Source: Rhodococcus sp. HNM0563
GTDB taxonomy: Bacteria; Actinomycetota; Actinomycetes; Mycobacteriales; Mycobacteriaceae
Direction: 5' to 3'
NCBI RefSeq assembly: GCF_012726195.1
Contig: NZ_JAASAF010000006.1
Coordinates: 248,001 to 312,000, forward strand
Length of the DNA stretch: 64,000 bases
The first letter of the stretch is position 1, and each line of letters opens with the position of its first letter. Position numbers and translations under genes: made by a program. Below, one piece after another: positions 1 through 64,000 of this stretch. Under the pieces are notes generated by a model. The model had not been told where the DNA came from. It did no database searches and saw only the letters and a program-made list of their open reading frames with translations.

Positions 1-1
1 C

Positions 2-205
2 ATCGCTGAACGGTATCCGCAGTACGCGCAGCAGATCATCGCCGCAGCCCGAGCAGCATTCCTCGACGGCGACACGCGCGCATATGCGGCAGCAATCGCA
101 ATCGTCCTCATCGGTGCGGCACTTGTGTTCTTCGCGTTCCCGAAGCGCGACGCCGAGCGTGTGCTGCTGGCGAGCTACGCCGCCGAGGATGCGCGTGAGG
201 CCTGA
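2..205 (+). CDS. MFS drug-exporter C-terminus (partial)
   Basis: This is the last 67 residues of a gene that begins left of the window and ends at the TGA at 203-205. The reading frame gives a short soluble stretch, one strongly hydrophobic helix (AIAIVLIGAALVFFAF), then a basic/acidic tail beginning PKRDAE. The pattern of a linker ending in FLDGD, a last membrane helix and a PKR tail is typical of the C-terminus of 14-TM DHA2/EmrB-QacA-type major facilitator exporters. The substrate cannot be judged from this fragment. The family is an inference from a short segment. Confidence 0.6.
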   Translation: MAERYPQYAQQIIAAARAAFLDGDTRAYAAAIAIVLIGAALVFFAFPKRDAERVLLASYAAEDAREA

Positions 206-253
206 GCGGCGTGTCGCCGGTGCCCGAACCGGCAGTTCGGCGAAGGTGGCGGC

Positions 254-1522
254 ATGGTCTCTGCCTTGCGATGCGTCCTCATCGTCGTCGGGGGTGTTTC
301 ATCAGGTGTCGTACTGGGTGAGCCCAGCGTCGACACCTACATCGACTTCGGCTCGAGCTCGGTGTTCGATTCCGATGTCGCAGCGGCTGCGGCGGGCTCG
401 ATCGTGGCGATGCTCGCGGCAACGGTGTGCCGCGGCCGCTCACAGGTGGCAACCACGGTCCTCGCAGGGGCTCTGCTCGTGGCGATCGTCGCGTTGCCCG
501 GAGCATGGAGTTACGACATCTATCCTGCGACGATCGGCGCGGGCCTGATTCTCGGTGGCCTGTCGGCGATGTGCTGGGGACCGCAACTGCTGTGTCGGCA
601 GAGCGTACTTTCTGGCGCTGTGGTCGCCGGTCTGTTGACGGCGTCGCCGATCGCCGAATACCGAATGTTTGCGGCCTCGTCCCCCGGCTGGACGGCGTAT
701 GTCGAGGTGAGCGAGCAACCCGCGAATGTCGTGTGGTTGAGCTCGGCGGTCGCCGTCGCTGTCCTCGCGATCGCGACAGTGGTGATCGGTGGTGTCGATA
801 CGGGCGACGCACGGGCGTGGGACATGCGTGAGTTGGTGGCCGGTGTCGGAATCCCTTTTATCGCAATCGTCTTGTACTGGTCGTTCGACGGTGCCCTGTA
901 CACGCCGACGAGCGATTTCGGGCAGGGGCGATGGGTTCTGGGCGTCCTGATCGTGCCGATCGTGATCATCGCGGCACTGAGCTTGCGGAACCGCTCCGGA
1001 AAGCTGCTTCTCGCCGCTACTGCACTGCTCGTCTCGGCTCGTGCAGCAGAGGAATTGACCCCGGGCGCGTGGCCGATCCTGTTGATCCCGTCGATACTGG
1101 TGGCTCTCGGTGTGTGGCTCGGCCGCCGGTATCCGGTACCTCTTGTCGGGATCGGAGTGCTGGCGCTCGTCACGGCAACAGCGATCTTCGAGCGGGCACC
1201 ATGGGACAACATGCATTTCGTGGCGACGATCTTCGCCCTACCGTGTGCTGCCGCATACACGATCGTCGCGTCCCTGCCCTCCACCGCAACTGTGACTGCG
1301 ACGTCGCTGACACTGCCGGCCGTGATGGCGCTGCCGCTGATGATCCAGTTCGGGTGGACCGCATACACCCCGCTCACCGAAGCGAATCAGGACTTTCCGG
1401 AAGATGTGCCGAGCACATGGACGGTGATGACGGTCGCTGCGTCGGTGGCATCGGTGATTGCGTGCGGTGCCGCGATGGCGTGGTTGCAGTACCGGAGGCC
1501 GAGCCGGGACAACGCTGCGTAA
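254..1522 (+). CDS. Polytopic membrane protein, unknown function
   Basis: This is a 422-residue protein with roughly ten hydrophobic segments spread from the N-terminus to near residue 410, separated by short loops. It is therefore an integral cytoplasmic-membrane protein with no evident soluble domain. No catalytic motif, ATPase motif or transporter signature was recognised. The ATG at 254 follows a GAAGG ribosome site, and the frame has strong GC3 bias. It begins 48 bases after the MFS exporter stop and may be co-transcribed with it. It ends convergently with the secreted-protein gene on the other strand. Function unknown. Confidence 0.6.
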   Translation: MVSALRCVLIVVGGVSSGVVLGEPSVDTYIDFGSSSVFDSDVAAAAAGSIVAMLAATVCRGRSQVATTVLAGALLVAIVALPGAWSYDIYPATIGAGLILGGLSAMCWGPQLLCRQSVLSGAVVAGLLTASPIAEYRMFAASSPGWTAYVEVSEQPANVVWLSSAVAVAVLAIATVVIGGVDTGDARAWDMRELVAGVGIPFIAIVLYWSFDGALYTPTSDFGQGRWVLGVLIVPIVIIAALSLRNRSGKLLLAATALLVSARAAEELTPGAWPILLIPSILVALGVWLGRRYPVPLVGIGVLALVTATAIFERAPWDNMHFVATIFALPCAAAYTIVASLPSTATVTATSLTLPAVMALPLMIQFGWTAYTPLTEANQDFPEDVPSTWTVMTVAASVASVIACGAAMAWLQYRRPSRDNAA

Positions 1523-1556
1523 TGGCTCGGCGCCCGGTATTGCAGGTGTCGTGGTG

Positions 1557-2090
1557 TCAGGGCACGATCACTTCGGTCGACACCGGGATATTCGGACGGT
1601 CTGTGCGCAGGGTGAGCTGAACCCGGCCCTGGCCCGGATGCACCTGCACGACCATCGGATAGGTGCTCGAGTGGCGCGCGGGAACGAAATGGCTCACCGA
1701 GCCGCTCTGGCCGGTGTCGAGATTTCGCCAATCGATGATGGCAGTGACGTCGCAGGCCAGCAAGGTCGGAGCCCACTCTCCCAAAGGCGAGAACCCTTGC
1801 GTGATACGCAGTTCCACGGAATGAGTGGAACCGGGCGCATTCGAGTACTCGTACAACGGCCCGTCGTACGCGGTGCCGGATGCGCTCAATATGCCTGCGC
1901 AGATGCCATTTCCCAACGTCAACACCGGCGCTGTCGCAACATTGTTCATAACGCAGGATCGCGGTCCGACATTCGACCATCCGAGCTGACATGGGTCGGC
2001 GGCACTGGCCACACCCGGCGCCGCAACGAACATTGCAGTGCCCAGGAGTCCGGCAGCTGCAGCTGAAGTAAATCGGCGTGAGATTCTCAT
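1557..2090 (-). CDS. Secreted protein, paralogue of the 4213-4740 gene
   Basis: The chosen start is the codon giving MRISRRF, six codons inside the longest frame, because it places a twin-Arg/basic n-region directly before a hydrophobic stretch and an Ala-X-Ala cleavage site (GVASAAD). The mature protein is about 150 residues, has four Cys, and carries a DWRNLDTGQSG block. That block matches DWTNRNTGESG in the neighbouring secreted gene, and both proteins end in a similar beta-rich segment finishing with a VIVP or DVVP tail. The two are likely paralogues of a small exported family, probably an immunoglobulin-like or beta-sandwich fold. No function is known to me. Confidence 0.65.
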   Translation of the reverse strand: MRISRRFTSAAAAGLLGTAMFVAAPGVASAADPCQLGWSNVGPRSCVMNNVATAPVLTLGNGICAGILSASGTAYDGPLYEYSNAPGSTHSVELRITQGFSPLGEWAPTLLACDVTAIIDWRNLDTGQSGSVSHFVPARHSSTYPMVVQVHPGQGRVQLTLRTDRPNIPVSTEVIVP

Positions 2091-2189
2091 GCCCTCCACA
2101 TCGGGCACGATACAGAATTCATTACATTGGCGGGCGTATTCGGTGCCCGGCGATGCGCTGGGTCATCGAGCCTCGAATTTCGAACCGGG

Positions 2190-2216
2190 TGTCACATTCG
2201 AGGCGTCGCCGGTGTC
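2190..2216 (+). promoter_or_regulatory. Candidate ECF41-type promoter
   Basis: TGTCACA at 2190-2196 is followed after 16 bases by TGTC at 2213-2216. The reported ECF41 target promoter has a TGTCACA -35 and a CGTC -10, so this is one mismatch away, and it lies 32 bases before the start of the coupled operon. It suggests autoregulation by the sigma factor at 2818. Confidence 0.45.
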
Positions 2217-2248
2217 TTCATGTTGACACCACTTCGATCGGAGGAACG

Positions 2249-2821
2249 ATGACCACCAGAATCCCACCGGCGGAAATGAACGGACTCTACGGCGGACTCG
2301 TCAAGGCCATAGCGCGACGCATGGTCGGCAACGTACCCGACGGTGTGGCCGTGTCGTGGCACAACCGAAAGGTGATGAACTTCAGTCTCAGTGTCGGCCG
2401 CAAAGTCAAGAAATGGGACCGGTGCGACGAGAATCTGAAGTCGTTCGCCCAAATGGCGGTGGCGGCGCTCGTCGGATGCGAATTCTGCCTCGATTACGGG
2501 TATTTCGAGGCACACAACAAGGGCCTCGACGAGAAGAAGGCGCGTGAGACGCCGAGGTGGCGCGAGTCCGAAGTGTTCACACCACTCGAACGCGACGTGA
2601 TGGAGTACGCCGAGGCGATGAGCGTTACTCCACCCACCGTCACCGACGAACTGTCGGCCCGCCTTCTCGATGCACTCGGTCCGGCCGCACTGGTCGAGTT
2701 GACGGCCCACATCGCGTTCTCGAACTTCGCGACACGCTCCAACATCGCGCTCGGTGTGGGTTCGGAGGAATATGCGGCGAGCTGCGATCTTGCGCCACTC
2801 GCCGTAGCGTCGAAGTCATGA
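2249..2821 (+). CDS. Carboxymuconolactone decarboxylase / AhpD-like protein
   Basis: This is a 190-residue protein starting at the ATG after a clear GGAGGAACG ribosome site. The segment ALVGCEFCLDYGYFEA carries the Cys-X-X-X-(Asp) pattern of the carboxymuconolactone decarboxylase/AhpD alkylhydroperoxidase fold, here with a single Cys rather than the CXXC of true AhpD. It is followed by the all-helical segment RDVMEYAEAMSVTPPTV typical of the family. The stop overlaps the start of the next gene (ATGA). Pairing of a CMD-like protein with an ECF41 sigma factor is a recognised genomic arrangement, and the enzyme is probably the main target of that sigma factor. The substrate is unknown. Confidence 0.85.
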   Translation: MTTRIPPAEMNGLYGGLVKAIARRMVGNVPDGVAVSWHNRKVMNFSLSVGRKVKKWDRCDENLKSFAQMAVAALVGCEFCLDYGYFEAHNKGLDEKKARETPRWRESEVFTPLERDVMEYAEAMSVTPPTVTDELSARLLDALGPAALVELTAHIAFSNFATRSNIALGVGSEEYAASCDLAPLAVASKS

Positions 2822-3681
2822 CCGACGATCCGTTCGTCACCCACCGCAGCCTGCTCTTCACGGTCGCGTACGAGATGCTCGGCTCCGCTGCCGACGCCGA
2901 GGACGTCGTCCAGGAAGCGTGGCTGCGGTGGGATGCCGCGGATAGAACGGAGGTACGCGACGCTCGCGCCTATCTGGTCCGGATCGTCACTCGTCTGTCG
3001 CTCAACCAGTTACGAACCTCGGCCCGGCGACGCGAGGAGTACATCGGAGAATGGCTGCCCGAGCCGGTACTGACCACCCCCGACATTGCGGAAGATCTCG
3101 AACTGGCCGACAGCCTCTCCATCGCGATGCTCACCGTGCTCGAGACACTCGCACCGGCCGAACGCGCGGTCTTCGTATTGCGTGAGGTTTTCGATACTCC
3201 GTACGAGGAGATCGCCGCTGCGGTGGAGAAGACTCCGGCATCGGTCCGGCAGATCGCTCACCGTGCCCGCAGACATGTCGCCGCGCGACGGCCCCGGATG
3301 GCGGTCGATCCGGGCGCGCAGTCTGTGGTTGTCGAGAAGTTCCTGGCAGCAGTCACGACGGGCGATATCCAGGCGTTGATGGAGGTCCTCGCCCCGGATG
3401 TCGTCGCGATTGCGGACGGCGGTGGAGTGGCGCCGGCATCGAAGAAGCCGATCATCGGAGCGCGCCGGCTCGCCTCGCTGCTGGTTCGCTACCCGAAACT
3501 TCGGGGTTTCGAGGTGACCGCCACCCGGATCAACGGTATGGCGGGTGCACGCCTGACTGCGAACGGCGCCACAGTCGTGGTGAGTGTGGTGGTTGCCGAC
3601 GGCAGGATCACCCACATCTACGGGATCGCCAATCCGCACAAACTGGGACGCATGAACGAGACGGTGGAGTTGCGGCGGTGA
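2818..3681 (+). CDS. ECF41-family RNA polymerase sigma factor with SnoaL-like C-terminal domain
   Basis: This is a 287-residue extracytoplasmic-function sigma factor. Region 2 (about 5-75) and region 4 (about 105-160, with a YEEIAAAVEKTPASVRQ helix-turn-helix) are present. They are followed by a C-terminal SnoaL/NTF2-like domain of about 120 residues instead of a separate anti-sigma gene. The ECF41 hallmarks are visible: WLPEP between regions 2 and 4, a DGGG motif in the extension, and NPHKL near the end. In this group the fused domain controls activity in place of an anti-sigma factor. The ATG at 2818 overlaps the upstream stop, so the two genes are translationally coupled. SigJ of mycobacteria is a relative. 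Confidence 0.9.
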   Translation: MTDDPFVTHRSLLFTVAYEMLGSAADAEDVVQEAWLRWDAADRTEVRDARAYLVRIVTRLSLNQLRTSARRREEYIGEWLPEPVLTTPDIAEDLELADSLSIAMLTVLETLAPAERAVFVLREVFDTPYEEIAAAVEKTPASVRQIAHRARRHVAARRPRMAVDPGAQSVVVEKFLAAVTTGDIQALMEVLAPDVVAIADGGGVAPASKKPIIGARRLASLLVRYPKLRGFEVTATRINGMAGARLTANGATVVVSVVVADGRITHIYGIANPHKLGRMNETVELRR

Positions 3682-3758
3682 GACGTCGCCAGGCAACTCA
3701 CGGACTGTGCGGGCTTCAGCTTCACGAATGCCACGTATCCGAAAATCTGCGCAAACAG

Positions 3759-3783
3759 GTGTAGTCCGCTCCTCGTTGGGTAT
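3759..3783 (+). promoter_or_regulatory. SigF/SigB-type promoter for the GlsB gene
   Basis: GTGT (3759-3762), 15 bases, then GGGTAT (3778-3783). This fits the GTTT-N15/16-GGGTA pattern of actinobacterial general-stress sigma factors with one -35 mismatch. It precedes a stress-type membrane protein and predicts a leader of about 80 bases. Confidence 0.5.
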
Positions 3784-3799
3784 ACAGGGAGAACGCTGT

Positions 3800-3836
3800 C
3801 GATGTCCGGCACGGAGTGGATCTGTGCCGGACATCG
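3800..3836 (+). promoter_or_regulatory. 13-bp hairpin in the GlsB leader
   Basis: The arms CGATGTCCGGCAC (3800-3812) and GTGCCGGACATCG (3824-3836) pair perfectly around an 11-base loop. The hairpin lies about 120 bases after the sigma gene stop and just ahead of the GlsB ribosome site. It could be the terminator of the ECF41 operon, or a leader structure of the GlsB transcript if that starts near 3790. There is no U-tract. Confidence 0.5.
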
Positions 3837-3869
3837 CTTGCCTAGATGCACGAGAAGGGACTTGTAGCG

Positions 3870-4142
3870 ATGCTCGGACTCGGAATTATCGGCTGGATCA
3901 TCATCGGCGGCCTGGCCGGCTGGATCGGTAGCAAAATCATGGGCACCGACGCCCAACAGGGCATTCTCCTCAACATCGTCGTCGGCATCATCGGTGGCCT
4001 GCTCGGCGGCTTCCTGCTGAATCTGCTTGGAGTCGACGTCGAGGGTGGCGGACTGATCTTCAGCTTCCTGACGTGCCTGCTCGGCGCGGTTATTCTGCTG
4101 TTCCTTGTCAAGGCAGTTACGGGGCGCGGCGTTCGCCGTTGA
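3870..4142 (+). CDS. GlsB/YeaQ/YmgE family stress-response membrane protein
   Basis: The protein has 90 residues from the ATG at 3870; an in-frame ATG 24 bases earlier lacks a ribosome site, whereas GAGAAGGGA sits 9 bases before this one. It has three hydrophobic helices rich in Gly: GLGIIGWIIIGGLAGWIGSK, then GILLNIVVGIIGGLLGGFLL and FLTCLLGAVILLFLV. This is the pattern of the transglycosylase-associated GlsB/YeaQ family, small inner-membrane proteins induced by general stress. The preceding SigF/SigB-like promoter agrees with that. Molecular role unknown. Confidence 0.85.
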   Translation: MLGLGIIGWIIIGGLAGWIGSKIMGTDAQQGILLNIVVGIIGGLLGGFLLNLLGVDVEGGGLIFSFLTCLLGAVILLFLVKAVTGRGVRR

Positions 4143-4160
4143 CCCCTGCTGCCTGAATCT

Positions 4161-4191
4161 CGCCGTGGCCGACTCGATGTCGGCCACGGCG
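4161..4191. terminator. Bidirectional terminator hairpin
   Basis: Perfect 13-bp arms CGCCGTGGCCGAC and GTCGGCCACGGCG surround a 5-base loop in the short gap between two convergent genes. It has no long U-run, which is common for actinobacterial terminators, and can serve both strands. Confidence 0.75.
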
Positions 4192-4212
4192 ATGTCGGTC
4201 GGTCGCTCGGTC

Positions 4213-4740
4213 TCAGGGGACGACGTCGATGGTGCCCTGGCATACGGAGTTCTTGGTGTTGATGAACCACCATCCTCCGCCGGTCTGGATGGTCACGGTG
4301 AAATCGACAGTGCCCGTCCCCGTAAACGTGTGGTTGATCGGGATACCGGGGTTCGGGCTCCAGGCCGCCTGATCGCTGACGCTGCGCCCGGACTCGCCCG
4401 TGTTCCGGTTGGTCCAGTCGACGAGTACCTGTGTCCCGTACCAGTTGGGTCCGATGGCCGAGAGGATGCCACCCGTCGGACGAGGTAGATCGTTGCCGCC
4501 GCTGAGCAGAAGTGCAGGCTCCAGTTGGTCACCTCCCGGGGGAAGTGATCCGCCGGACGATGCGCGGACGAACCACGTGAACGACGGCGACCACGGAAGC
4601 GGATTCGCGCTCGTGCACGTCATGTCGGTGGACGTCGGTGCAGCGTTCGCAACACCTCCTCCACCGACAACCATGGCTGCACCCATTCCGACCGCGGTGA
4701 GCACCGAAGCACCCATACGACGCATATTCTGCTTACTCAT
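4213..4740 (-). CDS. Secreted protein, paralogue of the 1557-2090 gene
   Basis: The start MSKQNMRRMG was chosen because GGAGGAG lies 6 bases before it and a classical signal peptide follows: a basic n-region, the hydrophobic segment SVLTAVGMGAAMVVGGGG, and cleavage after ANA. The mature part is about 140 residues, with a block DWTNRNTGESGRSVS shared with the other secreted gene nearby. It ends CQGTIDVVP. The protein is predicted to leave the cell or lodge in the mycolate envelope. No enzymatic motif was seen. The longest frame extends 68 codons further upstream but crosses a probable promoter region. Confidence 0.7.
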   Translation of the reverse strand: MSKQNMRRMGASVLTAVGMGAAMVVGGGGVANAAPTSTDMTCTSANPLPWSPSFTWFVRASSGGSLPPGGDQLEPALLLSGGNDLPRPTGGILSAIGPNWYGTQVLVDWTNRNTGESGRSVSDQAAWSPNPGIPINHTFTGTGTVDFTVTIQTGGGWWFINTKNSVCQGTIDVVP

Positions 4741-4961
4741 GACGACTCCTCCGATATCTCGATCCGCATACGACCTGTCTATCGAGGGCGGGATGTCATT
4801 CGTGACCGATACCTCAGCGAATATGTATATGTCACAACTGAAGATGCTCATCACCGAGAGTGGCCTGGTGACGGATCCTGTCCAGCGGGAGCCTTCGTAT
4901 GCCCGCTCGGCGCACGCGGTTAGTGTCCGGCACATCGGATCCACGCGGAAGGGACAGTGAT

Positions 4962-5444
4962 ATGCCGACCGTCGAAGAGCGCCTCGATCGCCTCGAAGCT
5001 CTCGAACAGATCAAGATGCTCAAGCATCGGTATTTCCGGGCGTGTGACGCCAAGGATCCCGAAGCCATGCGCGCGTGTTTCATCGCGCGGGGAGCCGACA
5101 TCTACTACGGTCCCGCGCTCGGTAGCTTCGACGACGCCGACGGGCTGGTCGACATCTACTCCAGAATTGCCCTGCAGCGCGTCGATGACCGGTACGTCAT
5201 CCTCGACATGCACCACGGCATGCACCCCAGCATCCAGCTCACCGGTCCGACTACCGCCACCGGCGCGTGGACGCTGCGTTTCCGGCAGGTGGATCTGAAC
5301 GCCCGCACCGAACGGGTCACCGCCCTCGACTACGACGACGACTACGTGGTCGAGAACGGCGAATGGAAAGTCGCCAGATGCCACGTGAAGGTGCTGTGGT
5401 CGATCGAACGTCCCCTGACAGACGATGTGAAAGTGGTCCAGTAG
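4962..5444 (+). CDS. SnoaL/NTF2-like protein
   Basis: This is a 160-residue protein. The N-terminal helix EERLDRLEALEQIKMLKHRYFRACDAKD is followed by a cone-shaped beta sheet pattern typical of SnoaL_4/NTF2-like proteins (polyketide cyclases, dehydratases, scytalone-dehydratase relatives). The ATG at 4962 was chosen over an upstream in-frame start because the conserved helix begins there. It ends one base before the SDR gene, so the two form an operon and may act on the same small molecule. The substrate is unknown. The D and H pattern (YVILDMHHGMHPSI) resembles the pocket region of the family. Confidence 0.8.
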   Translation: MPTVEERLDRLEALEQIKMLKHRYFRACDAKDPEAMRACFIARGADIYYGPALGSFDDADGLVDIYSRIALQRVDDRYVILDMHHGMHPSIQLTGPTTATGAWTLRFRQVDLNARTERVTALDYDDDYVVENGEWKVARCHVKVLWSIERPLTDDVKVVQ

Positions 5445-5445
5445 C

Positions 5446-6282
5446 ATGCCTGAGCGCAAGATCGCCCTCGTCACCGGAGCGAGCCGCAGTGTCGGTAGAG
5501 GGGTCGCGTGTGCGCTCGGTTCGGCCGGGTGGACGGTCTACGTCACGGCCCGCGGACCCGTCGGCGTGGACGGCCCGCTCGACCGGACCGCCGCCATGGT
5601 CACCGAACGAGGCGGACGCGGTATCGCTGTACAGTGCGATCACCTGGACGACAAACAGATCCAGGATCTGTTCACGCGAATCGCGGACGAACAAAGCGAC
5701 CGTCTCGACCTGCTGGTGAACAACGTATGGGCGAGCCCGAAAGGGTTTGCCGGCTTCAGTGAGCCGTTCTGGAAGCGGCCGGTGGACGACTGGGACAGCC
5801 TCATCGGTGTGGGTCTGAGAGCTCATTACGTCGCGTCGGTCGAGGCTGCCAAGCTCATGGTGCCTCGTGGAAGTGGCATGATCGTCAACATCTCCTCCTT
5901 CGGCACCCGTGGGTACCTGCATTCGGTGCTGTACGGGATGTCGAAGGCGGGTCTGGACAAGATGGTGGCCGACATGGCCGTCGACCTGCGCGGCACCGGC
6001 GTGACCGCATTGTCGTTGTGGCCGGGACTGGTGAAGAACGAAGCGATGCTGGCACGCGGCCTCGACAACTTCCAGGGATTCCCACTCGCCAACGCCGAGA
6101 CCCCGGAGTTCATCGGACGGGTCATCGCTGCGTTGGCTACCGATCCGAAGGTGAACGAACGCAGTGGATCCACTCTGATCACAGCCGAGGCCGCGTTGGA
6201 TTACGGCGTCGTGGACATCGAAGGAAACCAGCCGGATTCGCATCGGAACATTTTCGGGGGAGGCCCGGTGTTCGGAGGCTGA
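5446..6282 (+). CDS. Short-chain dehydrogenase/reductase
   Basis: This is a 278-residue Rossmann-fold oxidoreductase. The cofactor motif TGASRSVGRG is at residues 11-20, the NNVWAS stretch is at about 89, the catalytic Ser is in NISSFG near 148 and the YGMSK catalytic Tyr/Lys pair near 163. The Arg/Asn after the first strand fits NADP(H) or NAD(H); specificity cannot be fixed. It resembles DHRS1-type SDRs, which have this long insertion after the NN motif. It starts one base after the NTF2-like gene, implying a two-gene operon. Confidence 0.9.
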   Translation: MPERKIALVTGASRSVGRGVACALGSAGWTVYVTARGPVGVDGPLDRTAAMVTERGGRGIAVQCDHLDDKQIQDLFTRIADEQSDRLDLLVNNVWASPKGFAGFSEPFWKRPVDDWDSLIGVGLRAHYVASVEAAKLMVPRGSGMIVNISSFGTRGYLHSVLYGMSKAGLDKMVADMAVDLRGTGVTALSLWPGLVKNEAMLARGLDNFQGFPLANAETPEFIGRVIAALATDPKVNERSGSTLITAEAALDYGVVDIEGNQPDSHRNIFGGGPVFGG

Positions 6283-6301
6283 TCGACCGGGTGTACCCAA
6301 C

Positions 6302-6347
6302 GTCAATCCATGGTTGACGACCGGGCATGCGTCAACCTATGGTTGAC
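6302..6347 (+). promoter_or_regulatory. Two tandem palindromic operators
   Basis: GTCAATCCATGGTTGAC (6302-6318) and GTCAACCTATGGTTGAC (6331-6347) are near-identical 17-bp palindromes whose starts are 29 bases apart. The second ends two bases before the ATG at 6350. They occupy the place of both promoter and ribosome site, so a protein bound here would block initiation directly. The product of the next gene, with its helix-turn-helix, is the obvious candidate ligand. Confidence 0.75.
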
Positions 6348-6349
6348 GC

Positions 6350-7081
6350 ATGACGGAACCAGCGCGTAGCAACCATCCGATTCGCCTCGACGACCTCATC
6401 GAGGCGATAAAGAAAGTTCATCCCGACGCCCTCGATCAACTCCAGGACGCCATGATCGCCGCCGAACACCTCGGGGAGGTCGCCGACCACCTCATCGGCC
6501 ATTTCGTCGACCAGGCCCGACGCTCCGGTGCGTCGTGGTCGGAGATCGGCCAGCGCATGGGCGTCTCCAAACAGGCTGCCCAGAAGCGATTCGTGTCCAA
6601 GGCCGACAACGATCTCGACCCGAACGAGGGATTCAACCGATTCACACCCCGCGCGAGGAACGTGGTGATGGCCTCGATGAACGAGGCACGCGCCGCAGGC
6701 AATGTCGAGATCACGCCCGAACACCTCGTACTCGGGTTGTTCGCGGAACCAGAGGGTCTTGCGGCCCGCGCGATGGCCGCGCAGGGTGTCGCGCAGGGCG
6801 AACTACGACGTACCGTTCTTGCTGCGCTTCCGGCGAAGACGACCGGTCAGGTACCCGAGCTCATTCCATACGACGCGCGCGCTCGAAAAGCTCTGGAACT
6901 GACGTTCCGGGAGGCGCTTCGACTCGGCCACAACTACGTGGGCACCGAGCACATTCTCCTCGCGCTCCTCGAACTGGAGAACGGAACGGGAGCGTTGTCG
7001 TCGGCGGGTGTCGACAAGTCGACGGTCGAAGCGCACGTAGCCGAAGCGCTCGACGCGATTATTGCCGAGCAGGAGAAGTAG
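6350..7081 (+). CDS. HTH plus Clp N-terminal domain protein
   Basis: This is a 243-residue cytoplasmic protein with two parts. Residues 10-85 are helical and contain WSEIGQRMGVSKQAAQKRF, a good helix-turn-helix. Residues about 95-240 form two Clp_N repeats (FTPRARNVVMASMNEAR, ITPEHLVLGLF, then ARKALELTFREALRLGHNYVGTEHILLALL), as in the N-domain of ClpC/ClpA, but no AAA+ ATPase module follows. It is probably a DNA-binding regulator or adaptor that senses Clp substrates or stress. No Shine-Dalgarno fits before the ATG, so the transcript may be leaderless. Autoregulation through the tandem palindromes is likely. Confidence 0.85.
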   Translation: MTEPARSNHPIRLDDLIEAIKKVHPDALDQLQDAMIAAEHLGEVADHLIGHFVDQARRSGASWSEIGQRMGVSKQAAQKRFVSKADNDLDPNEGFNRFTPRARNVVMASMNEARAAGNVEITPEHLVLGLFAEPEGLAARAMAAQGVAQGELRRTVLAALPAKTTGQVPELIPYDARARKALELTFREALRLGHNYVGTEHILLALLELENGTGALSSAGVDKSTVEAHVAEALDAIIAEQEK

Positions 7082-7105
7082 CACGAACCCAACCCTGCCC
7101 GAAGT

Positions 7106-7123
7106 TGCTCAGAATCCGCACAG
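7106..7123 (+). promoter_or_regulatory. Candidate SARP box upstream of precursor A
   Basis: TGCTCAG (7106-7112) and CGCACAG (7117-7123) are direct heptamers separated by 4 bases (11-bp period), 65 bases before the precursor start. SARP activators bind this architecture next to the -35 region. An almost identical copy precedes precursor B, and a SARP gene lies in the same cluster. Confidence 0.6.
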
Positions 7124-7145
7124 TGCCTTCCGCGAACGTGACCCT

Positions 7146-7164
7146 GTGCCGGAACGTCCGGCAC
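7146..7164 (+). promoter_or_regulatory. Inverted repeat in the precursor A leader
   Basis: GTGCCGG and CCGGCAC (7146-7152 and 7158-7164) flank a 5-base spacer, 24 bases ahead of the start codon. The counterpart before precursor B keeps the arms but changes the spacer. This suggests a conserved RNA hairpin or an operator. Confidence 0.5.
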
Positions 7165-7188
7165 GCACGCGACGCGAGGAGATCTGAC

Positions 7189-7353
7189 ATGCGCACATTC
7201 GTCATCGACACAATTCCGGTGGAGGGCGTGGAACTGGACGAATCACGGCTTGCTCGGATTGTCGGCGGCCGGCCCACGAGTCGGGGTGACAGGGAGCGGA
7301 CCGGCTGCACCCCCGATAGCCCTATCCAAGGGGACGATCCAATCCTGCCTTGA
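7189..7353 (+). CDS. RiPP precursor peptide A (double-glycine leader)
   Basis: This 54-residue peptide is preceded by a GAGGAGA ribosome site. Residues 1-27 are a leader ending LARIVGG, the Gly-Gly site cut by C39-peptidase exporters. The leader has the acidic helix GVELDESRLA and shares 17 of 27 positions with precursor B. The predicted core (28-54) is hydrophilic, with Thr, Ser, Asp, Glu and Arg, one Cys, and PDSPIQGDDP near the end. These are residue types that ATP-grasp ligases join through ester or amide links. It is followed by a strong hairpin terminator. No known RiPP family was recognised from the core. Confidence 0.8.
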   Translation: MRTFVIDTIPVEGVELDESRLARIVGGRPTSRGDRERTGCTPDSPIQGDDPILP

Positions 7354-7373
7354 GTCCGGAATACCGGTCACTC

Positions 7374-7413
7374 GACTCGGCGAGGGACGCACAATTGTGT
7401 CCCTCGCCGAGTC
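7374..7413 (+). terminator. Strong hairpin terminator after precursor A
   Basis: Perfect 15-bp arms GACTCGGCGAGGGAC (7374-7388) and GTCCCTCGCCGAGTC (7399-7413) surround a 10-base loop that holds a small palindrome, ACAATTGT. It begins 21 bases after the precursor A stop and separates the two precursor transcription units. Confidence 0.8.
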
Positions 7414-7449
7414 GTGTCCAGCAGCAGTGTATCTGCTGCGCTAATTCAT

Positions 7450-7467
7450 TGCTCAGAGTCTGCACAG
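7450..7467 (+). promoter_or_regulatory. Candidate SARP box upstream of precursor B
   Basis: TGCTCAG (7450-7456) and TGCACAG (7461-7467) are direct heptamers with a 4-base spacer, 63 bases before the precursor B start. Position, spacing and sequence match the copy at 7106-7123. Confidence 0.65.
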
Positions 7468-7491
7468 TGGCCCTCGTGACGATATCCGTGC

Positions 7492-7508
7492 TGCCGGGAG
7501 GTCCGGCA
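7492..7508 (+). promoter_or_regulatory. Inverted repeat in the precursor B leader
   Basis: TGCCGG (7492-7497) and CCGGCA (7503-7508) flank GAGGT, 22 bases before the start codon. The arms match those of the element at 7146-7164. Confidence 0.45.
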
Positions 7509-7530
7509 CGGAACACACGAGGAGAGCCGA

Positions 7531-7707
7531 ATGAGCAAGTTCGCAATCGACACGATTTCCGCGGCCGGCGCCGAACTGGACGAGTCACACCTGGCCGGTG
7601 TCGTGGGCGGCATGCCGAAAATCTGTCAACAACCGACCGTGCTCAAATTGGAATCGGGTAACGCGCCGGATCGGACCCTTCCCGGCGACCCGCGGAGCCG
7701 ATGCTGA
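7531..7707 (+). CDS. RiPP precursor peptide B (double-glycine leader)
   Basis: This 58-residue peptide follows a GAGGAGAG ribosome site. The leader (1-27) has the same length as that of precursor A and keeps F-x-IDTI, ELDES and LAxVVGG. The core (28-58) differs almost completely, carries two Cys (one near the front in KICQQ, one as the last residue) and has APDRTLPGDP, which echoes PDSPIQGDDP of precursor A. This is the expected picture of one maturation system acting on two divergent products. Cleavage after the second Gly by the C39 exporter is inferred. Confidence 0.8.
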   Translation: MSKFAIDTISAAGAELDESHLAGVVGGMPKICQQPTVLKLESGNAPDRTLPGDPRSRC

Positions 7708-7764
7708 GAACCACGCAGGCGAACTGAACTGTGTCCCCCTTGGGGGATCCGTAGCGGTCTTTGG

Positions 7765-7790
7765 CCCGGGGCACCACAGTGTGCCCCGGG
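7765..7790 (+). terminator. Hairpin between precursor B and the maturase
   Basis: CCCGGGGCAC and GTGCCCCGGG (10-bp perfect arms) flank a 6-base loop. A partial terminator here would yield more precursor than enzyme mRNA, a common feature of RiPP operons. It lies just ahead of the GGAGGG ribosome site of the ATP-grasp gene. Confidence 0.6.
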
Positions 7791-7812
7791 TTGTCCTGGA
7801 GGGTTTCGTCCC

Positions 7813-8826
7813 ATGCCTCATGTTCTCGTCCTTACTCAACCCGGTGATTTGCACGCGGACGCCGTGATCGAACGGCTGATCCAGCGCCAGGCGAGGTACA
7901 CAATCTTCGATCCGGGTGACTTCCCATCCAACGCAGCAATGTCTGTGTCGTACGACCGGTCCGGACTCATCGGACGCACGCTTCTCGGGTCGGGGCGTCC
8001 TCTTGATCTCAATGCTGTCGACAGCATCTGGTGCCGCCGACCCAGCCCGACCACCCCAGCGCCCGAAATCGAGGATCCCATTGCACAAGAATGCGTTCGG
8101 GACGAAGGCGGTACGTTCTCCGCGTACATATGGGACAGTCTGGATTGCCTTTCGGTACCTGGAAAAATGCGGTCCATACGACATGCATCATGCAAGCCTG
8201 AACAACTGTCTCGTGCGGGTGCGCTCGGTTTGGAGATACCTCCGACACTCGTCACGACGGATCCGGAAGAGTTTCTGGATTTCTGGGATCACCATGACGG
8301 ACAAATCATCACGAAGCCCTTGGACAATCCCAGTCTTGGCGTGGGCGGACGCAGCTTCGTTCGATTCTCTGAGGTACCTACCACTATGGATCTCGCTTCG
8401 GCCGATGCGATCCGTTTCTGCCCGGTGATCACGCAGGCCTACGTACCCAAACTCGTCGAACTGCGGGTGACAGTCGTCGGTGATCGTGCGTTTGCGGTTG
8501 AAATCGACAGCCAGCGAAGCAATCATGCTCGCGGCGACTGGCGCAAGTACGACTCCACGCAAGGCCTGTACGCAGTTCACTCGCTGCCGGACGAAATAGC
8601 CGAGCGCTGCGTTCGACTCGTGACCGAGTTCGACCTGAACTACGGCGCACTGGATCTGATCTTCACACCCGACGGGCGCTATGTCTTCCTAGAGATCAAT
8701 CCAGGCGGCCAATGGCTGTGGCTCGAAGAAGCGACAGGTATCCCGATTGCGGACGCGGTAGCAGACCTGCTGGTGTCCTCCGACGAACGGTTTTCACGAT
8801 CCTCGACGAACGGAGCTTTCCGATGA
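7813..8826 (+). CDS. ATP-grasp ribosomal peptide maturase (MvdC/MvdD-like)
   Basis: This is a 337-residue ligase of the ATP-grasp superfamily. The ATP-binding Lys is in IITKPL near residue 166, and the metal-binding end motif DGRYVFLEINPGGQWLWLE lies at about 288-306. The NPxGQWxWLE form is typical of the maturases that make side-chain ester or amide crosslinks (macrolactones/macrolactams) in microviridin-type graspetides. The N-terminal domain (1-120) is expected to bind the leader. It starts after GGAGGG and overlaps the next gene by ATGA. Codon third positions are visibly less GC-rich than in the genes around it, a sign of possible transfer. Confidence 0.85.
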   Translation: MPHVLVLTQPGDLHADAVIERLIQRQARYTIFDPGDFPSNAAMSVSYDRSGLIGRTLLGSGRPLDLNAVDSIWCRRPSPTTPAPEIEDPIAQECVRDEGGTFSAYIWDSLDCLSVPGKMRSIRHASCKPEQLSRAGALGLEIPPTLVTTDPEEFLDFWDHHDGQIITKPLDNPSLGVGGRSFVRFSEVPTTMDLASADAIRFCPVITQAYVPKLVELRVTVVGDRAFAVEIDSQRSNHARGDWRKYDSTQGLYAVHSLPDEIAERCVRLVTEFDLNYGALDLIFTPDGRYVFLEINPGGQWLWLEEATGIPIADAVADLLVSSDERFSRSSTNGAFR

Positions 8827-9938
8827 CCCCCACCATGCCGTCGCAAGACCATTGCGTCGACGCGAGTCTACTGTCGGCGCTCCTGGATGTGATCCGCCTG
8901 AAGAACAGTCCATTCGGCGACGAGCAAGCGCACTCATCGGAAGCCCTCCGTGTCCTACGTGAGAAGAATCCCGAAGTCCGGATGCGGCTCGTGCGACACG
9001 TGGAACCGTTCGACGAATCGTCCCAGAGCGCACTGCTCATCACCGACACGGAGGGAAACGTGACAACGGTGTCGTGGTCGCCGCCCTCGACTGTGCCGTG
9101 GCCGCTTCGAGGAGCACGACGAGCCGGTGAATCGACCCTGTTGTCCGTCGACGGGGAGACACTCACGGTCGGCGAAACCATTCTGCATCTCGACGGGATG
9201 TGGGATCGTCCGGACCTCCTCACCGGACTCATCGATGCTTGCGTGATACGTATCGAGCTCGAGGAAGCCCCTGTCGAGTTGACCGACGCACAGATGCAGG
9301 ACGCTCTCGACGCGTTCCGCCGGGCGCGAGGTCTGCTCACTCGTCACGAAACCGAGGCATGGATGGCGCAGAATCATCTGAGCCCAATCATGTTCGAGCG
9401 AACAGTCCGGCACGAAGCCGAGCTTGCGAGCCTTCGTCGTCGCGTGGTCGCCGATCGTGCGTCTGCGTGGCTGCGCGAGCATGGAGAGACCCTCGACCGT
9501 GCGCGTATCGCGCGCGCTGTCTTCCCGGACCGTGCAGAGGCACGCGAGTTCGCGGCACGGGTTGCCGACGTTCATACCTACGAGGCGGATGACGCGATCC
9601 GTTACTTTGCAGGCGAACTGGGGCTTGTCGTAGCCGACGGTCGCGGGAAGGCGGAATTCTGCGACGTCGGGCGCGGCGATCTTGACGGCGAACTCGCAAA
9701 TCTGATTTTCGCTGCGGAGCCGGGGACGGTGATGGCAGCCGAGGTGAGCTATGGCGAATGGGAGGTTGTGCAGGTCCTCGCCGTGTATCGAACGCGGAAC
9801 GACGCCGCTGCTCTGCACATCGTCGAGCGTCGACTGTTCGACGAGTGGCTTGCCGAGCGCAGGCGCGCCGCGCGTGTCGAGTGGTTCTGGGGAGAGGCCG
9901 AGAAGACCGATCGCGTGACGGCGGGCATGGCGTCATGA
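8823..9938 (+). CDS. Peptide maturation protein, PpiC/SurA-like
   Basis: This is a 371-residue protein translationally coupled to the maturase (ATGA overlap). The first 150 residues have no fold I recognise. Residues about 155-260 are helical and rich in Arg/Ala, like the chaperone part of SurA or PpiC proteins. Residues about 265-345 (from RYFAGELGLVV to WEVVQVLAVY) resemble a parvulin rotamase domain with the ELANLIFAAEPGTV segment. I recall a family of putative peptide maturation system proteins with this layout next to RiPP maturases. It has no signal peptide, so it probably acts in the cytoplasm as a precursor chaperone or leader-binding partner. Function unproven. Confidence 0.6.
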   Translation: MTPTMPSQDHCVDASLLSALLDVIRLKNSPFGDEQAHSSEALRVLREKNPEVRMRLVRHVEPFDESSQSALLITDTEGNVTTVSWSPPSTVPWPLRGARRAGESTLLSVDGETLTVGETILHLDGMWDRPDLLTGLIDACVIRIELEEAPVELTDAQMQDALDAFRRARGLLTRHETEAWMAQNHLSPIMFERTVRHEAELASLRRRVVADRASAWLREHGETLDRARIARAVFPDRAEAREFAARVADVHTYEADDAIRYFAGELGLVVADGRGKAEFCDVGRGDLDGELANLIFAAEPGTVMAAEVSYGEWEVVQVLAVYRTRNDAAALHIVERRLFDEWLAERRRAARVEWFWGEAEKTDRVTAGMAS

Positions 9939-9951
9939 CAGGGGCAAAGTC

Positions 9952-12102
9952 GTGACGCGCAGGGTTCGGTTGCGACACCAGTCGGGGATCTCGGACTGCG
10001 GTGCAGCATGCCTGGCCATGATTCTCGACTTCTACGGTGCACCGATGCCGGTCAACGACGTGGCGGACAACCTTGCAGTCGGGCGCGACGGGACGACGGC
10101 GCTCGCACTGGTTCAGGTTGCCCGCGACTACGGTCTGGACGTGCGCGCGTTCGGCCGGCCCGCCGAGTCGATCGCCGACGGACACACGAGGTTGCCGGCC
10201 GTAGTGCATTGGGATCACAACCATTTCGTCGTTGTCGACCGTGCGACGGCGCGATACGTGGTGGTGGTGGATCCGAGTCGGGGACGGCAGCGCCTGTCGC
10301 ACACTGATTTCGCGGAGCGGTACTCGGGTGTGGTGCTCGAGTTCGGTGCGGGCGACATATCGTCGAGAACGCGGCAGGTACGGCACCGCGATACCCGCTG
10401 GCGGCGAGACTTCCTCGGACTCGTGTGGCGGGGCAACCGCGCATCGTTTGCCGGGGTCCTGAGTGCAGCGGTGATTCTGCAGATCGTCGGTGTCATAGTC
10501 CCTTTGCTCACCGCAATGTTCATCGACAGGGTCATTCCCGAGTCCGATTTCGGGCTCCTGGGCATCCTTGCGATTGTGGTCGTGGGTATCGCCTTCGTAC
10601 TCCTTGCTCTGGGGGCACTGCGTACCGTGGTCATCGCTCGGATCCGTCGGCGGGTCGATGCCGTGCTCACCGGTTATTCGGTCGAGCGACTGTTCGCACT
10701 GCCGTTCACGTACTTCATGCGACGGGGCACCAACGACGTTGCTCAACGCATCGGCGGTATCAGTACAATTCGTGATCTGTTCACCGAGAGGGTTGTGGCT
10801 GCTCTGCTCGACGGTCCACTTGCCCTCACCTATGTCGCAATAGTGATGTGGTGGGCACCGAGCGTCGGGGTCGGACTGCTGGCACTGACAGTGGTGCAGG
10901 CGTTGCTGATCGGCGTTGTGCATCGACGAGTTGTCGATCTCTTGCAACGTGAGGCTGCGACGGCGGCCGAAGCGGAGGGCACGCTCATCGAGAGTATTCG
11001 CGGTGTCGAGACGGTGAAGGCGTCGGGAACCGAGGCTGTGGTGATTGCCCGGTGGAAGCGATTGTTCGAACATGCTCTCGCCGTGTCGGTCCGCAGTTCG
11101 CTCGTGTCGGGACTGGTCGACGCCGCACAGGCGGCTTTGCGTGCGGTTGCGCCCGCGGTGCTCCTGTTCGTCGGGGCGGTTCATGTGGTGAGCGGCAGGC
11201 TTTCTCTCGGTCAGCTGATTGCGGTCAACGGGATGGCAGTGGTGGCGCTCGGATGCGTGACGTCGTTGCTCACACTCGTGCAGTATCTGCAGTCCGCTGC
11301 GGCATATGCACGGCGCCTTCAGGACATCCTCGAATCGGATGTGGAACAGGAAGGTCTCGACGTAACTACGGCGCCGCAACTTTCGGGAGCGATCCGGCTT
11401 CGGGGTGTCGGGTTTCGTTACGGTCCGAGGTCCCCGTGGGTACTCCGCGGCATCGAGTGCGATATTCCGGCGGGCACCACAGTCGCGTTGGTGGGGCGGT
11501 CGGGTTCGGGGAAGAGCACGCTCGCGCGCCTACTGCTCGGGTTGTACGTCCCAGAGGAAGGCACCGTTCTCTACGACGGACTCGACGCGCGGTGCTTGGA
11601 GGCGCGGTCACTGCGTGCACAGTTCGGCGTGGTGACACAGGACAGCACCCTGTTCACCGGGAGCATCGCTGACAACATTGCTACGGGCAATCCCGATGCG
11701 CCGTTCACGGATATCGTGCACGCGGCCTCTCTCGCGCAGATCCACGAGGATGTTGTTGCGCTGCCGATGGGCTACGACACGGTTCTCCGCGAGGGAAGTG
11801 GTCTCTCCGGTGGGCAGCAGCAGCGCGTGGCGATAGCTCGTGCACTCTTGACTCGACCTCGGGTGTTGTTGTTCGACGAGGCGACGAGCGCCTTGGATTC
11901 CATGACCGAAGCTGCGGTGGTAACCGGACTCAGGCAGCTGCGCCAGACCCGCATCGTCATCGCACATCGCTTGTCGACGGTGCGCACCGCCGACCTGATC
12001 TTGGTGCTCGAGGCAGGCAGGGTCGTCGAACGCGGCAGCCACGCACAGCTGCTCGAGCGCCAGGGGATCTATGCAGGGATGTGTGCGGAATCAGGGCGGT
12101 AA
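9952..12102 (+). CDS. Peptidase-containing ABC transporter (C39, leader-cleaving exporter)
   Basis: This is a 716-residue PCAT in one chain. The C39 peptidase domain (1-130) has Gln10, catalytic Cys16 in SDCGAAC, His near 88 in WDHNHFVVV, and an Asp in VVDPSRG. An exporter membrane domain follows (about 160-430, five to six helices). The nucleotide-binding domain (about 465-715) has Walker A GRSGSGKST, signature LSGGQQQR, Walker B VLLFDEATSALD and a switch His in IAHRLS. The family cuts after Gly-Gly and exports the core peptide; both precursors here end their leaders in VGG. The GTG at 9952 follows AGGGGC; the nearby ATG at 9935 runs into a stop. Confidence 0.9.
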   Translation: MTRRVRLRHQSGISDCGAACLAMILDFYGAPMPVNDVADNLAVGRDGTTALALVQVARDYGLDVRAFGRPAESIADGHTRLPAVVHWDHNHFVVVDRATARYVVVVDPSRGRQRLSHTDFAERYSGVVLEFGAGDISSRTRQVRHRDTRWRRDFLGLVWRGNRASFAGVLSAAVILQIVGVIVPLLTAMFIDRVIPESDFGLLGILAIVVVGIAFVLLALGALRTVVIARIRRRVDAVLTGYSVERLFALPFTYFMRRGTNDVAQRIGGISTIRDLFTERVVAALLDGPLALTYVAIVMWWAPSVGVGLLALTVVQALLIGVVHRRVVDLLQREAATAAEAEGTLIESIRGVETVKASGTEAVVIARWKRLFEHALAVSVRSSLVSGLVDAAQAALRAVAPAVLLFVGAVHVVSGRLSLGQLIAVNGMAVVALGCVTSLLTLVQYLQSAAAYARRLQDILESDVEQEGLDVTTAPQLSGAIRLRGVGFRYGPRSPWVLRGIECDIPAGTTVALVGRSGSGKSTLARLLLGLYVPEEGTVLYDGLDARCLEARSLRAQFGVVTQDSTLFTGSIADNIATGNPDAPFTDIVHAASLAQIHEDVVALPMGYDTVLREGSGLSGGQQQRVAIARALLTRPRVLLFDEATSALDSMTEAAVVTGLRQLRQTRIVIAHRLSTVRTADLILVLEAGRVVERGSHAQLLERQGIYAGMCAESGR

Positions 12103-12158
12103 CCTCGAGGTCTGCAGGTCCCCGGAAGTGGGGCCGTGACCGTTCGGGGGGATGTCAC

Positions 12159-15017
12159 GTGGGCTCGGTACCTGCACGGATCACCGTCTGTGTTCTCGGC
12201 CCGGTCACGGCGTTCCGTGACGGTGTGTCGGTCGATCTCGGCGGACCACGTCAACGCGCCCTGCTCGCTTCACTTGCGGTCGCGGCGCCGCACGCGGTGA
12301 GTGCGGCGCAGCTTCTCGCCGATGTGTGGCACGACGTTCCGGCGCCGACGGCGAACGCACTGCATTTCGCCGTGTCGAAGCTGCGGCGTCATCTCGATCC
12401 TCTGCGTGGCCGCGGGCAGCACGGTCCGGTTGTGCGCAGCGGATCGCACTATGCATTGCGGGTCGCTGAACTGGACTCGGCCCGATTCGATGCTCTTGTG
12501 AGGGAGGCCCACGGTGTTCGCGCCGGATCGGCGCCGTCTGCTCCCGACGATGCCGCAGTGCTTCTCAACGAGGCGCTCGGGCTGTGGAGGGGCGAACCGT
12601 ATCAGGACACTGCACACCTCGCCGGTATCGTTCCCGAACGGACACGACTGGACGGGCTGTACCGCGACGCATCGTGTGCACTCGTCGACATCGACCTCTC
12701 GCGCGGACGCGCCCAGGAGGCCCTCCGTACCGCGGAGGCTCTCGTAAATCGGTATCCGCTCGACGAGAACGCGTGGGCGTTGCTGGCGCGTGCCATGTAT
12801 CTGAGCGGTCGTCAGGCCGACTCGCTTGCCGCGATTCGGACGCTGCGGCGGACACTGATGGACGAGCTCGGTGTCGATCCAGGTGCGCTCATCGTGGAAC
12901 TCGAGCGAAAGATCCTCTCGCACGAGGTCGTGGATGATGCGGTGCCGGTGCCGCCAGCGCCGGCGCCCGAGGCCGCAGTGATCACCGATGAGCCGCCGAA
13001 GATGCCTCCGGCCCTGCCTGTTTCTCGCAGTCGGTTGATCGGACGTGCGGGTGACCTGTCGCGGGTGCCGGAACTGCTGGGCAAGCACGCTCTCGTCACC
13101 CTCTTCGGCCCGGGCGGAGTCGGGAAGACGCGCCTTGCCCTCGATGTGGCCGCAGGTGTGCGAATCGGCGACGGCACCTGGTTCGTAGACCTTGCCGGAG
13201 TCGTCGACGAGTCGTCGATCGTTGTGACCGTGGCGCAGACACTCGGTGTGCCGAGCGTGGACACTCCGGAGCAACTCGCCGAGCTGATCGGCTCACGCAC
13301 GACCTATCTCATTCTGGACAATTGTGAGCACCTCGTCGACGCAGCGGCACACCTCGTGTCGGTGCTTCTCACGCAGTGCCCGCACGTGCGCATTCTTGCC
13401 ACCAGTCGGGAATTGTTGGACGTGGACGGCGAATTCGGATACGAGGTGAGGCCTCTCGATCACGATTCTGCTGAAGAACTGTTCGCTGATCGCGCCGCTT
13501 CATTCGATTCGAGCTGGACACTGATGGACTCGGATCGCGTATCGGTACACAGGATCTGTGAAGGCCTCGACGGGCTTCCGCTTGCGCTCGAACTCGCCGC
13601 TGCACAATTGTGTGTGCTGTCCGAAGAGCAGATCGCCGATGGGTTGACCGATCGGTTCACTCTGCTCACCGAAGGTCCGAGACGTCTCGGAGCACGCCGA
13701 CGCAGTCTGATGGACACTGTCGGCTGGAGTTATCGGTCACTCGATGACACAGCGGCTTCGGCGTTGCGTGCACTGTCGGTGTTCGCCGGAAGTTTCGACA
13801 TCCACGGAGCTGCGGCCTTGCTCGGCGAGACCGAGCCGCTTCGCGCGGTCGAGACCGTACGCGCATTGGTGCGGCGATCGTTGCTGTCGGTGGTACCCGG
13901 TACCCGGACCCGGCGATATGTGATGCTGCAGACGATAAAACAATTTGCAGCACAACAAATGCTGCCTGACGAGCGCGAGCGCATTGCGTCTGAATATTAC
14001 GCCTGGGTGGTCCGCAGAGCTACCGCCCTGGCCGCCGAACTGCGTGGGTCCGGTGCGCGAAATGCAGTGTCCGAGCTCTTCGCAGACAGCGCGGAGCATC
14101 GAGCAGCGCTGACCGCAGCGGTCGACCGGGGCGACTCCCATTACGTTCTCGAATTGTCGGGTGCGCTGTACTGGTTCTGGTACCGGCAAGGCAATGTGTC
14201 GGAAGGGCTGAGGTTCTTGCGATTCGGGATCGACGGTGTCGACCGGCATCCGATTGTGCCGAAAGCGGCGCATCTCGGCAGGGCGCTCATGGGCACGGCA
14301 CTCCTGACCGATCTCACCGGCGATTCCGAATCCGCCCTGCACCACAGTGAACGGGCGTGGTCGATACTCCATGAGGCCGGCGATGCAGCGGAGATCGCCT
14401 ACGCAGATTCCCTGCGGGCGTACTACCGAACGGTGTGCGGCGACCACGGTGGGGCCGTAGGCATCGTGCAGCGAAGGCTCGAAGTCGCAGGTTCGCTCGG
14501 TGACGACTGGATCGCGGCTTCACTACTGATGGTGCTGGGGATAGCCCAGCGGGGTGGTGGTGACAGTGCGGCACCGGAGACGTTGCGGACATCCGTCGAC
14601 GTCGGCCGCCGGTGCGGTTATCGATGGGTACCGATCTGTTCGCTGTGGGCGCTGGCCAAGATCGCCGCGGACTCCAACGACCACCGTCGAGGTCTGGCAC
14701 TCGCACGTGAGATCCTCCCGATTCTCGAAGAGGACGCCGAAGTCACCGGGTGGATCGTCACCATGCACACCGCGGCAGCAGCCCTCGCGCAAGCAGGACG
14801 GACAGCAGACGCGGCGCGTGTCCTCGGAGCTGCACGTGCGCACGGTGAACGCGCGGGCGTGCAGGCCGACCTACTCGATCCGTACGGTCCCCAGGAACAT
14901 GCGGCGATGACAGCGGCGGCACGCACCGGAACCTTCGACGCGTACTGCGCCGAAGGTTCCGGTCTCACCCGTGAGGAAGTGAATGCTCTGATCATGGCTA
15001 CGTCGCCATCGCGCTGA
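12159..15017 (+). CDS. SARP/AfsR-type transcriptional regulator
   Basis: This 952-residue regulator is read from the GTG at 12159, which follows GGGGGG at 7 bases; the longer frame would overlap the exporter without a ribosome site. It has an OmpR-type winged helix (about 5-95, GGPRQRALLASLAV and ALHFAVSKLRRHL), a BTAD domain (about 100-245), an NB-ARC-like ATPase with Walker A FGPGGVGKT near 316 and ILDNCEHL near 388, then TPR-like helices to the end. AfsR-type SARPs activate secondary-metabolite genes by binding direct heptamer repeats. Such repeats occur before both precursor genes here, making this the likely pathway switch. Confidence 0.9.
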   Translation: MGSVPARITVCVLGPVTAFRDGVSVDLGGPRQRALLASLAVAAPHAVSAAQLLADVWHDVPAPTANALHFAVSKLRRHLDPLRGRGQHGPVVRSGSHYALRVAELDSARFDALVREAHGVRAGSAPSAPDDAAVLLNEALGLWRGEPYQDTAHLAGIVPERTRLDGLYRDASCALVDIDLSRGRAQEALRTAEALVNRYPLDENAWALLARAMYLSGRQADSLAAIRTLRRTLMDELGVDPGALIVELERKILSHEVVDDAVPVPPAPAPEAAVITDEPPKMPPALPVSRSRLIGRAGDLSRVPELLGKHALVTLFGPGGVGKTRLALDVAAGVRIGDGTWFVDLAGVVDESSIVVTVAQTLGVPSVDTPEQLAELIGSRTTYLILDNCEHLVDAAAHLVSVLLTQCPHVRILATSRELLDVDGEFGYEVRPLDHDSAEELFADRAASFDSSWTLMDSDRVSVHRICEGLDGLPLALELAAAQLCVLSEEQIADGLTDRFTLLTEGPRRLGARRRSLMDTVGWSYRSLDDTAASALRALSVFAGSFDIHGAAALLGETEPLRAVETVRALVRRSLLSVVPGTRTRRYVMLQTIKQFAAQQMLPDERERIASEYYAWVVRRATALAAELRGSGARNAVSELFADSAEHRAALTAAVDRGDSHYVLELSGALYWFWYRQGNVSEGLRFLRFGIDGVDRHPIVPKAAHLGRALMGTALLTDLTGDSESALHHSERAWSILHEAGDAAEIAYADSLRAYYRTVCGDHGGAVGIVQRRLEVAGSLGDDWIAASLLMVLGIAQRGGGDSAAPETLRTSVDVGRRCGYRWVPICSLWALAKIAADSNDHRRGLALAREILPILEEDAEVTGWIVTMHTAAAALAQAGRTADAARVLGAARAHGERAGVQADLLDPYGPQEHAAMTAAARTGTFDAYCAEGSGLTREEVNALIMATSPSR
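14925..14963 (+). repeat. 13-bp inverted repeat inside the SARP gene end
   Basis: ACCGGAACCTTCG (14925-14937) pairs perfectly with CGAAGGTTCCGGT (14951-14963). It lies in the last 30 codons of the regulator and could fold as a terminator-like hairpin within the coding sequence. Confidence 0.5.
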
Positions 15018-15112
15018 ACGTGCCGTAACAGGGACTTCTGGCGTCGGTTCCCTGCGCGTCGCCGGTTCGGCATGCGATGCTGACGATCACAGCCCGAACA
15101 TGAGGAGAGCGA

Positions 15113-16594
15113 ATGAATCCCGTCGTCGAGACCACACGTGGCCGGGTACGGGGAAGGGTCGTGGACGGCACTGCAGTGTTCAAAGGTATTCCGTATGCGG
15201 CCACGCCTTCCGGCGACCGCCGGTTCGCCGCGCCGGAACCTGCACCTCACTGGACCGACGTGCGAGACGCGACCGAATTCGGTCCGACCGCACCTCAACC
15301 GCCCTACGGACCACCGCTCGACAAGCTGCTCGAGGAGGTGATGATTCCGGGTGAGAACCCGCTGAACCTGAATGTGTGGACCCCCGACCTCGAGGCTTCG
15401 CTGCCGGTGCTCGTGTGGATCCACGGCGGCGCATTCGTCCACGGCAGCAGTGCGATACCGATCTACGACGGAGCGAACTTTGCACGCGACGGCGTGGTTT
15501 TCGTCAGTATCAACTACCGGCTCGGGGCCGAGGGCTTCGCGCTGGTGGACGATGCCCCGGCCAACCGGGGTCTGCTCGATCAACTGGCGGCGCTCGAATG
15601 GGTCCGGGACAACATCGCGAAGTTCGGCGGCAATCCCCATTCGGTGACGATTGTCGGTGAGTCGGCGGGTGGGATGAGCGTCGGGGCGCTGCTCGCGATG
15701 CCCGCGGCGCAAGGCCTGTTCCACAGGGCGATAGCCCAGAGCGGAGCGGGGCATTCGGCGCTGTCGGCCGACACTGCGCGCACGGTGTCGGGTGCGCTCG
15801 CCGAGGCTCTCGACATCGAACCCACTCGCGCGGGCTTCTCGGCTGTCGACCCCGACCGGCTCATCACGGCGCAGGAAGAGCTGACCATGCGTATCCGTGG
15901 CGACAAGGACGCCGCGAAATGGGGTGAGATACCCACTCATGCAATGGCATTCGAGCCGTATATCGACGGCACGGTGCTGCCGGAGCTGCCCATCGACCGT
16001 CTCGCTGCCGAGGCCCGCTCCGACGTCGATCTCCTGATCGGCCACAACGAGGACGAGATGACCTTGTTCTTCGTGCCCTCAGGAGTCGATTCGATGATCG
16101 ACGACAACAGTCTTCGCGTACTCGCGGCCCGGTACGGGCTCACCGAACCCGCCGCCCTCGATGCCTATCGGTCGGCCCGGCCGGACTCGACACCGGGGCA
16201 GGTGCTCATGCATGTGCTGCGTGACTGGATGTATCGGATTCCGGCCGTGCGCATCGCCGAGGCGCGTGCCGCGCATGACGTCGCCACCTACGTGTATCGG
16301 TTCGACTGGAAAACACCCGTACTCGATGGCCGGCTCGGTGCGACGCACGCGCTGGACATCGGCTTCGCGTTCGACAACCTCCATGTCCCGGGCAATAGCG
16401 CCCTGGCAGGGCCCACGCCTCCTCAGGGACTCGCGCAACGAATGCATCAGGCGTGGGTGACCTTCGTGACGACCGGTGCGCCCGGGTGGGCAGCGTATGG
16501 ACAGCAGCGTACCGAGATGGTCTTCGGTGAGATCTGCGAGACCGTCGACGATGCCGAGCCCGACCTGCGTCAGTTGTGGCACGGGCTCCGGTGA
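15113..16594 (+). CDS. Type B carboxylesterase
   Basis: This is a 493-residue alpha/beta hydrolase of the carboxylesterase type B/PnbA group. The oxyanion-hole motif HGGAFVHGSS is near 103, the nucleophile elbow GESAGG has its Ser near 183, the acidic residue lies in the NEDEMTLFF region, and the catalytic His is in THALDIGFAF near 412. Length is normal and there is no signal peptide, so it is cytoplasmic. The start ATG follows GAGGAGA. It lies 95 bases after the SARP gene; there is no clear link to the RiPP cluster, though an esterase could serve in self-resistance or ester hydrolysis (speculative). Confidence 0.9.
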   Translation: MNPVVETTRGRVRGRVVDGTAVFKGIPYAATPSGDRRFAAPEPAPHWTDVRDATEFGPTAPQPPYGPPLDKLLEEVMIPGENPLNLNVWTPDLEASLPVLVWIHGGAFVHGSSAIPIYDGANFARDGVVFVSINYRLGAEGFALVDDAPANRGLLDQLAALEWVRDNIAKFGGNPHSVTIVGESAGGMSVGALLAMPAAQGLFHRAIAQSGAGHSALSADTARTVSGALAEALDIEPTRAGFSAVDPDRLITAQEELTMRIRGDKDAAKWGEIPTHAMAFEPYIDGTVLPELPIDRLAAEARSDVDLLIGHNEDEMTLFFVPSGVDSMIDDNSLRVLAARYGLTEPAALDAYRSARPDSTPGQVLMHVLRDWMYRIPAVRIAEARAAHDVATYVYRFDWKTPVLDGRLGATHALDIGFAFDNLHVPGNSALAGPTPPQGLAQRMHQAWVTFVTTGAPGWAAYGQQRTEMVFGEICETVDDAEPDLRQLWHGLR

Positions 16595-16598
16595 CGAC

Positions 16599-16623
16599 GT
16601 TTGTTCCTCGAGCCGGAGGGTAG
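16599..16623 (+). promoter_or_regulatory. SigF/SigB-type promoter for the catalase
   Basis: GTTT (16599-16602), 15 bases, GGGTAG (16618-16623). It lies about 50 bases before the catalase start, in the gap after the esterase, and is consistent with general-stress control of a KatE-type catalase. Confidence 0.6.
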
Positions 16624-16674
16624 TCCGCAGGGTAGTCGTATACAGCCCAGCTCCTCTTGGGTCGGAGTAACCAC

Positions 16675-18794
<2,120 letters not shown>

Positions 18795-18812
18795 CAGACC
18801 TCACCGGAACCT

Positions 18813-18835
18813 GGGGTTTCAAGTTCGGGAACCCC
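18813..18835 (+). terminator. Terminator after the catalase
   Basis: GGGGTT (18813-18818) and AACCCC (18830-18835) form a short stem with an AT-rich run (AAGTTATTCTTTC) just after it, 18 bases past the catalase stop. Confidence 0.5.
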
Positions 18836-18945
18836 AAGTTATTCTTTCGTTACCTCTGGTCGCAGCTGATATTCTCGCTGCGGCCAGTTGTTATTTGCGG
18901 GCTCTTCATCTTCGTGGTCGCGGCGGACCCGATCGGCCGATCCTG

Positions 18946-18969
18946 CACCCCGTTTGGCACCCCGTTTGG
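18946..18969 (+). repeat. Tandem 12-bp repeat
   Basis: CACCCCGTTTGG occurs twice head to tail (18946-18957, 18958-18969). The second copy supplies the GTTT -35 of the promoter that follows, and the first would give a -35 only at a much longer spacing. Confidence 0.7.
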
Positions 18970-18989
18970 CGCCACCGTCGAGTGGGTAT
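18964..18989 (+). promoter_or_regulatory. SigF/SigB-type promoter for the DUF4383 gene
   Basis: GTTT (18964-18967), 16 bases, GGGTAT (18984-18989), 43 bases before the ATG at 19033. It is the closest match in the window to the actinobacterial general-stress consensus. Confidence 0.65.
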
Positions 18990-19032
18990 CTCCGTTTTCC
19001 CGACCGTTTCAGTGCACGATACCGAGGCAGCG

Positions 19033-19527
19033 ATGAGTGTCGACGATCCGATTTTCGCGTCTCGGCGCCGAGTGCAGGGCTACGCGCTCGTCGTCGCCTT
19101 CGTCTTCCTGATCATCGGCGTCCTCGGCTTCGTCCCCGGCCTGACGTCCAACTACGGCACGATCCTGCACGTGGGAGCCGATTCGCAGGCGCATCTGCTC
19201 GGCTTCTTCCAGGTGTCGGTAGTGCACAATGTCGTGCACCTGACCTTCGGCGGAGCCGGTGTGCTCGCTGCGCGCCGCTTGGTCTGGTCGCGCATTTATC
19301 TTGTAGCCGGCGGCTGTATCTACGTGGCGTTGGCGGTGTACGGGATGCTCATCGATCACCACAGTGTCGCCAACGTACTCCCGGTCAACAACGCCGACAA
19401 TTGGCTCCATATCGCACTCGGTGCGGTGATGGTGTTGCTCGCCGTCGACCCTCGGGGCAGTCAGCGCCCCTTGTTACCCGGGAAGCGTCTGCCGCGCAGG
19501 AAACGACTCCGCCCTCGACGCGGGTGA
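19033..19527 (+). CDS. DUF4383 membrane protein
   Basis: This is a 164-residue protein with four membrane helices, including ALVVAFVFLIIGVLGFVPG and a last helix near residues 118-138. The segment LLGFFQVSVVHNVVHLTFGGAG carries the conserved H-N-x-x-H and F-x-V pattern of the DUF4383 family, and the C-terminal tail is strongly basic. Role unknown; family members are small actinobacterial membrane proteins. A SigF/SigB-type promoter precedes it, placing it in the same predicted stress group as the catalase. An upstream in-frame extension exists but lies across that promoter. Confidence 0.8.
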   Translation: MSVDDPIFASRRRVQGYALVVAFVFLIIGVLGFVPGLTSNYGTILHVGADSQAHLLGFFQVSVVHNVVHLTFGGAGVLAARRLVWSRIYLVAGGCIYVALAVYGMLIDHHSVANVLPVNNADNWLHIALGAVMVLLAVDPRGSQRPLLPGKRLPRRKRLRPRRG

Positions 19528-19540
19528 CGGGGGCGCGCTT

Positions 19541-20356
19541 CTACATCTTGGCGTAGCGGGCCATCGCAAAGCAGTACAGACCGTAGATCGCCACACCGGC
19601 CCCTGCGCAAGTGAGCAGCACCGCGCCGAACGGCTGCGCCCCCAGCGTCTTCAATGCTCCATCCAGTCCGGTCGCCTGGCTGGGGTCGCTCCGCACCGTG
19701 GCGATGACCACGAGGATTCCCACTCCGACGATCGTGATCCCTTTCGCGACGTAACCCACCACGGCGAGGGGCTCGATCCACCTGCCCGCCCCGGTCCGGT
19801 CATAGGTAGTCAGGTCGTCGCGGAATCCCCGTGTGACGCCCTTGTACACGTGATAACCCCCGACACCCAAGAGGATCAGCGCAGCGACGATCAACAGCGC
19901 TTTGCCCGGCAACGATTGCATCAGCCGGGCACTGAGCGCGGCATTCTGCTCGCCGCTGGACTTTCCGGATCCCAGCGCGAAACCAATTGTCGAGTAAGAT
20001 AATCCAACGTACACGGCGGCGATTCCCATGGCTTTGACGCGGTCCAGCGGTGAGTTCGACCTCGCGTGTTCACTCTGCCCGCCCCACACCGCCTCGACCA
20101 CCCGCCACAGTGCCATCGCGACGAATCCCACCGAAAGAACCCATAGCGCGATGCGACCTCCGGGTTTGTCGGCCAGTGTGGCCAGCGCGCCCGACTGATC
20201 GATGTTCTCCCTCGAACCGAAAGCGACCGCGACGGCGAGCATGCCGATCAGCAGATGGAGTACTCCACTGACGACATGGCCGAATCGTGCGCCGCGTTCG
20301 AATCCTCGGCTGCGTGCGGCTCTTCGGGCACCACGGCCGACTTCGCCTGTCCTCAT
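19541..20356 (-). CDS. DUF1206 membrane protein
   Basis: This is a 271-residue protein from MRTGEVGRGARR, preceded by an intergenic segment with a stress-type promoter; the longer frame would cross it. It contains three repeats of a two-helix unit (FGHVVSGVLHLLIGML..., VYVGLSYSTIGFALG..., VGYVAKGITIVGVGIL...), the layout of DUF1206, where each unit has a (Y/F)-x-x-x-G motif. It is predicted to be an integral membrane protein of unknown function. It ends convergently with the DUF4383 gene and is divergent from the DUF4235 gene. The exact start is uncertain; an ATG 13 codons upstream is possible. Confidence 0.8.
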   Translation of the reverse strand: MRTGEVGRGARRAARSRGFERGARFGHVVSGVLHLLIGMLAVAVAFGSRENIDQSGALATLADKPGGRIALWVLSVGFVAMALWRVVEAVWGGQSEHARSNSPLDRVKAMGIAAVYVGLSYSTIGFALGSGKSSGEQNAALSARLMQSLPGKALLIVAALILLGVGGYHVYKGVTRGFRDDLTTYDRTGAGRWIEPLAVVGYVAKGITIVGVGILVVIATVRSDPSQATGLDGALKTLGAQPFGAVLLTCAGAGVAIYGLYCFAMARYAKM

Positions 20357-20422
20357 TTTGTTCCCACGTCCGTGACCTCCGCCTACGAGTCGCATTTGCC
20401 CCGTATCGAGGCCAGGGCAGGA

Positions 20423-20448
20423 GTACCCGGAGAGGCCTCGTCGGAAAC
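20423..20448 (-). promoter_or_regulatory. SigF/SigB-type promoter, leftward (DUF1206 gene)
   Basis: On the minus strand GTTT (20448-20445), 16 bases, then GGGTAC (20428-20423). It lies back to back with the rightward promoter at 20465-20490, so one stress signal could drive both divergent genes. Confidence 0.6.
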
Positions 20449-20464
20449 CCCCGATCAATGGCCT

Positions 20465-20490
20465 GTTTGCGGGGGAGACGCGGCGGGTAA
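20465..20490 (+). promoter_or_regulatory. SigF/SigB-type promoter, rightward (DUF4235 gene)
   Basis: GTTT (20465-20468), 16 bases, GGGTAA (20485-20490), 54 bases before the ATG at 20545. Confidence 0.6.
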
Positions 20491-20544
20491 TTCGGACGGA
20501 GATGGCGGCACCGGCCGGTGCCGCAATGGAGGAGGAAGCAACCC

Positions 20545-20811
20545 ATGGCCGACGCACGCGTGATCTTCTACAAACCACTCGCCCTTGCAGCAAGCGTCGG
20601 TGGAGGCCTGCTCGCCGGTGCGGTCTTCAATCAGGTATGGAAGCGGATCGGTAGTGGTGAGAAGCCCGAACCGCAGGACTTGTCGCAGAAGACCCGCGAC
20701 GTGCTCGTTGCGGCGGCAGTCCAGGGGCTGATCTTCGGCATTGTGAAGGCAGGCGTGGACCGGGCTACCGCGAGCGGCTTCAAGAAGGTGACGCACGTGT
20801 CGCCGGAATAA
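20545..20811 (+). CDS. DUF4235 small membrane protein
   Basis: This is an 88-residue protein starting after GGAGGAGG. It has one hydrophobic helix near the N-terminus (LALAASVGGGLLAGAVFNQVW) and a second weaker one (VAAAVQGLIFGIVKAGVDR), joined by a charged linker KPEPQDLSQKTRD. This is the DUF4235 pattern (K-P-L-x3-G, then F-x2-W, then A-x2-G-x3-G). It is probably a general-stress membrane protein given its promoter and the DUF1206 gene transcribed away from the same gap. Function unknown. Confidence 0.8.
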   Translation: MADARVIFYKPLALAASVGGGLLAGAVFNQVWKRIGSGEKPEPQDLSQKTRDVLVAAAVQGLIFGIVKAGVDRATASGFKKVTHVSPE

Positions 20812-20854
20812 CCTACTTCTCCCCCTTCGCCCGAGGGCGACGCGGCGACGAGTC

Positions 20855-21145
20855 TCAGGTCTCGGTGAGGATGCGCCGAACCCTCGGGTCTTCGGCGAGT
20901 TCCGCCCTGACGTTCCGAGCCCTCTCATTCGCGTCCGAATAGGCAGACGCGTGCGCGCTCGCGATGTGGTCGGAGAGAGCACGAGGCGACAGGTCGTACG
21001 CGTGGGGAGGGATCTCCAGACCCAGAATCCGGCCCGTGGGGGACACGGTCATCTGGATCCCGTGCGACGTTCCGTTGCCTCTGATCACGTCGATCTCGTT
21101 CTGGATCCTGCGGACCTTCGACGAGAACTCTTCGGTTCGGGTCAC
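20855..21145 (-). CDS. YbaB/EbfC-like protein of a T7SS-associated operon
   Basis: This 96-residue protein is read from the GTG at 21145, which has AAGGAG 8 bases upstream. The N-terminal helix FSSKVRRIQNEIDVI and strand MTVSPTGRILGLEI, then a long charged C-terminal helix, match the YbaB/EbfC fold. Actinobacteria carry many such small copies next to WXG100 genes, distinct from the housekeeping nucleoid protein beside recR. It is the last gene of a four-gene leftward unit. DNA binding is possible, but its role in secretion is unknown. Confidence 0.75.
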   Translation of the reverse strand: MTRTEEFSSKVRRIQNEIDVIRGNGTSHGIQMTVSPTGRILGLEIPPHAYDLSPRALSDHIASAHASAYSDANERARNVRAELAEDPRVRRILTET

Positions 21146-21161
21146 GACGTTCTCCTTTGTG

Positions 21162-21971
21162 TCACCAGCCGGGGTAGGCGGGCAGGGTTCTGGGTGGGAT
21201 GGGGGAGCGGATGGTTTCGGAACCCTCGGCCGGGACGTCGGGTTCGATGCTGCGTCCCCAGTCTTGGCAGCGGTGCATTGTTTCGCCGAGGTCGGCGCCG
21301 AAGGTGATGGTGTAGCCGGTATCGGAGAAGAGGTCTTCGGTGGGTGCGGACCATTGGTTTTCGGATACCGGCATATCCTGCAATGCAGGATATGGATCTG
21401 TTCGATCGATGGGGGGCCATCGTGGTTCGAGTTCGAGCTGTGGGTGCTCTGCACTGTCGACGATGCGAGTGAACTGAACGTAGCTCTCTCGGCCTGAGAG
21501 CGTGGTGATCCGATATTCACCGTCGTCCCAACGAATTCCGAGATGAGACGGTTGTGTGCACACTGTGGCGTCGAACCCGGTTTCGGTCTCGGTAACTTGG
21601 AGGATGTGGGCGCGTGCGGTACCAGCGAGAGCGTGATAGGGACGTGCGTCGATGCGGCTCGCGTACTCATAGCTGAGAACGTCGGCAAAACCTGGGTAGG
21701 TGACATCGAGTCCGCCGTAATGCGCGATGGTCTTCGCTTCTTCTGCTGCGCGGATGAGTCGGCCGCGCCCGTCGAACAGATCGATCTCAGGTTCTGCGGA
21801 CCACACGTAGGTGGCGTTGAGAACTTGCGTGGGAGGCTGATACTCGCGAGGGATCGTCGGCTCGGGTTCGGTCGTCGGTTGCTCCTGTGTGTCCTGCGAG
21901 CAGGAGGAAAACACAAGAATACTCACCGCAATCCAAGAAGCTCGAAGGATCGATCTGTAAGTGGATTTCAC
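21162..21971 (-). CDS. Putative lipoprotein
   Basis: This is a 269-residue protein whose GTG start overlaps the stop of the preceding gene (GTGA). The first 24 residues form a short signal peptide (basic VKSTYR, hydrophobic SWIAVSILVF) ending SSC, an imperfect lipobox with Phe instead of Leu at -3. The mature part begins with a Ser/Thr/Pro/Glu-rich linker and contains two later Cys. It has no known domain. The codon use is slightly less GC-rich than in neighbouring genes. Its position between a large WXG-like protein and YbaB suggests an envelope partner of the same secretion unit. Confidence 0.6.
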   Translation of the reverse strand: MKSTYRSILRASWIAVSILVFSSCSQDTQEQPTTEPEPTIPREYQPPTQVLNATYVWSAEPEIDLFDGRGRLIRAAEEAKTIAHYGGLDVTYPGFADVLSYEYASRIDARPYHALAGTARAHILQVTETETGFDATVCTQPSHLGIRWDDGEYRITTLSGRESYVQFTRIVDSAEHPQLELEPRWPPIDRTDPYPALQDMPVSENQWSAPTEDLFSDTGYTITFGADLGETMHRCQDWGRSIEPDVPAEGSETIRSPIPPRTLPAYPGW

Positions 21972-24334
21972 TGTGAGTAGTCCCAACGCTCGCCACCGGA
22001 CGGGACTACGTCGCCCAGTAATACCTCGCGGAAGCCGGACGAACCATCTCTTCGATCTGCGTAGACGATGTCGAGGAGGTCTTGTTGGCCTGCTGCAGAT
22101 ACGCCCAGGTAGTACGCCTGGACATCCTTTGGGACACCGGCGTTGGCCAGGAGGTCGGGTACTTGGTCGGTCAACGCATTTCCAGCAAAGGCATTTTGTT
22201 GTTTGAGGCCACCGCTGTCTATCCAATCTGCGGGCAGAGTGTTCCTGTCTACTGTTCCTGATTCAATGAGCGCGCTGAACATGTTGTAATTTGTGGTGCT
22301 TCGCGCGCTTGTCTCCGTCAGATACATCGAGGTATCCAGACCCTCTATTCCTGATGCGTGACCCACGTATCGTCCTTCAGCATTGATGATTTCGGAGTCC
22401 AGGAGGACCCCGGTCGAATAAGCCATCGGCCCGACCACCATCCCGCCCGGAAGCGCTGTCAGAGCGCCGGTGACAAGCGTCTGCGCCACCGCATACGCGT
22501 CCGAACGGTACTGGTTTCGGGTGTCGATCGCAGCCTGCTCGATGGCTCTCTCGTTCTCGTACGCACTGCTCAATCCCACCTCTACGAGACTCTGCAACCG
22601 GCCCGAATACGTTCCGTAGCTGTACTTCCCCTCACCACCCACCTGATCCAGCGCAAACCGTCGATCGAAGTCGGTGGCCTGCGCGAGTGCTGCGCCGTTG
22701 ACGAGCGCACCGGCTGCGGGGTCGGTGTCGAGGAGGGTGAACACCCGGGTTGCGGGGACAGGGCCGAGGTCGCCGAAGCCGTGGGTGGGTGTGGCGTCCT
22801 CGTCGGCTCCGACCATGTCGGACACATACGGTGCCAGTGCTTCCGAGAAGGACTGTACTGCAAGGGGGTTGACCTCTCCGATCGTGCGGTCGGAAAGAAG
22901 TCCATCCGCCCCGGGCATGTGGAGGAAGCGATCGAAGTTGTTGCTGCCGTCCCATCCCGATTCGGGTGACGACAGCGACTCGGCCAGACCGAAGGCCGCC
23001 TGCCCTGCCCGCTCTGCCCGGGCGACGTCGACGGGATCGGTCGGGTCGGGCGGGATTGCGTCGGCGGCGATCCAGTCGGTGAGACCGGCAAGGGTGGCGC
23101 CGTCGTCCTCCCACTCGCGGGTGAGCAGGGGCACGAGTACTTCGTCGCGGTCGAATTGTGCCGGGGAACCGTCGACATCGGTACCCGACAACAGGTGGTA
23201 CGACGCATCAGGATTGCGCGTACCGATGTCGAGGAACGTCCGCGCGGTCTTGTCGTAATAGGAAGGATCGGGTGTGGGAACCACGTGCGGGTCGGCATAG
23301 GTAGGCACACCCGCCATGTATCCCGCGACCCGATTCAGCTCGACCCCCATCTGGGCGCCGGGCCGATACTCGGGATTTGCTTCGCCGAGCATCGTCCCGA
23401 GTGCGTCGAGACGGTCCAACCGGATAGCGGAACCCGGTTCACGTGGCCCGGGTTCGTAGCCGTAATGGAGGGTGTCGCGGATGTCCTGTGGCACCCGGCC
23501 CCAACCGCCACCGTAGTCGGGGTTCGACAATGTGAGCAGACCGTTGCCCACCGCATCGGCCCACCCTGCCGCACCGGGATCGCCGTCGGCCTCCCATTGC
23601 TTGAAGGTCGCGAAGAGTTCTGTCAGCTCGTCCTGGCCGAGCCCGTTGTAGAAGGCATCGAGGTATTCGATGCTCACGCCACTGTCGGAGGACAGTGCCC
23701 GTCCGATGCGTTCGAGGTCGGAGTCGCGGGCACGGCCGGACCTGACGAGTTCGGCGTCTTCGTGGCCGTCCGGTCCACCCAACGTCCACAGTCCCTGGGT
23801 GCGGAAGTCTCCTCCGAACGTCGACAGCCGGATGGTGATCTGGTCGATCGTGTCGGCGGCATCGCGGTCGAGTTGGTCGAAGGAGCTCAGTGCAGATTTC
23901 AATTGCGCTTCGAACGTGAGGGCTTCGTCGTCGAGGCATGCCTGCCCGACGACGTCGGCGCGGGCATCGCCCGTGTCGCACCGGGGTGGGACGACAGTGC
24001 CGTCGTCGTGGACGGTGAAGCCTGCAGCGGTTGCATTGTCTGCGGTGCGGACGACGGTGTCGCGCGCGGGAATCAGTGCCGCCGATGCGGTACGAAGGGC
24101 ATCGACCTGCTCGGCCACCGCGTTGGCAATGCCACGGCCGGCGACGCGATCGCTCCACGCTCGCGCGGCTGCGGCTACGGCAGCGTCGCCGTGCCAGGTG
24201 CTGAATGCGTGGTCGACGTGACGATCGACCTGATCGGTTGCTTTACCGAATGCGATGTTCGCGGTCTCGGTGGCGTCGGCTGCAGTTGTGAGCGAAGCGG
24301 GGTCGAGCGCGCGGATCTGTGAGAGTGTCGACAC
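21968..24334 (-). CDS. Large WXG100/EspK-like protein, candidate type VII secretion substrate
   Basis: This is a 788-residue acidic protein, read from a GTG directly abutting the stop of the EspC-like gene. The first 100 residues are a helical hairpin with FSTWHGDAA at the turn, the W-x-G pattern of WXG100/LXG modules. Long helical parts follow, with GGGWGRVPQDIRDTLHYG in the middle, and the segment ALTALPGGMVVGPMAYSTG near residue 650 looks membrane-active. No signal peptide is present. Rhodococcal and mycobacterial relatives occur as hypothetical T7SS-linked proteins. It could be an effector with an unrecognised C-terminal activity, or a structural secreted factor. Confidence 0.55.
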   Translation of the reverse strand: MSTLSQIRALDPASLTTAADATETANIAFGKATDQVDRHVDHAFSTWHGDAAVAAAARAWSDRVAGRGIANAVAEQVDALRTASAALIPARDTVVRTADNATAAGFTVHDDGTVVPPRCDTGDARADVVGQACLDDEALTFEAQLKSALSSFDQLDRDAADTIDQITIRLSTFGGDFRTQGLWTLGGPDGHEDAELVRSGRARDSDLERIGRALSSDSGVSIEYLDAFYNGLGQDELTELFATFKQWEADGDPGAAGWADAVGNGLLTLSNPDYGGGWGRVPQDIRDTLHYGYEPGPREPGSAIRLDRLDALGTMLGEANPEYRPGAQMGVELNRVAGYMAGVPTYADPHVVPTPDPSYYDKTARTFLDIGTRNPDASYHLLSGTDVDGSPAQFDRDEVLVPLLTREWEDDGATLAGLTDWIAADAIPPDPTDPVDVARAERAGQAAFGLAESLSSPESGWDGSNNFDRFLHMPGADGLLSDRTIGEVNPLAVQSFSEALAPYVSDMVGADEDATPTHGFGDLGPVPATRVFTLLDTDPAAGALVNGAALAQATDFDRRFALDQVGGEGKYSYGTYSGRLQSLVEVGLSSAYENERAIEQAAIDTRNQYRSDAYAVAQTLVTGALTALPGGMVVGPMAYSTGVLLDSEIINAEGRYVGHASGIEGLDTSMYLTETSARSTTNYNMFSALIESGTVDRNTLPADWIDSGGLKQQNAFAGNALTDQVPDLLANAGVPKDVQAYYLGVSAAGQQDLLDIVYADRRDGSSGFREVLLGDVVPSGGERWDYSQ

Positions 24335-24652
24335 CTACGACACGGTGCTTTCGAAGCTACTTCCTACCGCCTCGACCTGCCGTCTGAATTCGTCCTCGGT
24401 GATCTCGTAGTTCGTCGCTCCGGCGGATGTTGCTTCGGCCATGCGATGCAGGCAGACGGACATGGCGTGGTACGCGGTGCGCAGTGGAGCTTCGGCGCGC
24501 GTGAGCGCGCTACCGACCGCCGAGGGCGTCATCGCTCCGGCCGCCCCCGCGAGGGGAGTTTCCGGCTTCAGCTCGCCGATGGTGTCGGCCTCCGCGGTCA
24601 AGGCCGCCGCAAAGGCTCTCAGCGCGTCGATGTCGACTTGCAACGATGTCAT
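24335..24652 (-). CDS. EspC-like T7SS-associated small protein
   Basis: This is a 105-residue helical protein read from MTSLQVDIDALRAF. The pattern V-D-x2-A-L-R-A-F-A-A-A-L, a central Ala/Gly-rich turn (PLAGAAGAM) and a second long helix fit the EspC/DUF2580 group of ESX-1-associated proteins, which resemble WXG100 partners. Start and stop place it as first gene of the unit, with no gap to the next. It is probably co-secreted with, or a chaperone of, the 788-residue protein. No ESX core genes (EccC, EccD, MycP) are in the window, so the machinery must lie elsewhere. Confidence 0.7.
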   Translation of the reverse strand: MTSLQVDIDALRAFAAALTAEADTIGELKPETPLAGAAGAMTPSAVGSALTRAEAPLRTAYHAMSVCLHRMAEATSAGATNYEITEDEFRRQVEAVGSSFESTVS

Positions 24653-24730
24653 CCGTAACCACAACTCCTGATCTCGAGGCCGTCCCACCAGGGTTGGACG
24701 CAGCAGCCGACCAATCGGTTCCACCGAATC

Positions 24731-25762
24731 TCAGGCGAAGCGGATGACCGTCCCCATCACGGTGTTGCGCACGCCGGTGAGCCGGGTCGCCGTTGCTACT
24801 CGCGCGACCATCCGGGACGCACGTACCAGCAGTTGGGTGCGACGGCGTCGTGCCCGGTCGTAGAGGCCGAGGGCATCGACGACCGGATGTTCGGTCAACA
24901 GGGACCCAAGTGTCGCGCCATCGACCATCGCTTCGCATGCGCCTCTGCCGAGATTGGGGGTCATCGCGTGTGCTGCGTCGCCGATCAGTGCGGTGTTGCC
25001 GCGTACGTAGGACGGCAGAGCCGGTGACTCGTACAGATCGTGGTGCAGGACCGTTGCGGGGTCGATTCGGTCGAGGACGTCGCGCACTGCGGGATGCCAG
25101 TTCCCGAAGCGTGCACGGAGTTCGTCGACCGTGCCCGCTCCAGCCGCAGGTGCGCGCACGGCCGCGAACCAGTTGGTGAGGTCGCCGTCGCGCGGGGTGA
25201 TCCCGAACAGTGCGCCCGGCCCCCATGTCTCGCTCATCGCCGTGGTGGCTCCGGGTACCCAACCGCGCCAGGCCGCGTAGCCGGAGTGGGCAGGACGATA
25301 CGACGGCCCGAAGAGTTGTTCACGTACTGCACTGCCGAGGCCGTCGGCGCCCACCACCACGTCGTATCCCCTGAGGTCGGCGAGTGGAGGGGCGGTGGAA
25401 CCGAACTTGACGGTGCCGGTGGGGAGGGCCCCGAGGAGGAGGCCGAGCAGGGCGGGACGAGACAGCAGGATCGCCGGCGTACGGATGTCGCTGAAGCGTC
25501 CGAGGACCTTTCCGTCCCATCTCATGAGCGCGCCGGATTCTTGCAGCACGCCGAGGCGCTGTGCCTGCCCGCCCACGCCTGCGAGTTCGAGTGCCCGGGC
25601 GGCTTCGGGCCACAGTCCAAGTGCGGTTCCGGTGCCGGGTGGCGACGCTGCGCGTTCGAAGACGTCCACCTGCCAACCGCGGGCGATCAGGGTGTTTGCG
25701 GCGGTAAGTCCGCCGATGCCTCCACCGAGTACGGCGGCCTTTCCTGTGAATGTCGTGGTCAT
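24731..25762 (-). CDS. FAD-dependent monooxygenase
   Basis: This is a 343-residue flavoprotein of the p-hydroxybenzoate hydroxylase (group A) fold. The dinucleotide motif GGGIGGL is at 13-19, the central VVVGADGLGSAVR (DG fingerprint) near 139, and the second FAD motif LIGDAAHAMTPNLGRGACEA near 257. It would hydroxylate an aromatic or other small molecule with NAD(P)H and O2; the substrate is unknown. It is transcribed away from a TetR gene across a 67-base gap that holds a perfect palindrome, so its expression is probably controlled by that repressor and induced by its ligand. Confidence 0.9.
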   Translation of the reverse strand: MTTTFTGKAAVLGGGIGGLTAANTLIARGWQVDVFERAASPPGTGTALGLWPEAARALELAGVGGQAQRLGVLQESGALMRWDGKVLGRFSDIRTPAILLSRPALLGLLLGALPTGTVKFGSTAPPLADLRGYDVVVGADGLGSAVREQLFGPSYRPAHSGYAAWRGWVPGATTAMSETWGPGALFGITPRDGDLTNWFAAVRAPAAGAGTVDELRARFGNWHPAVRDVLDRIDPATVLHHDLYESPALPSYVRGNTALIGDAAHAMTPNLGRGACEAMVDGATLGSLLTEHPVVDALGLYDRARRRRTQLLVRASRMVARVATATRLTGVRNTVMGTVIRFA

Positions 25763-25773
25763 GCACGCAACCT

Positions 25774-25811
25774 ACTACGCCTGTAGTGAGTTGTCACTAC
25801 AGGCGTAGTAA
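25774..25811. promoter_or_regulatory. Perfect palindromic operator shared by divergent genes
   Basis: TACTACGCCTGTAGTG (25774-25789) and CACTACAGGCGTAGTA (25796-25811) are exact 16-bp inverted copies around 6 bases. Each arm itself contains TACTACxxxxGTAGT. It lies between the monooxygenase and TetR starts and would let one repressor silence both. Confidence 0.9.
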
Positions 25812-25829
25812 TCGTCGTAGGATCGGGAT

Positions 25830-26411
25830 GTGACCGATAAACGCACCGCTGTGCTCGACGCCGCGATCGAACTGCTCGGATCCGAAGGACTGCGGGCACT
25901 CACGCATCGGCGGGTTGACTCGATCGCCGACGTGCCGGCCGGGTCGACATCGAACTACTTCCGCACGCGTCAGGCGTTGGTCGAAGGAGTCCTCGATCGC
26001 CTCCTCGAACGCGACCGGGCCGACGTGGCGGCGCTCGCGGGCGCCGCATCGACAGCCCCGCGCGACGAACGTGAACTCGAGGATCTGCTGTGCGGATACG
26101 TGCTGTTCTCGACCGACAGCGACACGGTGCGGACCCGGGCGCGCTTCGCGATGTTCGTCGAGGCCATGGCCGTGCCGGACCTGCGCACCGCGGTGGAGAT
26201 CAGACGCAGCGAGCTGAGGGCGTGGGGCGCGTCGATGCTGGCAGATCTCGGAGTGGACGGCCCGGGTGAATCCGACGCCGGTGCGCGGCTTCTCGTCGAC
26301 TATCTCGACGGGGTGATCTTGCATCGGCTGACGTCCGGAAGCGACCCGGACCCGAGGGAGGGGATTCGCCGCATCCTCGAAGCTGTGCTGCGTCCGCAGC
26401 GTGCGCGGTGA
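25830..26411 (+). CDS. TetR-family transcriptional repressor
   Basis: This is a 193-residue regulator read from GTG at 25830 (the ATG two bases earlier meets a stop at once). The N-terminal helix-turn-helix covers about 25-45 (LTHRRVDSIADVPAGSTSNYF), here with S-T-S-N-Y-F-R in the recognition helix, as in the group with a TetR_C-type ligand domain. The remaining 140 residues are helical, for ligand binding and dimerisation. It starts 18 bases after the palindrome it presumably binds, and controls itself and the monooxygenase. The inducer is unknown. Confidence 0.9.
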   Translation: MTDKRTAVLDAAIELLGSEGLRALTHRRVDSIADVPAGSTSNYFRTRQALVEGVLDRLLERDRADVAALAGAASTAPRDERELEDLLCGYVLFSTDSDTVRTRARFAMFVEAMAVPDLRTAVEIRRSELRAWGASMLADLGVDGPGESDAGARLLVDYLDGVILHRLTSGSDPDPREGIRRILEAVLRPQRAR

Positions 26412-26714
26412 CGCCCCCGCTACGGGCCGGTTACCGGCATATTTCCGCTGCTCACGTGCAAAGTAGGGCAGCCTTGCTTGCGTAACCCCCCGTGGCCTGG
26501 CATATCGTTTGTTGCGAGGCGGTGGGCCCACGACGTCCCACCGATCGTCAGGTTCGATCCCGCGCTGCCGAAAAAGGCACCCGCACCGTCGCGGATGGGC
26601 GGATACTGACGAGGACAAAGGTATCGGCACACCCGGGTCGATACCCATCTACAGCAGTAGATGGCCATCAGTGTTGCTGGTCGTCAGTTGCCATCACCGC
26701 AACGAAGGCTAGGT
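26412..26714 (+). promoter_or_regulatory. gltB upstream region with leader hairpin
   Basis: About 300 bases without a gene. A perfect 8-bp hairpin CCATCTAC/GTAGATGG (26645-26664, loop AGCA) lies 50 bases before the gltB start. Other parts show no clear -35/-10, although the length suggests a regulated promoter and a long leader. A GGGCAGCC block at 26465-26472 faintly resembles an iron-box half-site. Confidence 0.5.
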
Positions 26715-29700
26715 ATGACTCACCTTCCCGGGCCTCGAGGGCTCTATCACCCGGCAAACGAGCACGACTCCTGTGGCGTCGCGTTTGTCGTGGACATGCA
26801 TGGTCGACGCAGCCGCGACATCGTCGAGAAGGCGATCACCGCGCTGGTCAATCTCGAACACCGCGGCGCTGCGGGCGCAGAACAGAACACCGGCGACGGC
26901 GCAGGCATTCTCATCCAGGTCCCCGACGCATACTTCCGCGCGGTCGTGGACTTCGATCTGCCTCCCGCCGGCGCCTACGCCACCGGCATGGCATTCCTGC
27001 CCAAGGGCGCCGATGCCGCCGGTCAGGCGCAGGAAGCGGTGAACCGGATCGTCGAGGAAGAGGGCCTCGAGGTCCTCGGCTGGCGCGAGGTGCCGATCGA
27101 CACCTCCGATCTCGGCTCGATGGCCAAGGACGCCATGCCGACATTCCGCCAGATCTTCATCGCCTCGGGCGCACGAGCCCTCACGGGCCTCGACCTCGAG
27201 CGACGCGCGTACGTGGTGCGCAAGCGCACCGAACACGAACTCGGCAGCAGTGGAGCCGGCCAGGACGGCCCCGGCAGCGAGACCGTGTACTTCCCGAGCC
27301 TGTCGTCGTCGACGTTCGTCTACAAGGGCATGCTTACGACGCCGCAGCTCAAGGGCTTCTTCCTCGATCTGCAGGACGACCGTGTCGAGTCGGCGCTCGG
27401 CCTCGTGCACTCACGCTTCTCCACCAACACGTTCCCGTCGTGGCCGCTCGCGCACCCGTTCCGCCGGGTCGCGCACAACGGCGAGATCAACACGGTCATC
27501 GGTAACTCGAACTGGATGCGTGCTCGCGAGGCACTCATCGACACCGACGTTTTCGGTGGGCGCGGCAAGCTCGAGAAGATCTTCCCCGTCGTCACCCCGG
27601 ACGCATCCGATACCGCACGTTTCGATGAGGTGCTCGAGCTGCTGCACCTCGGTGGCCGCAGCCTTCCGCACGCCGTGCTCATGATGATCCCCGAGGCGTG
27701 GGAGCGGAACGAGGCGATGGATCCTGCCCGCCGCGCGTTCTACGAGTACCACTCGGCGCTCATGGAGCCGTGGGACGGGCCTGCATCGGTGTGCTTCACC
27801 GATGGCACGGTCATCGGTGCGGTCCTCGACCGCAACGGCCTGCGTCCGTCGCGCGCATGGGTCACCGACGACGGCCTGGTCGTCATGGCCTCCGAGGTCG
27901 GTGTGCTCGACATCCCCGCCGAGAAGATCATCAGCAAGCGACGCCTCCAGCCGGGGCGTATGTTCCTCGTCGACACCGCAAAGGGGCGGATCGTCGAAGA
28001 CGAGGAGATCAAGTCGGAGCTCGCCGCCGAGCATCCGTACGAGGAGTGGATCGCCAAGGGCGTGTCACGCCTCGAGGACCTGCCGCCGTCTCGGTACACC
28101 TACATGTCGCACGAGCGTGTCGTGCTGCGCCAGCAGGTGTTCGGATACACCCGCGAAGAAGTGGACCTGTTGATCAAGCCGATGGCAGCGACCGGCGGTG
28201 AGGCACTCGGTTCGATGGGCACCGACACCCCCATCGCGGTGCTCTCGTCGCGTCCGCGGACGCTGTTCGACTTCTTCTCGCAGCTCTTCGCCCAGGTCAC
28301 CAACCCGCCGCTGGACGCCATCCGCGAGGAGATCGTCACGAGCCTGGGTGGCATGCTCGGCCCCGAGGGCGATGTGTTGCGGCCCACCGCGGAGTCGTGC
28401 AGGCAGATCCTGTTGTCGGCGCCGGTCATCGACAACGACGACCTGCAGAAGCTCATCCACGTCAACGACAAGAAGCAGTACCCGGGATTCAACAGCGTCA
28501 TCGTGCGTGGTCTGTACCCGGTCGCGGAGGGTGCGCGCGGTCTCCACACCGCGCTGGAGAGCATCCGCGAGCAGGTGTCGCAGGCGATCGACAAGGGTGC
28601 TCGCCTGATCGTGTTGTCCGACCGCGAGTCCGACGAGAAGCTTGCGCCGATCCCGTCGCTGCTGCTGACCTCCGCGGTGCACCATCACCTCGTGCGCGAG
28701 AAGACCCGCACCAAAGTCGGGCTGCTCGTCGAGGCAGGCGACGCCCGCGAGGTCCACCACATCGCCGCCCTGTGTGGTTTCGGTGCGGCCGTGGTGAATC
28801 CCTACATGGCGTTCGAGAGCATCGACGAACTGCTCCAGAACGGCGATCTGCCCGAAGGCATGACCCTCGACAAGGCGATCGCCAACTACATCAAGGCGGC
28901 GTCGAAGGGTGTGCTCAAGGTGATGTCCAAGATGGGCATCTCCACGCTCGCGTCCTACACCGGCGCGCAACTGTTCCAGGTCATCGGCCTGTCGCAGGAG
29001 CTCGTCGACGAGTACTTCACCGGACTGCAGAGCCAGCTCGGCGGCGTCGGCCTGGAAGAGATCGCGGCGGATGTCGCTGCGCGGCACCGGATGGCGTTCC
29101 TCGATCGCCCGTCCGAGCATGCGCACCGCGAGCTCGAGGTGGGTGGCGAATACCAGTGGCGTCGTGAGGGCGAATACCACCTGTTCAACCCCGACACGGT
29201 GTTCAAGCTCCAGCACGCCACTCGCACCGGCCAGTACAAGATCTTCAAGGAGTACACCAAGCTGGTCGACGACCAGTCGGAGCGGCTCGCGTCGCTGCGG
29301 GGGCTCTTCGAGTTCAAGACCGGGCTGCGACCGGCGGTTCCGATCGAGGAGGTCGAGCCGGCGTCCGAGATCGTCAAGCGGTTCTCCACCGGCGCGATGA
29401 GCTACGGCTCGATCTCGGCGGAGGCCCACGAGACCCTCGCGATCGCCATGAACCGCCTCGGCGGACGCTCCAATTCCGGTGAGGGCGGCGAGCATCCGTC
29501 GCGTTTCACCCCCGACGCGAACGGTGACTTCCGCCGCTCGGCGATCAAGCAGGTGGCGTCCGGCCGCTTCGGTGTGTCGTCGCACTACCTGTCGAACTGC
29601 ACCGACATCCAGATCAAGATGGCGCAGGGTGCCAAGCCCGGTGAAGGCGGCCAGCTGCCGCCCCACAAGGTGTACCCGTGGGTGGCCGAGGTGCGTGGTT

Positions 29701-31310
29701 CGACGCCGGGCGTCGGCCTCATCTCGCCGCCGCCGCACCACGACATCTACTCGATCGAGGATCTCGCGCAGTTGATCCACGATCTGAAGAATGCGAACCC
29801 GCAGGCTCGCATCCACGTCAAGCTCGTCTCCGAGCTCGGTGTGGGCACGGTCGCGGCGGGCGTGTCGAAGGCGCACGCCGATGTCGTGCTCATCTCGGGC
29901 CACGACGGTGGCACGGGTGCGTCGCCGCTCACGTCGCTCAAGCACGCGGGTGCTCCGTGGGAGATCGGTCTCGCCGAGACTCAGCAGACCCTGATGCTCA
30001 ACGGTCTGCGCGACCGCATCGTCGTGCAGGTCGACGGTCAGATGAAGACCGGTCGCGACGTCATGGTCGCGGCGCTGCTCGGTGGCGAGGAGTTCGGTTT
30101 CGCGACCGCACCGCTCGTCGTGTCGGGCTGCATCATGATGCGCGTGTGCCACCTCGACACGTGCCCGGTGGGTGTTGCGACCCAGAACCCGGTGCTGCGC
30201 AAGCGGTTCACGGGCAAGCCGGAGTTCGTCGAGAACTTCATGCTGTACATCGCCGAGGAGGTGCGCGAATACCTTGCCGAGCTCGGCTTCCGCAGCCTCG
30301 ACGAGGCCATCGGTGCGGTCGAGTGCCTCGACACCGCCAAAGCCGTCGACCACTACCGTGCGTCGAAGCTCGATCTGTCGCCACTGCTCGAGAAGGTGAC
30401 TTCGCCGATCTTCACCGATCAGGACATGCACTGCACCAAGGAGCAGTACCACGCACTCGACAAGGCTCTCGACAACGAGCTGATCGTCAAGGCGCAGGCC
30501 GCTCTGGAGTCGGGCACCCCGGTGTCGATCGACACCACCGTCACCAACGTCAACCGCACGGTGGGCACGATGCTCGGACACGAGCTCACGAAGCGCTACG
30601 GCGCGGAGGGACTGCCGGACAACACGATCGACATCACCCTCACCGGTTCGGCAGGTAACAGCTTCGGCGCGTACGTCCCCAAGGGCATCACGTTGAAGCT
30701 TCTCGGCGACGCCAACGACTTCGTCGGCAAGGGCCTGTCGGGTGGCCGCATCGTGGTGCGTCCGCCGGAGCACGTGGCGCCCGGATTCGTCGCCGAGGAC
30801 AACATCGTCGCAGGCAACGTGATCTTGTTCGGCGCCACCGGCGGTGAAGCACTCATCCGCGGTATCGCCGGTGAGCGCTTCGCGGTGCGTAACTCGGGAG
30901 CCACCGCTGTCGTCGAGGGCGTCGGCGACCACGGTTGCGAGTACATGACGGGCGGCAAGGTCGTCATCCTCGGCAGGACAGGACGCAACTTCGGCGCAGG
31001 TATGTCGGGGGGTGTCGCGTTCGTCTACAACCCGGACAAGGAATTCGAAGACAACCTGAACACCGAGCTGGTAGATCTCGAAGACCTCGAAGGCGAGGAC
31101 TTCGTCTGGCTCAAGGGTGCCGTCGAGCGACATCGTGACGAGACGGGCTCCGAGGTTGCAGCCCGTATCCTGGCCGACTGGTCACAGCAGGTCGGCCACT
31201 TCGCGAAGGTGATGCCTCGCGATTACAAGAAGGTTCTCATGGCTATCAAGGACGCCACCATTCGTGGTGCGAACGTTGACGAAGCGATCATGGAGGCGGC
31301 TCGTGGCTGA
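26715..31310 (+). CDS. gltB: Glutamate synthase (NADPH) large subunit
   Basis: This is a 1531-residue alpha subunit that makes two glutamates from glutamine and 2-oxoglutarate. Residues 1-20 form a propeptide ending before Cys20 ([10 protein letters not shown]), the Ntn-type glutaminase nucleophile. The glutaminase domain runs to about 430, then the central domain, then the FMN-binding barrel with the 3Fe-4S motif [15 protein letters not shown] near 1140. A C-terminal beta-helix follows. The start MTHLPGPRG was chosen over a longer frame because of a weak AGG site and because mature families begin here. It overlaps gltD by 8 bases. Confidence 0.97.
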
Positions 31311-32754
31311 TCCGAACGGCTTCCTGAAGCACGGTTCTCGCGAAACACCGGTCCGTCGTCCAGTTCCCCTTCGGCTGCTCGACTGGAAGGAGGTCTACGA
31401 GCCGTTCCCGCTCGAGTCCCTCCAGATCCAGGCGAGCCGCTGCATGGACTGCGGAATCCCTTTCTGCCACAACGGTTGTCCCCTCGGAAATCTGATCCCC
31501 GAGTGGAACGACCTCGCCTACAAGGGCAAGTGGGACGACGGCATCGAGCGACTCCACGCCACGAACAACTTCCCGGAGTTCACGGGCAGGCTGTGCCCTG
31601 CCCCGTGCGAGGCATCGTGCGTGCTGGGCATCAACCAGGACCCGGTCACCATCAAACAGGTCGAGGTGGAACTCGTCGAGAAGGCATTCGACGAAGGCAA
31701 GGTCACCCCGATCCCGCCGTCGAAGCTCACCGGACGCAAGGTCGCGGTCGTGGGATCGGGTCCGGCCGGACTTGCTGCAGCGCAGCAGCTCACCCGCGCA
31801 GGCCACAGCGTCACGGTGTTCGAGCGTGCCGACCGCATCGGTGGTCTGCTCCGCTACGGCATCCCCGAGTTCAAGATGGAGAAGCGGTTCATCGACCGTC
31901 GTCTCGCGCAGATGGAGGCCGAAGGCACCGTCTTCCGCACCGGCGTGAATGTGGGCGTGGACATCACCGCCGAGCAGCTGCGTGAGCAGTTCGACGCGGT
32001 CGTCCTCGCCGGCGGCGCCACTGTTGCACGCGACCTGCCCATCCCGGGCCGCGAACTCGACGGGATCCACCAGGCGATGGAGTTCCTGCCCATCGCGAAC
32101 CGGGTCCAGCTCGGCGACCTGCCTGCACCCACCATCACGGCGACGGGCAAGAAGGTCGTCATCATCGGTGGCGGCGACACCGGCGCCGACTGCCTGGGTA
32201 CCTCACACCGGCAGGGTGCGGAGAGCGTTCACCAGTTCGAGATCATGCCGCGCCCGCCCGAGGAGCGCGCCGACTCGACCCCGTGGCCGACCTACCCGCT
32301 CATGTATCGGGTGTCGTCCGCGCACGAGGAAGGCGGCGAGCGGGTCTTCTCGGTCAACACTGAACAGTTCGTCGGTACGGACGGCAAGGTCACCGCGCTG
32401 AAGGCACACGAAGTGCAGATGGTGGACGGCAAGTTCGAGAAGGTCGAAGGCAGCGACTTCGAGCTCGAGGCAGACCTCGTGCTGCTCGCGATGGGCTTCA
32501 CCGGTGCCGAGAAGCCCGGACTGCTCACCGATCTGGGTGTGGACTTCGACCAGCGCGGCAACGTCGCCCGCTCGTCGGAGTGGAACACCAACGTCGACGG
32601 TGTGTTCGTCGCCGGCGACATGGGCCGCGGTCAGTCGCTGATCGTGTGGGCCATCGCGGAAGGCCGCTCGTGCGCGGCCGCGGTCGATCAGTATCTCGAG
32701 GGAGTAACGGCGCTTCCCGCTCCGATCACCACGCGCACCGTGCCGCAGCGCTGA
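31303..32754 (+). CDS. gltD: Glutamate synthase (NADPH) small subunit
   Basis: This is a 483-residue beta subunit that passes electrons from NADPH through FAD and iron-sulfur clusters to GltB. Features in order: the N-terminal Cys-rich cluster-binding segment [17 protein letters not shown] near 46-62, a second pair in [10 protein letters not shown], the FAD motif [13 protein letters not shown] near 153, and the NADPH motif GGGDTGADC near 290. The GTG at 31303 lies inside the last codons of gltB, so the two are translationally coupled. A strong terminator follows, defining a two-gene operon. Confidence 0.97.
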
Positions 32755-32781
32755 TGTAGAGCAGTACTGATGTAGAGCAGT
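32751..32781 (+). repeat. Short tandem duplication across the gltD stop
   Basis: CTGATGTAGAGCAGT occurs at 32751-32765 and again at 32767-32781, one base apart. The first copy includes the gltD TGA. It adds a second in-frame-independent TGA and looks like a replication-slippage duplication without effect on the protein. Confidence 0.8.
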
Positions 32782-32789
32782 GCTGTACT

Positions 32790-32820
32790 GGGCCGCCCAC
32801 CGGACACCGGTGGGCGGCCC
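32790..32820 (+). terminator. gltBD terminator
   Basis: Perfect 14-bp arms GGGCCGCCCACCGG and CCGGTGGGCGGCCC around a 3-base loop, 36 bases after gltD. Very stable GC hairpin without U-run. Confidence 0.85.
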
Positions 32821-32867
32821 GGTGTGTTCCGCTGCCGCACGGTGCCGGAGCGGTTATCGTTCTGCGC

Positions 32868-33644
32868 ATGACTGCATCCGGGAGTGTCACGAAGCGGGCG
32901 CTGACGGTTGTCGCGGTCGGCGCGGGCGCTACCGCGATAGCCGTATCGACAGCGCACACGGCGGTGGCCGACCCGATGAGCGACTGCGTTCGCAACGCCG
33001 GGGGCATCGTCACCGTCGACGGGGCATCGCCGGTAGCACCGGTTTTCGGGTTCGACGGCCTCATGCTGCTGGGCCTCGATGGCGGTAGCGGAAATTCCTG
33101 CATCACCAATGTCGGACCGGGCACGGTGAATGTGACACATCCGGAAGGACGCGAACCGGGACGCACCCACGTGACCGACGCCCCGCTCGAGATGCGCGTC
33201 GACGGGGGCGTCGGCAACGTCGCGGTCACGAATCTCGGTACCGGTGGCGTGACCGTCGACCGCCACGCTGTTGGGCCGAGGCCGGAGCCGGCAGCGAGCG
33301 AGCCCGAGTTGTTGCCGCAGATGGAACTCGATGCGGGCAGCGACGGTGTGTTCGTCACCAATATCGGGACGGGTTCGGTCGAGGTGATCGATTGGGACCA
33401 CGCGAGGGGCCCGCTGCCCGCGGAGATTCCGGCCCCGCCGGGCATGGTGGTCACCGACCCGATCACCGGCAACGTCTACGTCACCAACTTCTTCGGACCC
33501 GCGGTGACCGTGGTCGATCGTGCCGGAGGACCGGTCTCGAGGGTTGTCGAGAAGCCCGATCCGGTCACTGCACTCGACTACGGCACCAGCAACGTGTTCG
33601 TCACCAACATCGGGGGCGGCGCCGTCACCGTCGTGCGCGAATAG
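32868..33644 (+). CDS. Secreted protein with repeated VTNIG motifs
   Basis: This is a 258-residue protein with an N-terminal signal peptide (basic TKR, hydrophobic ALTVVAVGAGATAIAVSTA, cleavage after AVA). The mature part has five copies of a short beta unit: CITNVGPGTVNV, VAVTNLGTGGVTV, VFVTNIGTGSVEV, VYVTNFFGPAVTV and VFVTNIGGGAVTV, spaced 40-55 residues apart. This looks like beta-propeller or beta-helix blades (the NHL/YVTN type has VYVTN as a hallmark). Two Cys lie near the N-terminus. It is probably an envelope or extracellular binding protein. Function unknown. Confidence 0.75.
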   Translation: MTASGSVTKRALTVVAVGAGATAIAVSTAHTAVADPMSDCVRNAGGIVTVDGASPVAPVFGFDGLMLLGLDGGSGNSCITNVGPGTVNVTHPEGREPGRTHVTDAPLEMRVDGGVGNVAVTNLGTGGVTVDRHAVGPRPEPAASEPELLPQMELDAGSDGVFVTNIGTGSVEVIDWDHARGPLPAEIPAPPGMVVTDPITGNVYVTNFFGPAVTVVDRAGGPVSRVVEKPDPVTALDYGTSNVFVTNIGGGAVTVVRE

Positions 33645-33761
33645 GTTCTGTTCCGCCGAAAAAATACCGACTCGAATCACGCCGAGTTCACCGATGTGTC
33701 ATATTCGTGATGGAAACTTGGGCGTGGCGTGACGTGATGACATAGGGGCGGGGGATCTTCC

Positions 33762-34670
33762 ATGGGGTTCGGCAGGGCATCGGCAATGATGGCGGCAGCA
33801 GCCGCAGTCGCAGGTGCGATCGTGGCAGCGCCTGCAGCACAAGCTGATCCGGGCGGCTGCCCGACATTGAACGTGATCGCTGTCCCCGGGACGTGGGAGA
33901 CGTCGAGCACCCCCGACCCCGAACGTGGTAACGGCATGCTGGCCCAGGTCACGGCCGGGCTTCCCGCCGGAGCCCGGGTCGACTATGTGCAGTACCCGGC
34001 CACTGCCTTCCCGTGGGAGGGCGACATGTACGGCATCTCCCGGAACCGGGCGGTCGACAACGCCAGGGATCTGATCGCCGGTACCGCGGCGCACTGCCCC
34101 GGCACCGATTTCGCGCTCGTCGGGTACAGCCAGGGCGCCGACGCCGCGGGCGATCTTGCCGCCGAGATCGGCACCGGACTCAGTGTGATCCCGCCACACC
34201 GGCTCACCGCGGTCGGCCTGATTTCCGATCCGCGTCGCTCCGAAACCGATTCGCTCGTCGGACCTCCCGTGCCCGGCAACGGCGCAGGTGGCTCCCGCGT
34301 CGGTGGGTTCGGATTGGTGAGCCCCAACGTCCGCACTATCTGCGCCGTCGGAGACCTGTACTGCTCGACCTCCCGCGAGGACTACGTGACGCGCCTCGCC
34401 GGGTTCATGGCGATCACGGCGGGAACCGGCCCCGATCAATTCGAGCACTATCGCGACGAGGCCACCATTCTCTACAACGACATCATGGCCGCGGGCGGGG
34501 TACCGATGTTGCAGCTGCAGATCAGCCCCGAAGCGAACTTCGAACGGGAGGCACAGATCCGCGAGTTCTACGGGTCTCAGATCCACCAGGACTACTCGAA
34601 CTATGCGGTCGACGACCGCGGTACGACGGCAACGATCTGGCTCAACGACTGGCTCGCGTCGAAGGTATGA
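33762..34670 (+). CDS. Cutinase-like secreted esterase
   Basis: This is a 302-residue protein with a signal peptide cleaved after AQA (residues 1-28). The mature chain begins with the cutinase-type strand NVIAVPGTWE, has the nucleophile elbow GYSQG near residue 127 and two Cys flanking CAVGDLYCS, the family's disulfide near the catalytic Asp. The catalytic His is probably in HYRDEATIL near 228. It belongs to the mycolate-actinobacterial cutinase/PE-PPE-domain hydrolases that act on lipids or polyesters outside the cell. Substrate undetermined. Confidence 0.85.
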   Translation: MGFGRASAMMAAAAAVAGAIVAAPAAQADPGGCPTLNVIAVPGTWETSSTPDPERGNGMLAQVTAGLPAGARVDYVQYPATAFPWEGDMYGISRNRAVDNARDLIAGTAAHCPGTDFALVGYSQGADAAGDLAAEIGTGLSVIPPHRLTAVGLISDPRRSETDSLVGPPVPGNGAGGSRVGGFGLVSPNVRTICAVGDLYCSTSREDYVTRLAGFMAITAGTGPDQFEHYRDEATILYNDIMAAGGVPMLQLQISPEANFEREAQIREFYGSQIHQDYSNYAVDDRGTTATIWLNDWLASKV

Positions 34671-34688
34671 GGCCGCGGGGGCGCGCGA

Positions 34689-35606
34689 TCAATCGAGATC
34701 GAAACGCGAGCCCACTCTCACTACCCGTGGAGCCAAGCGGCTCAGCCACTTCCTGGCCTTCGCACCCGGAGCGACGGTGACGATGGGCCGATTGTGGCGC
34801 ACCGCGGAGACGATCGCATCGGCGACGCGCTCGGGTTCGACGTGCAATCTGCGGTGGAGCGACAGCGCACGCTCGCGGCGCGCGGCGCGCTTCTCCCGGC
34901 TCGGAGCGACGTATTCGGAGTTCCGGGTCAGATTCGTGTTCACCAGATCCGGGCACACCACGGTCACACCGATACCGTGTTCGATCAGCTCGGCGCGTAG
35001 ACATTCCGAAAGCATGAAAACTGCGGCTTTGCTCGTCGAGTAGGCGGTCAGGTTCCGCTGCGTCATGAACGCTGCTGCCGACGACACGTTCACGATGTGT
35101 CCCCCGGTACCCCGTTCGACCATCTGTGTGGTGAACGAGCGGCACCCGTACACCGCGCCCCAGAAGTTGGTGTTCATGACATCTTCGAAGACCGACTGCG
35201 GTGTGTCGACGAAGGCGCCGATGACTCCGAAGCCCGCGTTGTTGACGAGCACGTCGGGAATTCCGTGCCGTGACCGGACAGTCTTCGCGAACTCACGGAC
35301 CTGCGCCTCGTCTGCGACATCGAGCTCGTAGGCATGTGCGCCGCCGCCGAAGACGGCGGTCGAACCACCTGCGGAGTCGGGATTGTCGATCAGATGCACT
35401 GTTTCGAGCGCACCGTCGAGATCTTTGTCCGCCACCACAACGATCGCGCCCGCGGCCGAGAAGGCGCGAGCGGAAGCGCGACCGATTCCGCTTGCACCGC
35501 CGGTGACCACGACCAGCGTGCCCGTCAGGTCGTGGAGGCGGGCGCGGATAGCGGTTCCGGCTCGCCATCGTCGGATCTGCGCGTACCGAGAGGGCATGTC
35601 TTCCAT
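34689..35606 (-). CDS. Short-chain dehydrogenase/reductase
   Basis: This is a 305-residue SDR. The cofactor motif TGGASGIGRA follows the first strand (LVVVTGG), then come DVLVNNAGFG, catalytic Ser in NVSSAAA, and YSTSK. The C-terminal part HRRLHVEPERVADAIV resembles SDRs annotated beside mycobacterial lipid genes. The start MEDMPSRYAQ is not fixed by a good ribosome site; an ATG three codons later is equally possible. It lies 52 bases downstream of the molybdoenzyme gene and is likely co-transcribed with it. It ends convergently with the cutinase gene. Confidence 0.85.
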   Translation of the reverse strand: MEDMPSRYAQIRRWRAGTAIRARLHDLTGTLVVVTGGASGIGRASARAFSAAGAIVVVADKDLDGALETVHLIDNPDSAGGSTAVFGGGAHAYELDVADEAQVREFAKTVRSRHGIPDVLVNNAGFGVIGAFVDTPQSVFEDVMNTNFWGAVYGCRSFTTQMVERGTGGHIVNVSSAAAFMTQRNLTAYSTSKAAVFMLSECLRAELIEHGIGVTVVCPDLVNTNLTRNSEYVAPSREKRAARRERALSLHRRLHVEPERVADAIVSAVRHNRPIVTVAPGAKARKWLSRLAPRVVRVGSRFDLD

Positions 35607-35658
35607 CCAACACGACGAAACGGCATGTGTCCGGCTCACCGTGCCCACACCACAGTGC

Positions 35659-37254
35659 TCACACGACGGTGATCGAGCGGGTGTGCCATCCGCTGGCGCC
35701 ATCGGGGATCGGCTCGACGCGCAGTTCGGTCTGGACCTCGCCACCTCGATCGGTCGCCCGTACCTGAAGAGTGTGCGTGCCGGGCACGGCCTGCCACCTC
35801 CAATGCCATTGACGCCAGGTGTCGACGGAGTATTCCTCGGCTAGGGTCGCGTCGCCCCACGGGCCTCCGTCTACCCGTACTTCGACCCGGGCGATACCGC
35901 GGTGCTGGGCCCATGCCGTACCCGCGACCAGGACCTCACCTGCGGTGACACGTGCGAACGGCGCCGGAACATCGATCCGGGACGCTGTCTTGATCGGTGC
36001 CTGCTCGGCCCAACCGCGACGCGTCCAATACGCCTGTGCCCGGTCGAACCGTGTCACCTCCCAGTCCACGACCCACTTTGTGGCCGAGACGAATCCGTAC
36101 AGTCCGGGGACCACCTGCCGGACCGGGTAGCCGTGCTCGAACGGTAGCGGCTCACCGTTCATCGTCACCGCGAGCAGTGCGTCCCGGCCGTCACGCACGA
36201 GTGCTGTCGGCGTGCCCACGGTGAATCCGTCGGCACTGGTCGACAACAACATGTCGGCGTCAGGCGAGATGCCCACCTCGTCGAGTAGGTCCTTGATCGG
36301 GTAGCCGATCCACGTGGCGGTGCCTGCGAGAGACCCGCCGACCTCGTTGGACACGCAGGTCAGAGTGATGGTCCGTTCGACGGGTGTGCGAGCCGTGAGA
36401 TCGTCCCAGCTCAAGGTGATCTCCCGGTCGACCATGCCGTGGATCCGCAGTGCCCAGTCGTCGGTGGTGAGCATCGGCACCTGTAGAGCGGTATCGATGC
36501 GGTAGAAGGTGTTGTTGCCGGTGATGAACGGTGTCGCGCCGGGGACTGCGATCTCGGAGCCGGGTGCGACCGCCGGCGCACGATCGGCCGTCTTCACGAG
36601 TGGTGCAACGAAGGCCATGCGGTTGCGGACTGCACCGGCGATCGAGCCCGCGAGGTGACGGCCTGCCATACCGGCGGACACTGCGACCGCAGCAGCGGCG
36701 CCTGCCAGCACGAGAAATCGTCGGCGGGGAATCCCTGAGCCTGCGTGTGTTGCATGGTCGATCCCGAGTGCGCACCGAGTGAGAATGGTCAAGGTTGCGA
36801 GGCCTGCGGCAACACCCACGATCGTCGGAACGGCGTCGACGACGGTCGCACCGGGCCGGGTCGTGGCTGCATACACCCCGACGAGGCCGAGGCCAACGAG
36901 AACGAGACTGCCGTAGGGGCGCCCGGGCCGCTCGACGACCCCGGCGAGCGCGGCGAACACCGCGATCAGGATGCTCATCCCGATGAACAGCGCCGCCTTG
37001 TCGTTGGTGCCGAAGGCGGTGATCGCGATTTCACGCGCCCACGAAGGACTTCGGTCGACGGTCGTGGATCCGACTGCGAAGAACGGGGACGCGGACGATC
37101 CGAACGGCACCGCTACGAGTTCGCCCACTCCCAGGGTGACCGCGGCGGCCAGTATGCCGGCGAGCGCCCGCGCTGCGAGCACGGGCCGCGCATGCGGTCT
37201 GCGGTTCCCCGTATCCGGGTCGCCCGCGTGCGTGCTCTCCTCGTTCGTCGTCAT
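35659..37254 (-). CDS. Membrane-anchored molybdopterin oxidoreductase (sulfite-oxidase fold)
   Basis: This is a 531-residue protein with four hydrophobic helices in the first 200 residues, including a Tat-like RRRFLVLAGAAAAVAV stretch near 178-193. It is followed by an oxidoreductase molybdopterin-binding domain (about 235-410) and a Mo-co dimerisation beta-sandwich (about 420-530). The Mo-ligating Cys lies in LTCVSNEVGG near 301. The fold is that of sulfite oxidase/YedY, with the catalytic part facing outside. No haem domain is present; electrons may go to the membrane part or a partner. The natural substrate is unknown (sulfite, nitrate or methionine sulfoxide are family precedents). Confidence 0.88.
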   Translation of the reverse strand: MTTNEESTHAGDPDTGNRRPHARPVLAARALAGILAAAVTLGVGELVAVPFGSSASPFFAVGSTTVDRSPSWAREIAITAFGTNDKAALFIGMSILIAVFAALAGVVERPGRPYGSLVLVGLGLVGVYAATTRPGATVVDAVPTIVGVAAGLATLTILTRCALGIDHATHAGSGIPRRRFLVLAGAAAAVAVSAGMAGRHLAGSIAGAVRNRMAFVAPLVKTADRAPAVAPGSEIAVPGATPFITGNNTFYRIDTALQVPMLTTDDWALRIHGMVDREITLSWDDLTARTPVERTITLTCVSNEVGGSLAGTATWIGYPIKDLLDEVGISPDADMLLSTSADGFTVGTPTALVRDGRDALLAVTMNGEPLPFEHGYPVRQVVPGLYGFVSATKWVVDWEVTRFDRAQAYWTRRGWAEQAPIKTASRIDVPAPFARVTAGEVLVAGTAWAQHRGIARVEVRVDGGPWGDATLAEEYSVDTWRQWHWRWQAVPGTHTLQVRATDRGGEVQTELRVEPIPDGASGWHTRSITVV

Positions 37255-37349
37255 GCACCCGTCCTTCCGTCATGTCGGGGAGGACTTCGGTACCGAACAT
37301 GAAGCGGATGGGTGAGCCGGTGTGGCAGTGGACGACGCGGCTTCCGATA

Positions 37350-37724
37350 TCAGCCGAGATACACGAAGTGCGACGGACCTCCACCCGGCTCCGCGGAACC
37401 GGTGACCGCGGGGAAGTTGAACGGGAGTGCGGTGAGCTTGTGCGGATTTCCGTTCTGGTCGGCCTGCCAGCACTCGAGGAGCACGCCGTGGAATTGCGTA
37501 CATTCGATTCGCGTCGACTCACCGAACGGTGAGGTGAGACGGTTTTTCGCGACCAGCGGATTCCAGAATTCGCCGTCGCTCGGAACGAGGAAGTCGGGCT
37601 GTACGACGACGGTCACCGCGCCGTTGTCGGACGGCCACTCGTCGGCAGCTGCGGTGCCTGCGGTGCCGAGCACCGCAGCGCCGGCCAGAGCAACTATGGA
37701 CACTGTTCGGCTGAAGGTGCGCAT
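37350..37724 (-). CDS. Small secreted protein
   Basis: This 124-residue protein has a classical signal peptide (MRTFSRTVSIVALAGAAV, cleavage after TAAA). The mature part has two Cys in ECTQFHGVLLECWQADQ, likely a disulfide, and a Gly/Pro-rich tail. The residue pattern is that of short mycolate-actinobacterial exported proteins without assigned function. It stands alone between the molybdoenzyme and the phosphatase, both on the same strand. Confidence 0.65.
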   Translation of the reverse strand: MRTFSRTVSIVALAGAAVLGTAGTAAADEWPSDNGAVTVVVQPDFLVPSDGEFWNPLVAKNRLTSPFGESTRIECTQFHGVLLECWQADQNGNPHKLTALPFNFPAVTGSAEPGGGPSHFVYLG

Positions 37725-37766
37725 GGTCCCTCAGCGTAGGAGCTGCGCTCGGCCGGTGTACCGGTT

Positions 37767-38366
37767 TCACACGCGCAATGTGTCGCGCACATGCCCGGTC
37801 TCGTTGATCGACGCAACCCGCCGCCGGCCCGCACGGGAGACGAGAAGGCGCGTGACCGATGCGTATTCGATCGGGAATGCCAGCGGCAGCTCGAGCCCGA
37901 GGAGGTCTTGCAGCACGATGTTGATGACACCGCCGTGCGCGACGACCACCGCGGTCTCCTCATGCGCACACGAGGAAACGACCTGCTCGACCGACTGGAG
38001 CACCCGAGTGCGGAAAAGTTCCGCATCGACGAAATCGGGAAGGTGGCCAGCGAGGATACGCTGATAGGCGTCGGATCCGAGTTCTTTCGCGGTTTCGAAC
38101 GGAATGTAGTGATCGAGCTCGTAGTCGTACTCCGCGAGGCCCGCGATCTGCTCGACCGGCAGCGTCAGCCGGTCGGCGAGCGGCTGGGCTGTTTGGAGGG
38201 CTCGCAGCTGCGGGCTCGAGAACAACCGCGCGATCCGGTAGGGCGCGAGTGCTTCCACCAGCCGTCCGGCCTGGACCAGACCCTGTTCGGTCAGGGACGG
38301 ATCAGCGCGCCCCAGGTTCACGCGGGCGTATTCCGGTTGGGCATGGCGGATCAGAAGAAGTTGCAC
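37767..38366 (-). CDS. Histidine phosphatase family protein
   Basis: This is a 199-residue phosphoglycerate-mutase-like enzyme. It has LIRHAQP at residues 5-11 (catalytic His of the RHG motif, with Ala for Gly), SSPQLRALQTA near 50, Glu near 80, and VVAHGGVIN near 143 with the second catalytic His. The start is GTG. It removes phosphate from an unknown small molecule or protein. The parS-like site lies 45 bases upstream. The RHA instead of RHG is a mild deviation also seen in other family members. Confidence 0.85.
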   Translation of the reverse strand: MQLLLIRHAQPEYARVNLGRADPSLTEQGLVQAGRLVEALAPYRIARLFSSPQLRALQTAQPLADRLTLPVEQIAGLAEYDYELDHYIPFETAKELGSDAYQRILAGHLPDFVDAELFRTRVLQSVEQVVSSCAHEETAVVVAHGGVINIVLQDLLGLELPLAFPIEYASVTRLLVSRAGRRRVASINETGHVRDTLRV

Positions 38367-38411
38367 GGAAACACCATGTCACGCGACTGGGCCTGGGCAT
38401 GCTCGACCCCG

Positions 38412-38425
38412 GTTTCACGTGAAAC
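38412..38425. other. parS-like site (ParB binding), copy 1
   Basis: GTTTCACGTGAAAC, a perfect 14-bp palindrome identical to the core of bacterial parS. It lies between the phosphatase start and the end of sensor kinase 1, 27 bases past the kinase stop. A random match in 64 kb is very unlikely, and a second copy is 2.16 kb away. Confidence 0.85.
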
Positions 38426-38452
38426 TCGCCCGCTCAGTGGGGGCTACGAGCG

Positions 38453-40384
38453 TCATTGACCGGCCGGTATGCGCTCCTGCGGGGCCTCATCCCACTGGGG
38501 CAACCTTCTTGGCCGTTCGATGAGGGCGGTGGGAGTGGCGTCGTGTACATCAGCGAGCAGCGTCGCCGGAAAGTAGACGGATGATGTCACCCCTGGATTT
38601 GTCTGGGAATCGAAGGTCGGGCGAAGACGGACCGAAAGTCCGTTACGCGCGGCCAGCCGCCCCACCACGAACAGGCCCATCTGGCGAGGCGCATTGACAT
38701 CGACCCCGTCGCCGTCGGTGAGACGGGAATTGATCTTGTCGAGCGCATCGCGTGGGATACCGATCCCGACGTCGGCGATATCGAGGAGGAGCCCGCCCCC
38801 CACGGCCGGCGAGAACTCGACCCGGACCGAGCTGTTCGGGGGCGACGCGCGCAGCGCATTGTCGACGAGCTCGGCGATCAGGTGCACGACGTCGTCGACG
38901 GCTGATCCGAGCAGATATCCGTGCGGAGTGCTCCCGATCCGGACACGCTGATAGCTCTCCACCTGGGACACTGCGCCATGCAACACGTCCGACAGCGGTG
39001 TCGGTGAGGTGCGGGTGATCGGCCGAGTGCCCGCCAGCACGAGCAGAGATTCGCCCGTGCGACGCATTCTCGTGGCAAGGTGATCGAGCGAGAACAGACT
39101 CTGGAGCCGTGCCGGGTCCTTCTCCTGGTATTCGAGGGAGTCGATGAGCGAGAGCTGCTGTTCCACCAGAGTCTTGTTGCGTCGCGCCAGCGTTTCGAAC
39201 ATGACGTTCACCTGCTTACGGAGGTGGGCTTGCTCGCCGGCCAGTCTGAGTGCCTCGGTGTTCATCGAGTCCACAGCTCTCGCGAGTTCACCGATCTCCT
39301 CGTCGGTGTCGATGCCGATCGGGGCAAGGCGGACGCTCTCGACTTCGGCCCCGTCCTTGACGGCTGCGATGGCTGCCGGCAGTTCGGTATTCGCCGCCGC
39401 GAGCGTGCTGTCGCGGAGGCGGCGCATAGGAACCGAGAGGGACCGGGCAACGAGTAGGGCGATGACGAGGGCAAGCACGAGGATTGCGCCCACTACGACC
39501 GCGTCACGGATCGCGGCGGTGCGCGCGTCGGATGCGAGCCGATCGAGCGTGACGGTGATCTCCCGGGTGGCGCTTTCGATGGCGGCGCTGTAGGGCTCGG
39601 AGGCCGCGATCATCGCGTAACCCAGTTGCTCACCGAATTCGGGAGTGGGCTCCAGGGTTCGGACGAGGGCACGCCGGCCCTCGATGTCGGCGAGCATGCC
39701 GTCGATCTGCCCGGTGTCGAGGCGGGAACCGAGAAGCAGACGGAGCGTCGCTTCCTCGTTGTTCATTGCGCTCTGGGCGACCACCTGTGCGGCCTCAGGG
39801 TTGGTGCCCAGAAAGCGGAACGATTCCATCTGCGCGAGCAGGTTGCTCTGGGCATCCCAGACGTTGAGCAAGTTGGTGGCATCCACCAGCGCCTTGTTGT
39901 CCTCGAGGAGGTCGAACACGACGCGGATGATGTTCCGGCAGCGCGTCAGGAAGTCGGTGGTGGTGCGGCGCAGTTCGTCGGGGGCGATCTGCGCATTGAC
40001 CGCGGCGAGGTAAAGCGTCTCACCATCCGCCAGCACCAAGTCGATATCCTGCGCGATATTCGGATCGAGATCGCTTCTTGCCGAAATTCGTTCGGCGAAA
40101 GCCATCGACCGTTCGATATCGTCCGTCGACATGTACTCGGCGGGCAACCCGAGCGACGCCGTCGTCGCCACACTGAGTACGGCACGCGAGAAATCGAGCA
40201 TCGCGGGGGCCACCGCGATCTGGTCGGCGAGCGCCGCGACGCGTTGAGCATCCTCGAGTTGGGAGGACACACGGAACCCCCCGAGTACGCTGGCGGCGAG
40301 CAATGGGACTGCGAGGACGACACCGAGCTTGTATCCCAACCGCCAGTTGCGCGGCTGAGCCCCCCGGATGCTGCGCTGGCTCAT
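38453..40384 (-). CDS. Sensor histidine kinase, nitrate-sensing/CvnA type, copy 1
   Basis: This is a 643-residue protein. TM1 is at about 20-40, an extracellular NIT-like helical sensor at about 45-305, TM2 at about 309-332, then HAMP and a DHp helix with the phosphoacceptor candidate in FSLDHLATRMRRT near 434. The catalytic domain has the N-box ELVDNALRASP near 508 and DVGIGIP near 541, then MGLFVVGRLAARNG. The layout matches CvnA kinases of actinobacterial conservons, but no roadblock, DUF742 or GTPase partners lie beside it. The ATG at 40384 follows GGAGGG. A close paralogue lies directly upstream. Confidence 0.88.
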   Translation of the reverse strand: MSQRSIRGAQPRNWRLGYKLGVVLAVPLLAASVLGGFRVSSQLEDAQRVAALADQIAVAPAMLDFSRAVLSVATTASLGLPAEYMSTDDIERSMAFAERISARSDLDPNIAQDIDLVLADGETLYLAAVNAQIAPDELRRTTTDFLTRCRNIIRVVFDLLEDNKALVDATNLLNVWDAQSNLLAQMESFRFLGTNPEAAQVVAQSAMNNEEATLRLLLGSRLDTGQIDGMLADIEGRRALVRTLEPTPEFGEQLGYAMIAASEPYSAAIESATREITVTLDRLASDARTAAIRDAVVVGAILVLALVIALLVARSLSVPMRRLRDSTLAAANTELPAAIAAVKDGAEVESVRLAPIGIDTDEEIGELARAVDSMNTEALRLAGEQAHLRKQVNVMFETLARRNKTLVEQQLSLIDSLEYQEKDPARLQSLFSLDHLATRMRRTGESLLVLAGTRPITRTSPTPLSDVLHGAVSQVESYQRVRIGSTPHGYLLGSAVDDVVHLIAELVDNALRASPPNSSVRVEFSPAVGGGLLLDIADVGIGIPRDALDKINSRLTDGDGVDVNAPRQMGLFVVGRLAARNGLSVRLRPTFDSQTNPGVTSSVYFPATLLADVHDATPTALIERPRRLPQWDEAPQERIPAGQ

Positions 40385-40571
40385 GGTTCGAGTTGTTCCC
40401 TCCGCGAAAGAATTCCGACGAAGCAAATACTTCTGCTCTTCACCCCAGCGCATCGTTCTACATGAGATATGTGATCTTGTACACCCTCCGTGCACTACTT
40501 ACAGTTGGCCGCCTGTGGTGCAGGTGCAGGTCACAGAACGAACGTCGCGGTTTATCGGCGGGAACGCTCCA

Positions 40572-40585
40572 GTTTCACGTGAAAC
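40572..40585. other. parS-like site (ParB binding), copy 2
   Basis: GTTTCACGTGAAAC again, within AGTTTCACGTGAAACA, 15 of 16 positions of the classical 16-mer. It lies 10 bases past the stop of sensor kinase 2. Confidence 0.88.
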
Positions 40586-40595
40586 ACGCGGTCCT

Positions 40596-42524
40596 TCAGC
40601 GACCACTCTGCGTGTAGGGCGACGCGCCGTCTTCGACGGAGAGTCGACGTGGACGTTCGGTGATCGCAGTGGTACTCGGTGCCTGGATTTCGGCAAGCAA
40701 GGACGAGGGGAAGTAGACCGACGCGGTCACACCGGAATTGGTGTCCGAGTCGAACGTGGGACGGAGCCGGACGTTCATGCCGTTGCGCGCGGCGAGACGA
40801 CCCACTACGAACAGGCCCATCTGCCGGGGAGCGTTGACGTCGGCCTCGGCGCCATCGGAGAGACGGCTGTTGATCTGATCGAGTGCAGCGCGCGGGATAC
40901 CGATTCCGACATCGGCGATCTCGAGGAGAAGTCCGCCGCCTTCTGCAGAGGCGAACTCGAGGCGGACCGGGCTGTTGGGAGGTGATGCCCGCAGCGCGTT
41001 GTCGACGAGCTCGGCGATCAGGTGCACGACGTCGTCGATGGCGCTTCCGAGGAGATATCCGTGCGGGGTGCGTCCGATGTGGACCCGCTGGTAGTTCTCG
41101 ACCTGGGAGACCGCGCCCCGCAACACGTCGGCGAGCGGCGCCGGGGATGTGCGGGTACGAGGCCGGGTGCCCGCGAGCACGAGCAACGACTCGCCGGTGC
41201 GACGCATGCGCGCCGCAAGATGGTCGAGCGAGAACAGGCTTTGCAGGCGGCCGGGGTCCTTCTCCTGGTATTCGAGTGACTCGATGAGCGAGAGCTGCTG
41301 TTCGACAAGAGTCTTGTTTCGTCGTGCGAGGGTTTCGAACATGACGTTCACCTGCTGTCGCAGGTGTGCTTGCTCGCCTGCGAGCCGCAGAGCTTCGTTC
41401 TTCATCGAATCCACAGCTCGCGACACCTGGCCGATCTCCTCGGTGGTCTCGATGCCGATCGGTGCGAGGCGGACGCTCTCGACGTCGGCGCCGTCCTTCA
41501 CTGCGGCGATTGCGTTGGGGAGTTCGGTTTCGGCAGCGGCCAGGGTTTCCTTGCGGAGCCGGCGGAGTGGGAGGCCCAGAGATCGCGCGACGAGCAAGGC
41601 GAGACCGAGGGCGATCACGAGCATCGTGCCGATCAGGATCGAGTCGCGGATGGCATCGGATCGGGCGTTGGAGGTGAGACGGTCGAGTGTCGTCGTGATC
41701 TGATCGCTGGCATGGACGATGCTGTCGGCGTACGGCGCAGAAGCCGCCACCATCGAACCGCGTAGTTGCTCACCGAATTGGCGGGTGGGTGTGTAGTTCT
41801 GGATCAGCGCACGGCGTGCTGCGATGTCGTCGAGCATTTCTTCGATCTGGCCGGTATCGAGCCGCGAGTCGAGGAGCAGCCGTAGAGTCGACTCCTCGTT
41901 GTCGATGGCCTTCAGTGCAGCGGCCTGTGCCGCTTCGGGATCGGTTGCAAGCATGCTGAGCGTTTCCATCTGGCTGAGCAGATTGAGCTGTGCGTCCCAC
42001 ACAGTGATCAGGTTGGAGGCGTCGACGAGTGCGTCGTTGTCTTCGAGAAGGTCGAAGATGTCCCGGAAGATGTTCTTGCATCTGACCAGGAAATCGGTGG
42101 TGCGTCGCTCGCGTTCGTCCGCCGACATGCCCGAGTTCATCACGCCGTCGTGAAGAATTGCACCGTCGGTGAGGAGTGCGTCGAGTTCTTTGTGGATGGC
42201 TGGGCCGAGTCCGCTCTCGTCTGCCGTGTCGACCACCTGTCGCATCGTTGTGGTGACGTCTTCCGAGCTGGCCAGCGTCGGTGGGATTCCGAGGCTGGTC
42301 ACGGTCACCATGCTCACGAGTGCAGTCGAGTATTCGAGCAGTGCCGGTGCGACGGCAATCTGGTCGGAGAGGGCGTCGTACCGGCTCGACTCCTCGAGCT
42401 GAGTGCTGATGCGGAGACCGCCGAGCAGCATCGCTGCGAGGAGGGGCACGGCGACGACGACACCGAGTTTGTATCTCAGCCGCCAGTTGCCGAGCTGGAA
42501 GATACTGCTGCGGCGGAGTTTCAC
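40596..42524 (-). CDS. Sensor histidine kinase, nitrate-sensing/CvnA type, copy 2
   Basis: This is a 642-residue protein, colinear with copy 1 over its whole length; the cytoplasmic half is nearly identical and the sensor part more divergent. The GTG at 42524 was chosen, since GGAAGGA lies upstream and the alignment with copy 1 then begins at the same residue, with NWRLRYKLGVV matching NWRLGYKLGVV. Domains: TM1, NIT-like sensor, TM2, HAMP, DHp (FSLDHLAARMRRT near 433), HATPase (ELVDNALRASP). Tandem duplication with drift in the sensor suggests two related signals feeding a similar output. Response partner unknown. Confidence 0.88.
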   Translation of the reverse strand: MKLRRSSIFQLGNWRLRYKLGVVVAVPLLAAMLLGGLRISTQLEESSRYDALSDQIAVAPALLEYSTALVSMVTVTSLGIPPTLASSEDVTTTMRQVVDTADESGLGPAIHKELDALLTDGAILHDGVMNSGMSADERERRTTDFLVRCKNIFRDIFDLLEDNDALVDASNLITVWDAQLNLLSQMETLSMLATDPEAAQAAALKAIDNEESTLRLLLDSRLDTGQIEEMLDDIAARRALIQNYTPTRQFGEQLRGSMVAASAPYADSIVHASDQITTTLDRLTSNARSDAIRDSILIGTMLVIALGLALLVARSLGLPLRRLRKETLAAAETELPNAIAAVKDGADVESVRLAPIGIETTEEIGQVSRAVDSMKNEALRLAGEQAHLRQQVNVMFETLARRNKTLVEQQLSLIESLEYQEKDPGRLQSLFSLDHLAARMRRTGESLLVLAGTRPRTRTSPAPLADVLRGAVSQVENYQRVHIGRTPHGYLLGSAIDDVVHLIAELVDNALRASPPNSPVRLEFASAEGGGLLLEIADVGIGIPRAALDQINSRLSDGAEADVNAPRQMGLFVVGRLAARNGMNVRLRPTFDSDTNSGVTASVYFPSSLLAEIQAPSTTAITERPRRLSVEDGASPYTQSGR

Positions 42525-42706
42525 GCTCGGTTTTCCTTCCACACAGGGCTATTTCGGCGCGTGAGAAAGTGCGCTGGAATACGTTCTACCCCTCGATGGT
42601 GGTCTTATACAAATCTCCACCCAAAGTTAGAGTAAAATCCCGAAGCGTGATCTGCCTGTTGTGAAGGGTGTCAACCGTCCGGTGCAGGGAAAACGTGTAT
42701 TCGACG

Positions 42707-45700
42707 TCAGCTTTGCGAATGCCGCGGCTTTACGAACGGGAATGCGAGTGATTCGCGGATACTCCCACCGAGGATCAACATCACGATCCGGTCGACGCCC
42801 ATACCGAGACCACCCGTCGGCGGCATCGCGTACTCGAGTGCGTGCAGGAAATCGTCGTCGAGCTCCATCGCTTCCTCGTCGCCGCCCGCGGCGAGAAGCG
42901 ACTGCTCGGTGAGCCGCGCCCGCTGATCGATCGGATCGGTCAGTTCGCTGTAGGCGGTGCCGAGTTCGACACCCCATGCGACCAGGTCCCACTTCGCCGC
43001 GACACCACGTTTGCGGGGGTGCGGTCTGGTCAGCGGTGAGACGGACGTGGGGAAGTCGGTGTAGAACGTGGGAAATTCGGTACGGGATTCAACGAGGTGC
43101 TCGTAGAGTTCTTGCGCCGTGGCACCCGCATCCCAGGCCGGGTCGTAGGCGATCGAGTGCTCGTCGCACATCCGGCGCAGGACCTCGACCGGAGTTTCGG
43201 CGTCGACGAACGTGCCCAGGGCCTCGGACAACGCGTCGTGGAAGGTCTTGATCGGCCACTCACCCGAAATGTCGATCTCCACCGGCGTGCCGTGGTCGTC
43301 GCGGCGAACGATCATCTCGCGTCCGTGCGCGGCGACCGCCGCCCGCTGGATCAGGGTGCGGGCGAGTGTGAGCATTTTTTCGTAGTCGCTGTGCGCCTCG
43401 TACGCCTCGAGGATCGTGAATTCCGGATTATGCTTGAAATCTGTACCTTCGTTGCGGAATACGCGTCCGATCTCGAACACTTTCTCCATTCCGGCCACGC
43501 ACAGGCGTTTGAGATACAACTCGGGTGCGATCCGCAGATACAGGTCGGTGTCGTAGGCGTTGATGTGCGTGGTGAACGGCGCGGCATTGGCCCCGCCGTG
43601 TACGGACTGCAGGATCGGTGTCTCGACCTCGAGATACCCGACGTCCTGAAGTTGGTCGCGCAGGGACCGCACCACGGCACTGCGGGCAGCCAGTAGCCGC
43701 TGTGCGTTGCGGTCGATCGCCAGATCCACGTACCGCTGGCGAACTTTCGCGTCCGGATCGACAAGACCGCGCCACTTGTCGGGCAGCGGATGCAGACACT
43801 TACCGTTGATTCGCCACGAGTCGGCCAGCAGGGAGACCTCCCCGGTGCGACTGCGACCCATCTCGCCGGAGACTTCAACGAGATCGCCGAGGTCGAACAG
43901 GAATTGGCGGCCACCGACACGTTCGCGATCGACAAGGATCTGGACATCACCGGACCAGTCACGCACGACGGCGAACAGGACTCCACCGAAATCGCGGATC
44001 CGTAATATCCGGCCGGCTACCTGGACCGGCCCCCCGCGGATCGTCTCGCGGGCTTCGGCAACGGTATGGGTCGGTGCGTCGGCGACCGGATACGGGTCGA
44101 CGCCGTACTCGACGATCCTCTCCAACGTATTCATCCGTACGCTGTCCTGCTCAGGGCCTCGGCGATTACCGCCGGAGTGTGCCGATCGCGGTGGGGCAGA
44201 GTCGGCCTCCGAGGCACTTCCGTCGTCGGGCACCGCATCGGGATCGACCGGCAGCATCGAATGGGTACCGGTGTGCTTCAAAAGTTTCCGGCGACCGAAA
44301 CTGGGCACCGTGAGAAAGCCCTCGGCAACCGACGAAGCCAGTGCGATACGCGGAATCTCGCGGTTGTCGCGAAAACAGAGGAAACGCGGCACCCATTCGG
44401 GGTGGTACTTGACATTGGATCGGTAGAGAGCTTCGAGTTGCCACCACCGGGAGAAGAACAGCAGGATCGATCGCCACAACCGCATGATCGGCCCCGCCCC
44501 GATGCGAGAGCCCTCTTCGAACGCGGAGCGGAAGACCGCGAAGTTCAGTGAAATCCGGTCGATTCCGAAAAGCGATGCGTGGGTGGCGAGCTCGGTGACC
44601 ATGAACTCGACGACACCGTTCGGTGCCGCCGGGTCACGACGCATCAGATCGAGCGACACGCTGTTTTCACCCCAGGGCGCGAGTGACAGCATCGCGACCG
44701 GTGTGCCGTCGACGATCGCCTCGACGAGAAGACAGTTCGCGTCGAGTGGATCGCCCAGCCGGCCGAGTGCCATCGAGAATCCGCGTTCGGTGTCGGTGTC
44801 GCGCCAGGCGTCGGCGAGCCGGATCACATTGGCCATCTCGCCGGTGCCGACATCGAAGTGTCGTCGAATCCGTACGGACACACCGTGCTTGCGCGCCCGG
44901 TTGACGGCCTGTCGCACCGGCTTCATGTCGTGGCCGGTGAGGGAGAATCCCTGTGTGTGCAATACCGCCTCGTCGCCGAGCTGCAGGACCGACAGTCCGG
45001 CACGGTGATACGCCCGGGCGCCCTCTTCGCTCGCGCCCATCACGGCAGGTGTCCATCCGTACGCGCGGGCAAGGCCCAGCCATTCGTCGATCGCGTGCGG
45101 CCACGCCTCGGGATCACCCACCGGATCGCCCGAGGCAAGGCACACACCGATCTCGACGCGATAGGTGACGGCAGCCTTACCACTCGGTGCGAACACCACC
45201 GCCTTGTCGCGCCGCGTCGCGAAGTAGCCGAGCGAGTCGTCGCCATGCTGATCGAGCAGTCGCCGGATTGCGGATTCGTCTGTCCCGGTGAGCGCATTCG
45301 ACGAGCGTTGGGATCGGAACAGGACGAACAGTGCGGCAAGCAACGCGAGTGCGCCGAGGAACCCGAGGGTGGTGCTGACGAGCCAGTGCGTGTGCCCGCT
45401 GAACTGGTCGTTGTCGATGAAGGTCAGGGCGGTGACGCGATTGACTGCCCACCACAAGCGGTCCTCGGGAGGCAGAGTTCCGGGAAATAGTTCGACGAGC
45501 CCCCAGCCGATCAATGTCGCGGTGACGAGTCCTCCCACGAGGACCACCAGCGACCACGGAATCGACCCCGGCCGCACGCGCGTGTTGAACTCGCCGAACG
45601 AGAGCAGCAGCACGCCCACGAGCAGCAGGTGCACGATCAGCGCCGCGAGGTGATTCGGATCGCGGTCCACGATCGCGAGCATCAGATTCGTGAGCGCGAA

Positions 45701-46030
45701 ACCGCCGAGGTAGATCGTGAGAATCCACCAGGCGATGCGCTTGCGCCCCGCGATCGCGGCGGCGAGCACCGCGACGACGAGCGCGAACGACAGACTCGTA
45801 TCGGGGGCGTCGAAGTAGTACTCGTCGACGTACTCGCGCGGCGTGTGAAGCCAGACGCGCAATGTGGGCGACAGCGACCACAACGCGACCACGCCCGCAT
45901 ACACGGCGAGCGCCACTCCGAAGAAGTGTGGAACCGCCGTCATGCGGGCGTGGAAGCGTGTGGGCGCTGTGGGAGACGGAACCGTCACCGGGGACGGTGG
46001 ATCCGGCCTCGCGGTGAGATCCGCAGACAT
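42707..46030 (-). CDS. lysX: Bifunctional lysyl-phosphatidylglycerol synthase / lysyl-tRNA synthetase
   Basis: This is a 1107-residue fusion typical of mycolate actinobacteria. Residues 1-250 hold six to seven membrane helices (MprF-like). About 260-590 are the DUF2156 transferase domain that moves lysine from Lys-tRNA to phosphatidylglycerol (for example [18 protein letters not shown]). About 640-740 is the OB-fold anticodon domain. The C-terminal class II synthetase core has motif 2 [14 protein letters not shown] and motif 3 [11 protein letters not shown]. Lysinylated lipid lowers surface charge and gives resistance to cationic peptides. Length and domain order are complete. mmpL lies just upstream. 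Confidence 0.95.
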
Positions 46031-46075
46031 GTCCCGACCGTATCGTTGTCGGGCCTCCGTTGCGAACGGTACGCG

Positions 46076-48172
46076 CTAGGACACTGCCTTCGTGTCGGTC
46101 TCGGCCGCGGTATCGGGCTCGCTACGCGACAGTGCGCTGGGCCACCAGACCTTGCGGCCGATGTCGATCGTCAGTGCCGGAACCACCAGCGACCGCACCA
46201 GAAGCGCATCGAGCAGTACGCCGAACGCGACGATGAACGCAAGTTGCGCAAGGAACAGCAACGGAATCACCGCCAGCGCCGAGAACGTGGCGGCAAGCAC
46301 GATTCCCGCCGACGTGATCACCCCGCCGGTGACCGTGAGCGCACGGAGCGTGCCGGTGCGCGTGCCCACCTTCTTCGTTTCCTCGCGCACCCGGGTCATG
46401 AGGAAGATGTTGTAGTCGACGCCGAGCGCAACGAGGAACACGAATGCGAAGAGCGGCACCACCGGATCCGCGCCGGGGAAGCCGAACACGTGGTTGAACA
46501 GCAGCGACGACACACCGAGCGTGGCCGCGAACGACACGATGACGGTGAGCATCAGCAGAATCGGTGCGACGATCGCCCGCAGCAGCACGATGAGCACCAG
46601 CAGCACCACGAGTGCGACGACCGGGATGATCAGTGTGCGGTCGCGGGTAGCGGTGTCCTTGGTGTCGAGGTCCACCGCGGTGGGCCCGCCGACGAGGGCG
46701 TCGGAGCCCGGCACCGCGTGCACGGCGTCGCGGATGCGTTCGACTGTCGCCTCTGCCTCGAGCGAGTCGGCCGGGTCGGTCAGGGTGGCCTGCAGGGCGA
46801 TCTGCCCGTCGACCACGGTCGGTGCACCGTCCGGCCCGACGACAGGTTCGACGGTGGTGACGCCGTCGATCCGCGCGGCGTCGGTCACTGCGTCGCGTGA
46901 TGGTTCGTTTGCGATGATCACGGTCGGCGAACCGCTGCCTGCGTCGAAGTGCTCGCCGAGGATCTGCTGTCCGGACTTGGAATCGGTCTGCAGGAGGAAC
47001 AGATCGGACGAGGCCACACCGGCAGCCTTGAATTGCGGCAGCAGCAGCGCGAAGGCGACGAGTACGAGACTGCACACGATCCAGATGGGTCGCGGTTTCG
47101 ATCCCACCCACTGGGCGATTCGGTTCCAGAAGCGGTGCGCCTGTTCGAGGTTGTCGCTGTCGAAATTCGGTTCGTACCGCGGACGGGTGGGCCAGAAGGC
47201 GACTCGCCCGAGTAGGACGAGGGCGGCGGGCAGGAATGTCACGGAGGCGACGAACGACGCGGCAATACCGATCGCGGCGACCGGTCCGAGACCGCGGTTG
47301 GAGTTCAGATCGGACAGCAGCAAGCAGAGCACACCAAGGATGACGGTGCCCGCCGATGCTGCGATGGGTTCGAGCGAGGCGCGCCACGCTGTGCGCATGG
47401 CAGCGTACTTGTCTTCCTGGATGCGCAATTCTTCTCTGAAGCGGGCGACGAGCAGCAACGCATAGTCGGTGGCTGCACCGAATACCAGGATGAACATGAT
47501 GCCCTGGCTCTGCCCGTTGAGCGCGATCGTGCCTGCGTCGGCGAGCAGGTAGACGAGCGCACTGGCGAGCGCGAGTGCGAACACGGCCGAGATGATGACG
47601 ACGAACGGAAGAATCGGGCTGCGGTAGACGACGATCAGGATGAGCAGCACCACACCGCCCGCGACGAGCAGCAGCAGTCCGTCGATCCCGGCGAACGCAG
47701 CCGAGAGATCGGCCGCCTGACCCGCGGGTCCGGTCACGTGGACGGTCAGGCCTTGCGGTGCGCTTTCGAGCGCGGTACGCAGCTCTTCGACGGCGTCCTT
47801 GACCTCGACGTTGCTGTCGATCGGGACGATCATCTGCACTGCCTGCCCGTCCTCGGAGGGAATGGGCGGCGGTCCCGCCGATTCCGTGGTGAGGAAGGCG
47901 ATGTCGTCCTGGGTGATCCCGCCGTCGCGCTCGGCGACGACAATCGCCGGAATAGCGTCGCTGTCGCGGAACTCGGCGTAGATCTCGTCGGCGCGGGTCG
48001 ATTCCGCCGAGGCGGGCAGGAAGGAACTCGCGTCGGTCGAGGCGACTTCGCTGAGTTTGCCTGCGAACGGCCCGCCGCCGCCAGCGATTCCGAGCCATAC
48101 CAGAAGGAGCACGGCGGGTATGAGCCATCGCAGACGAGAACGGTGGGGTTTCGATGTCGTCGTGGTGCTCAA
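46076..48172 (-). CDS. MMPL-family (RND) transporter
   Basis: This is a 698-residue membrane protein read from TTG at 48172, which has GGAGGAG 5 bases upstream. The layout is TM1, an extracellular loop (about 40-165), five helices, a cytoplasmic stretch, then a second half with the same order. The GQSQGIMFILVFGAATDYALLL segment near 220 holds the RND-type charged TM residues (D-Y pair), repeated near 570 as VALGVDYNIFLM. MMPL proteins export lipids or glycolipids using the proton gradient. The small size is of the YdfJ/MmpL11-like kind. Cargo unknown; the neighbour lysX hints at an envelope role. Confidence 0.9.
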   Translation of the reverse strand: MSTTTTSKPHRSRLRWLIPAVLLLVWLGIAGGGGPFAGKLSEVASTDASSFLPASAESTRADEIYAEFRDSDAIPAIVVAERDGGITQDDIAFLTTESAGPPPIPSEDGQAVQMIVPIDSNVEVKDAVEELRTALESAPQGLTVHVTGPAGQAADLSAAFAGIDGLLLLVAGGVVLLILIVVYRSPILPFVVIISAVFALALASALVYLLADAGTIALNGQSQGIMFILVFGAATDYALLLVARFREELRIQEDKYAAMRTAWRASLEPIAASAGTVILGVLCLLLSDLNSNRGLGPVAAIGIAASFVASVTFLPAALVLLGRVAFWPTRPRYEPNFDSDNLEQAHRFWNRIAQWVGSKPRPIWIVCSLVLVAFALLLPQFKAAGVASSDLFLLQTDSKSGQQILGEHFDAGSGSPTVIIANEPSRDAVTDAARIDGVTTVEPVVGPDGAPTVVDGQIALQATLTDPADSLEAEATVERIRDAVHAVPGSDALVGGPTAVDLDTKDTATRDRTLIIPVVALVVLLVLIVLLRAIVAPILLMLTVIVSFAATLGVSSLLFNHVFGFPGADPVVPLFAFVFLVALGVDYNIFLMTRVREETKKVGTRTGTLRALTVTGGVITSAGIVLAATFSALAVIPLLFLAQLAFIVAFGVLLDALLVRSLVVPALTIDIGRKVWWPSALSRSEPDTAAETDTKAVS

Positions 48173-48313
48173 GAGCTCCTCCTGGTCGGGCCGGCACGGA
48201 ACGTGCAGGCACCATGTTGCCTCGAGTGTGTCGGTCGCTCAGGATTCGGAGTAACAGGCCACCCGGATGGGCGCACACCAGCGTGGGAGGGTTTCGTCGG
48301 TGAGCGCGTCTGA

Positions 48314-51300
48314 TCAGGCGGTGGCTGCTCCTGCAGAGTTACTGATCGACCGGATGACGCCGACGAGGCGTTTCGTCTGCTCGGGTGCGAACAGCTGGGT
48401 CGGCCCCTGCGGCGCGGTATCGGTGAACGGCGCTTCGAACAGCAGCTTCGGATCCATTTCTCCGTGCCGGGTGAGGTGACTGATCACAAGGTTGACGAAG
48501 TCGATCTGGCTGGACGAGGCGGTCCGCTCACCGAGGAACTCCGCGAAAGCTTCCTGCACGGCCTGCTGGTCGAGCCCGACCAGGGAGCGGATGAATCGCC
48601 CGAGCCCCTGTGCGTTTGCGATGGCCCGTTCCATGTCTTCGGAGTCGCCGGCGCCGCTGCGCGCCAGAAGCTCTTCGAGGGACTCCAAGTCGGCCGGGGT
48701 CAGCGACTTGCCGGAGCGCAGCTTCTGCAGGGCCAGGTTGTGGGGCTGGCGACGCAGATAGTCGCGCACTTTCGCGGTGTAGCGCTCGACATCGGTACCG
48801 GACCGCATCTCCGGCATATTCCTTTCGACGACCTCGCCGCGGGTATCGGTGAAGTCGGTGTAGACGATGGCCCGCTTCTTCTTCTCCAGCAGCCCGACGA
48901 CCGATCGCAGTTCCCGCCTCGCGTGTTCGAGCATTTCCGGGGTGACGTCCTGCCACCATTCGTCGCTCGCGACCTCGCGGAGCAATTCTTCCTTGGCCTT
49001 GACCTTCGGGATCGTCAGCCCTTCCTCGAGCAGCCCGTCGGCGACACCGCGGATGGTGCCCTCGTGTTTCGGAAGGGTGCCGTCGTCGATGATGACAGCG
49101 AGCTGACCACGCAGGACGACGAGATCGAACCGCTTGGCCATCTCGTCGCTGTCGCGCACGGTGGTCGGCAGCCCGGCGAGACTCTCGACGATCTCGGCGG
49201 CCTGCTGCTCTGTCACTGAGTCCCAGGCGGCGCGGTCGGCGTACTTCTCGACTTCACGACGGCGAGTGCGGACGATGAAGTTGTCGAGCCGCATACCGGC
49301 AACCTGGGTGTGCAGTGTGTCCGCAGTTGCTTTGCGCAGCTCGGCTGCCACTCCGGAACGGTCCAGTGCCGCCACGAGTTCGGTGCGTACGGTGAACAGC
49401 CGCTGCGACAGCGAGGGCGAGAGCGCGCCCTCGGAGGCGTCCGGGTGCTGATCGAAGTAGTCGAAGTTGCCGCACACGTCGAAGATGAAGAAGTCGGTCT
49501 TGTCCTGGCCGGGGCCGTACAGGTCGGGTCGCAGCCGGGTGCCGCGGCCGACCATCTGCCAGAACTTCGACTTCGACCGCACGGGTTTGAAGAACACCAG
49601 GTTCACGACTTCGGGGACGTCGATGCCGGTGTCGAGCATGTCGACGGAGATCGCGATATGTGGTTCCTGGTCGGGCTGCGAGAACTTGTCGATGAGATCC
49701 TGACCGTAGGTCACCGAGTGAGTGATGACGCGCGCGAAGGAGCCCTTGAATTCGGGGTAGTTGGCGTCGAACCGATCCGCGATGAACTGGGCGTGCCGCT
49801 CGTTCTTCGCGAAGACGATGGTCTTGCCGAGTCTGTCGCCTCCCGCGACGCGGTGCCCGTGCGTCATGACCGTTTCGAGGACCTTGTCTACGGTGTCGAT
49901 GTTGAACAGCCACTTGTTGACGGCCTCGGCCTGGACGACGTCGGGGATCTCGTCGTCGGGGACGTCGTCGCCCCAGTCGATGCCCTCGTAGCGTTTCTTC
50001 TCCTCGTCGCTGAGGTCGGCATAGCGGATTCCGTGCAGCGGGAACGTGAGTGGCACCGTCACCGCGCGCGGCGGGACGAGGAACCTGTCGTTGATTGCCT
50101 GATCGAGCGAGTAATCGTCGGTGGGGACGCCGGTTTCGAGCTGGAACAACTGATAGGTGTTGTAGTCCACCTCGTCCTTGGGGGTGGCAGTGAGTCCGAG
50201 CAGCAGTGAGTCGAAGTAGCCGAAGATGTGCCGGTACTTCTGGTACACCGAACGATGCGCCTCGTCGATGACGATGAGGTCGAAGTATCCTGGACCGAAT
50301 CGTCTTGTACCACTATCAGTTTCGTCGATGAGGCCCATCATGGTCGGATAGGTGGAGACGTAGACGCGACCCTCGGTGTTCTTGTCGGTCAGCAGGTTCA
50401 CCGGCGAGGAATCGGGTAGATGCGTTTTGAACGCGCCGACTGCCTGTTTGACGAGGGCCTTGCGGTCGGCGAGGAACAGCACCCGCTTCACCCAATTGGC
50501 GCGCATCAGCATGTCGGCGAGTGCGACGACGGTGCGGGTCTTTCCGGATCCGGTGGCCATGACCAGCAACGCGGCCCGCTGGTTCTCGTGCTCGAACCGT
50601 TCGATGACCGAGCGGATTGCCTTCTCCTGATACGGCCGGCCTGCGATCTCCTGCGGTACCGGGATATCGGCCAGCGGCCTGATCGAGGCTCGTCGCGCGA
50701 CGAGAAGTTCGAGTTCGTCGCGGGTGTGGAACCCGGCCACCTGCCGCACCGGATAGCGCAGGTCGTCCCAGAAGTGGTGTTCGAAACCGTTGGTGTAATA
50801 GATGACCGGGCGGTGCCCCGTCATCTGTTCGAGGCAGTCGGCGTACAGCTTCGCCTGCTGCTTCCCGGCGAACGGATCCACGGACGTCCGTTTCGCCTCC
50901 ACCACGGCAAGCGGGCGCCCGTCGGCGCTCCACAGCACGTAGTCGGCGAATCCGCTCTTGCCGTCGGGCATTCCGGTGACCGGGTACTCGCGGTCCCGCG
51001 GCTGGTCGAGCAGCCACCCGGATTCGTGGAGCATCAGGTCGACGAGGTCGCGGCGGGTCTGTGCCTCGTCGTAGTCGTGGGTGTCGGGGGCGACGGCACT
51101 GGCCTGGTGTGCCGCCTCGATCTGGGCGCGCAACTCCGCGATGAGTTGCTCGAGGCTCGCCTTCTCCAGGTCGGCTGTTTCGGCGGCCTCGTCGCGGGCC
51201 TTGACCTGCGCGATCAGGTCCTGCTTCTCGGCTTCGGACTGTTCGAGCTTTGCGTCCTTGTCGGCCAACTCCGCTTCGAGTTTTCCGAGCTGTGCCACGG

Positions 51301-51760
51301 TCTTCGCCACCACGGCGCCCCCGCCGGGCTTGGGCAGCCGCGCAGGGTCGAACTGTTGCTGCGGCGACGGCTTGCTCGACGGCTGCGTCGCGTAGCTGCG
51401 GGCCAGCCAGGACAGGATGTGGAACAGTTCCGCGAGCGCCTTCGTGCCTGCGTCCTTCGGGACGGGTCTGGTCTCGTGGACGGCCGTGTTGCCGAGCCGG
51501 CGGATGAGGTCCATCTTCGCGACGAGGGAGTGCCCGACGAGGGCGACGAACTTGCCGTCGTGCAGTCGGGCCGCGAGGTCGGTCTTGTACGGCTCGGGCA
51601 GGTTCTGGGTGCGGTAGATCCATTTGACCGTGTGCTCGACGACGCGGCGGGCGTAGAAGCAGGTGGTGCGGGGGTCGAAGAGTGCGTCGCGTTCGGCCTT
51701 CTTGGCCTCGGCGTGCAGCTGCGGCCATTCGGCCTGCAGGAAGTCGAAGTTCCCCACCAT
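48314..51760 (-). CDS. hsdR: Type I restriction enzyme, R subunit
   Basis: This is a 1148-residue motor/nuclease subunit. In order: a DUF4145-like N-terminal domain (about 1-130), a charged coiled coil (about 165-255), the nuclease domain with a D...VVEAKR core near 290, and superfamily 2 helicase motifs: Walker A MATGSGKTRT near 406, VIDEAHRS near 500, GLTATPK near 526, and GRGTRLRP near 743. A helical C-terminal domain for HsdM contact follows. It translocates DNA and cuts unmodified sites together with HsdM and HsdS. The start MVGNFDFLQ follows AGAGAGGA. Its partners are about 5 kb away on the same strand, an unusual separation. Confidence 0.93.
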   Translation of the reverse strand: MVGNFDFLQAEWPQLHAEAKKAERDALFDPRTTCFYARRVVEHTVKWIYRTQNLPEPYKTDLAARLHDGKFVALVGHSLVAKMDLIRRLGNTAVHETRPVPKDAGTKALAELFHILSWLARSYATQPSSKPSPQQQFDPARLPKPGGGAVVAKTVAQLGKLEAELADKDAKLEQSEAEKQDLIAQVKARDEAAETADLEKASLEQLIAELRAQIEAAHQASAVAPDTHDYDEAQTRRDLVDLMLHESGWLLDQPRDREYPVTGMPDGKSGFADYVLWSADGRPLAVVEAKRTSVDPFAGKQQAKLYADCLEQMTGHRPVIYYTNGFEHHFWDDLRYPVRQVAGFHTRDELELLVARRASIRPLADIPVPQEIAGRPYQEKAIRSVIERFEHENQRAALLVMATGSGKTRTVVALADMLMRANWVKRVLFLADRKALVKQAVGAFKTHLPDSSPVNLLTDKNTEGRVYVSTYPTMMGLIDETDSGTRRFGPGYFDLIVIDEAHRSVYQKYRHIFGYFDSLLLGLTATPKDEVDYNTYQLFQLETGVPTDDYSLDQAINDRFLVPPRAVTVPLTFPLHGIRYADLSDEEKKRYEGIDWGDDVPDDEIPDVVQAEAVNKWLFNIDTVDKVLETVMTHGHRVAGGDRLGKTIVFAKNERHAQFIADRFDANYPEFKGSFARVITHSVTYGQDLIDKFSQPDQEPHIAISVDMLDTGIDVPEVVNLVFFKPVRSKSKFWQMVGRGTRLRPDLYGPGQDKTDFFIFDVCGNFDYFDQHPDASEGALSPSLSQRLFTVRTELVAALDRSGVAAELRKATADTLHTQVAGMRLDNFIVRTRRREVEKYADRAAWDSVTEQQAAEIVESLAGLPTTVRDSDEMAKRFDLVVLRGQLAVIIDDGTLPKHEGTIRGVADGLLEEGLTIPKVKAKEELLREVASDEWWQDVTPEMLEHARRELRSVVGLLEKKKRAIVYTDFTDTRGEVVERNMPEMRSGTDVERYTAKVRDYLRRQPHNLALQKLRSGKSLTPADLESLEELLARSGAGDSEDMERAIANAQGLGRFIRSLVGLDQQAVQEAFAEFLGERTASSSQIDFVNLVISHLTRHGEMDPKLLFEAPFTDTAPQGPTQLFAPEQTKRLVGVIRSISNSAGAATA

Positions 51761-51953
51761 GGACCGTGGTCCTCTCTTCGCTCGTGTGCGCGCCCGCGCA
51801 GTGACGTGTCGTTCTGTGCTCGATCTTGGCACAAGCATCCGAGTTGTTCGGAGCCGACGAACACTACTGACGGGGTCCGACACGACCGGCCGGGGCCGAA
51901 TACCGGCAACCTTCAATATTGCCGTCGCGCATTAAAGGTTGAGATACTAAGTT

Positions 51954-52870
51954 TTGATTGTATCGGGCAGAATGAAGGGATTCGCACCTTGCTGCGCGTG
52001 CCGCGTCCGCAGAGCGCGACATCCGAATTGGCGCAGGACGAGGACATCCGCGGGTTCAGTGACCAGGCGCGCCTCGTGGCCAACAACACCTCGGTTCTCC
52101 GGCGTGCGTCGAGCAGCTTGGTCGACACCGACGTCGTTACCGTGGATGACGTGGTCATGCTGCACGCAGCGACGAACGGCATCATGGCATCCGGCACGTC
52201 CAGAACTGGATCGGGGACTCGAATTGGCATCCGCTCGAAGCGGATTTCGCCCCCCATCGCCTGAGGATGTCGGACCGCTGATGACCGACCTCGTCGACTA
52301 TCTCAACGGATCCCTGCACGGACCGCTGATACAAGCCGGGATCGTGCACGCCCAGTTCGAAACGATTCATCCGTTCACCGATGGCAACGGTAGGGTCGGT
52401 CGCGCTTTGATCCACACCGTACTTGCCCGGCGCGGTCTGGCCCCGGAGGCGGTGCTCCCGATCAGTCTCGTGCTGTCGACTCTCAGCGCCCGCTACGTCG
52501 ACGGGTTGAGCGCCTACCGGTACGTCGGCAGCCCTGTCGACCCCGGCGCCCTCGCTGGTGTGAACGACTGGCTTTCGACGTTCATCGAGGCCGCTGTGGT
52601 CGCGTCGGAGCATGCGCAACGCCTGGTGCAGGACATCGACGAACTGGAGTTCGAGTGGGCTGGTCGTCTTGCGGGCCACCGAGAGGCGCAAGGCCTTCGA
52701 GGGGAACCCCGCGCGCACTGTGCAACGCATCCTCGGGGTGTCGTTCCCCGCAGCGCGAGCCGCGCTCGAGGAACTCGCGGACGCCGGAGTCCTGTCCCGC
52801 AAGAGCGTCGAACGCGGCACCACAGGGTACGTCGCACGTGACGTGCTCGACCTGGTCGACAGTTTCCGAG
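51954..52870 (+). pseudogene. Decayed Fic-domain gene
   Basis: Segments of one Fic protein appear in different frames. There is an N-terminal piece with RTLLRVPR and LVANNTSVLRRASSSL in frame 3, then HVQNWIGDSNWHPLEADF in frame 2, then PEDVGPLMTDLVDYL with the intact Fic motif HPFTDGNGRVGR in frame 1. The C-terminal winged-helix part (RTVQRILGVSFPAARAALEEL) is back in frame 2. Frameshifts lie near 52171-52186, in the C6 run at 52250-52255, and near 52675-52700. The usual 60-100 N-terminal residues are missing. Fic enzymes AMPylate proteins; this copy is not functional as read. Confidence 0.8.
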
Positions 52871-52885
52871 AGACGTGTCTCGGTA

Positions 52886-54394
52886 TCAAGGATGTGGCGG
52901 GGTGTTGTCATCGCTCCGGGCGTCGCCGGATGTATCTCTTCGGCGCGGTCGTTCCCGACGGTATCGGTGCCGGGTGAGGGCGCCGGCGACGAAATGATCC
53001 AGGTGGTGCCGGTGATTGACCCGCGGGCGCCGGTCGGGATCGATGTGAGGCGGCGCGATCCATTCGACGCGGCCCGGATTCGCAGCATCGGGCGGGGCGA
53101 CGCGGGTTTGCCAGCCGCCAGGTCCGTCGTGGACGAGGGCATGGCAGCTGTCGCAGGCGAGATCCTCGTTGGTGATGTCGGTGGTGCCGCCGTGCTGCCA
53201 CTCGGTGACGTGGTGCACGGCCGTGAGGGAGGCAGGAGCATCGCAACCGGGGCGCGTGCACCCACGAGACGCTGCGATGAGGGCGAGTCGCTGATCCGCC
53301 GAGGCGAGGCGCCGGGCGCGGCCGAGGTGAAGGGGCCGGCCGTTGTGGTCGAACACGGCGAGTACCGGGTGGGCGTTCTGCGCCATGCGCAGTGCATCCC
53401 TGATGGGAACGATGCCGCCGGTGGCGGTGGTTGCCACGCCGGACGCCTTCTCGAGTTGGTGCACCGACATCGTGAGGATCGCTGTCACCGGGAGGCCGCG
53501 ATGGCTGCCCAGGACACCGGACGAGAGCATCTGCCGCAGTGCGAATTTGAGAGCGTCGTGGTTGCGTTGTACAGCTGTGCGGGTGTCGCGGGCAGCGGCC
53601 TTCGCCATCGCCGTACGGTCCAGATTCGGGGAATCGACATCCCCAGAAGGTGATTCGGGATCGTCTGGGTTGTTCATGCCGGGGCGGGCGAGTTTGGCGA
53701 GCACCGGTTCGAAGAGTGCCCGCGTTTCCGGGTCCAACAGTCCGGAGATCGGGGTCATCAGGTCGGTGCCTTGCTTGCCGAGCCGCAGGCCGCGGCGCCG
53801 CTTCCGTTCGCGTTCGTCGGGGGCGTTGCCGTCGGGGTTGAGGTGGGCGAGCAGGTGGATGCCGATCTTGGTGACGTCTTCAGGGGTGGTGGAGCGGGCG
53901 GCGTCGGCGAGGATCTGTTCTGCGGCGTCGATTTCGTCGCGGTTGGTGCTGCTCGGGAGTTGGCGCATGGTTCTGGCGATCGCGGCAACGTGATCGGGAC
54001 CGATGGCGCCTTCGCGGCCGGCCGACGCGGTGGCGGGCAGGGTGGCATCCATCGGTTCGCCGCTGAGGGTGTGCCAGGTGCCGGTCTTGTTGGCGCCCTT
54101 CACGCGTTTCGCGGCGTCGGCTCCCGAGATGCGGAGAGTGGAGACGAGGAAGTCGTTGATGGAGCGGCAGGCGAGGTGTGCGGGGATGGACCGTTCGACT
54201 GATTCGACGACAAGTCGGTGCCCGACGCCGGCGGCCTTCCGCAACGAGGTTTCCATCCGTTGTAGGGCTTCGACGACAGCGGCTTCGGACAGGCCCGTCA
54301 GCGGATCGGTGAGTAGACCCTCGATGGCAGCGTCGAGAGCGGCCAGGTGGTTCCCCACCTGACCGAGCCTGTCGACGCCATCATCCGAAAGCAT
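52886..54394 (-). CDS. DUF222/13E12-type HNH endonuclease
   Basis: This is a 502-residue protein of the 13E12 repeat family common in mycobacteria and rhodococci. The helical DUF222 part (about 10-370) is followed by an HNH nuclease near 385-440: CTRPGCDAPASLTAVHHV, then W-x2-GG-T and N-x4-C-x2-CH. All Zn and catalytic residues appear present. The family is thought to be selfish or mobile, though no transposition mechanism is established. It sits inside the defence island and its 3' end overlaps the decayed fic gene. The ATG at 54394 begins the conserved part; a longer frame upstream lacks support. Confidence 0.85.
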   Translation of the reverse strand: MLSDDGVDRLGQVGNHLAALDAAIEGLLTDPLTGLSEAAVVEALQRMETSLRKAAGVGHRLVVESVERSIPAHLACRSINDFLVSTLRISGADAAKRVKGANKTGTWHTLSGEPMDATLPATASAGREGAIGPDHVAAIARTMRQLPSSTNRDEIDAAEQILADAARSTTPEDVTKIGIHLLAHLNPDGNAPDERERKRRRGLRLGKQGTDLMTPISGLLDPETRALFEPVLAKLARPGMNNPDDPESPSGDVDSPNLDRTAMAKAAARDTRTAVQRNHDALKFALRQMLSSGVLGSHRGLPVTAILTMSVHQLEKASGVATTATGGIVPIRDALRMAQNAHPVLAVFDHNGRPLHLGRARRLASADQRLALIAASRGCTRPGCDAPASLTAVHHVTEWQHGGTTDITNEDLACDSCHALVHDGPGGWQTRVAPPDAANPGRVEWIAPPHIDPDRRPRVNHRHHLDHFVAGALTRHRYRRERPRRRDTSGDARSDDNTPPHP

Positions 54395-54506
54395 GTTCGA
54401 AGTGTAGCGGGACCCTCCGACAAGAATCTGAGTTCGAGTCAGGGCGCGGCCTCGACCCCATCTCGCTGCCTGATCGGCTCGCTGCCCGATCGGCCTGCAG
54501 GCCAGA

Positions 54507-54845
54507 TCAGACTGACTGCCCGTGGGCCACTGCGTCGACTTCGAGAGTGTCGGCGAGGCGACGAAGGAACGCAACTGCCTCGGCCTGGTCCGCCTTAGGC
54601 TCGATACGTTCGAGGAGAATTCCCCGCGCCAGGGTGGACGGGGCCAGACCGCGGGCGTCGGCGAGCTGGGCGAGCACCGTGTACTCCGCCTGGGCGAGCC
54701 GGATTTGCAGGACCTTGGTGCGCGGAGTCGGGTTCGCGTCCGGAGCCTCCGGCGGGACGTATCCGGCTTCTTGCTCGCGGGCATACATCTCGTCGGCCTC
54801 GGCATGAGCCTTGGCGAGGAGGTCGGGTGGGAGGTTGCTGGTCAT
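54507..54845 (-). CDS. Ribbon-helix-helix antitoxin-like protein
   Basis: This is a 112-residue protein. Residues about 1-40 are charged and disordered (PPDLLAKAHAEADEMYAREQ). From about 43 a ribbon-helix-helix follows: strand KVLQIRLAQAEY, helix VLAQLADARG, turn, helix PSTLARGILLERI. CopG/BrnA-like antitoxins have this DNA-binding module and neutralise a toxin with the other end. It begins 17 bases after a BrnT-like gene, an order (toxin first) typical of the BrnTA type. It likely represses the promoter upstream of that gene. Confidence 0.7.
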   Translation of the reverse strand: MTSNLPPDLLAKAHAEADEMYAREQEAGYVPPEAPDANPTPRTKVLQIRLAQAEYTVLAQLADARGLAPSTLARGILLERIEPKADQAEAVAFLRRLADTLEVDAVAHGQSV

Positions 54846-54862
54846 GCGTTCTTCTCCTCGTA

Positions 54863-55123
54863 CTACCTCTGCTGGGTGGGGCTTGACTGCCAGGCGGTGG
54901 CCCCGTAGATCCGACCCTCGAACCGGACAGTGATCACGGTCAGGATCAGTCCGGCCGTCGGGGAGAACCCGATGGACCGATCCGACGTGCCGCTGTCAGA
55001 GGCTGGGTCCGGCTGGAAGAACACCTTGAGTGGGTCGAGGAATGCCTCCTCGACCTCTGCGGGGGTGAGTTCGTGCCGGTCCCACATGTGGGTGACGCTC
55101 TCGGGTGGCCAGATCAGTCGCAC
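54863..55123 (-). CDS. BrnT-like toxin
   Basis: This 86-residue protein is read from the GTG giving VRLIWPPESVTHMWDRH; a GTG nine codons earlier is also open but lies on the direct repeats thought to be the operator. The pattern of W near the N-terminus, H-x4-A-E-V-E-E-A-F-L-D-P, then SDRSIGFSPTAGLILTVITVR and a closing Ala/Trp-rich strand fits the small BrnT/RelE-fold ribonuclease. It is followed by a ribbon-helix-helix gene. Toxicity and RNase activity are inferred from family and context only. Confidence 0.65.
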   Translation of the reverse strand: MRLIWPPESVTHMWDRHELTPAEVEEAFLDPLKVFFQPDPASDSGTSDRSIGFSPTAGLILTVITVRFEGRIYGATAWQSSPTQQR

Positions 55124-55131
55124 GCCCCATT

Positions 55132-55148
55132 GTAATACAAAGTAATAC
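55132..55148 (-). promoter_or_regulatory. Direct-repeat operator of the BrnT-like module
   Basis: GTATTAC occurs twice at 10-bp period (minus strand, 55148-55142 and 55138-55132). Ribbon-helix-helix proteins often bind such phased repeats. It lies 9 bases before the GTG at 55123. Confidence 0.5.
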
Positions 55149-55449
55149 ACCCTGCACGCAGTCGCCTGCGCGAACGAGTACAGGATCGGATTGTTTACCT
55201 ACACCTCCGACCGAAATCTGCTCCCTCGGAATCAGCACGCCAAGGACTTCACCTCGCGCTCACCGATCCCCGGATGTGGCCGCGCATCGTCGACGCCGCG
55301 GTCGCTCTGGGGATGCGCCATCCTCGTACCCCGCTCTGCCCGTAACGACATGCGGTCGAGATCGCTTCGATCATGACCGAGAACGATCGCAAGCTTCGCA
55401 ACAAGGAGCGGAAATCCGGGCGGTGCTTCCGATCTGGAGAACTTTGTGT

Positions 55450-55478
55450 TGACGCTCGTCGCCAGGCATGGGACCATC
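55450..55478 (+). promoter_or_regulatory. Candidate housekeeping promoter
   Basis: TTGACG (55450-55455), 17 bases, GACCAT (55473-55478). Good -35, weak -10. A transcript would begin near 55485 and include the nested hairpin that follows. The 325 bases before it (55124-55449) hold no gene I can support. Confidence 0.4.
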
Positions 55479-55502
55479 CCTGAACCGGCCTGAATACAGG
55501 TC

Positions 55503-55536
55503 GACCCCGGAGGGTGCTGGAACACCAACCGGGGTC
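55503..55536 (+). ncRNA. Nested hairpin, structured leader
   Basis: Outer arms GACCCCGG/CCGGGGTC (8 bp) enclose an inner stem GGTG/CACC with loop CTGGAA. The design (stem within stem, CTGGAA loop) is reminiscent of leaders I recall ahead of small genes on actinobacterial mobile elements, but I cannot verify that. A 37-codon ORF starts 27 bases later. Confidence 0.4.
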
Positions 55537-55563
55537 TGGGCACACGACAGAACAGAGGCTGTC

Positions 55564-55677
55564 ATGCACCGTAGGGTGGAGTCTATCCACACGCCCCCAG
55601 GGGGCGCTTCTCATGGTTCGGTCTTCGATACCGACCTTCTTCTTCTCACCCCGCCGGGGTCTTCGCTGACGTCCTGA
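55564..55677 (+). CDS. Tiny ORF after the nested hairpin
   Basis: A 37-residue frame (starts MHRRVESIHT) behind an AGAGG ribosome-like site. It has no membrane segment, a Leu-rich centre (DTDLLLLTPPG) and no recognised family. Support comes only from position after a promoter and structured leader; it could equally be non-coding. Confidence 0.3.
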   Translation: MHRRVESIHTPPGGASHGSVFDTDLLLLTPPGSSLTS

Positions 55678-56180
55678 CTTCGCGAGCCTCTCGACATACC
55701 CGTCGAGGGGCTCGAGGTGTTTGTGCTGCGACGTGTGCGCGGGCCGGTCCGGTAGCCGCGGCATGTCGGGCATTCGTCGCTCGCCTCCCAGAGTCCGACG
55801 TCAGTGCTTCGACGCTGCGCGCAGGGGTGCCATTCCCCGTGCGTGAAACCGACTGGGCGCCAGTACCTTCGTCTCCACAGCTGGCGGTGGAGCACCCGCT
55901 CGTGAGGGTCGACACGAACGACCGGGTCCAGCGTAAGCCGCACGTCTTCTGCGACGTGGGGCCAGAAGCGTTGGTCGAGATGGTCTATCGGGGTATGGCG
56001 ACCGGGCAGCTGTGGGGAAGGGGCCGAAGGCAAGCTCAGGGACCCGTAGGGTCTCCGTACGGTCAGGCACCGTCGCCCGCAGGGCGCCCGCATCTTTACG
56101 CCGTCCCGTGCTCTGTCTTTGGCGACCTCGATATTTGCGGCTAGATGTCTGACTATCGAAGGGCCATGATCGAGGCAACA
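55678..56180. other. No clear gene; possible remnants
   Basis: No reading frame here has a convincing start, ribosome site and codon pattern. On the minus strand a stretch near 55800-55980 reads W-R-P-V-G-F-T-H-G-E-W and R-F-W-P-H-V-A-E-D-V, which looks protein-like but lacks a plausible start and stop, so it may be the relic of a lost gene. Short GC hairpins are present. Confidence 0.4.
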
Positions 56181-56465
56181 ATGACACCTATGACGACTGT
56201 GCCGCTGGGCGAGGCCAAGGACAAACTTTCTGCGCTGGTCGAAAGCGTAGAGTCGACACACGATATCATCACGATCACTCGGTACGGGAAGCCTGCCGCG
56301 GTGCTCATGTCCGCCGAAGACCTGGAATCGCTGCACGAGACGATTTACTGGCTTTCACGTTCAGGCACCCGCGAGGCGGTCGCCGAAGCAGACCAGGACT
56401 ACGCCCTCGGCCAGACGACCTCACTCGAGGATCTGCGCGCCGAATACGGTCTACCGCCGCGGTGA
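56181..56465 (+). CDS. Phd/YefM-family antitoxin
   Basis: This is a 94-residue protein from MTPMTTVPLGEAKDKLSALVESV, chosen because GAGG lies 6 bases before this ATG. The N-terminal DNA-binding half has the family pattern V-x-L-x-E-A-K-x-x-L-S-x-L-V and ITRYGKPAAVLMSAEDLESL; the C-terminal half is an acidic, flexible toxin-binding tail (REAVAEADQDYALGQT). It represses its own operon and neutralises the partner toxin. The partner downstream is truncated, so this may be a stranded antitoxin. Confidence 0.85.
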   Translation: MTPMTTVPLGEAKDKLSALVESVESTHDIITITRYGKPAAVLMSAEDLESLHETIYWLSRSGTREAVAEADQDYALGQTTSLEDLRAEYGLPPR

Positions 56466-56605
56466 CAAGACAGGCGTCCGAGGCATACCGTGCGAGGTTG
56501 CGTCACCGGCGCGGCGACTACCGCGACCGGCTGCATATCGATGACGTCGAACGGGTCGTTGTAGTCATCGACATCGACCACCGAGCCCATATCTATCGGA
56601 CGTGA
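56462..56605 (+). pseudogene. Truncated RelE-type toxin
   Basis: A 47-codon frame beginning GTG in the antitoxin stop (GTGA overlap, as in intact modules) reads RGDYRDRLHIDDVERVVVVIDIDHRAHIYRT. This is the C-terminal half of RelE/ParE toxins (RGDYRxxYxIDD...VxxIxHRxxxYR). About 40 N-terminal residues, including the first helices, are missing, and the expected YR after GDYR is changed to DRL. It is therefore probably inactive, though the retained strands could still bind the antitoxin. Confidence 0.8.
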
Positions 56606-56645
56606 CCGAAGAAATTCTCGTCGCTCGCGGACGGATGGAGAGTCA

Positions 56646-57572
56646 TTATTCGAAGTAGTCCTCATCGACCTCGACGACAGTGAAGATCTGCCGAGTCTGC
56701 ACTGCAACGCCGTACCGGATCATCAAGTCCGCGAGGCGCTGTCCGTCGATCAGGATGATCCGGGTGGCGATGTTCTGAGCGTACTCGCGGGCGCCGGAGG
56801 TGAATGCGCTGGTGGTGATGAAGACGCCGCGGGCGGCACCTACGCCGTGCAGGGCGCCGACGAACGCCTGAATCTCGGGTCTGCCGACTGTGTTGTCGAC
56901 GGCGTAGCGCTTGGCCTGCACGTAGATGCGTTCGAGTCCGAGCGGGTCCTGGTCGATGACACCATCTACACCGCCATCGCCCGATCCGCCGATACGGGCT
57001 GCCCGGCCTTCGGTACCGCCGTATCCCATCGCAACGAGTACGTCGAGCACCGACTGCTCCAGGAATTCGGGGGCCTGATTGCGGAGCCGGTCGAGAAGGT
57101 CGGCCGCGACCTCGGCATGCAGGCGACTGACGCCGCCTTCGATCTGCTCGAGCGGCTCGACTTCCTCTTCGACCGTCACGTGTGAGTCGTGTGCAATGTT
57201 GTTCGACGGGGCTGTACGCGCTGGTGTGTACGCCTGGTACGCGGGGAGCGCCTTCAGAGTCTGCTCTGTGATCCCGTCCGGATAGGCCGCGAGCAGGCTG
57301 CGCCCGGCATCGGTGATGACGAAGGTTGCGCGGGCCGGCTTGTCGACAAGCTTTGCGCGGTAGAGCCCACTGAGCGCCCATCCGATCCGATTGTCGGCGC
57401 GCCGCTGTCCCGACGGAAGCATCTCCGCCCGCTGCTCGGCAGTCAATCCGAGATGGTCCTCCACCGCTGTATGCAGGTCCCGCTTTCGCCAGACCTGTTC
57501 ATCCATCAGTACTTCCAGCACGGGAGTGAGAAAACCGGACCACACCGGCATCTCCGATACCGGCGCAGTCAC
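56646..57572 (-). CDS. Mrr-type restriction endonuclease
   Basis: This is a 308-residue protein. The N-terminal winged helix (Mrr_N, about 10-95) contains EQVWRKRDLHTAVEDHLGL. The C-terminal Mrr_cat PD-(D/E)xK fold (about 165-290) has GYGGTEGRAARIGGSGDGGVDGV and YVQAKRY, giving the D...QxK catalytic core. Type IV Mrr enzymes cut modified DNA. Its GTG start overlaps the hsdS stop (GTGA), so it is the third gene of hsdM-hsdS-mrr. Coupling a methylation-dependent nuclease to a methyltransferase operon is odd unless its target differs from the system's own mark. Confidence 0.88.
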   Translation of the reverse strand: MTAPVSEMPVWSGFLTPVLEVLMDEQVWRKRDLHTAVEDHLGLTAEQRAEMLPSGQRRADNRIGWALSGLYRAKLVDKPARATFVITDAGRSLLAAYPDGITEQTLKALPAYQAYTPARTAPSNNIAHDSHVTVEEEVEPLEQIEGGVSRLHAEVAADLLDRLRNQAPEFLEQSVLDVLVAMGYGGTEGRAARIGGSGDGGVDGVIDQDPLGLERIYVQAKRYAVDNTVGRPEIQAFVGALHGVGAARGVFITTSAFTSGAREYAQNIATRIILIDGQRLADLMIRYGVAVQTRQIFTVVEVDEDYFE

Positions 57573-58714
57573 AGCTCGCCTCGGAAGGCGCGGGATTGGA
57601 GGGAGGCGAATAGGGCGTCGAGCTCGGCGAGGGCGGCGTGGTGTCCCGCCTTGAGTTCGCTAGTTCGCGTGATGCGTTCCGCGAAGTCATCTCTGAGGTG
57701 CTGAGGCGGAAGCGGGATCGACAGCGCCCTCAGTATTGCGAGGTTTATGTTCTTCTGTGCAGACTCGGGTGCACTTGCTTCGATGGTCCGCTGCAGAAAT
57801 GACAGCCAGACGCGCACGTATTCGACGGTTGACGGATTTGCTGTGAAACCAACGACGCTGTCAGGGAAGCACGCATCGAACATCAAGATCCCTGTCTTAG
57901 CGATATTCGCCGCGATGGTGATACATAGGGTCCCTGCTGGCCACTTCTTGCTTTGCCGCAAGCCCAGGTCCGAGTAGTACTGCCCAGTCGACAAGATGTA
58001 GCCGTCCGAGTTTGCAACCTCGCCAGTCTGAACCAGAGGATGCTCAGTACCCAGAAGCTCCGCAGCGTTCCGCGGACGGTGCTTCGAGACCCCGCGATCC
58101 AATGTGCCTACGGCTCCCAATGTCGCTAGTTCCCACTTCTTGGGGTTAAGCACCGGGTCGCCGAACATGTCGATGAAGATCGACTGGGTCAGCTCGTCGA
58201 GGCGGGCGAGGGCTTCGCGGCGCTTGGTGCGGAGGGCGTCGGTGTGGTCGAGGACCGCCGCGATCCGCCGCTGTTCCTCGATCGGAGGCAATGGCACAGG
58301 AAGCGTCGCAAGTTCCTTCGGACTCAGACGCGGTAGGTTAGCTCCAGCGCTCCGCGCATTCGCCCATTCGACCAGCGATGGTTGTCGGAGATAGTGGAGG
58401 AGAAATCGCGCATCAACCACTTCGGATACGCGGATCGGCAAGATATCAGTGCTGCACACACCGGCGAACCCAGGGATGGTGATCTTCGCAAGGTACGGCC
58501 GCAGCTTCCCATACAGAATGTCGCCTGGTTCGAAGACGAACTTTGCACTCGCGAGCTCACCCGCCGCGACTGGGAGGGCGTCGAGCATCCGTCCGCCCGA
58601 CTCGATGTGCTCTAGGCCAACATACATTGTGCCGTCAACGATCCCGCTCGCCTGAATCTGTGTACGTGGAAGCGCGGCAACTTTACCAAGTGTGACGACG
58701 GGCCACCTACTCAC
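57569..58714 (-). CDS. hsdS: Type I restriction specificity subunit
   Basis: This is a 381-residue protein with two target-recognition domains (about 1-165 and 190-345), each followed by a conserved helix: LPPIEEQRRIAAVLDHTDALRTKRREALARLDEL after the first, and HLRDDFAERI...LAELDALFASLQSRAFRGEL after the second. These form the coiled spacer that sets the gap between half-sites. GTG start, overlapping the hsdM stop by 4 bases. It dictates the sequence bound by HsdM2S and, with HsdR, cut. The recognition site cannot be predicted from the sequence alone. Confidence 0.93.
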   Translation of the reverse strand: MSRWPVVTLGKVAALPRTQIQASGIVDGTMYVGLEHIESGGRMLDALPVAAGELASAKFVFEPGDILYGKLRPYLAKITIPGFAGVCSTDILPIRVSEVVDARFLLHYLRQPSLVEWANARSAGANLPRLSPKELATLPVPLPPIEEQRRIAAVLDHTDALRTKRREALARLDELTQSIFIDMFGDPVLNPKKWELATLGAVGTLDRGVSKHRPRNAAELLGTEHPLVQTGEVANSDGYILSTGQYYSDLGLRQSKKWPAGTLCITIAANIAKTGILMFDACFPDSVVGFTANPSTVEYVRVWLSFLQRTIEASAPESAQKNINLAILRALSIPLPPQHLRDDFAERITRTSELKAGHHAALAELDALFASLQSRAFRGEL

Positions 58715-60255
58715 GCCGCACCCCCCGCAAGCATCTCCCGCAGCTGCGCCATGCCGTCAACGATGTCCTTCTCGAGCCGATCCAGCTCGTCGAGGATCTC
58801 GGTCGGCGCTCTGTGCTCGACTTCCTCGTGCACGATCTCTTTGTACCGATTCAAGCTCAGGTCGTAGCCCTGCGCGGCGATATCCTCACGCGGCACGCAG
58901 AAGCTCTGCTCCGTCCGCGCGCGCTCCAACTCGCCGCCGTCGCGATCAGCCCAGCGCCGCAACACATCCGGGAGGTTGTTCTTCACGTGCTCGTCATCCG
59001 ACAACTCGGCCAGCGCACCGAGCTTGTCGGCGTCGAGCAGTGGGTTGCGCTTGTCGTCGAGGGACATGCCGTCGGCCTGCACGTCGTAGAACCAGACGTT
59101 GTCGGTGCCACCGGAGTTGGTCTTGGTGAAGAACAAGATCGCCGTCGACACACCGGCATACGGCTTGAACACCCCGGACGGCAGTTTGACCACCGCGTCG
59201 AGCTTTTGGTCCTCGACCAGAATCCTGCGAAGTTCCTTGTGCGCCTTCGACGATCCGAACAACACACCGTCCGGGACGATCACCGCCGCGCGGCCGCCGG
59301 GCTTGAGCAGGCGCAGGAACAGCGCCAGGAACAGTAGTTCCGTCTTCTTCGTCTTCGCGATCTGCTGGAGATCCTTCGCGGTGTTCTCGTAGTCGAGGCT
59401 GCCCGCGAATGGCGGGTTGGCGAGAATCAGCGAATATGCCTCGGCATCACCGGTGTTCGCTTCCGCCAGCGAGTCGCGATAGCGGATGTCGGGTTGCTCG
59501 ATGCCGTGCAGCAGCATGTTCATCGACCCGATTCGCAGCATCGTGTTGTCGAAGTCGAACCCGTGGAACATCTCGTGGTGGTACTGCTCGCGCCCCTTGC
59601 CGGAGTTGATCGCATCCGCATGGTTGGCGCGCATGTACTCCGACGCACCCACGAGGAACCCGCACGTGCCGGACGCCGGGTCCACGATCGTGTCGCCCGG
59701 CTTCGGGGCTGTCATGTGCACCATCAGTTCGATGATGTGACGCGGCGTGCGGAACTGGCCGTTCTGCCCGGCGGCGGCGATCTTTGCGAGCAGGTATTCG
59801 TAGATGTCGCCCTTGGTGTCGCGGTTCTCCATCGGCACCTTGTCCAGCCGGTCCACCACCCGCTGCAGCATCCCGGCGTTCGGGATGCTGAGCCGCGCGT
59901 CCTTCATGAAATGGGCGTACGTGGACTCCTCGCCGCGCATGTTCTTGATGAACGGGAACACCCGGTTCGCGACGATCTCGAACATCTCGTCGGCATGCCG
60001 GTCCTTGAACACCGACCAGCGCAGGTCGTTGTAGGGCAGGCCCTGGTCGTCGATGCCCTCGGGGAACGGGTTGCCTTCGAGCGGTGTGCCGAGCAGGTTC
60101 GCTTTCTCCAACGCGAGCGTCTGCTCGTCGTCCAACCGGCGAATGAACAGCAGGTAGGTGATCTGTTCCATCACCTCCAGCGGATTGGAGATACCGCCTG
60201 TCCAGAACGCGTCCCAGACTGCGTCGACCTTGTTCTTGATGTCACCGGTGATCAC
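58711..60255 (-). CDS. hsdM: Type I restriction N6-adenine methyltransferase
   Basis: This is a 514-residue modification subunit read from GTG ATC ACC (VITGDIKNKVDAVWDAFW), the usual start of the HsdM N-terminal domain. AdoMet motif I is DPASGTCGFL near 211 and catalytic motif IV is NPPF near 285. The helical N-terminal domain (about 5-150) and C-terminal HsdS-binding helix (EILDELDRLEKDIVDGM) are complete. It methylates adenine in the site set by HsdS and protects self DNA. It is the first gene of hsdM-hsdS-mrr; an in-frame extension upstream of the GTG has no support. Confidence 0.95.
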   Translation of the reverse strand: MITGDIKNKVDAVWDAFWTGGISNPLEVMEQITYLLFIRRLDDEQTLALEKANLLGTPLEGNPFPEGIDDQGLPYNDLRWSVFKDRHADEMFEIVANRVFPFIKNMRGEESTYAHFMKDARLSIPNAGMLQRVVDRLDKVPMENRDTKGDIYEYLLAKIAAAGQNGQFRTPRHIIELMVHMTAPKPGDTIVDPASGTCGFLVGASEYMRANHADAINSGKGREQYHHEMFHGFDFDNTMLRIGSMNMLLHGIEQPDIRYRDSLAEANTGDAEAYSLILANPPFAGSLDYENTAKDLQQIAKTKKTELLFLALFLRLLKPGGRAAVIVPDGVLFGSSKAHKELRRILVEDQKLDAVVKLPSGVFKPYAGVSTAILFFTKTNSGGTDNVWFYDVQADGMSLDDKRNPLLDADKLGALAELSDDEHVKNNLPDVLRRWADRDGGELERARTEQSFCVPREDIAAQGYDLSLNRYKEIVHEEVEHRAPTEILDELDRLEKDIVDGMAQLREMLAGGAA

Positions 60256-60347
60256 GGGTACCGCTACCTGCCTGTTCTGCTCGCCGAAGTCCAACAGAAC
60301 TGTATAGACCCGGCCACCGACACCGAGCGTGCAGGTTAGGGTGCCAT

Positions 60348-61187
60348 GTGCCCGAATCTCCGATCGGCAGTGTTCCGAGCGGTCCGGTCCCAGAAGCACT
60401 GGCCGCACGGCTGAGGTCTGCCGGATGTGTCTTCGCGGAAGACGAAGCCCGCCTGCTCAGCGATGCGGCGCGTAGCCCGTCCGATCTGGAAGACCTCATA
60501 CAGCAGCGGATCGACGGGCGTCCTCTCGAGCACGTGCTGGGATGGGCAGAATTCTGCGGTCTGCGGATCAGCGTCGACGCAGATGTGTTCGTTCCACGCC
60601 GTCGCACCGAATTTCTCGTGCACTGCGCCGCCGAACTCGTTGCACCGGGTTCATTCGTCGTCGACATGTGCTGCGGCTGCGGTGCGGTCGGGGCCGCGCT
60701 CGCCGCTGTCGAACCCACCATCCGGCTGCACGCCGCGGACGTCGACCCCGCGGCGGTCCGTTGCGCGCGGCGCAACCTCGAACGATGCGGCGGCGACGCA
60801 CACTGCGGCGACCTCTTCGCGGCGCTGCCGGACTCGATGCGAGGCCACACCGATGTGATCGTCGCCAATGCCCCCTACGTACCGACGGCGGCGATCGCGA
60901 CAATGCCGTCCGAGGCACGACTGCACGAGCCGCGTGTCGCGCTGGACGGCGGTGCCGACGGACTCGATGTGCATCGTCGCCTGGCGGTGTCCGCGTCGGA
61001 GTGGCTTGCGCCCGGTGGACACCTGCTGATGGAAGCCGGCCTCCGGCAGGTCGAGGCAGCAACCGGGATCCTCGCTGCGGAGGGACTGACAACGGTCGTT
61101 CACCGGTCGGACGAGTTCGATGCCACCGTGGTCGTCGGAGTCGCCGACGGTCGCGGCGTTCCCTCGCAGATCGCGCCCAGTGTGTAA
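60348..61187 (+). CDS. PrmC/HemK-related N5-glutamine methyltransferase homologue
   Basis: This is a 279-residue class I methyltransferase. The N-terminal helical domain (about 10-70, LEDLIQQRIDGRPLEHVLGWAEF) resembles PrmC. The AdoMet motif VVDMCCGCGAVGAAL is near 105-120 and the catalytic segment is VIVANAPYVP near 172-181, i.e. N-A-P-Y instead of PrmC's N-P-P-Y. This variant is known as a separate group of PrmC-related methyltransferases that do not replace the release-factor enzyme. GTG start (a nearby ATG is out of frame). The substrate is unknown. Confidence 0.85.
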   Translation: MPESPIGSVPSGPVPEALAARLRSAGCVFAEDEARLLSDAARSPSDLEDLIQQRIDGRPLEHVLGWAEFCGLRISVDADVFVPRRRTEFLVHCAAELVAPGSFVVDMCCGCGAVGAALAAVEPTIRLHAADVDPAAVRCARRNLERCGGDAHCGDLFAALPDSMRGHTDVIVANAPYVPTAAIATMPSEARLHEPRVALDGGADGLDVHRRLAVSASEWLAPGGHLLMEAGLRQVEAATGILAAEGLTTVVHRSDEFDATVVVGVADGRGVPSQIAPSV

Positions 61188-61206
61188 GGCGATCGGCGGT
61201 GGGTAG
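61182..61206 (+). promoter_or_regulatory. Weak SigF/SigB-like promoter before the aldehyde dehydrogenase
   Basis: GTGT (61182-61185), 15 bases, GGGTAG (61201-61206), only 8 bases before the ATG at 61215. If real, the transcript would start at or next to the ATG and be leaderless. Confidence 0.3.
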
Positions 61207-61214
61207 ACCGAAGT

Positions 61215-62621
61215 ATGGTCACCTTCGCACTCCAGAACCCGAACACCGGTACCGACGAAGAGCAATTCGAACGAATCGAAGACACAGACCGAGATGCGAT
61301 CCTCGATCGCGCCACCGAAGCCCAGCGCAGCTGGCAGGAGACCTCCATCGACCAGCGCGCGGATGTTCTCCGGGCCGTCGCCGATCTCTATGAACAGCAC
61401 AAAGATCGGCTGATCGACTACATGGGCCGGGAGATGGGCAAACTCCGACCGTGGGGCGCGGCCGAACTGGACATCGTGGTGGGCATCTACCGCTGGTATG
61501 CGGACAACGCCCACGAACTGCTCGCGCCCGAGGAACTCCCGGCGCAGGGCGCGGACCGTTCGTACGTGGTCAAGCGGCCGCTCGGTGTGATCCTGGGCAT
61601 CATGCCGTGGAACTTCCCGTACTACCAGGTCGCGCGATGGGCTGCCCCCAACCTGCTGCTCGGAAATGCACTGGTGCTCAAGCACGCGGGGATCTGCCCG
61701 CTTTCCTCCCAGGCGTGCGAGCACCTCCTGATCGAGGCCGGGCTGCCGCGTGGGGTGTTCCAGAACATCTATGCTTCCGGCTCCCAGATGGAACCGTTCA
61801 TCGCAGACAAGCGGATCCAGGGTGTCTCCCTCACCGGATCCGAAGGCGCCGGTTCGGCCGTGGCGAAGACGGCCGGGGAACACTACAAGAAGTCGCTACT
61901 CGAGCTGGGCGGGAACGACCCCTTCCTCGTGTTGGATGCCGACAACCTGGAGTGGGTACTGGACCGATACGTGGACATCCGGATGTTTGCCTCGGGCCAG
62001 GCGTGCAATGCGCCGAAGCGGCTCATCGTGCAGCCGGAATTCTACGATCGCACGGTGGCCTACCTGGAAAAAGCAATCGGTGCGCTCACGGTGGGTGCCT
62101 ATGACGATCCGGATGCCGACGTAGGCCCCCTCAGCTCGATCGGTGCCCGCGACGAGATCGTCGACCGCCTCGACACCGCAGCACGCGAGGGGACCGCCAC
62201 GATCCGGGTGGGCGGGAAGAAAATCGACCGCGACGGCGCGTACATGGAGCCGACCCTGCTCACCGATGTGGACCCGTCCGCAGATGTGGGGTGCAACGAG
62301 ATCTTCGGCCCGGTCGCGATCGTGTACAAGGCGGACGGGGTGGACGAGGCCGTACGCATTGCCAACGAGGAATCCGAGTACGGACTGTCCAGCTCTGTAT
62401 GGTCCTCGGACGTCGACAAGGCACACGAGGTGGCTGCGCGGCTCAAGGATGGCATGACGTTCGTCAACGAGCACGCCGTCACCGCAGCCGGTCTGCCTTT
62501 CGGCGGTGTCGGCCGTTCCGGCTACGGCCGCGAGCTGGCGCAGTGGGGCGTGGGCGAATTCGTCAACGAGAAACTGATCCGTGTGTCCGGACAGCACAGC
62601 GCTGGTCTGTCGCCCACATGA
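61215..62621 (+). CDS. Succinate-semialdehyde-type aldehyde dehydrogenase
   Basis: This is a 468-residue NAD(P)+-dependent dehydrogenase. Cofactor segments MPWNFPYYQVARWAAPNLLLG near 133 and GSEGAGSAV near 210, general base Glu in LELGGNDPF near 229, catalytic Cys in GQACNAPKR near 263, and EIFGPVA near 360 are all present. The Asn-rich F-x-x-x-L-L-G context and the close are as in the GabD/Sad (succinate-semialdehyde) group. It oxidises an aldehyde to an acid; the exact substrate is not certain. It runs convergently into rskA. Confidence 0.9.
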   Translation: MVTFALQNPNTGTDEEQFERIEDTDRDAILDRATEAQRSWQETSIDQRADVLRAVADLYEQHKDRLIDYMGREMGKLRPWGAAELDIVVGIYRWYADNAHELLAPEELPAQGADRSYVVKRPLGVILGIMPWNFPYYQVARWAAPNLLLGNALVLKHAGICPLSSQACEHLLIEAGLPRGVFQNIYASGSQMEPFIADKRIQGVSLTGSEGAGSAVAKTAGEHYKKSLLELGGNDPFLVLDADNLEWVLDRYVDIRMFASGQACNAPKRLIVQPEFYDRTVAYLEKAIGALTVGAYDDPDADVGPLSSIGARDEIVDRLDTAAREGTATIRVGGKKIDRDGAYMEPTLLTDVDPSADVGCNEIFGPVAIVYKADGVDEAVRIANEESEYGLSSSVWSSDVDKAHEVAARLKDGMTFVNEHAVTAAGLPFGGVGRSGYGRELAQWGVGEFVNEKLIRVSGQHSAGLSPT

Positions 62622-62649
62622 GCGTCGATTGCCCGCCGCAATCGGGCGA

Positions 62650-63405
62650 TCAACCGAGCGGTAACTCAGCGAAAATGCTTGTCGGCTGGGCCGACCCGCC
62701 TTCCGGCTCCACACTGAATCCCAATGCGGTCGCATCCGAGATGCCTTCGAGCACAGCCGTGGTCGACGGTGCGACGTCGGCGGGTGTCATGGTGCCTGCG
62801 GCAGTCGCGCCGTCCGGCCCGATCAGCCACATCTGGTAGACGGTGCCGTCGGTCGGCGGCGCGACGTTGTTCATCACCAGCACACCGGCGTCGACGTCCT
62901 TCGAATACACGACCGTTGCCGTGCCGCCCCCTTCGATCGAACCCGAGGTGGTGCGCACGTCCTCGGCGGCGAGGACCTGCGCCGAGGTGGGGGGAGTGTC
63001 CTGGCCGAGCTGGGTTGCCACGCCGATACCGGCGATGGCGATCACCACCGCGGCCGCTGCCGCCAGCAGGAAATAGCGTCGCCGGTTCCGGCGTGCCGAC
63101 AGGTCGATGGGGGAATCGGGCGCAGAGGAACCGGGAGCGGTGCCGATGGATTCAGCAGTGTCGATGGCTTCGAGCAGGCGGTGACGTACATGGGCCGGTG
63201 GCTCGGCGACTGTCGCATGCGAAACCTGTGCCATCGTCTCGCGAACCTCGCGGACCTCGCGCCGAAATGCTGCGGCGACGTCGGAGTCGGCCTCGGCCAC
63301 TCGCAGTTCGATTTCGCGGCGTTCGTCGTCCGAGACCGCATCCAGGGCGTACACAGCGGCGAGGTCGAGCAGATGGTCGTCGAAGTCGAGACGGCTACTC
63401 GTCAT
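62650..63405 (-). CDS. rskA: Anti-sigma-K factor, RskA type
   Basis: This is a 251-residue single-pass membrane protein. The cytoplasmic anti-sigma domain (about 1-95, DLAAVYALDAVSDDERREIE) fits the zinc-less ASD of RskA. A basic stop (RRNRRRYF) precedes one TM helix (LLAAAAAVVIAIAGIGV, about 108-124), and the external part (about 130-251) contains YQMWLIGPDG, the RskA hallmark. It holds SigK inactive and is removed by regulated proteolysis. It overlaps sigK by 11 bases on the same strand, the standard gene order. Confidence 0.92.
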   Translation of the reverse strand: MTSSRLDFDDHLLDLAAVYALDAVSDDERREIELRVAEADSDVAAAFRREVREVRETMAQVSHATVAEPPAHVRHRLLEAIDTAESIGTAPGSSAPDSPIDLSARRNRRRYFLLAAAAAVVIAIAGIGVATQLGQDTPPTSAQVLAAEDVRTTSGSIEGGGTATVVYSKDVDAGVLVMNNVAPPTDGTVYQMWLIGPDGATAAGTMTPADVAPSTTAVLEGISDATALGFSVEPEGGSAQPTSIFAELPLG

Positions 63406-63970
63406 CGCTGGTCACCCCCAGACAGTTCTTCAAGCGGATCAGGCCGTCCCTGATTCTCGATTTGATGGTCGGCAGCGTCGAGGCCAGTCGTTCCGACACT
63501 TCGCGATAGGTGAGCCCGCCGTAGTAGGCGAGCTCGACCGACTGGCGCTGCAGATCGGTCAGCGTGCCCAGACAATCGAGGACCTGACGCGTGTCGTCGC
63601 GACGGAGTGCTTCGTCGCTGACAGTGTCGAACTCTGTGGTCGTGGACAACGCGCCGTAGCGGGCCTCTCGTTCGGCGCCCGACTGCTCGGAGCGCACCCG
63701 GTCTACCGCCCTGCGGTGTGCCAGGGTGATCAGCCACGACAGCGCCGATCCCTGCGTGCGGTCGAATCCCGTCGCGGTCCGCCACACCTGCAGGTAGACC
63801 TCCTGCAGTGTTTCTTCGCTGTAGCCGGGATCGCGCAGTACCCGCAACACCATGCCGTACGCCCGCGCTCGCGTCAGGTCGTAGAACTGCGCGAAGGCAG
63901 CCGAATCCTCCGCCGCGACTCGATCGAGCAACGCTTCGAGTGTGTCGGTTCCGCCACCGACGTCGGTCAT
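63395..63970 (-). CDS. sigK: ECF sigma factor SigK
   Basis: This is a 191-residue sigma-70 family ECF factor. Region 2 covers about 22-92 (FAQFYDLTRARAYGMVLRVLRD, EETLQEVYLQVW, SALSWLITLAHRRAVD) and region 4 about 130-183, with YYGGLTYREVSERLASTLPTIKSRIRDGL as helix-turn-helix. The close partner rskA and the motif spacing fit SigK. It probably transcribes its own operon and exported redox/antigen genes, as in mycobacteria; the promoter lies right of the window except for 30 bases. Confidence 0.92.
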   Translation of the reverse strand: MTDVGGGTDTLEALLDRVAAEDSAAFAQFYDLTRARAYGMVLRVLRDPGYSEETLQEVYLQVWRTATGFDRTQGSALSWLITLAHRRAVDRVRSEQSGAEREARYGALSTTTEFDTVSDEALRRDDTRQVLDCLGTLTDLQRQSVELAYYGGLTYREVSERLASTLPTIKSRIRDGLIRLKNCLGVTSDDE

Positions 63971-64000
63971 GGTCCGTGTCCGCTCATCGGACGAAACACT

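Follow-up and report, generated by a model that had tools for sequence, protein, structure and literature searches.

The window is a 64,000-nt stretch of Rhodococcus sp. HNM0563 (assembly GCF_012726195.1, contig NZ_JAASAF010000006.1, positions 248,001-312,000), and all coordinates below count from its first base. Positions 7106..15017 hold a run of genes on the + strand: two peptides with GG leaders, then an ATP-grasp ligase, a PpiC-related protein (TIGR04500), a C39 exporter and an AfsR-type SARP.

Precursor peptide 1 (7189..7353, 54 aa) has a leader at residues 1-27 and a core of 27 aa. Precursor peptide 2 (7531..7707, 58 aa) has a leader of the same extent and a core of 31 aa. The synthetase, a MirB-like ATP-grasp protein of 337 aa, is encoded at 7813..8826, and its gene overlaps that of the MirC-like partner (8823..9938, 371 aa) by 4 nt. 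A MirD-like exporter, which is a C39-peptidase ABC transporter or PCAT, occupies 9952..12102. The large SARP at 12081..15017, of which the start codon is uncertain, completes the set.

The cluster is taken to exclude the ClpN-domain gene upstream of it (6350-7081) and the gene for a carboxylesterase (15113-16594), because these genes are near neighbours in two Rhodococcus genomes that lack the cluster. In both of the cluster-free genomes examined they lie only ~0.9 kb apart.

This gene set is the one the original prediction had described, and the open reading frames, domain matches, family models and two further Rhodococcus genomes confirm it. Given the TIGR04497 and TIGR04500 scores, and the recurrence of the set in those genomes, it is not a chance arrangement. 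The two further loci, here called L053 and L054, carry the two-precursor cluster at the same site; one of them has broken reading frames in a draft genome. Between the window and L054, dN/dS is 0.14-0.20 for synthetase, partner, exporter and SARP, which is purifying selection.

The enzymes and the exporter

The synthetase scores 251.3 bits against TIGR04187, under the cut-off of 350, and also matches the MvdD and MvdC models below their cut-offs. These matches are sub-cut-off, yet far above chance. The nearest solved structures are graspetide-type ATP-grasp ligases, and the aligned catalytic residues K168, E216, R218, D281, E294 and N296 are all kept. The motif NPGGQWLWLE spans residues 296-305.

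MirB, the synthetase of the rosaritide cluster, is said to keep a 'DFR' motif (PMC13097080). The window enzyme has ELR there, with E in 106 of 107 aligned rows and R in all 107. ELR also occurs in Micromonospora relatives and in microviridin-type ligases. The latter (PDB 5ig8 and 5ig9, MdnB and MdnC) belong to the same ATP-grasp family, and their ELR and the residues near D281, E294 and N296 align with those of the window. They differ in leader, cores and partner dependence, the last being known from rosaritide.

An ATP-grasp enzyme could also work on a small molecule, or add glutamate in the manner of RimK, with the peptides unrelated to it. Some RimK-family similarity is present, but the scores against graspetide models and structures are much higher. 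Moreover, precursors with the leader precede the enzyme gene at 101 of 108 TIGR04500-synthetase loci, and their cores vary widely. They were found by an iterated leader profile that used a score threshold and a position filter but no shuffled control. This alternative is hardly credible.

The partner scores 312.5 bits against TIGR04500, where the cut-off is 180. For the partner protein, published remarks speak of RRE-like and SurA-like domains. Of 119 stretches, 108 have the synthetase gene directly 5' of the TIGR04500 gene (with one locus counted twice). The viral contigs searched yielded no relative of the partner, and plasmid records yielded a single distant one, on a Herpetosiphon plasmid (27.4% identity).

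The exporter joins Peptidase_C39, ABC_membrane and ABC_tran domains in one chain. Its best NCBIfam model is TIGR03796 (NHLM-type PCAT), at 539.4 bits under a cut-off of 853.3. PADLOC gave matches for the exporter alone (mad3, mad8), which are taken as generic ATPase likeness.

Searches against maturase families thus return graspetide models and TIGR04500, and do not place the ATP-grasp protein in a non-peptide ligase family. Together with the conserved precursors, the synthetase matches and catalytic residues support the prediction of a graspetide-type RiPP locus that combines GG leaders with a C39 exporter.

The precursors and their cores

The leader of precursor 1 ends in LARIVGG, followed by the predicted cut and the core RPTSRGDRERTGCTPDSPIQGDDPILP. 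That of precursor 2 ends in LAGVVGG, followed by the predicted cut and the core MPKICQQPTVLKLESGNAPDRTLPGDPRSRC. The leaders had been called near-identical; they are alike, but with 17 of 27 residues identical (counted by eye) that wording is too strong. The TIGR04497 cut-off is 32 bits; peptide 2 passes it with 32.7 and peptide 1 narrowly misses it with 31.2. This model is matched over its leader part only (positions 1-30 of 50). The other Rhodococcus loci and the leader profile show both small ORFs to be conserved beside homologous maturases.

Core 1 has five D/E and five S/T/K residues; core 2 has three and six. At least one donor (Ser/Thr/Lys) and at least one acceptor (Asp/Glu) are found in 127 of 127 precursors, both window cores included, which makes their presence a weak criterion for a graspetide. 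A pattern scan of these precursors finds the rosaritide pattern SSxT...DxD in 5 of 127 and the relaxed SSx[TVL]...DxD in 13 of 127; the window cores are among neither. The claim that the cores fit no known graspetide pattern therefore holds as far as the rosaritide pattern goes. When cores were clustered by single linkage at 45% identity, 91 of 110 distinct cores merged, and the result was not used for counting core types.

Core 1 keeps 14 of 27 aligned positions between the window and L054, and 0 of 1000 shuffles do as well. Thr11, Cys13 and Asp7/Asp16/Asp22/Asp23 are common to the relatives. The core 2 sequences of the window and L054 cannot be aligned meaningfully (855 of 1000 shuffles reach the same score or better), and the window core 2 clusters alone. 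A frameshift was considered as the cause, and rejected: the three frames score 15, 21 and 13 against the L054 core 2 (unshuffled scores), none of them convincing.

Since core 2 is so unlike its counterpart, precursor 2 may not yield a crosslinked product. Precursor 1 alone would then be a genuine graspetide, with precursor 2 a decaying or fast-evolving duplicate, its core uncrosslinked, or else a helper, decoy or signal. Several observations argue against this. The leader of precursor 2 keeps 21 of 27 residues against L054 (dN/dS 0.375, on few sites), and the direct repeat upstream of its gene does not differ among the three Rhodococcus genomes. Precursor 2 also outscores precursor 1 on TIGR04497, and L053 and L054 have a core 2 in common (3 of 28 positions differ). 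A single genuine graspetide is possible, if somewhat doubtful.

Cys13 follows Thr11-Gly12 in all three Rhodococcus core 1 sequences. A core class in common with the two-precursor loci of Streptosporangiaceae was considered via the string [KR][TS]GC..D..DD (with 2-12 residues before DD), which also occurs at four Streptosporangiaceae loci. The best score of the window core 1 to a core from outside Rhodococcus is equalled by 14 of 300 shuffles. For the L054 core 1, the top score is to a different core type (L163/L107) and is equalled by 29 of 300, so the likeness in sequence is not clearly beyond chance.

These data bear on the type of bond. The linkage may not be an ester or amide but, for example, a thiolactone formed through a cysteine, either the conserved one in core 1 or one in core 2. 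The conserved cysteine and its occurrence in the Streptosporangiaceae string favour this, as does a mention of non-native thioesters for graspetide synthetases (PMC13097080). On the other hand, that likeness does not clearly exceed chance, the Streptosporangiaceae synthetases are in another clade, and the Cys may simply form a disulfide. Such a linkage seems rather improbable.

Regulation

The SARP has BTAD and Trans_reg_C domains, with AfsR as its best NCBIfam model, and close relatives at L053 and L054. SARP targets are described as two direct heptamers with an 11-bp period, near the promoter -10 element (PMC5930380, PMC10936776). Such a repeat is found upstream of precursor 1 (7105..7123, +, TGCTCAG / CGCACAG) and of precursor 2 (7449..7467, +, TGCTCAG / TGCACAG), both with the 11-bp period. 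With up to one mismatch, these are the sole two matches in the 5.54-Mb genome. In the first repeat the heptamers share just 5 of 7 positions, and the family-wide scan at 6 of 7 shows none there.

As a family-wide sign of SARP control, the repeat failed. At 6 of 7 positions, 11-bp repeats occur in 27 of 108 upstream regions without a SARP match at the locus versus 8 of 19 with one, and heptamer repeats at other periods are found in as many as 27 and 5 of these regions, respectively. For the predicted SARP control, the repeats before both precursors are suggestive only.

A hairpin lies between the precursor genes (7374..7413, +). The segment 7362-7420 folds at -43.8 kcal/mol (z -8.28; 0 of 200 shuffles as stable), with no T-run found. 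It is possibly a partial terminator or an mRNA stabiliser. A consensus scan of 7060-7840 gave no promoter-like or terminator-like site.

Comparison with known systems

The cluster had been called apparently undescribed. This does not stand, because of the NCBIfam matches and a 2026 publication. TIGR04497 (GRASP_targ_2) matches the window leaders and TIGR04500 (PpiC_rel_mature) the partner, which covers the family. Apart from the SARP, the gene set matches that of mirABCD, the rosaritide cluster of Micromonospora rosaria in graspetide group 21 (PMC13097080). There, MirB and its TIGR04500 partner MirC are needed together, copurify as an active complex, and install three macrolactones (S8-D22, S9-D26 and T11-D24). 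This partner dependence is called unprecedented among previously characterised graspetides (PMC13097080).

The order of precursor, synthetase, partner and exporter is the same in both, as are their kinds: a precursor with a predicted PCAT site, a TIGR04187 synthetase, TIGR04500 and a PCAT. The TIGR04500 gene beside the synthetase and the NHLM-type PCAT are features of group 21. The window differs in having two precursors where one is described, and in that neither core has the SSxT...DxD of rosaritide (SSxT...DxDxD in full). It also has a SARP gene and repeat-bearing promoters, while the available text of PMC13097080 names no SARP.

An earlier survey lists TIGR04500 at ATP-grasp loci as its cluster 145, with 40 occurrences in Table 1, mostly in complex actinobacterial loci (PMC8939145, 2022). 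As described there, graspetide modification was predicted only, and no core pattern is stated for these loci.

In Micromonospora relatives (L050, L051, L062), the cores agree with the residue numbering reported for rosaritide. In the synthetase tree, a long stem leads to the two-precursor Rhodococcus lineage. Next to it are Rhodococcus and Blastococcus clusters that have one precursor each and rosaritide-like cores; the nearest neighbours of the lineage, L052 and L049, have such cores. The cluster could accordingly be an ordinary new member of group 21 whose connectivity is that of rosaritide and whose spacing has drifted, and the shared gene set would fit that. It is nevertheless unlikely: even the relaxed pattern is in neither the window cores nor those of L053 and L054.

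Interpretation

The locus is very probably a rosaritide-type graspetide cluster, dependent on its TIGR04500 partner, with two precursors. Its output is most likely a pair of small, cross-linked and exported peptides. Counted against this reading were the lack of SSxT...DxD in the window cores, the synthetase and exporter scores under their cut-offs, ELR instead of the reported DFR, and a core 2 that does not align to that of L054.

Each precursor gene would have its own promoter, the two being duplicates, and the SARP would activate both. By analogy with MirB and MirC (PMC13097080), the conserved leader would bring each precursor to one complex of synthetase and partner. The synthetase would phosphorylate Asp/Glu side chains, and Ser/Thr/Lys would attack these; the conserved Cys might do so instead. 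This would result in side-chain macrocycles, at -18 Da each; in core 1, Thr11, Cys13 and the four conserved aspartates are the candidates for crosslinking. The exporter, judging by its domains and the GG sites, would cleave after GG and secrete both cores. That the pair acts on, or signals to, other bacteria is a guess.

A wider and less probable idea is that TIGR04500-partnered synthetases are a crosslinking platform addressed by the leader and permissive of the core. Among its cores, that of rosaritide would be the only one found to be characterised. The Rhodococcus pair would then process two dissimilar cores into two secreted macrocycles with a ring pattern unlike that of rosaritide, possibly with a Cys nucleophile (a native thiolactone).

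This kind of machinery is already characterised (2026). What sets the locus apart is two peptides with a sequence pattern unlike the one of known chemistry. The rarity of SSxT...DxD suggests that the characterised TIGR04500 graspetide covers only a small part of core diversity. The locus is a natural case of one enzyme pair matched to two different cores. It makes testable both the role of the partner and how far the leader alone controls crosslinking, which is of use in making macrocyclic peptides.

Gene content and family assignment

All genes of the cluster are on the + strand, from 7189 to 15017. These are two precursor peptides (7189-7353 and 7531-7707), an ATP-grasp enzyme (7813-8826), a TIGR04500 protein (8823-9938), a one-chain C39 exporter (9952-12102) and an AfsR-type SARP (12081-15017). 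This is the gene set that had been read from the sequence, the PpiC-like protein being the TIGR04500 one. The last 4 nt of the ATP-grasp gene (8823-8826) are also the first 4 nt of the TIGR04500 gene.

The proposed comparison with RiPP maturase families gave matches for both proteins: the partner scores 312.5 against TIGR04500 (cut-off 180), and the synthetase scores highest against TIGR04187, where its 251.3 bits fall short of the cut-off (350). The exporter's top model, TIGR03796, is also below cut-off (539.4 against 853.3). For TIGR04497, the NCBIfam model for a ‘putative ATP-grasp target RiPP’ (cut-off 32), precursor 2 is above at 32.7 and precursor 1 slightly below at 31.2; both match the leader portion of the model alone.

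The nearest solved structures to the synthetase are 5ig8, 7m4s, 5ig9 and 7mgv (named ATP grasp ligase, AMdnB, CdnC). Residues K168, E216, R218, D281, E294 and N296 are conserved in 105 to 107 of 107 alignment rows; we take these, from the alignment, to be the ATP, catalytic and metal residues. The aligned motif is ELR in the window synthetase, its Micromonospora relatives and microviridin-type ligases. MirB, the rosaritide synthetase, is said in PMC13097080 to retain a ‘DFR’ motif.

Relation to rosaritide

The original prediction called the cluster apparently undescribed, which does not hold for its type. According to PMC13097080, rosaritide from Micromonospora rosaria is a group 21 graspetide made from mirA (precursor), mirB (TIGR04187 synthetase), mirC (TIGR04500 protein) and mirD (PCAT). 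With MirB alone the mass of MirA is unchanged; with MirB and MirC it loses up to 54 Da as three esters form, S8-D22, S9-D26 and T11-D24. TIGR04500 is also in the list of ATP-grasp-associated families in PMC8939145. Among literature on graspetides in Rhodococcus, group 21 and ATP-grasp/PpiC maturation, no title concerned the window locus, which may be among the more than 20,000 predictions supplementing PMC13097080.

We class the window locus as a graspetide cluster of the rosaritide type that has two precursors and changed cores. The rosaritide core pattern (SSxT...DxD) is absent from both window cores, so the claim that the cores fit no known graspetide pattern stands for this pattern, the one compared. 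The sequence comparisons show its gene content, its conservation, its place in the tree, the departure of its cores and its limits. The peptides would be crosslinked, cleaved after GG and exported, perhaps under SARP control; any role they have is likewise a matter of prediction.

Comparison within Rhodococcus

A search for the same gene set in other genomes, as had been suggested, found it at the same site in Rhodococcus SMB37 (L054) and JCM 9791 (L053), with both precursors and the same gene order. In JCM 9791 the synthetase, exporter and esterase are fragmented, perhaps due to draft quality.

Comparing the window with SMB37 gives dN/dS values of 0.18 (synthetase), 0.17 (partner), 0.14 (exporter) and 0.20 (SARP). 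The values for the leaders (0.21 and 0.38, 27 codons each), core 1 (0.39) and core 2 (0.45, from only 17 alignable codons) come from short stretches and are imprecise. Core 1 is identical at 14 of 27 positions, and 0 of 1000 shuffles did as well; core 2 has no alignable similarity to its SMB37 counterpart (855 of 1000 shuffles as good). By eye, all three Rhodococcus genomes share R1, R5, D7, R10-T11-G12-C13, P15, D16 and a DDP run in core 1.

The cluster is flanked by a ClpN-domain gene upstream and a carboxylesterase gene downstream. In two TIGR04500-free Rhodococcus genomes (G784 and G781), relatives of these neighbours are separated by about 0.9 kb, and an unrelated small gene lies between them (4405-5061 in stretch L233, and in L234). 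From these two genomes, the cluster limits are therefore about 7.1 to 15.1 kb. The small gene has no NCBIfam match; by eye its protein resembles secreted Cu/Zn superoxide dismutases.

Further downstream, a catalase HPII gene is split over two overlapping + strand frames (16657-17541 and 17376-18794), covering model positions 36-281 and 281-744. This seems to be a single frameshift, either of the gene itself or of the sequence; L233 has a 606-codon open frame across the matching stretch.

Upstream repeats and hairpin

Both precursor genes are preceded by the same module: a direct repeat, a GAnnnT hexamer, an inverted repeat and a ribosome-binding site. The direct repeat, TTGCTCAGAnnnYGCwCrG, has heptamers at an 11-bp period, as do the SARP boxes described in PMC5930380 and PMC10936776. 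The hexamer lies, by eye, about 10 bp past the repeat, where the SARP literature has 8 bp. For precursor 1, just 5 of 7 heptamer positions agree. With at most one mismatch, the pattern, which was derived from the same two window sites, has two occurrences in the 5.54-Mb genome, and both are at this locus; the backward control has one. It precedes both precursors in SMB37, and in this exact form only precursor 2 in JCM 9791. The share of upstream regions with 11-bp repeats agreeing at 6 of 7 positions shows no clear difference between loci without a SARP match (27 of 108 regions) and loci with one (8 of 19 regions).

A hairpin with a folding energy of -43.8 kcal/mol (z -8.3) lies between the precursor genes; no terminator-like T-run was found at it. 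It might terminate some of the transcripts and so hold expression of the precursors at a high level.

Spread of TIGR04500 loci

Genomes above the TIGR04500 cut-off number 4 of 18 in the genus, 4 of 397 in the order sample, 2 of 396 in the phylum sample, 3 of 250 in the family of a Micromonospora, 1 of 112 in the family of Blastococcus (G379), 15 of 394 in the class sample and 63 of 250 in the Streptosporangiaceae sample; these samples overlap. At E <= 0.001, the genomes with matches are 16 (order), 47 (phylum), 10 (Micromonospora family), 1 (Blastococcus family), 22 (class) and 82 (Streptosporangiaceae), and sub-cut-off matches also occur in 2 of 14 control genomes.

We compared 119 stretches. 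Besides the window and 8 earlier loci, these comprise 110 places, mostly above-cut-off matches from the Micromonospora-family, class and Streptosporangiaceae searches. One locus (L059, also L184) is counted twice in all locus counts. The synthetase immediately precedes the TIGR04500 gene in 108 stretches and does not in 11. TIGR04500-like genes with no synthetase recognised immediately upstream are found in L118, L122, L123, L124, L169, L173, L176, L177, L182, L205 and L206. In Streptosporangiaceae (most of L097-L206), TIGR04500 systems are common and multiplied, with up to 6 matched pieces per genome, and several core types go beyond those described in the literature consulted.

Precursors, cores and the synthetase tree

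A leader profile (at least 11 bits, no shuffled control) gave 127 precursors at 101 of the 108 synthetase-TIGR04500 loci, and none at the other 7. The leader ends exactly in GG in 119 of the 127. SSxT...DxD occurs in only 5 and the relaxed SSx[TVL]...DxD in 13; many cores differ from rosaritide, for example ...DPPGVC.., ...KPAEW.. and ...HTSGDSN. In other graspetide branches too, leaders remain similar and cores diverge, as reported in PMC8939145. At least two precursors are present at 20 loci. At L097-L100, L105 and L144, two to four precursors have a common leader and a [DNS]PPG[VIY]C-type core, as if one synthetase made several related peptides.

A maximum-likelihood tree built from 107 synthetases groups the window with SMB37 (support 100/100), and the stem of this clade measures 0.5 changes per column. 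The clade adjoins R. aetherivorans (L052, 99/83) and Blastococcus (L049, 94/95), each with a single rosaritide-like core, matching the strict pattern in R. aetherivorans and only the relaxed one in Blastococcus. Both carry a long-end-branch flag, which leaves some doubt about their places. The simplest reading of these sequences is that the two-precursor Rhodococcus branch would derive from a single-precursor, rosaritide-like ancestor, with changed cores.

Follow-up and report, generated by a model that had tools for sequence, protein, structure and literature searches.

The window, by which we mean the whole stretch of 64,000 nucleotides of Rhodococcus sp. HNM0563 DNA analysed here, contains six tightly packed genes on a single strand (+). 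Two short genes encode precursor peptides A (7189..7353, 54 aa) and B (7531..7707, 58 aa), whose cores read RPTSRGDRERTGCTPDSPIQGDDPILP after IVGG and MPKICQQPTVLKLESGNAPDRTLPGDPRSRC after VVGG, respectively, and both have a GAGGAG ribosome site 6-7 nt 5' of the ATG. They are followed by the gene of an ATP-grasp peptide ligase, a MirB-like graspetide synthetase (7813..8826), which a 4-base ATGA overlap couples to the gene of a PpiC-like TIGR04500 partner protein, MirC-like and with a SurA/PrsA-like fold (8823..9938). A one-chain C39-peptidase ABC exporter (9952..12102) and an AfsR-type SARP regulator (about 12081..15017, start codon uncertain) complete the set. Upstream of each precursor gene lies a predicted SARP operator on the + strand, composed of two heptamers with a 4-bp spacer: candidate operator 1 (7106..7123) begins at -83 of A and reads TGCTCAG-aatc-CGCACAG, while candidate operator 2 (7450..7467) begins at -81 of B and reads TGCTCAG-agtc-TGCACAG. 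The parts named in an earlier, sequence-only reading of this DNA (two VGG-leader ORFs, an ATP-grasp protein, a PpiC-like protein, a one-chain C39 exporter, and a SARP) were all found on the + strand; position 7106, given there as the first base of the finding, marks where a promoter repeat starts, and no gene begins at it.

In an NCBIfam profile search, precursor B scores 32.7 bits with TIGR04497, a family entitled "putative ATP-grasp target RiPP", against a cut-off of 32, and precursor A falls slightly below it with 31.2 bits. The leaders of A and B had been described as near-identical and ending in VGG; the VGG ends stand, whereas the near-identity does not, 17 of 27 residues being equal (counted by eye). 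A Pfam search of four precursors returned no match at E up to 10. Despite this, PF27893 is listed for all seven matches of a protein search.

The best NCBIfam match of the ATP-grasp protein is TIGR04187 (251 bits, below the cut-off of 350), with MvdD and MvdC also among its best matches, both below cut-off. Its best solved relative is PDB 5ig8 (E 1.5e-51), and 5ig9 is also related; we take both structures to be microviridin-type ligases. The assignment as a graspetide-type peptide ligase is supported by these matches. More generally, the family search of the ATP-grasp and PpiC-like proteins led to peptide-ligase families and to TIGR04500, not to a non-peptide ligase family. The window ligase shares with 5ig8 and 5ig9 both the sequence family and an ELR motif, which aligns with ELR in the two structures; the idea that ELR, in place of DFR, marks an odd ligase was dropped on account of this shared motif. 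Of the 33 ligase rows linked to TIGR04500 that have letters at the motif, 31 show ELR, the others being EVR (L012) and DLR (L072). The leader of the microviridin type is of the PFFARFL kind; unlike that type, the window has a TIGR04500 partner and a different leader. A PFFARFL-type leader is on record in PMC8939145.

The PpiC-like protein scores 312.5 bits with TIGR04500 (NCBIfam cut-off 180). An AlphaFold2 model of this partner has moderate certainty (mean pLDDT 77.5, pTM 0.55), and Foldseek matched it with the folds of PrsA, SurA, and Cj1289 (3rgc) at low TM-scores; the TIGR04500 family profile likewise aligns with the chaperone and parvulin parts of SurA. The exporter combines a Peptidase_C39 domain (PF03412, 99.8 bits) with ABC membrane (PF00664) and ATPase (PF00005) domains, and its best NCBIfam match is TIGR03796 (539 bits, below the cut-off of 853). 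These domains and the VGG leaders fit cleavage after GG during export, as had been proposed. In the regulator, Trans_reg_C and BTAD lie above the Pfam cut-off, with weak matches to NB-ARC and TPR_16 below it.

The cluster had been called apparently undescribed, a claim that was dropped after the NCBIfam matches and the work of Carter et al. 2026 (PMC13097080). Both TIGR04497 and TIGR04500 exist as curated entries, and TIGR04500 is named by Makarova et al. 2022 (PMC8939145) as one of the families that accompany ATP-grasp loci. The machinery of rosaritide (graspetide group 21), consisting of MirA, MirB, and MirC from Micromonospora rosaria, was reconstituted by Carter et al. In their account, which includes a prediction of 21,584 graspetides, MirB and MirC copurify and form a complex, the rings require both proteins together, the synthetase being strictly dependent on the TIGR04500 protein, and the product carries three esters (S8-D22, S9-D26, and T11-D24). 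The window resembles mirABCD as described there in combining a precursor with a predicted exporter cut site, an ATP-grasp protein (of TIGR04187 type in mirABCD, and with TIGR04187 as best match, below cut-off, in the window), a TIGR04500 partner, and a peptidase-containing exporter in one cluster. In contrast to mirABCD, the window has two precursors with unrelated cores that contain no SSxT...DxDxD, and it has a SARP with operator-like repeats; a SARP is not among the four mirABCD genes named in PMC13097080. Thus, gene content and working logic are already known; the A and B cores are so far uncharacterised types. The groups of the synthetase network are drawn at an alignment score of 70. As a stand-in for MirB we used the synthetase of locus L017, to which the window ATP-grasp protein is 44% identical (E 8e-81, local BLAST with the database size set by hand). 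The L017 core agrees with the published rosaritide residues S8, S9, T11, D13, D14, I15, P16, R20, P21, D22, T23, D24, and D26, and departs from them at S25 (T in L017).

The window assembly holds one TIGR04500 match. Above the cut-off, the family occurs in 6 of 151 relatives, in 7 of 401 genomes of the family draw, and in 15 of 394 of the class draw, genome sets that overlap and include the window genome. With profiles built from the window proteins we annotated 34 loci (the window, L011, L012, L014, L015, L017, and L051-L078), which comprise all places above the TIGR04500 cut-off plus L078 below it; two sub-cut-off places with more than 130 bits (G609 and G475) were left out. Because the loci were picked by TIGR04500, the counts of co-occurrence start from that gene. 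An ATP-grasp gene stands beside it in 32 of the 34, and a C39 exporter scoring above 290 bits is found in 29. Small ORFs bearing the common leader are present in 28 of the 34 (44 precursors in total), at least two of them per locus in 12 of these 28, so small ORFs with this leader recur beside related gene sets.

The window genome belongs to the same genus group as G001 and G015, which we take to be the genomes of L011 and L012. Three Rhodococcus genomes (window, L011, and L015) carry the cluster between ClpN-like and esterase flanks. In two others (G004 and G017) the same flanks lie about 1 kb apart with no cluster match between them, and because of these two arrangements the cluster is, judging from gene order, an accessory block in Rhodococcus. 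In that interval, L080 has a lipoprotein-like ORF, and none of the flanks occurs within the 19 kb of L012. One close counterpart is Rhodococcus sp. SMB37 (L011), which shares with the window the flanks, gene order, a core A homologue, the SARP, and the promoter repeats, and differs from it in core B, which belongs to another sequence class, ETCQPEGPDVIVQG.

A second group of comparable loci comprises R. aetherivorans DSM 44752 (L012), L014, L051, and L052. Their synthetases are 54-57% identical to the window ATP-grasp protein, and TIGR04500 and the C39 exporter are likewise shared; L051 and L052 also have a SARP, but a divergent one, none was found in L012, and L014 is cut by a contig end. Unlike the window, these four loci have one precursor, with the rosaritide-like core SSK[TV]ID...TDxDF. 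In the ATP-grasp tree (32 rows of 35 envelopes, excluding three L015 ATP-grasp fragments) the row pair of the window groups with this rosaritide-type clade (support 91/98, unstarred by the program's rule). L017 branches elsewhere, on a long branch; thus, the rosaritide-like cores do not form one clade on this tree.

Read by eye across the annotated loci, six kinds of core stand behind the same leader: the rosaritide-like kind just given, a related SSxV...D.D form, PPGxC, GC....DD with its paralogues, a short kind without Cys (SWKIGGKPAEWVIS), and the Rhodococcus A/B pair. Mapped onto the ATP-grasp tree, these six kinds plus "none", seven labels in all, require 7 changes, the minimum possible being 6, and 0 of 200 label shuffles came as low, a count that the near-copies among the rows favour and that depends on classes assigned by eye once the cores had been read, some of them by Cys. 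The distribution suggests that core class largely tracks the synthetase tree.

Core A recurs in other Rhodococcus. Its five sequences (window, L011, which equals P0007, L015, P0008, and P0009) conserve the pattern R.D..RTGC.PD, 5 to 7 residues, DDP[IL], where the gap was put after PD by eye and MAFFT sets it one residue earlier. T11 is the sole invariant hydroxyl residue among the five, which also keep C13 and the acids D7, D16, D22, and D23. Since T11 alone is invariant among the hydroxyls, three esters as in rosaritide look unlikely for core A. P0013 and P0014 retain the window type of core B, with the pattern C.QPTVL..[ED]SG..PD.TLPGDPRS.C, and the SMB37 type, found in P0010-P0012, differs from it behind a similar leader. 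In P0011, a leader nearly that of window B is joined to a core of the SMB37 type, and for this reason we regard leader and core as evolving separately. The calculated masses of the unmodified cores are 2935.421 Da for A and 3406.727 Da for B. The rosaritide-like pattern SS.[TV]...D.D occurs in none of the six A and B cores of the window, L011, and L015. The view that the cores fit no known graspetide pattern therefore holds with respect to rosaritide, whose SSxT...DxDxD is absent from both window cores. Given that the A and B cores are of uncharacterised types, their ring patterns may be new.

The predicted operators provide clues on regulation. SARP operators consist of heptamers with 4-bp spacers (PMC3367932, PMC5930380). 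The two heptamers match at 5 of 7 positions in the pair at 7106 (window A) and at 6 of 7 in the pair at 7450. Such promoter repeats stand at both precursor genes in three Rhodococcus loci, that of window A being the weakest. In nine upstream regions from the window, L011, L015, L012, L051, and L052, which are related sequences, a repeat spaced by 11 bp with at least 6 of 7 matches occurs in 8, and other spacings from 8 to 30 reach at most 3 of 9; L012 joined this SARP set after its repeat had been seen, no SARP being found in the locus, and the count is 7 of 8 when it is omitted. Upstream of the other 35 precursors the repeat is found in 11 at 11 bp and in 10 at 12 bp. A SARP-profile match above 1300 bits is present in 6 of the 34 annotated loci, the window among them, and a weaker one (312-389 bits) in 3 more. 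The narrow form of the motif, TGCTCAGNNNNNGCWCRG, is confined to the two precursor promoters in G000 and in G001, and G005 (75% complete) has one strict site and one with a mismatch; the motif was derived from the same sites that it explains. Genome-wide, a loose operator pattern is not enriched against a reversed control (26 vs 43 in G000, 21 vs 50 in G001, and 13 vs 37 in G005). Control by the SARP had been suggested before, and because both precursor promoters show heptamer repeats in the layout of SARP operators, with a motif defined after the fact, it is plausible for both. A literature search pairing graspetide with Streptomyces antibiotic regulatory protein found nothing. We also asked whether the loci share a 5' hairpin ahead of the ribosome site and set the idea aside, as such a hairpin is strong in some loci only (z against mononucleotide shuffles of -6.9 for L011 A, -5.7 for L015 A, and -0.9 and -1.2 in the window).

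In this context, we put forward, with a probability of roughly 0.78, that the locus belongs to the same kind of partner-dependent graspetide cluster as rosaritide (group 21) and would make two cyclised, secreted peptides under SARP activation. The SARP would activate both precursor promoters through the heptamer direct repeats. The TIGR04500 protein would bind the ATP-grasp enzyme and, probably by its N-domain, help to present the shared leader. Activation of acids as acyl phosphates is the chemistry of the ATP-grasp graspetide ligase family, and the ligase would activate Asp/Glu side chains of the core in this way and close them onto Ser/Thr (or Lys) side chains, with 18 Da lost per ring. The C39 exporter would then cut after GG and secrete two different cyclised cores. 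For A and B we infer all of the chemistry, the residues joined, and every binding step; partner dependence and the three esters were demonstrated for MirA, MirB, and MirC (PMC13097080). A bolder version, which we hold to be unlikely, is that a single complex of the MirB/MirC type recognises nothing but the common leader and, within one cell, cyclises both unrelated cores, each with an unseen ring connectivity, the invariant Cys of A and the Cys pair of B taking part in the linkage or joining both peptides as a two-component product.

The TIGR04500 helper has only lately been found essential, for one graspetide, in the published rosaritide work (PMC13097080). The present locus, along with the core classes that share its leader and synthetase family, suggests that one architecture of enzyme and helper takes very different cores. 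The window and the R. aetherivorans type, whose synthetases are related and whose cores are not, would lend themselves well to asking what decides the choice of core and ring pattern. Furthermore, having two peptides in one locus, with SARP operator-like repeats, may offer a handle for switching production on.

The cysteines of the cores could be read in another way. Cys is present in 6/6 Rhodococcus A/B cores, 15/15 PPGxC cores (13 distinct), and 9/9 GC..DD cores (8 distinct), by contrast with 1/5 rosaritide-type cores and 0/9 of the other two classes, although the classes are partly defined by Cys. Combined with a RimK-family similarity of 49 bits, this would suit an ATP-grasp enzyme that forms another bond, for example a thioester at the conserved core Cys, or that adds an amino acid in RimK-like fashion. 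Such chemistry is improbable in our view, since graspetide ligases are by far the best matches of the protein in NCBIfam and PDB, and since acids stay constant among the A cores and among the B cores of the window type, which is what one would expect of graspetide acceptors. Similarly, the near-complete difference of core B between the window and SMB37, behind a retained leader, and its 1 synonymous and 3 amino-acid changes between L011 and L015 might indicate that only one peptide is a true substrate, the other being a decaying or diverging copy. Yet both types of core B are retained, each in the relatives named above, both precursor genes have repeats in all three Rhodococcus loci, if weakest at window A, and core A differs between L011 and L015 by 7 synonymous and 2 amino-acid changes. 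We thus give a single-substrate locus little credence, and continue to favour a graspetide cluster with two substrates.

The role of the partner protein deserves a separate comment. Its resemblance to SurA/PrsA and PpiC domains in fold and profile, and the several prolines in each of cores A and B, would be in line with a true prolyl isomerase acting on Pro-rich cores. Among the relatives, 2 of 22 (P0034 and P0038) carry a His close to the first parvulin His place, in an alignment of 22 of the 26 matches that omits P0025, P0035, P0039, and P0040 as partial or short. However, when aligned with SurA, the window partner has non-His residues opposite the two conserved parvulin histidines (LSHIL and GFHIL), presumably the catalytic ones, and it has no His in either of the two parvulin strands. 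In addition, MirC, which forms a complex with MirB, is reported to be required for ring formation itself (PMC13097080), and an isomerase is accordingly a very improbable reading. The fold and the missing histidines agree with how MirC is described in print, as a partner resembling a chaperone and not as an isomerase.

The leader of precursor B (P0002, window 7531-7707) is nearly identical to that of P0011, MSKFAIDTISAAGAELDESHLA..VGG, whereas their cores are unrelated; on sequence comparison, it looks as if the core had been swapped behind a fixed leader. Second precursors in another family, from loci annotated around TIGR04500 genes (L067 3889-4044, L069 3589-3744, L070 9146-9292 and L073 9028-9174), have the core pattern [ST]G[CS]Y....C.[YW]DDI. 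These cores resemble Rhodococcus core A, TGC.PD...DDP[IL], and the two may belong to one broader core type.

In L015, a further such locus, the ATP-grasp (7272-8379) and C39 exporter (3988-6278) genes, both on the minus strand, are apparently broken across several frames. The source is a draft, 75% complete and in about 950 contigs, and the breaks could reflect either sequencing errors or decay.

By eye, an inverted repeat, GTGCCGGAACGTCCGGCAC and similar sequences, lies directly 5' of the ribosome site of Rhodococcus-type precursors (the window, L011, L015, L012, L014, L051 and L052); the window copies are at 7146-7164 and 7486-7511. It is very stable at precursor A of L011 and L015, and at the window copies no more stable than shuffles. 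Between window precursors A and B lies a long inverted repeat with 14-nt arms and without a clear T-run (7374-7413), which may mark the boundary of two transcripts.

A SARP-profile search of the 19-kb L012 locus gave no match; a perfect heptamer repeat, GCTAAGC with 11-bp spacing, lies upstream of the R. aetherivorans precursor there (upstream of L012 7680).
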